NCBI GenBank assembly: GCA_016937115.1 | Contig: JAFGWN010000044.1 | Span: 1 to 33,931 of the forward strand | Length of the DNA: 33,931 bases | Direction: 5' to 3' | DNA from: Balneolaceae bacterium | GTDB taxonomy: Bacteria > Bacteroidota > Rhodothermia > Balneolales > Balneolaceae | In this document: positions 1 to 33,931 of the stretch, piece after piece | Numbering within the stretch: position 1 is the first letter of the stretch | Layout of the letters: each line of letters starts with the position of its first letter | Notes under the pieces: generated by a model | Told to the model about the DNA's origin: nothing | What the model saw: only the letters and a program-made list of their open reading frames with translations | Database searches by the model: none | Program-made: the position numbers and the translations under genes

Positions 1-489
1 AACAACACTTTTGAATTAAATTTTGATGATGCCCCTCCCCCGTATGACACTTCTCAGGCCATGCATGATACTACGATTGCCGGCGGCACAACTATTTATT
101 TTTTTGAAGAAGGGGAAGGCCCCTTTAAAGTGGTGAGCAAAGATCAGATTGAAGTTGAAATTACCGGACGCACAGAAGAAGGACGCATTTTTGACAGCTC
201 ATTTAACAACCGGTCTGCAGTCAACCAACGGCAACTGGTTAACTTAACACCAAATTCCAAAAGAGTTATAGGCCCGAACGGACGACCATCATCTGTTCCA
301 CCGTTAGTTGAAGGATTAAGAAAAGGCCTTTTAGGGATGAAAGAAGGCGAAAGCCGTACTATTGTTATACCTCCGGAGATGGGTTATAACCCACAATACA
401 TTAACAAAGTGGGACAGGTTGGAAAAAACGGATTTGACCTTCGGGATCAAACAATCACCTACGATGTAGAATTGGTCTCCATTCAATAA
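1..489 (+). CDS. FKBP-type peptidyl-prolyl cis-trans isomerase, 5'-truncated by the window edge
   Basis: The frame is open from base 1 (NNTFELNFDDAPPPYDTSQA-M...), so the ATG at 61 is probably internal. FKBP-like signature: VEITGRTEEGRIFDSSF...PPLVEGLRKGLLGMKEGESRTIVIPPEMGYN...DVELVSIQ. Confidence 0.85.
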   Translation, partial: NNTFELNFDDAPPPYDTSQAMHDTTIAGGTTIYFFEEGEGPFKVVSKDQIEVEITGRTEEGRIFDSSFNNRSAVNQRQLVNLTPNSKRVIGPNGRPSSVPPLVEGLRKGLLGMKEGESRTIVIPPEMGYNPQYINKVGQVGKNGFDLRDQTITYDVELVSIQ

Positions 490-501
490 TCCTTGCTAAT
501 C

Positions 502-1560
502 TCAAATGTACTCCCGAGATATTCTATGCGAGAGTCCTGTAAGAATTTCATATGGGATGGTGTCTGACGTATTGGCCCAATCCTTAGCAGTGATATTTTC
601 ACCCAAAAGCTGGACACTTATCCCCTGCTCAAGTTCTTGGGCTCCCAAGCAGACCATGCAATAATTCATGGTTACCGTGCCTGCCACCGGGTAGCGGTTT
701 TCCTCAATCACCACGCTGAAATTACCCGACAAGCTGCGTGGAATGCCATCCGAATAGCCTACCGGAATGACACCAATGCAACCATCTTTATCGGCTTTCC
801 ATGCAGCCCCATAGCTTACGGTTTCCGATTGTTTAATCCTGTTTACCTGAACAATTTTTGTCGTCCAGCTCAAAGCAGGTTTTAACCCGGGAATAGCTAA
901 TTCTCCGGGTGAATAACCGTACATACCGATACCGTTCCGCACAAGATCGAACTGGCCTTCGGGGCATTCAACCGTCCCGGCCGTATTGCACAGATGGGTC
1001 AGCAGATCAGGCCCAAAATGAGATCGCAGCTCCTTAAAAAGCTGAAGTTGGTGCTCTACTTTTGCCGAACCGGGCTCGTCGGCCGTTGCAAAGTGCGAAT
1101 AGATCCCGGTGCATTTTAAATCGGAATACTTTTCTTTTGCATTAAGCACATCCTGAACCTGCCCGGCGCGAAACCCCAACCGGTTCATGCCAGTATTAAA
1201 GTTAAGATGATATTCTGTACCCGCCTCCAATAGCTGAAAATGTGCCAAACTGCTGATCGTTGCGGTTATCCGCAATTTTTTATAAAGATCTGCTTCCGTT
1301 TTTTTCGGGATCCCAAAGACAAGAATCGGATTTTTGATGCCATTTTCCCGTAACTCCACGGCTTCATATACATCGTTTACTGCAAACCACTGAACCTGAC
1401 CGGCGATAGCCTGAGCCACTTTAACTGCTCCATGGCCATATGCATCGGCCTTAACTACCGCCATTTGCTCTACGCCAGGCTTACAGTACGATTTAAGAAT
1501 TTTAAGATTATTCGAAATAACATCGAGGTTGATAGTAATAATGGAGTTGGAATCGGTCAT
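502..1560 (-). CDS. alr: Alanine racemase (352 aa)
   Basis: PLP-lysine motif AVVKADAYGHG, FNTGMNRLGFR, HLCNTAGT, SYGAAW, IPVGYSDGIPRSLS. Confidence 0.93.
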   Translation of the reverse strand: MTDSNSIITINLDVISNNLKILKSYCKPGVEQMAVVKADAYGHGAVKVAQAIAGQVQWFAVNDVYEAVELRENGIKNPILVFGIPKKTEADLYKKLRITATISSLAHFQLLEAGTEYHLNFNTGMNRLGFRAGQVQDVLNAKEKYSDLKCTGIYSHFATADEPGSAKVEHQLQLFKELRSHFGPDLLTHLCNTAGTVECPEGQFDLVRNGIGMYGYSPGELAIPGLKPALSWTTKIVQVNRIKQSETVSYGAAWKADKDGCIGVIPVGYSDGIPRSLSGNFSVVIEENRYPVAGTVTMNYCMVCLGAQELEQGISVQLLGENITAKDWANTSDTIPYEILTGLSHRISREYI

Positions 1561-1575
1561 AAATGATAATTTTTC

Positions 1576-3180
1576 TTAAAACATAAACCATTTTTTCTTC
1601 CTTAAATCTTTAAGTACCACTTGCGCTGCATTGTAACCGGCAGCGCCGAACACCCCGCCGCCGGGATGACACGAGGCCGACGACAGGTATAAATTTTTAA
1701 TCGGCGTTTTATAATTACTCATCTCGGGAAGGGGGCGAAACATAAACATCTGATCAAAACTCATTTCTACATGCATCACATTGCCGTTAGGCATAGCATG
1801 TTTGCGCTCGATATCCAGCGGCGTCTGGATATGCCAGTCAATGAGTTTGTCTTTCATATTGGGAGCGTAATCAACCACTACGTCATAGATTTTTTGGGCT
1901 TCCTGCTCCCGGATGTTGTCCCAGTGCAAGCCATCAGCCAGCCGGTACGGATGCCACTGTGCCCATACAAACATTGTATGCCCGCCGCTCGGGGCTACAT
2001 CTTCATCAATCCTGGAAAAAGTCATCGGCAGCACCGGCGGCTTTTCCGGTGGTTTTCTCTTCAAATAATCACCTATTGCATTTTTCATATACTGCTGAGA
2101 AGGGGCTAAAAGCTGCATGCCGTTGTGGATGTATGGGTCATCCGGGCAGGCGGTGTAGCGCGGTAGCTCCTCAACGGCACAGCGAATCACCATGCCAAAG
2201 CCATTGCCCACATTGATATTTCCCACTTTCTTGTACATTGACGGCTCCAGATGCTCCCGGCCCACCAGTTTCATCATGGTCGTCTGCACGTGTGCATTAG
2301 AGATGATCGTGTCGGCTTTAAACACTTCTCCTTCCCTGGTTCTTATACCTTTGGCTTGCCCGTTTGCGACCCGAATTGATTCGACCGGAGCATCAGTGAT
2401 GATCGTCCCCCCGTGCGCCTCTACAAAATTTGCCATTGCCTGCGTAAGCATCCCACTCCCACCCCGTGGGTGCTTGGCCCCGCTCTGGTGCAGCATCGAC
2501 TGCCAGCCGGCGAAATCACCCGTCGCAGGATGATCGGGTGTGGGACCGCTCTGGGCGGCAAACCAAATAATCGCCGATTTCAAATATTCATTCTCAAACG
2601 CATCATTCACGACCTTGCCGTAGTTAGCAAAGATTTTCTGCATGCCGCTGAGTTGTTGTCCTTTCTCAAACAGCGAACCATCTTTAACCTGCATTTTAGC
2701 AAGTTCTGCAGCGATATTTTTGGTGCTGGGCGGCATCATAAAGGCTTTAAGCACTCCCTTGTTGATGCGTCCCCAGAATTTGATGAATTCCCGATAGTTT
2801 TCGACGTCCCCGGGCGCAACTTTGGCTATGGAATCGATCGTTCGTTCTACATCCTTGAAGAAATGAATGACCCCTTTTTTATCTGGAAGCGGATACGACA
2901 TAATGGGGTCCATTTCAATGTACTCCAGGCCATAATTTTCCAGCTCCAGTTCTTCCAAAATGCCCGTCTGATGAATCATGATATGCACCGATGAGCCTAC
3001 ATCAACCCGGAATCCTTCCGGAAAACGATCAGACTGAAACATCGTTTCGGTGCAGACGGCCCCGCCTATATTAGAACGCCGTTCTACAACACATACCTCA
3101 TACCCCGCCCTGGCAAGATAGCAGGCTGTGACCAATCCGTTATGACCCGACCCAATGACGATTGCATCAAATTTTCGCAT
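1576..3180 (-). CDS. NAD(P)/FAD-dependent oxidoreductase, phytoene desaturase/PYROXD2-like (534 aa)
   Basis: N-terminal Rossmann motif DAIVIGSGHNGLVTACYLARAGYEVCVVERRSNIGGA; C-terminal LYLSSASCHPGGGVFGAAGYNAA typical of the CrtI/PYROXD2 family. Confidence 0.88.
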   Translation of the reverse strand: MRKFDAIVIGSGHNGLVTACYLARAGYEVCVVERRSNIGGAVCTETMFQSDRFPEGFRVDVGSSVHIMIHQTGILEELELENYGLEYIEMDPIMSYPLPDKKGVIHFFKDVERTIDSIAKVAPGDVENYREFIKFWGRINKGVLKAFMMPPSTKNIAAELAKMQVKDGSLFEKGQQLSGMQKIFANYGKVVNDAFENEYLKSAIIWFAAQSGPTPDHPATGDFAGWQSMLHQSGAKHPRGGSGMLTQAMANFVEAHGGTIITDAPVESIRVANGQAKGIRTREGEVFKADTIISNAHVQTTMMKLVGREHLEPSMYKKVGNINVGNGFGMVIRCAVEELPRYTACPDDPYIHNGMQLLAPSQQYMKNAIGDYLKRKPPEKPPVLPMTFSRIDEDVAPSGGHTMFVWAQWHPYRLADGLHWDNIREQEAQKIYDVVVDYAPNMKDKLIDWHIQTPLDIERKHAMPNGNVMHVEMSFDQMFMFRPLPEMSNYKTPIKNLYLSSASCHPGGGVFGAAGYNAAQVVLKDLRKKKWFMF

Positions 3181-3282
3181 AATACCTTTTGTTTATAGGC
3201 TTCTTTTTTTTACCATCTATAGAGTCTCGTCCCGGGGCATCTCATTTTACAAAATTGTAACAAAATAAATTCTGGTTAAAGA

Positions 3283-5079
3283 ATGAAATTTTTTAAAACA
3301 CTGATTGCTGCTACTCTTGGAACCTTGCTGGCTTTGGTTGTCATCTTCATCGTGCTGGCTATTACATTATCAACCGTTGGTGAAGAGCCCGAACCTTATA
3401 TTCGTGAAAACACCGTGCTCAAATTGAACGTTAGTGGTGCCCTGCCGGCCCGTTCCATTGACAATCCGTTTGATGAATTATTAAATCCAACCCGGCAAAA
3501 AGCGGTATCACTTGAAACACTGAAGAACAATTTAACTAAAGCTGCAGCAGATGATAACATAAAAGGCGTGCTTTTGGAAATCGATTTTGTGACCGAAGGC
3601 TGGGCCAACTTGCAGGCAGCGCACCGGGCAATTACCCAGTTCAGAGATTCGACGGATAAGTTCATTTATGCCATGACAAATGATGCCGGTTTCAATGAAA
3701 AGGGGTATTTCTTAGCCACAGCTGCTGATTCGGTTTTTTCACCGCCCGAGTCATTCTTTGAGTTCGACGGTTTCTATACCCAGGTTACCTTTTACGATAA
3801 CCTTTTCGAACGAATTGGCGTTGAAGCTGAAATTACCCGAAGTGGAAAATACAAGGGGGCTGTTGAACCGTATCTTCGGGATGACCTTTCGGAAGAAAAT
3901 GAATACCAGCTTACACAAATTATTGATGGCGTATCCAGCACTTTTCTTGAAGCAGTGAGTAAAAAATCGGGCAAGAGTGTGGAAGAACTTAACAACTTGC
4001 TGAATGGCACCCCCCATTTAACCGCCGGGTATGGATATGAACAAGGCTTTATCGACTCGCTGATGTACGCTCACCAACTGGATTCACTTATCACCCGACG
4101 CATTGGCTTTGAAGACGAAGATGACACTTTCGAAACCATCACTAATAGCCGCTATGCAAAAGTAAGTAATGAATCGGCCGGGATAGAGGACCTCGATTCT
4201 GATGGAAAAATAGCTGTTATTTATGCCTCAGGAATCATCATTCCGGAAATAGCTGCAGGAGGCGGATTCCTCAACAATCAACAGTTTATCACCGCTCCCT
4301 GGTTTAAAGAACAACTGGAGGAGGCGACCGAAGATGACGATGTGAAAGCGCTGGTTGTACGCATCAACAGTCCCGGGGGGTCGGGTAGCACTTCCGACGC
4401 CATCTGGAAAATGATACAAGAAACCCGCGAAAAGATGCCGGTTATTGTATCTATGGGTCCGGTTGCCGCCTCGGGCGGATATTATATTGCCATGGCTGCT
4501 GATACGATTGTTGCTGAGCCTACAACAATCACCGGTTCCATCGGTGTATTCTCAACAAAATTTAATACTAAACAGCTCTTTAATGATGAGCTTGGCATCA
4601 CCTTTGACGAAGTAAGATCGCATGAGCATGCCGATTGGCTTTCGACCACACGTGGGTTTACGCCAAGCGAGCAGAAAGCGTTTCAAGCCTTTTCAGATAG
4701 CTTCTATGATGCGTTTATCACTAAAGTAGCGCAGTCACGCGGGTTAACTAAGCCACAAGTTCATGATGTTGCTCAGGGACGCGTATGGATCGCCGCCGAT
4801 GCCCAACAGCAAAAACTGGTAGATGTGCTGGGTGGCTTGGACAAAGCGCTGCGCATCGCGGCTGAAAAAGCAGAACTGGAAGAGTTTGAAACCGAAGATT
4901 ACCCAAAAGCCAAAGACTTGTTTCAGTTATTGATGGGTTCTACCCAGTCTAAGGTACAAAGTTGGTTCGGCGATTCTATTTTAGGAAATGACCATATACA
5001 AAAATTAGATCAGCAATTTTCAATGATGAAGAAACAGGATTTAATGCTTCTGTTCCCTTACGACATCAGTATTGAATAA
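3283..5079 (+). CDS. sppA: Signal peptide peptidase SppA, 67K type (598 aa)
   Basis: N-terminal TM segment; tandem SppA halves; VVRINSPGGSGSTSDAIW and GPVAASGGYYIAMAADTIVAEPTTITGSIGVF motifs. Confidence 0.95.
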   Translation: MKFFKTLIAATLGTLLALVVIFIVLAITLSTVGEEPEPYIRENTVLKLNVSGALPARSIDNPFDELLNPTRQKAVSLETLKNNLTKAAADDNIKGVLLEIDFVTEGWANLQAAHRAITQFRDSTDKFIYAMTNDAGFNEKGYFLATAADSVFSPPESFFEFDGFYTQVTFYDNLFERIGVEAEITRSGKYKGAVEPYLRDDLSEENEYQLTQIIDGVSSTFLEAVSKKSGKSVEELNNLLNGTPHLTAGYGYEQGFIDSLMYAHQLDSLITRRIGFEDEDDTFETITNSRYAKVSNESAGIEDLDSDGKIAVIYASGIIIPEIAAGGGFLNNQQFITAPWFKEQLEEATEDDDVKALVVRINSPGGSGSTSDAIWKMIQETREKMPVIVSMGPVAASGGYYIAMAADTIVAEPTTITGSIGVFSTKFNTKQLFNDELGITFDEVRSHEHADWLSTTRGFTPSEQKAFQAFSDSFYDAFITKVAQSRGLTKPQVHDVAQGRVWIAADAQQQKLVDVLGGLDKALRIAAEKAELEEFETEDYPKAKDLFQLLMGSTQSKVQSWFGDSILGNDHIQKLDQQFSMMKKQDLMLLFPYDISIE

Positions 5080-5095
5080 TTGATATCGACAACCT

Positions 5096-5935
5096 ATGCA
5101 GTTAGGGCGCTTTACTATAGAGCAACTGAGTGAGGGACAGTTTGAGCTTTTCCCTGATGGCAAAATAAACCGTACACCTGTCCCGGAGTCGGCGAAAAGC
5201 TCTCCGGGTCTGCAAATGGAAAGTAATTCGTATGCAGGAATTAATCCTGTATACATAACCGATGGCTCACATCATATCCTGCTTGAAGCGGGCCTGGGCT
5301 GGGGACTTGATGCCGGAAGCACGTACACCGATGTCTCAAATGTCCGCACTAATCTTGATGTGTTTGGCGTCACCCCGGAAGATATAACACATGTAGTGCT
5401 CTCGCATCTCCATTACGATCACGCCGCCGGGGCAAGCTTTACAAATGAAAATGCAAGTACCCGTCCCACGTTCCCTAATGCAAGCTATTTTATTCAGCAG
5501 GCTGAATGGGATTTTGCTATATCGCAGGTACAGCAGGAAGCACCGACTTCGCAATTTTATAACCTTGATGATCTGTATCGCCTGTATGCCGACGATTGCT
5601 TTGAAATGATTGATAAAAACGAGTACGAAATTCTGCCGGGATTAACCGTAATCAAAACCGGTGGACATACGGCCGGTCATCAGATTACTAAAATAAGAGA
5701 CGGAGGAAATACAGCGTACTTCTTAGGTGATTTAATTCCAACCGAACAACAACTCAACCACTTTGATGTTGATAATCAGGATGAGAGCCGGGTTCAGGTG
5801 AAAAAGATGAAAACAACCCTGCTCAGAGAAGCCTGTAAAGAAAATGCCTTTTTACTTTTCTATCACTCTATCCACTCCACGATTGGCCAGCTGGATAAGG
5901 ATGAAGACAGGAATTACGTGTTAAAAGAAATTTAG
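5096..5935 (+). CDS. MBL-fold metallo-hydrolase (279 aa)
   Basis: HxHxDH motif in VVLSHLHYDHAAG; TGGHTAGHQ; AYFLGDLIPT. Confidence 0.9.
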   Translation: MQLGRFTIEQLSEGQFELFPDGKINRTPVPESAKSSPGLQMESNSYAGINPVYITDGSHHILLEAGLGWGLDAGSTYTDVSNVRTNLDVFGVTPEDITHVVLSHLHYDHAAGASFTNENASTRPTFPNASYFIQQAEWDFAISQVQQEAPTSQFYNLDDLYRLYADDCFEMIDKNEYEILPGLTVIKTGGHTAGHQITKIRDGGNTAYFLGDLIPTEQQLNHFDVDNQDESRVQVKKMKTTLLREACKENAFLLFYHSIHSTIGQLDKDEDRNYVLKEI

Positions 5936-6096
5936 ATACTTATTGATAAAACGAATATGACATGCATTCGAAATAAGGTATTCGTTTTGGATCAAACTAA
6001 ACGATCACGTCGGAGGGCTTTTCTGACGCCTGGTAGCTTCCCACTGCAAACCAGCGCGTCCGGGCAGAATAAGAGGTCCGTTTTGCCAGGCCGCTT

Positions 6097-7614
6097 CTAC
6101 TGCTTATTCATCGAGATCAGAAATTCTTCGTTATTCTTCGTGCCCTTCATTTTATCAAGCATAAACTCCATCGCTTCAAAGGCGTTCATGCGGTTCAGAT
6201 AGCGGCGGAGCAATACCACCTTTTCGTGCTCCTCTTCCGGCACAATAAGTTCTTCGCGCCGCGTACCGCTTTTAAAGACATCGATAGCCGGAAATATTCG
6301 GCGATCTGAGAGCGTGCGGTCCAGCACAATTTCCATGTTACCAGTACCCTTAAACTCTTCGAAAATAAGATCATCCATGCGTGATCCGGTCTGAACCAAT
6401 GCAGTAGCCAGAATGGTGAGGCTCCCTCCGTTCTCGAGATTACGCGCTGAGCTAAATAGCTGCCGCGGTTCTTTAAGTGCCTCAGAATCAACCCCGCCAG
6501 ACATCGTACGCCCGGAACCAGGGGCACAAATATTATAGGCCCGCGCCAAGCGTGTGATGGAGTCCATCAAAACTAACACATCGTGACCACTTTCAACCAG
6601 ACGCTTCGACTTTTCAAATACAATCTCCGCCAGCCCGATATGGTTCTCCGGGCGTTCATCAAAGGTAGAAGCAATCACTTCTGCATCTGCAACATTGCGC
6701 TCCATTTCGGTTACCTCTTCGGGACGTTCATCAATCAGCAGGATAATTACTTTCGTCTCAGGATTATTGGCATTTACAGCATTGGCGATATTGCGTAAAA
6801 TAGTTGTTTTACCGGTTTTAGGCTGTGCTACAATCAACCCGCGTTGGCCTTTACCTAATGGGGCAAACAGATCGATGATGCGCGTCGTATATTCATTGGG
6901 TTTGTGCTCAAGCAGAAGGCGTTCCTCAGGGTAGATCGGAAGCATATCTTCAAAGTCTTCCCGGTTGTCCATGTCGTGCGGTATCTTGCCATTCACCCCG
7001 TCAACGCGCAGTAGGGCAAAATAGCGTTCGCCTACTTTCGGGGGGCGAATAATGCCAATCACGCAATCGCCCTGCTTCAACCGGAACCGTTTGATCTGCG
7101 ATGGTGATACATAAATATCATCCGGGCTCGCTTTGTAATTGTAGTTGACCGAGCGCAGGAAACCGTAGCCGTCGGGCAGAATTTCAAGCGTTCCTTCCTG
7201 AATCAAATAGGGCCCTAATTCCGGCTCAATCTCTGCCAGGCGTTCATCCAGGGTCTCCGCATCGGATTCGGGCAGAATATCGTGAACACTTTTCTTGCCT
7301 TTTTTACCTGATTTTGACCGTCCGGAACTTTTACTTCCGTTGCTGCTGCCTGAATTTTTCCGTGAGGCTTTATAGGGCTGCGTATGCTGAGAACCGTCCT
7401 GTTGCATATCCTGATCCTGATCGGATGATGTCGTTTTCTCACCACCTGACTCTGAAATTTTTTGTTTTATATTTTCCACAAGTTCTTTTTTTCGTAACCC
7501 GTAAATAGGGGTTGCACCTACTTCGCGAGCCAGTTTATGAAGTTCTTTGACTGTTTTTTTATCCAATGAATCTAATTCGCGTTGGCTCAGTTCATCGGTC
7601 TGAATATCCGACAT
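6097..7614 (-). CDS. rho: Transcription termination factor Rho with a low-complexity N-terminal insertion (505 aa)
   Basis: Rho_N-like start ([33 protein letters not shown]), RNA-binding core DGYGFLRS, P-loop [58 protein letters not shown]. Confidence 0.97.
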
Positions 7615-7739
7615 GATAATCGTAGATAATTATTTTATGAATTGGGATGAATAAATAATTCGTCGTTCCTAACTAAAAACTAATAATAGAAAGAATTGTA
7701 TATGCGTAGTACTGTGTAGCGTTTCAGGAGGATATGTGA

Positions 7740-9020
7740 TTAACGGTTTTCTAACATTGATAACCAATCCCGCACCGTCGCATAAAAATAAAAACTTCCG
7801 GCAAAAATTACTAATTCACTGCGAAATTCTTTCAATAAGGTACTGGGTATATTTTGCTTGTCCGGAAATGATTGTACATCAGGAAGCCACGTTTTAATGT
7901 CATTCATTGTAGCTGCTCTCCCTAATGGAAGTGTATGATAAACTATTTTTTTGAATTCCGAAAATTCTATCATCATTTTTTCATTTATTTTATCCTGCAT
8001 TAATGAAAGTATTAATACCGTTTCAGCGACTGGTTGTATCGTGTCCACCATCTGCTTCATCGCCCGGACGGCATCGAGGTTATGAGCGCCATCAAAATAC
8101 CACCGGTAATGGGAATCCAGTTTTTCGAAACGTCCCCGATTGGGATATAACGTCCGTATATGCCCTATTCCGGCTTCAAATTGCTTTTTAGAGACCGGAA
8201 ATCGAGATTGCAACAACTGCGTCACCCGCCATCCAACGGCAATATTGTACGCCTGAACCGGCGTTTCCAAATCTGATACAAGTGACCATGACCCCTCTTC
8301 TGTCTCTAATAAATATATTTCATCTTTAAATTGTGGCTGTAAGGCATCAATCGTCCTAAACTCACAGTGATTTTTATCTGCTGCATGCTCTATTTCCTGT
8401 GCGGCTTCGGCCGGCATATTTCCAATGACCACCGGTACCTTTTCTTTGATGATGCCCGCCTTCTCCCGCGCTATAGCCGGTATTGTATCGCCTAAAATAT
8501 CGGTATGATCCATCGTTACATTCGTAATCACCGAAACCAACGGAGTGATGATGTTCGTTGCATCCAGCCGCCCGCCTAACCCAACCTCAATAATTGCAAT
8601 ATCAACCTTGCGGCGGGCAAACCACCAGAAGGCAATGGCAGTGCTCACTTCAAAGTAGGTGAGGCGAAAACTCTTGATCAAAGGCTGGTAACTGCTAAAA
8701 AAATGTACCAGTTCTTCGTCTGAAATTTGGTTGCCATTAATTGTAAACCGTTCCGAAAAAGCCAACACATGGGGTGAGGTATAAACCCCGACGTTATTTC
8801 CCGCCTGCTGATAAACCGACGCCAGAATCTGGCAGGTGCTCCCTTTGCCATTGCTGCCGCCTACATGAATTGCCGGAAAGCTATCCTGCGGATCGCCCAT
8901 CGCCGCACAAAATTTCTGAAACCGATCCAGCGAAAAGTCGGCCGCTGCCTTTCCACGGTCTTTAAACTGGGGGATGGCTTTTAAAAGATGGTGAACATCT
9001 TGAATGCTTTCTATTGACAT
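7740..9020 (-). CDS. folC: Bifunctional folylpolyglutamate synthase / dihydrofolate synthase (426 aa)
   Basis: IHVGGSNGKGSTCQILASVYQ, VGVYTSPHVLAFSERFTINGNQIS, EVGLGGRLDATNII, MDHTDILGDTIPAIAREKAGIIK, DGAHNLDA. Confidence 0.95.
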   Translation of the reverse strand: MSIESIQDVHHLLKAIPQFKDRGKAAADFSLDRFQKFCAAMGDPQDSFPAIHVGGSNGKGSTCQILASVYQQAGNNVGVYTSPHVLAFSERFTINGNQISDEELVHFFSSYQPLIKSFRLTYFEVSTAIAFWWFARRKVDIAIIEVGLGGRLDATNIITPLVSVITNVTMDHTDILGDTIPAIAREKAGIIKEKVPVVIGNMPAEAAQEIEHAADKNHCEFRTIDALQPQFKDEIYLLETEEGSWSLVSDLETPVQAYNIAVGWRVTQLLQSRFPVSKKQFEAGIGHIRTLYPNRGRFEKLDSHYRWYFDGAHNLDAVRAMKQMVDTIQPVAETVLILSLMQDKINEKMMIEFSEFKKIVYHTLPLGRAATMNDIKTWLPDVQSFPDKQNIPSTLLKEFRSELVIFAGSFYFYATVRDWLSMLENR

Positions 9021-9072
9021 TATTTAAGAATTATTCTTAATCCTTTGTTTTAGACATATATATGCTTGTTAA

Positions 9073-9096
9073 TTTTCTTTGTTTACCCAAAGAAAA
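9073..9096. repeat. Perfect 9-bp inverted repeat TTTTCTTTG-tttacc-CAAAGAAAA in an intergenic region
   Basis: Read directly: ttttctttg tttacc caaagaaaa. Confidence 0.8.
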
Positions 9097-9472
9097 CGAA
9101 CCTTTATAAAGCACGTGCTTATGTAATAGCTTTTCATGCCTACACTGATGAAAAAGATAGAACCCTCCAATTAATTAAACTTATTCCGCTTACAAATCAA
9201 ACTAAGCTAAAAGCTATTTGGTACATTCTGAAACTTTAGCATATGACCAATCTATATTTACTTGTTGTCAGGTAACAAAGTCCCCCTTCAAAAGGGTGCG
9301 TCCCGACAAAGTAAGGGCGTGGGGATGTTATGACTCACAAGAAAGTATTTCTTAATTCAGACATTCCCGGTTTAACGTGTTTTTAGAGTTCCAGCGTGCT
9401 AAAAAATTTTAATTTCATTATTGGCTTTAAGCTATGTACTTTTAGTCTGTTTTAAAATGCGTTGGGTCAAAA

Positions 9473-10546
9473 ATGTTTTATAAAACTCTTCTAAAGCCAT
9501 TCTTATTTCAACTTGATGCTGAGAAGGCACATGATGCAACCTGTCGGGCAGCAAAAAAGGTCGATCAGTCAAAGGTTTTAGCTTCATTAACCGACAGTTT
9601 ATATAATTTCCAATCTCCACTGCTTTCGCAATCATTTTGGGGACATACCTTTCGCAATCCTGTTGGGTTAGCGGCCGGTTTTGATAAGAACGGATGCCTC
9701 GTAAATGCTATGGAAACGCTTGGAATGGGTTTTGTTGAAGTGGGAAGTGTAACTGCTCAGGCGTCGTGCGGGAATCCCAAGCCGCGTGCATTTCGCCTGC
9801 CCAAAGACCAGGCCCTGATCAACCGGATGGGCCTCAATAACGACGGTGCCCAAACGGTGGTTAAGCGTCTTCAAAACACCACGTTTAATATTCCATTGGG
9901 AATAAACATTGCCAAAACCCATAACCCAAATATCATGGGCAGCAAGGCTATTGAAGACTATATTTTCAGCTACAGGGAAGCACAAAAAATAGCTGACTAT
10001 ATCACCCTTAATATTTCGTGCCCGAATACAACAGAGGGGAAAACATTTGAAGACCCGGAGGTACTCAATAACCTGCTTTCGGCCATCCAGAAAGAAAAAG
10101 GCATTAATATGGTGCCGACACTGGTTAAATTTTCCCCCGATTTGGGCCATCCGCAATTAGAAGAGTTGGTCAACGTGTGTGAAACCCACCATATTGATGG
10201 CTATGTAGCCTGCAACACGTCATCATCGCGCCGAAAACTTAAAACGAAAGCAGCCCAACTCGATGAAATCGGCCGCGGTGGACTCAGCGGAGCACCTCTT
10301 TCTTCGAGGAGCATCAGAACAATACGATGGATTCGGGAGATTGCCGGAAATCGAAAACCAATCATCGGCGTAGGCGGAATCAATTCATTTGAAACGGCAC
10401 TTGAGATGATGAAAGCCGGAGCAAATTTACTGCAAGTTTACACGGGGTTGGTGTACGAAGGTCCCGCTTTGGTAAAGAGAATTAATCGTAAATTTGCTGA
10501 CTACCTGGAACAACATGATCTTGCTTCTATCGGGGAAATGCGCTGA
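9473..10546 (+). CDS. pyrD: Dihydroorotate dehydrogenase, quinone-dependent class 2 (357 aa)
   Basis: FRNPVGLAAGFDKNG, GFVEVGSVTAQ, INRMGLNNDG, LNISCPNT, VKFSPDL, IGVGGINS, GANLLQVYTGLVYEGP. Confidence 0.96.
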   Translation: MFYKTLLKPFLFQLDAEKAHDATCRAAKKVDQSKVLASLTDSLYNFQSPLLSQSFWGHTFRNPVGLAAGFDKNGCLVNAMETLGMGFVEVGSVTAQASCGNPKPRAFRLPKDQALINRMGLNNDGAQTVVKRLQNTTFNIPLGINIAKTHNPNIMGSKAIEDYIFSYREAQKIADYITLNISCPNTTEGKTFEDPEVLNNLLSAIQKEKGINMVPTLVKFSPDLGHPQLEELVNVCETHHIDGYVACNTSSSRRKLKTKAAQLDEIGRGGLSGAPLSSRSIRTIRWIREIAGNRKPIIGVGGINSFETALEMMKAGANLLQVYTGLVYEGPALVKRINRKFADYLEQHDLASIGEMR

Positions 10547-10813
10547 AAAATAACGGGTACTATTCACATCTTTCAGGGTCGTTGAAATACCTTTGTTTAG
10601 ACCTCTCGCATCCCTCTTACAACTCATATAATTCTAATAAATTACCAATCTCACACACAATTTACATGGTATAAATAAATGAGCAGCAACGATATAACTC
10701 GTAATTTGGATGATTGTATGGGTATTGTCAGGGGGAACTTCTCTTTGTTCATTTCACATTTCTTTATCCCTGTCCCCGATGTATCGGGGCCCGTAGCGCA
10801 TCTCAGATTTAGA

Positions 10814-13384
10814 TCACTGTTTTATCGGGAAATCTACTTCACAGGAAACAGTTTCAGTTTTGCCTTTGCCATTCAAGTCAATCGGTTCAAACCGGAGCTG
10901 CGCCTTCATTGCTTTTTCATATGCTTCTTCAATACCTAAGTTTGTGGGGTTCGAAATAAGCTCAAACGAATTGACTGTGCCATCCGTATTTATTTCCAGC
11001 CGGTACGTCAGGCTCCCCGATAGGCTTAACCCTTTCAATCGCTCGGGAAGTTTGATAGCCTGCAGGAAAGTTGGCATATCGGGTGTTACTTTCGGTGTTA
11101 TGTTTAATTCTTTACATGTAAGAAGCCCGTTTGTACCAGTTTGATTGATAACCTGCGACCATTGATCCACTGTTTGAATTTGTGGCGCAGCCGGAAACAC
11201 TTCTTTAAATTCATCCAGTAATGCCCGGACCTGATTCCATTCTGTTCTGCTGTATCTCAATGTATCAATGTTTAAAGAATCTGGAATGCCTTGGTAATTT
11301 GATGTATCTGCCACACTCGAATCAGCGGCTTTAGCAACCCGGATATATTCCCGAATAGCCTGATAATAAATAGACGGCGCTAATGGTGAATCCCTGTTTT
11401 CCAAGGCCAGGTTTCGAAGGTGCTCAGCACGCTCCGCATTTGGCGGGGTGTGTTCCTGCCGGGAAAGCAGCTTCTGGACTTTATCCCGCAATTTTTCAGT
11501 AGTATCGGCTGTATTTTCCAGCGCATCGCTATTCAGCTGTCCCCCTTCTATACGCCTGGCATAAACCGACCCGGCGTATTTATCAAGAATACGCTGTCGA
11601 TATTTTGCAGCGCTGTCGGGTTTTTCCCGGAGTTCGTAAAGTTTGAACATCGAGTATAATGTCTGCGGTTCTAACGATGAGTCTGTGGTGTCATCCAGCA
11701 CCTTCCGGAAATAATACTGTGCGCTGTCGGGCTGATTAAGCGTCAGGAAAAATAAATTTCCCAGGCGATATTGCAGGTTCAGGCGTTCCTTTCTTTTCTC
11801 TTTTTTCTGCTGCAATGTTTGGGGAATCTCACGTAAGTCAATGCCCAGCTGGCGGTCTGTGAGGCCGTTTTGCGGTGTTTCTGATCCCTCCGGTACCGTT
11901 GATTGGGTTTCATCACTGGTACTCAATATGGCATTCGTGCGCCGCCAGTTATCTACCAGCGGGCGATTCCCCCAGCGGGCTCTGAACTGCTGCCGGGCAG
12001 CCTCCACCATCCGGGCGTTGCGATAGTTTAGAAAACCAAACCTTGACGATTCAGGTTCACCCCCAACCGGATCGGATGAAGTATCCTGCACAACATTCGT
12101 CAATATATTCTCCTCTTGCTGGTCATCGCTCTGCTTATCTCTTAGCAAGGCCCTTTTTTGTCGGCGTACAGCGACCAATGCTGAATCGAGCTCTTGCGGG
12201 TTTAATTGTCCCAGTGCAATTAAACTATCAACCTTCGCAATTCTGTTTTTCAGCGAAATATAATCTCCGTAAGCAGTAGCCAGTTGTGTAGCGCTTTGGT
12301 CTGAAGCATTCTGTATCTGACGAGATAATGAGGAAGATGAATCATAATAAGCCGCGGCAAGGCGATAATCGTTGTACTCCCGGCTATAAAGCTGACCCAG
12401 TTGATAGTAAGTGTCGGCTAAAAGAGATAACTGTTCACTCCGCGGACTGCTTAAAATGTTTTTATAAATCATTTCGGCCTTTCGGACTTCGCCTTCCTGT
12501 TCATAGGTTTGGGCCAGCTCAAAAGACAAAGCATTTTGGTGATCAAAATTCTTGTCGTCACTCAGCATTGAACGGTATATCGATATAGCAAGATCAAAAT
12601 TTCCATTCAGGCGGGAAACCTCTGCCCTCTTTATATTTGCCCAGTAAATGTACTCATAGTCCGGAAAATTCGGCTCTACATTGCTATACGCCTGGTAAGC
12701 ACGGGTTAAATCACCCTGAAACTGCAAGACCTGTCCCAGCAAAAAATAACTTCTGCCCTTTAACGCACGGTCTTCAACGCGGAGAATAGCCGGCTCAAGT
12801 ATGCTTGCTGATTGCTGCCAGTTTTCAAGCATAGCGTGATGCTGAGCAAGCATAACCTTAACCTCCGATTCCAAATCGGGGCTCCAGCTATGGGCTGAAT
12901 CGGCCAGCTGGGTCTCAAGAAAGCTGATGCCTTCGCCGTACGACGCAATATCAAGAAGTGCCCGGCCTTTCCATAGGATGGCTTCCTGTCGTAAGCGGTT
13001 TGGTGTGGATGCTTCGACCAACTCTTCGAACGACTGAATTGCCAGAAAAAACTCTTGCCGATAGTAATAAGATTTACCGATCAACAGGAGCGCGTCATCC
13101 GTCCACTTTGAGTCGGAATGCCGCCGGAGAATCAACGCCCCTTTGTTGATGGCTTCTTCAAAATCATCACTCCCGGCATTAACCGGTGCCGGGTGCGGAC
13201 GAATGGGTACATCAGGATTAAGTTGAACCGGCTGCTGCTTTACCTTTTTAAGTCCTGACCTGTAATCATTCTTGGCATTATAAAACGTATTGTAGTAAGC
13301 GGTAAAATTATTCCAGGAACTGGAAAGCCCGCCCCCGCACCCGGCCAAAAATAGAACGATAATTGTGATAAAGATCTTTTTCAC
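10814..13384 (-). CDS. Large tetratricopeptide-repeat lipoprotein (856 aa); resembles PorW/SprE-type TPR lipoproteins and has a C-terminal TonB-C-like domain
   Basis: Lipobox in MKKIFITIIVLFLAGCGGG; NFTAYYNTFYNAKNDYRSG N-terminus; many TPR-like helical repeats; C-terminus SLTYRLEINTDGTVNSFELISNP...EEAYEKAMKAQLRFEPIDLNGKGKTETVSCEVDFPIKQ. The family assignment is by eye. Confidence 0.75.
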   Translation of the reverse strand: MKKIFITIIVLFLAGCGGGLSSSWNNFTAYYNTFYNAKNDYRSGLKKVKQQPVQLNPDVPIRPHPAPVNAGSDDFEEAINKGALILRRHSDSKWTDDALLLIGKSYYYRQEFFLAIQSFEELVEASTPNRLRQEAILWKGRALLDIASYGEGISFLETQLADSAHSWSPDLESEVKVMLAQHHAMLENWQQSASILEPAILRVEDRALKGRSYFLLGQVLQFQGDLTRAYQAYSNVEPNFPDYEYIYWANIKRAEVSRLNGNFDLAISIYRSMLSDDKNFDHQNALSFELAQTYEQEGEVRKAEMIYKNILSSPRSEQLSLLADTYYQLGQLYSREYNDYRLAAAYYDSSSSLSRQIQNASDQSATQLATAYGDYISLKNRIAKVDSLIALGQLNPQELDSALVAVRRQKRALLRDKQSDDQQEENILTNVVQDTSSDPVGGEPESSRFGFLNYRNARMVEAARQQFRARWGNRPLVDNWRRTNAILSTSDETQSTVPEGSETPQNGLTDRQLGIDLREIPQTLQQKKEKRKERLNLQYRLGNLFFLTLNQPDSAQYYFRKVLDDTTDSSLEPQTLYSMFKLYELREKPDSAAKYRQRILDKYAGSVYARRIEGGQLNSDALENTADTTEKLRDKVQKLLSRQEHTPPNAERAEHLRNLALENRDSPLAPSIYYQAIREYIRVAKAADSSVADTSNYQGIPDSLNIDTLRYSRTEWNQVRALLDEFKEVFPAAPQIQTVDQWSQVINQTGTNGLLTCKELNITPKVTPDMPTFLQAIKLPERLKGLSLSGSLTYRLEINTDGTVNSFELISNPTNLGIEEAYEKAMKAQLRFEPIDLNGKGKTETVSCEVDFPIKQ

Positions 13385-13685
13385 GTGTGTCTTTACAGAT
13401 AAAACTGATTAATAGAATAAGTCGTTTTAACACGTTTACCGATTAAAAATAATAAAAATAATCAGTTTTTATTCGTTATAAACTGCTACGGGTTATCACA
13501 TTCCCCACGGCTAAAGCCGCATCTCCTTCAAAGAAGAACTTAAACGCTCTTTGAGAGAGGTGGGAATAGATGTGTCAATTACAGCGGGAACTTAGAATGT
13601 AACACATCGAATTTTTTGCGAATAAAATCCAACCGGTTAACATGTTGGCCTCCATTTTAATGTAATAGAAAATCCCGGCAACAAA

Positions 13686-13715
13686 AAAGGGCTGTGTTGA
13701 TAAACACAGCCCTTT
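13686..13715 (-). terminator. Rho-independent terminator of the minus-strand SusC-SusD-lipoprotein operon
   Basis: aaagggctgtgtt-gata-aacacagcccttt: a perfect 13-bp stem located just past the stop of the 13756..14232 gene, with a T-run on the minus strand. Confidence 0.85.
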
Positions 13716-13755
13716 AAAACCCGGAGGTTTTATACTTATTTATAAGATCAGGAAA

Positions 13756-14232
13756 TTATTCTCCCTCAATCGTCAAGGTATACGTTTTTAAATTTTCAGC
13801 TGCCTCAACGCCATCTGCGTCCTGTAGTATAAGGACGAGTTCTACTACCTCTCCGTCGGGAACGCTATTTTCGATCACCTCTATTTCAATGGGTCCGGTA
13901 ACACTCGCGTTAGCCGGCAACGTAATGGGTGATGAGGTTACCAAATTATAATGCGTGCCCGCTTCTGCCGTAGAGTTTTCTTCATCTACTACAAAGCTTA
14001 CCGACAAGTCTGAACTTCGCTGCTCCCCGATAAGCTGAACCTTTAGCGGTTCACTCGGATCGAAATCATCGACATCGGCGTCGGACACAACCTGGTTAAG
14101 AGGCCGAAACTCTATTTTGGGGTTATCCTGAAAGCGTTTGTTTTCTTGTTCAAACAGATCATTCAAGCATCCGCTTAAAAACAGACTGGCAACAATTACA
14201 GTAACTATTTTTACTAATATTGAATTTTTCAT
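13756..14232 (-). CDS. Small SusCD-associated lipoprotein, Calx-beta/DUF4843-like (158 aa)
   Basis: Lipoprotein signal ASLFLSGCLND; EAGTHYNLVTSSPITLPANASVTGPIEIEVIENSVPDGEVVELVLIL resembles Calx-beta/DUF4843 beta-sandwich repeats; directly downstream of SusD. Confidence 0.65.
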   Translation of the reverse strand: MKNSILVKIVTVIVASLFLSGCLNDLFEQENKRFQDNPKIEFRPLNQVVSDADVDDFDPSEPLKVQLIGEQRSSDLSVSFVVDEENSTAEAGTHYNLVTSSPITLPANASVTGPIEIEVIENSVPDGEVVELVLILQDADGVEAAENLKTYTLTIEGE

Positions 14233-14269
14233 AGCAACTTAATTTGTTTCGAACGTTAAAAATTTTTGA

Positions 14270-15748
14270 TTAATCGAAAAACGGATTTTCGACCAGATTA
14301 GGATTCAATTCAACCTCTCCGTCGGGTAAATCATCGAGGAAAACCGAGGTTTCATACCGCAAAAAGCTTACGGTAGTTGTCCCGTCTGCTTCATTAAAAT
14401 CTACTTTGCGCAGGTCACGTCCGAGGCGTTTCAGGTCGAAAAAGCGATGCCCTTCAGCCACCAGCTCGCGCCGTCGTTCATCCAGTATTTCATCCAGCAC
14501 GGCATCGGGTGTTACCGACCCTACATAAGGGCCTACACCCCGCTGTGTGCGCAACTCATTAAGCTTGGTTACGGCTGCTGCAGGTCCGGCGGTATTCAGC
14601 CGGGCTTCAGCCTGTATAAGAATCATTTCCGAGGCCCTGAAATGAACGTAGTCATCCGCAAACTGTCCCTGCTCGGCAGCATATTTATGAAGTTCCAGAT
14701 TACCTGCATTAACAGCGGAACATACATTTATGGCATCGCCTGTTACATCATTAAAGCATGGCGTATACCACGCGTCCAGCCGCGCATCTCCGGATTCATA
14801 AAGATTAATAAGATCGTCCGTCGGGATTTGGCCAAACCACTGCATAGATGTGTAAGCGGCAAGACCGTCATTGATCCCCCCGGTCTCCGTAGCCGGATCC
14901 ACATCAATCGTGAAAATCGCTTCGGGGTTGCTGGCCGTCTCATCAAACATGGTTTCTACCTCATCCGGTGTAGCCAAGCGTGCACCCGAGCTGCTAATTG
15001 CAGCCGCAGCTGCATCATCGGCCTCTTGGTAATTGCGCTGGTACAGTTGCACCCGCGCCAACAACGCCTGGGCTGCAGCCGTGGTAATAAAGAACGGACC
15101 GCTATCCGACTGCTGGTTGAGTGCAGAAATAGCCCCATTAAGATCGGATACAATCTGCTGATAAACCTCAGAAACCGTACTTCGCGATTTGAAATCGGCA
15201 TCGGATACATCCAGCGTAGGTTGGGTGCGAATAATCACGCCAAGGTCAAAACCGGCCCCATCACCGCTGGAAGGTGCCATACCCGGCTCGTAACCAAAAA
15301 TACGCACCAGGTGATGCAGGGCAAACGCCCGCATAAACAGCGCTTCACCGGTATACTTCGTTTGGGTTGCTGCGGTAATGACTCCTTCCGGAATGCCTTC
15401 GATCAGGATGTTGGCATCGTTAATCATATCATAAAGATTGGCCCAGGCAGCTGTACCCACACCCGCTTCAAAATCATTATTATTTAATGACTCAAAACGA
15501 GTTCCCGAACCAATATCGGTATTATCAGCCAGCGCGCTTGGCCCCAGCAGCCAGGTGGTGTTCATATCCGGAGCTGCGTGCATGCGGCTATACATTCGGG
15601 CGCGCACCCCATTAACCGCCTCGGGACTGTTCAATGCAATTTCTTGAGAAATAGCCGTACTTGGATCGGTATTTTCAAGAATATCGTTACAAGCCTGGCT
15701 GACCAGCAGCAGGCTCACAAGAAATGTTAATTTAATCAGATATTTCAT
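14270..15748 (-). CDS. RagB/SusD family nutrient-binding outer-membrane lipoprotein (492 aa)
   Basis: Lipobox SLLLVSQACNDIL; FMRAFALHHLVRIFGYEPGM; EMILIQAEARLNTAGPAAAVTKLNELRTQRG; ILDERRRELVAEGHRFFDLKRLGRDL. Confidence 0.95.
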   Translation of the reverse strand: MKYLIKLTFLVSLLLVSQACNDILENTDPSTAISQEIALNSPEAVNGVRARMYSRMHAAPDMNTTWLLGPSALADNTDIGSGTRFESLNNNDFEAGVGTAAWANLYDMINDANILIEGIPEGVITAATQTKYTGEALFMRAFALHHLVRIFGYEPGMAPSSGDGAGFDLGVIIRTQPTLDVSDADFKSRSTVSEVYQQIVSDLNGAISALNQQSDSGPFFITTAAAQALLARVQLYQRNYQEADDAAAAAISSSGARLATPDEVETMFDETASNPEAIFTIDVDPATETGGINDGLAAYTSMQWFGQIPTDDLINLYESGDARLDAWYTPCFNDVTGDAINVCSAVNAGNLELHKYAAEQGQFADDYVHFRASEMILIQAEARLNTAGPAAAVTKLNELRTQRGVGPYVGSVTPDAVLDEILDERRRELVAEGHRFFDLKRLGRDLRKVDFNEADGTTTVSFLRYETSVFLDDLPDGEVELNPNLVENPFFD

Positions 15749-15781
15749 AGCGAAATCCTTGTATTTAAATATTAAAATTGT

Positions 15782-18700
15782 TTAGAACGTGAGCTCAATG
15801 CCACCATTAATCTGCAGTGCGGTGGGGAACGAGGCTTCTGACTCATTGCCTACTGTTTCAGGGTCAACATACGGGTATGCTGTCCACGTCATCAGATTGA
15901 GCCCGGAACCATAAATTCGGATGCCCGACAAGTTCAGCTTTTCCACCAGTGTAGTCGGGAGATTATAACTCAAACTCACATTCTTCAAGCGAATATAACT
16001 TGCATCAAAAAGGGAGTTACTGCTGTTAACATCAGACCATCCGGCAGATTCGAAGTATCCGTTTCCATTTTCACGGGCAACAGGGTATCGAGCAATATCA
16101 CCCGGATTTCGCCAGCGATCGGTTGCCACTGCTTTAAGAACACCCTCTTCATCAGCAAATAGGTAACTGAATTCCGTTGCAGGCTGTACCGTCTGTCCAA
16201 AGCTAAATTGGAAAAAGGCGCTAAGCGTTAACCCTTTATAGGAAACAGAATTGCCGAATCCACCAATCACATCCTGCTCACCGCCGTCTAAAAACACATT
16301 GTCGGCTGTAGTTGGGAAGTAGGTCAGGTTGCCGTTGGCATCGTACCACATCGGGCGGCCATCAGCGGGGTTCACACCGGCCCAACGCGGCATCCAAAAT
16401 GCTTCAAGCGAATGGCCCACGGCAATCGGGTCATCATCACTTGGATCCAATAACTGGGTATCACCGACCAACTCTTTAACTTCATTTTTTTGAACGGCAA
16501 TATTGAAGTTGGTTGTCCAGTAAAAACCGCCACGGTTTAGATTCACCGTGCGCACTTCAAACTCGATCCCTTTATTTTGAACCTCACCAATGTTTTCTGT
16601 AATGGTTCCAAAGCCACTATCTGTCGGAAGCGGACGGTCTAACAACAGATCCGTATTATTACGCTGATATACATCTATACTTCCCGACACCCGTCCTCTG
16701 AACAAGGAATAATCGAGGCCAAGGTTAATTTCTTTGGCTTCTTCCCACGTCAACCTCTTGTTGGCCAGGCGGGATGCAGTCAAGCCTGTGGTTCCCCGAT
16801 ATGTTCCAGAGACACCAAATAAACCGCGGGAAGCAAAGTTATCAATGGCTGAGTTTCCTGTTATCCCATATCCGGCTCTCAGCTTAAGCTCTTCAATAGC
16901 ATCAACATTAAAGAAGTCTTCCTCGCTGATGCGCCATGCACCCGAAACCGACGGGAAAAAGCCCCAGCGATTATCGACTCCGAATCGTGAGGAACCGTCA
17001 TAACGGGCGGTAGCAGAAAGGTAATAGCGGGCATCGTAATTGTATTTCACCTGCCCGAAATAACTGGCAATGCGGAACTCGGTATTAAAGCCCTGATTAA
17101 AATCCGGGGTTGCCGCAGCATCAATCACACCAAGGAACGGGTTCCCGATTCCAATGGAGGTCGCTTCGGTTTCATCCCGATATTGACGCCGGTATTCGGC
17201 ACCAATCAACCCGGAAACGTTATGATATTCATCGAACGTTTGGCGTGCATTTAACCGCAGGTTTGTTGTAAAGTTGCTAATGGTGCCATAGCGGCGATTT
17301 ACACTTCCGTCGTCACCCGGATCAGCAATGGGGCGTTCCCAATCCCGCTCTTTTTCAAAGCGATAATCGATCCCAACCAAACCGCTCATTGAGAGCCAGG
17401 AGTTAAAATCGTACCGTGGTGAAAGATTTGCAAGGATACGTGTTGTTTCTGTTGAACGTTCTTCTTCGTTCAAGACTACGGCAGGGTTATTGTTCAATCC
17501 CTGTTCTGTGTTGGGATTATAAGTTCCACCCTCGGCAAGCGTGTTTTGGCCCGTAAGATTTCCTTCAGCGTCAACATACGGAAAAGACATTGGCACCTCC
17601 TCAATAGACTGATAAAACGGGCAGTTCACGAAAAAGCCATCCTGACAAACGCCGGGGGCTGATGAATTGCTCAGTTTTACCCCCACTCCCGCCGAAAGTT
17701 TAGACGTAAAGCGATGGTCAAAATTGGTTGTCAGGCTGTATCTTCTGAATTCAACTTCCTTCACCTGGGCTTCCGTTTTATCACGACCTGCAGAAATAAA
17801 GTACTGGGTATCTTCAGATCCACCGCTTACCGAAACATTCAGGTTGTTCGACATTCCATCCCGGTAGATAAATTCCTGCCAATCATACGTAGGTAAACCG
17901 GCCGGGTCAAAGTCTTCGGGATATCCGAAATCTTCAACGTCGCTGCGGGTCTCTGTTTCTCCCTGTGCTTCTATATGATATTCGACCCATTCCTGGGAGT
18001 TCATCAGTTCAAGGCGTTTAATATCTTTTCTGACCCCTGTTTCAAAGTTCACTTTAACCTGGGCTTCTCCCTCCCGGCCTCGTTTTGTGGTAACAATTAC
18101 CACACCGTTCGCGGCCTGAGCTCCATAGATAGCAGCCGCAGAAGCATCTTTCAGCACTTCAATCGATTCAATATCGGTAGCGGGAATATTACTGAGCGGC
18201 GATATATCATTAACTTCAGTTGTTGATTCCGTATTTACGGGAACACCGTCAATAATCCAGAGTGGAGAATTGCCGGCGTTAATTGATCCTTCTCCCCGTA
18301 CACGAACCTCAAAACCACCGCCCGGGTTACCACTCGATGTTGTTAACTGAACACCGGAAGCACGCCCCTGCAATAATGCCTCGGGGCTTTGAAGCGAAAC
18401 GTCTTGCAGATCTTCGGAACTGACCGAGGTAACGGAACCCGTAAGTTCGCGCCTTGTCTGCGTCCCTCCATATCCGGTAACAACCAGTTCATCCAGTCCG
18501 GTACCTCCCATTTGCAGCTGCACATCTTTCGTAAGTGTTTGTCCGGGCTGAACCTGAACTTTTTCTGTATATGTCTGGTAGCCTATAAACGAAACCCGGA
18601 GCGTATAGCTGCCGGCAGGAATATCTGAGATCGTATAGTTACCATTAACATCAGTTGCTGCACCCTTTTGAATTTCAACTAAGTAAACATTTGCCGACGG

Positions 18701-18817
18701 GAGTGTTTCACCCGAAGCATCTGTAACCTGACCTTCTATTGTTCCTGTACTCTGCGCCCAGGAAAGCTGCACAAATAAAAACAGAAACAAGAATAGCAAT
18801 GGTATCCTTTTCTCCAT
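15782..18817 (-). CDS. SusC/RagA family TonB-linked outer-membrane protein (1011 aa)
   Basis: Signal peptide; carboxypeptidase-regulatory-like domain GTIEGQVTDASGETLPSANVYL; TonB box/plug LDELVVTGYG; SNPLWIIDGVPV...IESIEVLKDASAAAIYGAQAANGVVIVTTKRG; C-terminal barrel strand ending in F. Confidence 0.96.
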   Translation of the reverse strand: MEKRIPLLFLFLFLFVQLSWAQSTGTIEGQVTDASGETLPSANVYLVEIQKGAATDVNGNYTISDIPAGSYTLRVSFIGYQTYTEKVQVQPGQTLTKDVQLQMGGTGLDELVVTGYGGTQTRRELTGSVTSVSSEDLQDVSLQSPEALLQGRASGVQLTTSSGNPGGGFEVRVRGEGSINAGNSPLWIIDGVPVNTESTTEVNDISPLSNIPATDIESIEVLKDASAAAIYGAQAANGVVIVTTKRGREGEAQVKVNFETGVRKDIKRLELMNSQEWVEYHIEAQGETETRSDVEDFGYPEDFDPAGLPTYDWQEFIYRDGMSNNLNVSVSGGSEDTQYFISAGRDKTEAQVKEVEFRRYSLTTNFDHRFTSKLSAGVGVKLSNSSAPGVCQDGFFVNCPFYQSIEEVPMSFPYVDAEGNLTGQNTLAEGGTYNPNTEQGLNNNPAVVLNEEERSTETTRILANLSPRYDFNSWLSMSGLVGIDYRFEKERDWERPIADPGDDGSVNRRYGTISNFTTNLRLNARQTFDEYHNVSGLIGAEYRRQYRDETEATSIGIGNPFLGVIDAAATPDFNQGFNTEFRIASYFGQVKYNYDARYYLSATARYDGSSRFGVDNRWGFFPSVSGAWRISEEDFFNVDAIEELKLRAGYGITGNSAIDNFASRGLFGVSGTYRGTTGLTASRLANKRLTWEEAKEINLGLDYSLFRGRVSGSIDVYQRNNTDLLLDRPLPTDSGFGTITENIGEVQNKGIEFEVRTVNLNRGGFYWTTNFNIAVQKNEVKELVGDTQLLDPSDDDPIAVGHSLEAFWMPRWAGVNPADGRPMWYDANGNLTYFPTTADNVFLDGGEQDVIGGFGNSVSYKGLTLSAFFQFSFGQTVQPATEFSYLFADEEGVLKAVATDRWRNPGDIARYPVARENGNGYFESAGWSDVNSSNSLFDASYIRLKNVSLSYNLPTTLVEKLNLSGIRIYGSGLNLMTWTAYPYVDPETVGNESEASFPTALQINGGIELTF

Positions 18818-18861
18818 AATGACCTCTGAATTTAAATTGACTGTTTATGCTGATTTAAAAC

Positions 18862-18879
18862 CCGATTGATATAAATCGG
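18862..18879. promoter_or_regulatory. Near-palindromic site ccgattgatataaatcgg upstream of the minus-strand SusC; possible operator or 5'UTR hairpin
   Basis: Perfect 6-bp arms CCGATT/AATCGG, 45-62 bp upstream of the SusC start codon. Confidence 0.3.
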
Positions 18880-19014
18880 TATTAATGAAAGCTAATATTC
18901 TGATTGGAATATTAAAATTTATTAACACTTTTTTTCAACTAATCTCAAGGTTCTATCTATACAGTAAGAAAAGCTTAAATAAATCAATAGCAGGGAGTAA
19001 ATAAGCATTATTAT

Positions 19015-20451
19015 CTATCCTATCGTGCTCACTTTTACCATATTTGTGCGACCTCTTTTGGCGATAGGAATGCCGGTTGCCAGGATTACACGATCGCCTT
19101 CATTTACAATACCTGTTTGTTTTAGATGGTCTTCCATCAGGCGCACGCTTTTATCAGTATCAAAAATGGTATCAATTTTCACCGGTGTGACGCCCCAAAC
19201 CAGCGCCAGTTGATTGCAAACCTTTTCACTTTCGGTGTATGCCAGAAGCGGCACGTGCGGACGAAACTTGGCAATCCGCCGGGCTGTGCTGCCTGAATGG
19301 GTTAGCGTGCCAATTACTTTCGCATCCACATTCCGGGCCAGCGAAACACACGAATAGGCAATCGACTCTACAATCTGTTTTTCTTTCCATTCGGGCTTGC
19401 GGTATTCCAAACTGTTATACAGGCGGTTGGCATTCGACTCCATCGACCGGCAAATTTTATCCATCGCATGAACGGCTTCGGCAGGATAGTTGCCGATAGC
19501 CGTTTCGCCCGAAAGCATCACCGCATCGGTGCCGTCGAGCACGGCATTGGCTACATCCGAGTTTTCGGCCCGGGTTGCGCGGGCATGTTGAATCATGGAG
19601 TCCAGCATTTGGGTAGCTGTGATAACCGGTTTACCTGCCCGGCGCGAACGGTCAATGATTCGCTTCTGCACCAGCGGTACCTGCTCGCTGGCAATTTCGA
19701 TACCCAAATCACCGCGGGCCACCATAATACCATCAGCCTCTTCAATAATTTCATCAATGTGGTCGACCGCTTCCGGTTTTTCAATTTTTGCGATAATACC
19801 CGCCTGCGAATCGAGCGCGCGTAGCCGTGAGATAACCTCTTGCACATCATTGGCCGACCGCACAAACGACATAGCGATGTAATCCACATCCTGTGAAACC
19901 GCAAATTCCAGATCGGCGATATCCTTTTCGGTTAATGAAGCCATCGAAATTTTTACGCCCGGCAGGTTCACTCCTTTTCTCGATTTCAGCTCGCCACCCA
20001 CAACTACCTGGGCAACTACATTTTCTTTCTCTTTCTTTACAACCTTCAATTCCAGCAGCCCGTCATCCATTAGAATCCGGTCTCCCTCTACCGCATCTCT
20101 GGTAAGTCCATCATAATCAATCGGGATGGTTTCGGAGGTGCCTTCGATTGTGTTATCGGTTGTCAGCGTTACATACGAGCCGCTTTCGAGCTGCTGCCCA
20201 TTATTCTTCATTTGCCCGACCCTGATCTTAGGGCCCTGTAAATCAGCCAGTATCGGTAATGTAGCATCGTACTGTTCAGCTATACTTCGAACTGCAGCAA
20301 TTACGTTGGCATGATCTTCGTGGGAACCGTGCGAAAAGTTTATCCGGGCCATATTCATCCCGCTCAAAACCAATTGCTCAATTTTTTCTTGTGTATTACT
20401 GCTGGGGCCCAGTGTACATACTATCTTGGTGCGGCGCTGACCTAAACTCAT
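19015..20451 (-). CDS. pyk: Pyruvate kinase (478 aa)
   Basis: RRTKIVCTLGPSSNTQEKIEQLVLSGMNMARINFSHGSHEDH; LADLQGPKIRVG; IIAKIEKPEAVDHIDEIIEEADGIMVARGDLGIE; TATQMLDSMI; MLSGETAIGNYPAEAV. Confidence 0.98.
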   Translation of the reverse strand: MSLGQRRTKIVCTLGPSSNTQEKIEQLVLSGMNMARINFSHGSHEDHANVIAAVRSIAEQYDATLPILADLQGPKIRVGQMKNNGQQLESGSYVTLTTDNTIEGTSETIPIDYDGLTRDAVEGDRILMDDGLLELKVVKKEKENVVAQVVVGGELKSRKGVNLPGVKISMASLTEKDIADLEFAVSQDVDYIAMSFVRSANDVQEVISRLRALDSQAGIIAKIEKPEAVDHIDEIIEEADGIMVARGDLGIEIASEQVPLVQKRIIDRSRRAGKPVITATQMLDSMIQHARATRAENSDVANAVLDGTDAVMLSGETAIGNYPAEAVHAMDKICRSMESNANRLYNSLEYRKPEWKEKQIVESIAYSCVSLARNVDAKVIGTLTHSGSTARRIAKFRPHVPLLAYTESEKVCNQLALVWGVTPVKIDTIFDTDKSVRLMEDHLKQTGIVNEGDRVILATGIPIAKRGRTNMVKVSTIG

Positions 20452-20762
20452 AAGTTACGTTTTGTTGACTAATTATGATTACAAAAACTGAATCATTGTT
20501 AAATACTATTCTCTTCTATAAGATATAAAAGTGAAGGCATCGGAAAATAAATTTTGCGTAAAAAACTCAAAATCAATTGATTGTCTATTCACATAGTACC
20601 TATTTGCCTAAAGTGATGGATGTTAATTTAAAAGAACATTTTATCGCATAAATATGTTACTTACGACTACCAAGGTATTTAATACGTTATTAGTGTTATG
20701 GCACTATGGATTCATCAAAGTTGAGAGTGATTATTTTTTTATAACTTACTAATATTGGGATT

Positions 20763-22205
20763 ATGACTTATCTAAATCAATATTACCATACGTTGTTCGG
20801 TAAAACCTCTCTATTCTGTCTTGCCGTATTTATTGGATTGAGCTGTGCCCGCAGTGCCAATCCCGATATTGAGCGCGGTTCGGATTATGAATATCGCCCG
20901 GGATATCCCGAAGTACGGTTTTCGGCGGTGGGATTTCTAAATGAGGATAACCAGCCCAGTATTAATTTAGCTGCCGACATCGTGTATGGCAGCCTAATTT
21001 TTAAAGAATTTGAGGGGACTCAGCAAGCACAAATAGGTATTGATGTTCGTATTGTAAAAAAAGAAACCGACGACAATGTCATCGATAGCAAGCATTACGA
21101 TATAGAAATCAAAAAAGAAGATTCCAGTATTACAACCAGCCAAAAATCTTTTATTTTTGAAAAACGTATTGATGTGCCGGCTGGCAGCTACACCGTTTAT
21201 TTTACGTTGACGGACAAAAACTCCGGCAAAAAAATTACCCGGTCCACCGATACCTCCATCCCCGATCCCACCAATAACCAAATCGATTTAACCGATATCA
21301 GGATGCTGGGAAAAGACATGGATGCAGATTCTCCCGACTGGTTCCCTATTACCACGTACGATGTGCCCGGACGCATAGACTCTCTGATGTTTATTTTCCA
21401 GGCAACCAACAACAGCTCCGACCAGCCGCTGACAATTAGCGCCGAGCTACTTCGGTTTGAATCGGATCAATCCATTGCACGGCCCATGTATTTTAATAAC
21501 TACAGTCCGTCGTCCATTCAATACAAAGGAATTGACTTTGATGAAGAAACCGTTATACGGCAGAGCCAGCGAAAATTGCTGGAGCCGGGCAGTGTTTTCA
21601 TCGAATTTCGGTTTGCCCGGCAAGAACGGGGAAACTACCGCTTTGAGGTGCGATCCGACAAAGAAGAAGATCAGTTATTTAAAGCGCGTGATTTTGGCGT
21701 GAAGAGTGAAAATTATCCTGCAATCAAAACAGCGCGTGAACTTGCCCGCCCCCTTGCCTACTTAATGGATGAAGGAGAATATGAAGATTTAATGGCCATA
21801 TCCGACTCAGATTCCCTTAAACAAGCCATCGATCGATTCTGGCTGAGAGAGATTGGCAATAAAAATGAAGCCATCAGTGTACTTAAACTGTACTACCAGC
21901 GGGTTGAAGAGGCCAACAAACAGTTTTCTAACTTCAAAGAAGGCTGGAAAACCGATACAGGTATGATATACATACTATTTGGCCCGCCGTGGTATGTTAA
22001 CAATCAGTTAGACGAAATGGTCTGGTCATATTCCTACAACCGCGACGACCCAAGTTATAACTACCTGTTTTTTCAGCCCAAGATTCAATCCGAATTTTAT
22101 CCTTTTGAACACTATATACTGCAGCGAAATCAACAGTATTATAGCGTAGAATTCCAGCAGGTTTCGCTCTGGCTTTCAGGGCTGATATTAACACGAAATG
22201 TGTAA
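20763..22205 (+). CDS. GWxTD domain-containing protein, probable exported or lipoprotein (480 aa)
   Basis: FKEGWKTDTGMIYILFGPPWYVNNQLDEMVWSYSYN matches the GWxTD motif; N-terminal hydrophobic segment followed by IGLSCARS. Confidence 0.85.
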   Translation: MTYLNQYYHTLFGKTSLFCLAVFIGLSCARSANPDIERGSDYEYRPGYPEVRFSAVGFLNEDNQPSINLAADIVYGSLIFKEFEGTQQAQIGIDVRIVKKETDDNVIDSKHYDIEIKKEDSSITTSQKSFIFEKRIDVPAGSYTVYFTLTDKNSGKKITRSTDTSIPDPTNNQIDLTDIRMLGKDMDADSPDWFPITTYDVPGRIDSLMFIFQATNNSSDQPLTISAELLRFESDQSIARPMYFNNYSPSSIQYKGIDFDEETVIRQSQRKLLEPGSVFIEFRFARQERGNYRFEVRSDKEEDQLFKARDFGVKSENYPAIKTARELARPLAYLMDEGEYEDLMAISDSDSLKQAIDRFWLREIGNKNEAISVLKLYYQRVEEANKQFSNFKEGWKTDTGMIYILFGPPWYVNNQLDEMVWSYSYNRDDPSYNYLFFQPKIQSEFYPFEHYILQRNQQYYSVEFQQVSLWLSGLILTRNV

Positions 22206-22342
22206 ACCCTGTTAAAATACCATGCGTTCGACATAAAGGCTCGTCAAAAACACAGTTGTCATCACGAAGAGGCTTTTTTTTATTCGTGTGACCGCAGCAA
22301 TGAAGACGATTTGGCGGTCTCTTCGCTCCATTTCTGGTCAGC

Positions 22343-22363
22343 CTCGGGGGAATTGCTCCCGAG
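22343..22363. repeat. Hairpin ctcggggg-aattg-ctcccgag inside a degenerate, repeat-like intergenic segment
   Basis: Read directly; lies about 140 bp downstream of the GWxTD gene stop. Confidence 0.5.
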
Positions 22364-22631
22364 AGTCGTTGAATATTTTGCGATAACCGTTCGTTTTATG
22401 GAGCTGAGGGTTAAATAGCTGAACCTGTTTAATTTTTAGTTCCCCTGCTAAGATCTTTAAAGTGCAGTATATACACCCTCAATACGCATATTCGGGGCTT
22501 TTTAAAAAATCTGCTCTTTAAAATTAAAAAATGTAAATAGCTGTTAAGAATGTTTTCCCATCGGGGAATACAACAAAATTGATTTAAGTAAATAGCATAA
22601 ATAATTTTGTTTTTTAAAAGCTAAAATTTAC

Positions 22632-22662
22632 ATTAAGATAACATAGAGGAGCAAATCTTAAT
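22632..22662. promoter_or_regulatory. Perfect 8-bp inverted repeat ATTAAGAT-N15-ATCTTAAT upstream of SusC
   Basis: attaagat at 22632-22639 and atcttaat at 22655-22662, about 150 bp before the SusC ATG. Confidence 0.35.
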
Positions 22663-22812
22663 CTTCTGTGGTTTTTTCACTGACAACACCAGATAAATAA
22701 AATGCTTTAATAGGTTATTGGCATTAAGGGGTTTCCATTTCAGGGGTTCTTGTGCCATAATTTTATTTATTTGCGTCTTCATTAAAATAATAAAAAACAA
22801 ACGAGGTTTTTT

Positions 22813-25701
22813 ATGCTTAGAAAGCTACTAACGCTGACATTTGCATTTCTGCTCTCTGCAGGGATGGCATTTGCTCAGTCATCAACAATTACAGGTACGG
22901 TCGTGGATGCCCAGTCTGGGGAACCGCTGGCCGGAGCCAACGTCTTTATTCAAGGATTATCCACTGGTGCAGCTACCAACGCCAATGGTGTTTTTGAAAT
23001 TGACGATGTGCCGTATGGTACCTACACATTCCGGACCACATTCGTGGGATATCGAACAGTAAACCGGGAAATAGAGGTAGATGCAGCCGAACAGACCGTA
23101 AATTTTGAACTGCAACCCGATCTTCAAAACCTGGATCAGGTCGTTGTTTCCGGTATTGCCGGTGAAACATCACGCGCAGTCTCACAGATTGCTGTTTCAA
23201 AAGTAAATGCCGAAGAACTGCAGGAAGCCAACACCTACTCCAGCGTAAGCGAGCTGCTTACCGGTAAAGCGGCCGGTGTAAATATTCAGCCTGCTTCCGG
23301 TAACCCGGGTGGTGGTGTTCGTTTTACCATCCGTTCAGGCGGTAGTCTTGGCGGTAACGGACAACCCGTTATTTACATTGACGGTACCCGTATTAACAAT
23401 GCCGAAGTTGAAGGTTTTGGTGTAGGCGGCCAGGGTATTGGCGTGCTTTCCGACTTAAACCCGAATGATATTGCTTCTGTAGAAATCCTTAAAGGTCCTG
23501 CTGCCGCTGCATTGTACGGTTCGCGCGGATCAAACGGGGTTGTTCTTATTGAAACCAAGAGCGGTAAAGGGATCCAGGGCGGTGATGTGAATGTTGACTT
23601 CCGTTCTTCTTATGGTCTCAATACCAAACAGGAGTCTTATGAGCAAATTAACATTCTCAGCGCCGAAGAGGCCGACAGTGTTATTGACAGCAATCCGTTT
23701 TACGACAATACCATAAGTGTAAGCGGCGGTACTCAATATGTACGCTACTACACTTCTTTGAACCAGCGATATGCTGAGGGTCTTGGACCACAAAACAAGC
23801 AGGATCGTCAGAGCTTCCGCGGTAATTTCGAAGCGTATCCGAACGATCAGTTAACGGTTCGTGCCAACACCTCATATACCATGAACGAGATACAGCGTCC
23901 GCAAAATGATAACAACATTTTTGGATGGTTGGGCAACCTGATTCTGGCTCCCGGTGGCAACACATACAGCTTTACACCAAGACCAGCTATTGAAGCTATT
24001 GAAGATAACAACGACTTCAAACGTTTTGTAGGATCGGTATCAGCTACATGGACACCCATAGAGAACCTGAACTTCAACGGTTCCATTGGGTATGACAATA
24101 GCAATCTGCGCCAAACCCAATTCTATAGCCCTAACTTTGGGTATGCCGGTATTATTAACGGTGAACGTGCAATCTATAACCGGGACAATGAGCAGATTAC
24201 CTACGATGCCAACATCTCCTACCTCTATACGCCGGTAGAAGATTTGCAGATTACCTCTATTGTTGGTACGCAGATATTCAACCGTCGTAACAATACATCG
24301 TTTATATCAAAGAATGATTTTGCCTCCAGTTCCATTAAAAATGTTGGTGCAGGAGCACTCTTTATCAGTGGCGATGAAAGTAATTTTCACGCACGTGATG
24401 CCGGCCTCTTTACCCAGCACGACTTAAACTTTGATGACACTTATTTCGTGTCGTTGGGTGGCCGTCTGGACTATGCCAGTGCTATTGGTGATGAAGCGCC
24501 GCAAATTTTCTATCCGCAGGCACGTGCCGCTGTTCGGTTAGACCAATTTGATTTCATGCCGGAAACGTTTGACCTGTTCAAGGTACGCGCTGCTTACGGC
24601 GAAACCGGAGCCCTTCCGGATCTTCTTGACGGTGTAAACCTGTTGTACGGTGCTTCTGCTTACGCGAATGGACGAGGTGCTGTTATCAGCGAAGTTGGTA
24701 ACCCGGAAATTGTACCGGAACGCGTAAAAGAGCTCGAAATCGGTCTTGATGTCGATTTCCTCAACAACTACGGTGCCCAGATCACCTATTACAACCAGAA
24801 TTCAACGGATGCTATTATCGACTTCGAACAGGCGCCTTCCACAGGGCTGACGTTCGATGATCCTCCGCTGAACGTTGGTGGTGTGCGCGGGCAAGGTGTT
24901 GAATTTGGATTTAACGGTACGCCGATCCTCACCGAAAACACCCAGTTAGACTTTAACATTACCGCTTCTTACCAAACCAACGAAGTTGAAGACCTCGGTG
25001 GCGCACAGCCTATCTTTGACGGCTTTGATGTAAACGTCATTAAAGTTGGGCTCCCCCGCTCTGCATTCTATGTAACCACGGTTGATGGCGCACTTCGCGA
25101 TGACCAGGGTAATATTGTTACTACCCCAAGTGGTGAGGCACCGGTACCCAATGTAAGTGATGAACGCCAATTCCTTGGCCAGCCCTATCCGGAATACAAC
25201 GGTTCATTCTCCATGACGTTCCGTTTCCTGAAAAACTTTGAGCTGTACCAGCTCTGGGACTGGGCAACAGGCCTTAGCGTGTATGACAACACGGAGATCT
25301 TCACGATTCTCTTTGCTAATAATTCAGAGTACAGTGCATTACAGGAGGCATTTAGCAATGCGTCTCCCGGAACGGCAGAATACCGTAGCGCAGCTGATGC
25401 GTTAGCCAACTCTAATCCAAACTATGATGGCAACTTCATTGAAGATGCCGATTATGTGAAGTTGCGTGAACTAAGTCTTTCGTACGACTTCAGTTCGGTA
25501 TTGGCTAACAGTGGCCTCGGTGATGCCATCCGGAATCTTCGGTTGAGCGTAGCCGGTCGCAACCTGCTGACGTTTACTGAATATGATGGTATTGATCCGG
25601 AAGTGAACTTTACCGGTTCCCGCAGCCTGACCCGCGGCGCCGACTTCCTGACGCTGCAAGTACCACGCACCTTCTACGGTACCATCAACATTGGATTTTA
25701 A
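22813..25701 (+). CDS. SusC/RagA family TonB-linked outer-membrane protein (962 aa)
   Basis: Signal peptide MLRKLLTLTFAFLLSAGMAFAQ; STITGTVVDAQSGEPLAGANVFI; LDQVVVSG; NGQPVIYIDGTRI...IASVEILKGPAAAALYGSRGSNGVVLIETKSG; barrel C-terminus YGTINIGF. Confidence 0.96.
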   Translation: MLRKLLTLTFAFLLSAGMAFAQSSTITGTVVDAQSGEPLAGANVFIQGLSTGAATNANGVFEIDDVPYGTYTFRTTFVGYRTVNREIEVDAAEQTVNFELQPDLQNLDQVVVSGIAGETSRAVSQIAVSKVNAEELQEANTYSSVSELLTGKAAGVNIQPASGNPGGGVRFTIRSGGSLGGNGQPVIYIDGTRINNAEVEGFGVGGQGIGVLSDLNPNDIASVEILKGPAAAALYGSRGSNGVVLIETKSGKGIQGGDVNVDFRSSYGLNTKQESYEQINILSAEEADSVIDSNPFYDNTISVSGGTQYVRYYTSLNQRYAEGLGPQNKQDRQSFRGNFEAYPNDQLTVRANTSYTMNEIQRPQNDNNIFGWLGNLILAPGGNTYSFTPRPAIEAIEDNNDFKRFVGSVSATWTPIENLNFNGSIGYDNSNLRQTQFYSPNFGYAGIINGERAIYNRDNEQITYDANISYLYTPVEDLQITSIVGTQIFNRRNNTSFISKNDFASSSIKNVGAGALFISGDESNFHARDAGLFTQHDLNFDDTYFVSLGGRLDYASAIGDEAPQIFYPQARAAVRLDQFDFMPETFDLFKVRAAYGETGALPDLLDGVNLLYGASAYANGRGAVISEVGNPEIVPERVKELEIGLDVDFLNNYGAQITYYNQNSTDAIIDFEQAPSTGLTFDDPPLNVGGVRGQGVEFGFNGTPILTENTQLDFNITASYQTNEVEDLGGAQPIFDGFDVNVIKVGLPRSAFYVTTVDGALRDDQGNIVTTPSGEAPVPNVSDERQFLGQPYPEYNGSFSMTFRFLKNFELYQLWDWATGLSVYDNTEIFTILFANNSEYSALQEAFSNASPGTAEYRSAADALANSNPNYDGNFIEDADYVKLRELSLSYDFSSVLANSGLGDAIRNLRLSVAGRNLLTFTEYDGIDPEVNFTGSRSLTRGADFLTLQVPRTFYGTINIGF

Positions 25702-25733
25702 TCACGATTTTAAATACTAAATCATATTTTATT

Positions 25734-26969
25734 ATGAGAATCTTTAAAAACTTAATTTTTACAGGATTGCTTGCCGGTGTGCTTCTCTTACCGGCTTGTG
25801 ATAACTTCGTAAATGAGGTTGATGATCCCATTGATGTGGTGAACTCTCAAGCTCTGACCACGGAGGACCAGGTCCCATTCTATATGACCGGGGTTAAAGG
25901 TCGCTACGACATCTTCCACGATAACATGACCGTGATTGCTTGCGGGCTCTCTGACGCTTGCGTGTTCCAGTCAGAATTCGTTTCGGATGCTACATTCCCG
26001 ACATTCCAGGACATCGATATCGGGGAAATTACCCTCGACAACAATAGTGTCGATGGACCATTTACTACAATAGGCCAGGCTCGCTTCTTAGCTGATGACT
26101 TCTTGTCACGGGTTGCTGAAATCGAATTCAGCGACGCTGCGCTAAAGCAGGAGGCTCTCTACACCGGGAATCTGTACGGCGGCCTTGCGCGCTATAATTA
26201 TGCCGTTTACTTCGGGCTCAATGAGAACGAAGGCGGCGGCGTCATTGATGCCGGGCCATTCATCCCATCATCAGAGATGTTTGCGCTGGCTTCAGACAAG
26301 CTGCAAGCAGCACTTAACAATGCTCCAACCGAATACGAAGCTCGCGTAGTGAATTCACTGCTCGGCCGTATTCAGCTGTACCAGGGTAATTATGATGCTG
26401 CAGAGCCCTTCCTTGAAGCAGGAATGGTAGAAGGCGATGCACCGCTACAGGCTGAATATTCGCTGGAATCCCAGAACGCGTGGGCAGCCCAGGCCGGTCG
26501 CAGCCGTAACCAGTACACTATTGATGAGCGGTTCCAGGACTACATTGATGAAAATCCACAGGAAGCCAATCGTATTCCTATCGAAGTGCTTCCGGAAAGC
26601 GAACTGCAAGATGCTGGTGTAGCTGCAGGACGGGACTTTTATCGCCAGACGAAGTATGAAGAACCATCAGATATCAATATCATGAAATGGCAGGAAAACC
26701 ACCTGATGCTGGCCGAAATTGCCGTACGTGATGGCAATCCGGCAACAGCACTTACACTTATCAACGAGGTGCGTGCCAGCCATGACATCGATCCTTTTGT
26801 AGGGGTTGTAACGATGGATGTTATTCTGGAAGAACGCGATAAAGAACTGTTTGTTACTGGAGAACGCATGATTGACCAGCGACGAACAAACACATTCCAC
26901 TTGCCTGAAGGGACATGGAGATATTTCCCCATTACCCAGAGCGAGCGAAACCAGAACGAGAACTTCTAA
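25734..26969 (+). CDS. RagB/SusD family protein, short form (411 aa)
   Basis: Lipobox GVLLLPACDNF; YNYAVYFGLNENEGGG; WQENHLMLAEIAVRDGNPATALTLINEVRASHDI; ILEERDKELFVTGERMIDQRRTN; 32 bp after SusC. Confidence 0.88.
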   Translation: MRIFKNLIFTGLLAGVLLLPACDNFVNEVDDPIDVVNSQALTTEDQVPFYMTGVKGRYDIFHDNMTVIACGLSDACVFQSEFVSDATFPTFQDIDIGEITLDNNSVDGPFTTIGQARFLADDFLSRVAEIEFSDAALKQEALYTGNLYGGLARYNYAVYFGLNENEGGGVIDAGPFIPSSEMFALASDKLQAALNNAPTEYEARVVNSLLGRIQLYQGNYDAAEPFLEAGMVEGDAPLQAEYSLESQNAWAAQAGRSRNQYTIDERFQDYIDENPQEANRIPIEVLPESELQDAGVAAGRDFYRQTKYEEPSDINIMKWQENHLMLAEIAVRDGNPATALTLINEVRASHDIDPFVGVVTMDVILEERDKELFVTGERMIDQRRTNTFHLPEGTWRYFPITQSERNQNENF

Positions 26970-27000
26970 TTCTCTTCTGAATAAGACATAGTTCTTTTAA

Positions 27001-27031
27001 GGCTGCTCCGATTATCGGGGCAGCCTTTTTT
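27001..27031 (+). terminator. Rho-independent terminator after the first plus-strand SusCD pair
   Basis: ggctgctccga-tta-tcggggcagcc followed by a T-run. Confidence 0.88.
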
Positions 27032-27135
27032 ATTTTATTAAGCTTAAAGAAGTCGTTTTTAAGATTTACCAATCAACCGAGAAAAGAAATACATAAAGAA
27101 GGGCTCTACAGGTATACAACCTTCCCGCACAAAAT

Positions 27136-27241
27136 GGACTATTCTACAATATATCGCGGAAGGCGTGACAGGATCTGCACCAGCACTTTATCGTTAAGAT
27201 AGTTTTCATTTCGCTGAATGAAGCAACCGCCCTCTCCTCAT
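27136..27241 (-). pseudogene. Remnant of the 3' end of an alanine racemase gene, paralogous to 32694..33860
   Basis: By-eye alignment to 32691..32798 gives about 14 substitutions and one 1-bp deletion over ~107 bp. The minus strand reads ...RAVASFSEM, then in the shifted frame NYLNDKVLVQILSRLPRYIVE*, versus intact MSVASFSEMTNYLNYEVLVQIPSRLPRHIVE*. Confidence 0.88.
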
Positions 27242-27635
27242 CCTTTTTCTTACTGGAATCTAACCAGATAAATTTTTGAAAGCGTTGAAGTTCCTCGAAT
27301 AATTCGGGGCTAATCTTCTTAGTTTATATAAAAACTGATTTTATTTTTTTAATCTAATAAGGCTTTATAAATGAATTAGTTTGTCTTGATAAAAAAATCA
27401 TTTGGTTTTTTTACATTATTTTATAGATTGATGAAGAATAAAAAGGTAGAAAATCTTGAGGTATTTTGATGGCTAGTCACCATCAGTAAAATTAATTGCC
27501 TTTAAGTTAACTTTAGGGTATTAGTCGGGATCAAATGTATATCACACACATCATTTCCATTCCACAGCATTGCCATATCCTATCTAAGCTGCAGGTAATT
27601 ATTCCATAACATACATAACCAAAAAGAGGTATATC

Positions 27636-30600
27636 ATGCTTAGAAAGCTACTAACACTCACAGCAGTGGTGGTATGTGCTCTTGTGATGACATCTGCGGC
27701 ATTTGCGCAGGGTACAATCACAGGTACAATCACCGATGCACAAACAGGAGAAACTATTCCCGGTGCTAACGTTTTTATCCCTGAATTGGGGCAAGGCGCT
27801 TCCACCGACGCAGAAGGACAATATACCATCAACAATGTGCCGGCCGGCACGTACAACATGCGGATCACTTTTGTTGGGTATAAAACGATCAATCGCTCTG
27901 TCGATGTTGATGCAGGCGAAGAAACCGTTCTTAATATTACCTTGGAGGCTGATGTTTTCGGTCTTGATGAAGTGGTTGTTACGGGTGTAGGCGTAGGGAC
28001 CCAGACCAAGAAACTGGGATTCACGGTTTCAAAAGTCAACGAAGAAGAATTGACGACTGTGCCGGCTTCCGATGTAGGTTCAGCCATACAAGCCAAAGTG
28101 CCCGGTATTAGCGTTGTAAAAGCATCCGGTGATCCTTCAGCAGCTGCCACTATTCGGCTGCGCGGCACAACATCGTTCGGTAATAATCAAGATCCGCTCA
28201 TTATTGTAGATGGTATTATTACAGACGGCAGCCTTTCGGATATTAATATGCAGAACGTAAAATCGATTGAGATTGTAAAAGGCGCCGCTGCCGCATCGCT
28301 TTATGGTTCGCTGGCAGGTAACGGAGTAATCCAGATTATTACTAAACGAGGAGCAGGAGCTACTGGTAAACCTCAGGTCACGCTTCGAACCGAATATGGA
28401 TTTTCAGAAATAGCAAAGGATTATCCCATAGCTACCACCCACCCCTGGGATGATGAGGGAGCTAACGCTCCTGTTCTGTCAGATGACGGGCAGGCTATCA
28501 TTGAATGGCCTGGATTTGGAACCTTTGATGCGGATCGGGTTTGGGATAACGAATACGCTGTTACCCATGATAACCTGGATGCAGTATTTGACGGGCAACC
28601 TTACAATTCAAACTTTATTAGTCTGGGAAATTCGGCGGAGTCATTCAATTATTATGCCTCCTTTGAAAACCTTACCCAAAATGGGGTTGTAAAAAACCTT
28701 CCGGATTATAACCGTAATAGCATCAAATTTAATGCCGATTATAACTACAATAAATTTGATCTGAAGTTCAGTGGTTCATATATCAATGCCCAATATCCTG
28801 ATATAACGGAACAGGGCCAGGGATCTAATTTCTTCTATTCTGTATTAACGACCCCTCCTTTTCTGAATTTCCTGGAAAAAAATCCAAATGGGACGTACAG
28901 TAACAATCCGCGCGGATATGATGTAGTAGGAAGTAACTTCCAGAACCCGCTCTATGTTGCCGAGCAGTTCAAGGATAACTTTGATCGCGACCGGTACATT
29001 ATGGGCTTTCATGCCAATTATGATCTAACTGAAAATATAAGCATTGATGCCCGTCAGTCGTTTGACAAACGGTCTACCATTCAGGAGACCTTTGCTCCGG
29101 TTGGATATCAAACTCCCACACCCAACAATCAGTTAAACAATGGGTACGAAGCCAGAGAAACCTTCGACAACTCAACCTCCGTGACCGAGTTGTGGGCTAC
29201 CGGTAGATTCGATATTGAAGACTTCAATATTCGAGTCATTGCCAAGTACCTGTATGAAGACCGGGACTATGAAAATTATGACTTCTCTGGTTTCAACTAC
29301 TCGGTATCGGGCATTCGCAGCTTCGGAGCTGTAGATCAATCCACCTATTCTATTGGATCTGAATTTATTGAAGAGCGGGCAGAGAACCTGATTCTTGATT
29401 CCCAGATCGATTATGATGATAAATTAATTCTTGGGGCCATGGTTCGGCGTGACGGCTCTTCCAGCTTTGGAGCAGATGAGCGCTATGCTATTTACTATCG
29501 TGGGTCATTAGCGTATCGTCTCACAGAAGATGTGGATCTTGGAAGTATAGATGAGCTTAAATTGCGTGCATCTCATGGTATCGCCGGCCAGCGGCCGCCG
29601 TTCGAAGCACAGTATGAGACCTATTCTGCCGGAACTACCGTATTGGTTCCCAATATTCTGGGTAACTCCGAAATCAAACCTTCGGTAGTTGCTGAAACAG
29701 AATTTGGCGTTGATGCAACATTCCTCAACAGGTTGAATACGTCCATCACCTATGCTTTAACCAATGTTACCAATGCCTACATTTTAGCACCCCTTACAGG
29801 TGTTAATGCATTTTCAGCGCAGTGGCAGAACGTGGGTGAAATTGAAAACAAAACCTTTGAGGCTTCGCTTCAGGGTAACCTGATACAGCAGGAAGATTTT
29901 CAGGCAGGTTTTAACATCTCTTTTAGTACAAACGAGCAAAAAGTTACCGACCTCGGAGGTGTTCCGGCATTTACACGTGGCCTTGGCGAGGGGGCAGCCA
30001 TCGACCTTTTCCGCTACGAAGAAGGCGTATCTATCGGGGCCATGTATGGAAATCAGCTTATCTCTTCTGTCGACCAGCTAACCGTTAATGAGGACGGGTT
30101 TGTTGTAAACGCCGGAGGCGGTACCCTTACACCGGACGACTTCAGCGTTAACGACCTTGGCCATGTTATTATAACAGATGATGCAGGTACTGAGGCCGAA
30201 CGCCCGATGTATCTGGTTGATGAGCTGGGGGATGCCCGGGTTGTACAAATCGGCGACACACAACCTGATTTCCAGGTTGGTTTTTCCGGTAATATCAACT
30301 ATAAAAACATTGGCCTTTTTATGGTGTGGGATTGGTCGCAGGGCGGCGAAGTGTACAACTACTCTAAACAGTTGCTCTACTTCAATTTCCGTCACCAAGA
30401 CCTGGAGACCCTTACCCGCGATGGATTTGACCCGCAGTATGCACTTGCCTCTGACGGGCTCTATAATGCGTCCAATGGTTCATCTTACTTTGTAGAAGAT
30501 GCTTCTTACCTGAAGCTTAGGGAATTGTCATTATCGTATACCCTTACCGGTGACAAACTTGGCTCCATAGGAAATTACCTGCGGGATATTCAATTTTCTG

Positions 30601-30749
30601 TAGTGGGCCGTAATCTGTTTACGTTTACGGATTATACGGGATACGATCCGGAAGTAGCACTACGATCAAATGCAACCAACTTCCGAATTGACGAGTATGC
30701 ATATCCCAACTTCCGAACCTACTCAGGATCGGTTCGTGTACGATTTTAA
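27636..30749 (+). CDS. SusC/RagA family TonB-linked outer-membrane protein (1037 aa)
   Basis: Signal peptide MLRKLLTLTAVVVCALVMTSAAFAQ; GTITGTITDAQTGETIPGANVFIPELGQGASTDAEGQYTI; LDEVVVTGVG; QDPLIIVDGIITDG...VKSIEIVKGAAAASLYGSLAGNGVIQIITKRG. Confidence 0.96.
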   Translation: MLRKLLTLTAVVVCALVMTSAAFAQGTITGTITDAQTGETIPGANVFIPELGQGASTDAEGQYTINNVPAGTYNMRITFVGYKTINRSVDVDAGEETVLNITLEADVFGLDEVVVTGVGVGTQTKKLGFTVSKVNEEELTTVPASDVGSAIQAKVPGISVVKASGDPSAAATIRLRGTTSFGNNQDPLIIVDGIITDGSLSDINMQNVKSIEIVKGAAAASLYGSLAGNGVIQIITKRGAGATGKPQVTLRTEYGFSEIAKDYPIATTHPWDDEGANAPVLSDDGQAIIEWPGFGTFDADRVWDNEYAVTHDNLDAVFDGQPYNSNFISLGNSAESFNYYASFENLTQNGVVKNLPDYNRNSIKFNADYNYNKFDLKFSGSYINAQYPDITEQGQGSNFFYSVLTTPPFLNFLEKNPNGTYSNNPRGYDVVGSNFQNPLYVAEQFKDNFDRDRYIMGFHANYDLTENISIDARQSFDKRSTIQETFAPVGYQTPTPNNQLNNGYEARETFDNSTSVTELWATGRFDIEDFNIRVIAKYLYEDRDYENYDFSGFNYSVSGIRSFGAVDQSTYSIGSEFIEERAENLILDSQIDYDDKLILGAMVRRDGSSSFGADERYAIYYRGSLAYRLTEDVDLGSIDELKLRASHGIAGQRPPFEAQYETYSAGTTVLVPNILGNSEIKPSVVAETEFGVDATFLNRLNTSITYALTNVTNAYILAPLTGVNAFSAQWQNVGEIENKTFEASLQGNLIQQEDFQAGFNISFSTNEQKVTDLGGVPAFTRGLGEGAAIDLFRYEEGVSIGAMYGNQLISSVDQLTVNEDGFVVNAGGGTLTPDDFSVNDLGHVIITDDAGTEAERPMYLVDELGDARVVQIGDTQPDFQVGFSGNINYKNIGLFMVWDWSQGGEVYNYSKQLLYFNFRHQDLETLTRDGFDPQYALASDGLYNASNGSSYFVEDASYLKLRELSLSYTLTGDKLGSIGNYLRDIQFSVVGRNLFTFTDYTGYDPEVALRSNATNFRIDEYAYPNFRTYSGSVRVRF

Positions 30750-30768
30750 TCCATAAAATTTATTTATT

Positions 30769-32553
30769 ATGAAATTATCAAAAATAAAATCACCAATTTT
30801 GCTGCTTGCAATCGCTGCATTTTTTGCGGGTTGCGCAGATTTGAGCGTGCAAAATGTTAATGACCCAACCAAAGAAGCCGTTGAAGGTAACCCCGCCAAC
30901 CAGACGAAACTGCTTGCCGGTGGATTTTATGATCTTACCACCGCTATGGTTTCTCAGCACGGCGTCAATATTAATATGATCGCGGATCAAAATACCTCGA
31001 CCAATAACTTTAATGCGTATTGGGATTTCACAGAAGAACCGCGACGCCGGTTAACCAATACCACTTCGTATTCCAATACGGATGTATTCGAGGACTTCTT
31101 TGAGGGTGCAAACTCTGCTGTTGCAACAGCTAACCTCTTCATTAACAATATTGTTAACGAAGGCCAAACCGTTACCAACGATAATGGCGACGATATAACC
31201 AACGATATCCTGGCGCAGGCTTATTTCCTGCGAGGGCTTTCGTATGGTTTCCTGGGCTTGATGTATGACCAGGGATACCTGATCGATGAAAACTTCAACA
31301 CAGCAACAGATGAGCCGTCTTTTGTTCCTTATGGTCAATTGATTGATGCTTCCATCGCTGACCTGAGAGAAGCCATTTCGCTGGCTGCCGGTTCTTCCAC
31401 CTTTACATTCAATGCCATGCCGAACCCGGTTGACAGCTGGAATGCACAGGAGTTTCAGGATATAGTAAACTCATATGCGGCACGGATTATGGCAGGAAGA
31501 GCCCGAACAGCAGAAGAACGTGACGGGCTGGATTGGCAGACGATCCTGGACTTTGCCCAAAAAGGCCTTGGAGGACCTGAGTCCCTTTCCGACCTCGGGG
31601 TTTTCAGTAATCAGAATATTGGCTCGTCCGGTGAATTCGCGAACTACTTAACGGACTGGTCTAACTTTTTGGTTGCCGGTAGCCTTTTCCCCCCGGGGCA
31701 GGGCAATGGGTATAATCCCACCGACGTGAAGGCTATCCACATGCTGGATCCCAGTTATCCCGTAGAATACCCGGCCGATCAGGCATCGGGAGGCGAAGCT
31801 GGGTTAGATCCCGCATCATCAGATGACCCGCGATTGGGTTATTATATCTATACCACCAATCCGGGTTTCTTAAACCCTTCACGAAACGCAAATCTCTATA
31901 GCAACTATTTCAGCTTGCGATTTTTTGCAGATAGTGACTGGTGGCCACAGGAGAATCGAGTGATCTTCTTTACCGATACCGAAAATGATCTGCTCATAGC
32001 AGAAGCACAGCTTATGACCGGTAATACTGCCGGAGCTGCTATGACGCTGAATAACAGTACCGCAGGTACAGGGGAAACCACACTCGGTTTTGAGTTTCCA
32101 GCTGAACGGAAAGGATATATCGAAGATGCTACCCTTTCCGGCGGCCACACCATGACAGGTGCAGAAACCATGGCTCAATTTCAATGGGCCCTTTTGCGGG
32201 AATATTCTGTAGAAATCCACACCCTTGGCGGAGTTAGCAGCCCCTGGTTTTTTATGCGACGCCATGACCTGCTTCAGGAAGGTTCAGCAACGATGCTGCC
32301 CGTTCCGGCCTCGGAACTTGAAATCCTTGGTATGGAGATCTATACGTTTGGCGGGCCAAGTTTTGCCGGCCAGGCTGGTACTGCATCCGGAGCAAATAGC
32401 TGGAAAAATCTTGCTGAAAAAGCAGGTATGACCAGCTCGGCAAATCTCAATTCTGAGAAAAAATACATGGCTCCTACTTCTGTACCTGAAAATATACGGG
32501 TTACCGGTAGCCCTACGGCTGACGTAGCAGGTAAAGGAGCACGGCATAATTAG
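30769..32553 (+). CDS. RagB/SusD family nutrient-binding outer-membrane lipoprotein (594 aa)
   Basis: Lipoprotein signal LLLAIAAFFAGCADLS; AYFLRGLSYGFLGLMYDQGYL; DLLIAEAQLMTGNTAGA; LLREYSVEIHTLGGVSSPWFFMRRHDLLQEGS; directly after SusC. Confidence 0.9.
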   Translation: MKLSKIKSPILLLAIAAFFAGCADLSVQNVNDPTKEAVEGNPANQTKLLAGGFYDLTTAMVSQHGVNINMIADQNTSTNNFNAYWDFTEEPRRRLTNTTSYSNTDVFEDFFEGANSAVATANLFINNIVNEGQTVTNDNGDDITNDILAQAYFLRGLSYGFLGLMYDQGYLIDENFNTATDEPSFVPYGQLIDASIADLREAISLAAGSSTFTFNAMPNPVDSWNAQEFQDIVNSYAARIMAGRARTAEERDGLDWQTILDFAQKGLGGPESLSDLGVFSNQNIGSSGEFANYLTDWSNFLVAGSLFPPGQGNGYNPTDVKAIHMLDPSYPVEYPADQASGGEAGLDPASSDDPRLGYYIYTTNPGFLNPSRNANLYSNYFSLRFFADSDWWPQENRVIFFTDTENDLLIAEAQLMTGNTAGAAMTLNNSTAGTGETTLGFEFPAERKGYIEDATLSGGHTMTGAETMAQFQWALLREYSVEIHTLGGVSSPWFFMRRHDLLQEGSATMLPVPASELEILGMEIYTFGGPSFAGQAGTASGANSWKNLAEKAGMTSSANLNSEKKYMAPTSVPENIRVTGSPTADVAGKGARHN

Positions 32554-32584
32554 TCGTTCTATTAACGCTAATAAGCCTCGTTTA

Positions 32585-32617
32585 AGCCCTCTGTCGTTTG
32601 GCAGGGGGCTTTTTTTA
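32585..32617 (+). terminator. Rho-independent terminator after the second plus-strand SusCD pair
   Basis: agccctctgtc-gttt-ggcagggggct followed by ttttttt. Confidence 0.88.
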
Positions 32618-32693
32618 TAGGCTATACTTAACCATTCATCTGAAAATGCCCTGCAAGTAATCAGCCATCATCAAGCAGATGAAATATTTCGGA

Positions 32694-33860
32694 CTATTCC
32701 ACAATATGTCGTGGAAGGCGTGACGGGATCTGTACCAGCACTTCGTAATTAAGATAGTTTGTCATTTCACTGAATGAAGCGACCGACATCTCCTTATCGC
32801 CCTGATGTCCGATGATTACCACCTCATCCCCTTTCGACACCCCGGGAATATCGGTAACATCAACTGTTAATAAATTCATATTCACCAACCCGGCTACCGG
32901 TGCCCGCTCACCATTGACAAGCACAATACCGATATTGGTAAGATTCCGTTTAAAACCGTGGGAATAGCCGATAGGCACCGAAGCAATTTTCTCTTTTCTA
33001 CTGGTCTGATACGTGGTACCGTAACCGATAAATTCACCGGCATCCACTGTTTTCGTACTCATCACCCGGCTTTTCCAGCTCATCACACGCCGCAGCGGAT
33101 CTTCATGAAGTTTATCAAAATCGGAGTGGTTTTTAAGGAATTTCATGTACGTTTCGCGATTGGGCCAAAAACCGTACTGCGCAATCCCAATGCGCACCAT
33201 ATCCATAATTGTTTCGGGATAGTTAAGCGTTGCTGCAGAACATGCGGTATGATTCCATTTAGCCTCAATACCCTCTTCTTGCAGATACGAACAATACGAC
33301 TTAAAATTCTCAATTTGCTCGGTCACCCGCACGTGGTTGCTCACACTTTCTGCCCCCGCATAATGGGTGCAAATACCATCCACCGAAAGCAATTCATCAT
33401 TTTTCCTGATCATTTCAACCGCTTCCTTCAGCTTGCTGTTATCAAGCCCCAGCCGGTTCATGCCTGTTTCAAGATGAAGGTGAATACGCGCCGGTTTTTC
33501 TAACCTCTTCGCCTGTTCAACCGTTTTTTTGAGGCGGTCAAGCTCAAAAATATAAAATGATACATCCTGTTCAATCGCCCATTCAATTTCCTCATTCCCG
33601 ATCATTCCCATAATCATCACATGGCTGTCCGCTTTATTCTTATGCTTACAGGCAAGCCGGGCTTCATCAGCGCTGAAAACTGCAAAATGACTGATCCCAC
33701 ACTCTTCGGCCATAGGCACAAACTGCTCAATACCGTGTCCATATGCATTCCCTTTGATCACTGAACAAAACGTAACATCTTTCCCGATATAGTCTCTTAG
33801 AAATTTAACATTTTGGCGGAATGCCGATTTACTTAGCTCAATATGCGACGGGGCGAACAT
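32694..33860 (-). CDS. Second, divergent alanine racemase-family PLP enzyme (388 aa)
   Basis: IELSKSAFRQNVKFL, SVIKGNAYGHG, LETGMNRLGLD, HTACSAATLNYPE, GYGTTYQTSRKEKIASVPIGYSHGFKRNL. Confidence 0.9.
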   Translation of the reverse strand: MFAPSHIELSKSAFRQNVKFLRDYIGKDVTFCSVIKGNAYGHGIEQFVPMAEECGISHFAVFSADEARLACKHKNKADSHVMIMGMIGNEEIEWAIEQDVSFYIFELDRLKKTVEQAKRLEKPARIHLHLETGMNRLGLDNSKLKEAVEMIRKNDELLSVDGICTHYAGAESVSNHVRVTEQIENFKSYCSYLQEEGIEAKWNHTACSAATLNYPETIMDMVRIGIAQYGFWPNRETYMKFLKNHSDFDKLHEDPLRRVMSWKSRVMSTKTVDAGEFIGYGTTYQTSRKEKIASVPIGYSHGFKRNLTNIGIVLVNGERAPVAGLVNMNLLTVDVTDIPGVSKGDEVVIIGHQGDKEMSVASFSEMTNYLNYEVLVQIPSRLPRHIVE

Positions 33861-33866
33861 AGGGGT

Positions 33867-33931
33867 AGTTATCAGTTATCAGTTATCAGTTATCAGTTAT
33901 CAGTTATCAGTTATCAGTTATCAGTTATCAG
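33867..33931. repeat. Heptanucleotide tandem repeat (AGTTATC)n, n>=9, truncated by the window end
   Basis: Nine perfect 7-bp copies plus 2 bases, read directly; on the strand of the adjacent racemase gene it reads (GATAACT)n. Confidence 0.97.

Follow-up and report, generated by a model that had tools for sequence, protein, structure and literature searches.

The 107-base block at positions 27136–27242 of the window, by which we mean the whole 33,931-nucleotide stretch of DNA that was analyzed, is a decayed copy of the 3′ end of alr2, the intact alanine racemase gene at 32694–33860. On balance, we favor reading this block as a dead scar that an insertion left behind where SusCD operons turn over, next to the 3′ end of alr2. 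The remnant lies on the minus strand and consists of 34 codons, the stop codon and three further nucleotides, as defined by BLASTN and codon-level comparison, while alr2, which is on the same strand and encodes a 388-aa protein matching PF01168 (4e-50) and PF00842 (2e-39) in Pfam, is either its parent or its sister.

A pairwise BLASTN of 26970–27635 against the whole window bore out the original prediction of a racemase tail aligning to 32691–32798 at about 86% identity. The segment 27136–27242 matches 32691–32798 with 93 of 108 positions identical (86%), a single 1-base gap and an E value of 1e-30, an extent of homology that qualifies it as a pseudogene fragment of alr2, and a repeat finder recovers the same pair. 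The best ungapped 70-mer shared by the remnant and alr2 contains 61 identities, with 35 at most across 200 shuffles. The similarity breaks off sharply at both ends, three bases past the stop and at the Asp codon of GDKEM, and the DNA flanking the 108-base block is unrelated between the two copies. These copies are direct repeats in the same orientation, spaced 5555–5556 bases apart, and they bracket SusC2D2. Genome-wide (2.62 Mb, 246 contigs), the remnant has only these two matches and no third copy, and relatives match it only within racemase genes, the extra matches in L006 and L037 sitting past the gene's stop and outside the racemase tail. The block is therefore not a widespread interspersed non-coding repeat, the alternative that the original prediction had itself raised. 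No significant alr2-tail remnant was found in the relatives, none of which shows such a block.

The order of genes in the window is DHODH, a TPR protein, SusCx/SusDx, pyruvate kinase, a GWxTD protein, SusC1D1, the remnant, SusC2D2 and alr2. A decayed racemase tail stranded between two SusCD operons, as had been proposed, is supported. On one side, SusC1 (22813–25701, plus strand), a TonB-dependent SusC/RagA-type receptor, is followed by SusD1 (25734–26969, plus strand), whose closest relative is found in genome G065, and then by an intergenic stretch (26970–27135, plus strand) that carries a strong intrinsic terminator at 26999–27027 and is unlike the sequence beyond alr2. On the other side, an AT-rich leader (27327–27635, plus strand; GC 27.5%) precedes SusC2 (27636–30749, plus strand), also a SusC/RagA-type receptor, and a gene that we assign by position as SusD2 (30769–32553, plus strand), which has no Pfam match at 1e-3. 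The stretch between SusD2 and alr2 (32554–32690) contains its own terminator hairpin and is unrelated to 26970–27135. The match between the two tails ends three bases past the stop since from there on each copy adjoins an intergenic region with a terminator of its own, and the two regions are unrelated. As a separate observation, the starts of SusC1 and SusC2 (22799–22839 and 27622–27662) are 85% identical at the DNA level across the ribosome-binding region and the opening codons (MLRKLLTLT), while the two proteins are only 30% identical. SusD2 has relatives at 35–70% identity in 10 other genomes of the family.

Coding capacity has been lost from the remnant. About 90% of alr2 is absent, and the predicted 1-bp deletion just past ASFSEM is real, appearing as an alignment gap between 27205 and 27206 that breaks the frame. 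Moreover, conserved residues have been replaced: when compared with 13 orthologues, the remnant alone carries M>R, Y>D, E>K and P>L at constant or nearly constant sites, the Met site being Ile in two of the 13. The 14 substitutions that separate the remnant from alr2 fall on codon positions 1, 2 and 3 in a ratio of 5/2/7. The excess at third positions, which had been taken as a sign of earlier coding selection, is not significant (7 of 14; binomial p=0.15) and lies below that of alr2 gene pairs of similar divergence, in which ~80% of the differences are at third positions (Fisher p=0.017 for whole genes, 0.003 for the tail); that claim is thus not sustained, the counts being compatible with a neutral copy. 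In trees built on 99 sites, the remnant groups with the alr2 of the window (support 86 and 0.90), with 0.16–0.20 changes per site on the remnant branch and 0.003–0.02 on that of alr2, although third positions are saturated against the outgroups and polarity there is consequently uncertain. The codon-position counts, both Fisher tests and the long remnant branch are what unconstrained evolution would leave. The analysis of decay is limited by 104 aligned bases, and a likelihood scan over the neutral fraction of the remnant, flat to within 1.2 log units, does not date the inactivation; the simplest reading of these sequences is that the copy would have been non-functional from the start, that is, dead on arrival. 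A search for mosaic structure within alr2 was uninformative, as the nearest relative shifts along the gene without a clear break.

The minus-strand frame through the remnant is open for 59 codons, and the original prediction described an unrecognized peptide fused to the racemase tail, perhaps at a chimeric junction. The junction stands, the peptide does not. The racemase match stops at 27242, and the last residues of the peptide as originally quoted (D-E-E) still belong to the racemase (GDKEM), so that the non-racemase part corresponds to 27243–27326 on the minus strand, DNA of 33% GC that reads KISPELFEELQRF... and abuts the tail as unrelated sequence would at a recombination junction. This reading frame (KISPELFEEL) has no match in Pfam, PHROGs or NCBIfam, and the proposal that it could be identified through relatives failed, with only chance-level matches in 92 genomes of the family and 129 of the order, one plasmid match at E=9 and none in phages. 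Its codon score is -0.16 per codon, compared with 0.215 (sd 0.108) for in-frame pieces of genes. With no relatives, no family match and a non-coding score, we rejected it as a gene fragment, and it is most plausibly intergenic DNA with a frame that is open by chance.

The genome is of Balneolaceae type, its closest named relatives by alr2 being Fodinibius and Aliifodinibius, and across relatives the region that follows alr2 varies greatly and is a recurrent site of SusCD operons. Of 33 Balneolaceae loci with at least 5 kb of sequence downstream of alr2, we counted by hand 27 that have a SusC or SusD homologue within those 5 kb. By our own rough estimate, which is not a measured control, the chance expectation would be ~5–6%; whole genomes contain about 14–27 SusC matches each, the scoring having been capped near 25. 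Two Fodinibius species lack SusCD at this site, alr2 being followed immediately by a DHODH gene; in other relatives a GWxTD gene comes first, and SusCD operons are present in many. Orthologues of SusC1D1 and SusC2D2 recur at the alr2 site in several genera, in differing orders and orientations. In G065, the SusC1D1 orthologue lies directly after alr2, with the 3′ end of the racemase facing the start of SusC1 rather than the end of SusD1; in G010, SusC2D2 occupies the same zone and orientation as in the window (74% and 70% identity, with alr2 at 76%) and SusC1D1 is absent. The SusCD operons downstream of alr2 (L035, L150–L153, L173–L204) usually have the orientation of alr2, the convergent order of the window being unusual.

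How could such a scar have been produced? We suggest that a DNA segment bearing a SusCD operon and a small part of the 3′ end of alr2 was taken into the chromosome at the resident alr2, where one end would have been joined by homologous recombination within the alr2 tail and the other illegitimately; a circularized fragment integrating by single crossover could have given the same product. In that product, a SusCD operon (SusC2D2 in the simplest reading) would sit between direct copies of the alr2 tail, one completing the working alr2 and the other truncated and joined to foreign DNA at 27242/27243. The truncated copy, with neither start nor function, would then have drifted neutrally. This scheme is favored by the direct orientation of the pair, its unrelated flanks, the decay and the grouping of the remnant with the alr2 of the window, and also by the frequency of SusCD near alr2 (27 of 33 loci), the presence of SusC1D1 beside alr2 in G065 and the lack of SusCD in the two Fodinibius species. 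Against it, all relatives compared are from other genera, none being congeneric, and the locus yielded neither an integrase nor a transposon end nor a clear parental junction.

The arrangement has several known counterparts. Truncated gene duplicates and pseudogene fragments at bacterial recombination junctions are likewise short, decayed gene ends in direct orientation, with abrupt ends and a frameshift; nothing essential differs, apart from the fact that the remnant here separates two SusCD operons, and it is in this sense an ordinary gene-fragment scar at a variable site. Islands moved by site-specific recombinases integrate at the 3′ ends of genes, restoring the gene and leaving its displaced 3′ end as a direct repeat on the far side. 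The alr2 tails at 27136–27242 and 32691–32798 similarly flank an insert as direct repeats. Unlike in such islands, the repeat is 107 bp long with 14% divergence, and no integrase or other recombinase gene lies in the bracketed segment, where only SusC2 and SusD2 were found. Homology-facilitated illegitimate recombination (HFIR) and single-crossover integration of circularized DNA, both documented (PMC3240628), leave an insert that is either flanked by direct repeats or joined by homology at one end and illegitimately at the other, as would be the case here. However, HFIR inserts are usually ~1 kb (PMC3240628), and the putative insert of ~5.5 kb in the window counts against an insertion of this kind.

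The position of SusC2D2 in G010, in the same zone and orientation, speaks against SusC2D2 as the incoming operon and implies that it may be old here, with SusC1D1 as the newcomer. For this reason, the arrival of the tail attached to SusC1D1 is nearly as good an account as the insertion of SusC2D2, although we give it a distinctly smaller chance than insertion overall. A donor in which SusD1 and alr2 converged would have supplied a piece terminating in its alr2 tail, and this piece would have recombined at GWxTD on the left and been joined illegitimately upstream of the resident SusC2D2. Consistent with this, SusC2D2 in G010 is about as similar to its counterpart as alr2 is, SusC1D1 is missing there, and the closest SusC1D1 orthologue, in G065, adjoins alr2. 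The facing of the racemase 3′ end toward SusC1 in G065 is nevertheless the wrong arrangement for such a donor, and because no other alr2 is as close to the remnant as that of the window, the donor must have been very close kin. It is unlikely that a full second racemase gene, belonging to tandem SusCD-alr units, was deleted down to its last 34 codons and some intergenic DNA. The homology does begin naturally at a gene 3′ end, and many relatives have more than one racemase gene; yet no relative has two alr2 genes flanking a SusCD operon, two steps are needed, and the codon-position spectrum lends no support to a long coding phase, even if the likelihood scan permits one. A tandem duplication of a SusCD-plus-tail unit was rejected, as SusD1 is not related to SusD2 and the intergenic DNA that follows the one is likewise unrelated to that following the other.

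Two further explanations are very improbable. The persistence of the block at 86% between unrelated flanks could suggest that it has been retained for some role, for instance as a terminator, RNA or recombination site. It folds no better than shuffled sequences on either strand (z 0.89 and 1.28), however, and has no Rfam family at gathering score, and we rejected a role as a structured RNA or terminator. A strong terminator already follows SusD1, and the block is absent from all relatives examined. The fragmentation of the metagenome assembly (246 contigs, 86.6% complete) might likewise cast doubt on the junction. A false join is unlikely because nowhere are the two copies identical over a stretch long enough to confuse an assembler, and the remnant has a frameshift and substitutions of its own.

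Taken alone, the remnant is a minor scar in the genome. Its mild importance is that it points to the pyruvate kinase/GWxTD/SusCD/alr2 neighborhood, where the number, type and orientation of nutrient-uptake operons differ across the family, and scars of this kind are direct evidence of how SusCD operons are gained; the variable SusCD site beside alr2 is thus the more interesting lead. We raise as a speculative idea that the alr2 3′ end might be a preferred SusCD docking site in Balneolaceae, reused through recombination at the racemase tail, of which the remnant would be one footprint caught in place. The contig carries two intact alanine racemase genes (502–1560 and 32694–33860) that are only 25% identical to each other, and the type at 32694–33860 is present in 43 of 92 family genomes (E<=1e-120). 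Beyond alr2, the contig ends in a 7-bp tandem repeat, AGTTATC, in 9.3 copies (33867–33931). Contig C27 (L172) ends in the same repeat reversed (13147–13211), and since its genes also match those beyond alr2 in G010 (M20 at 64%, M23 at 57% and a third at 86%), the two contigs are probably neighbors, broken at the AGTTATC repeat.
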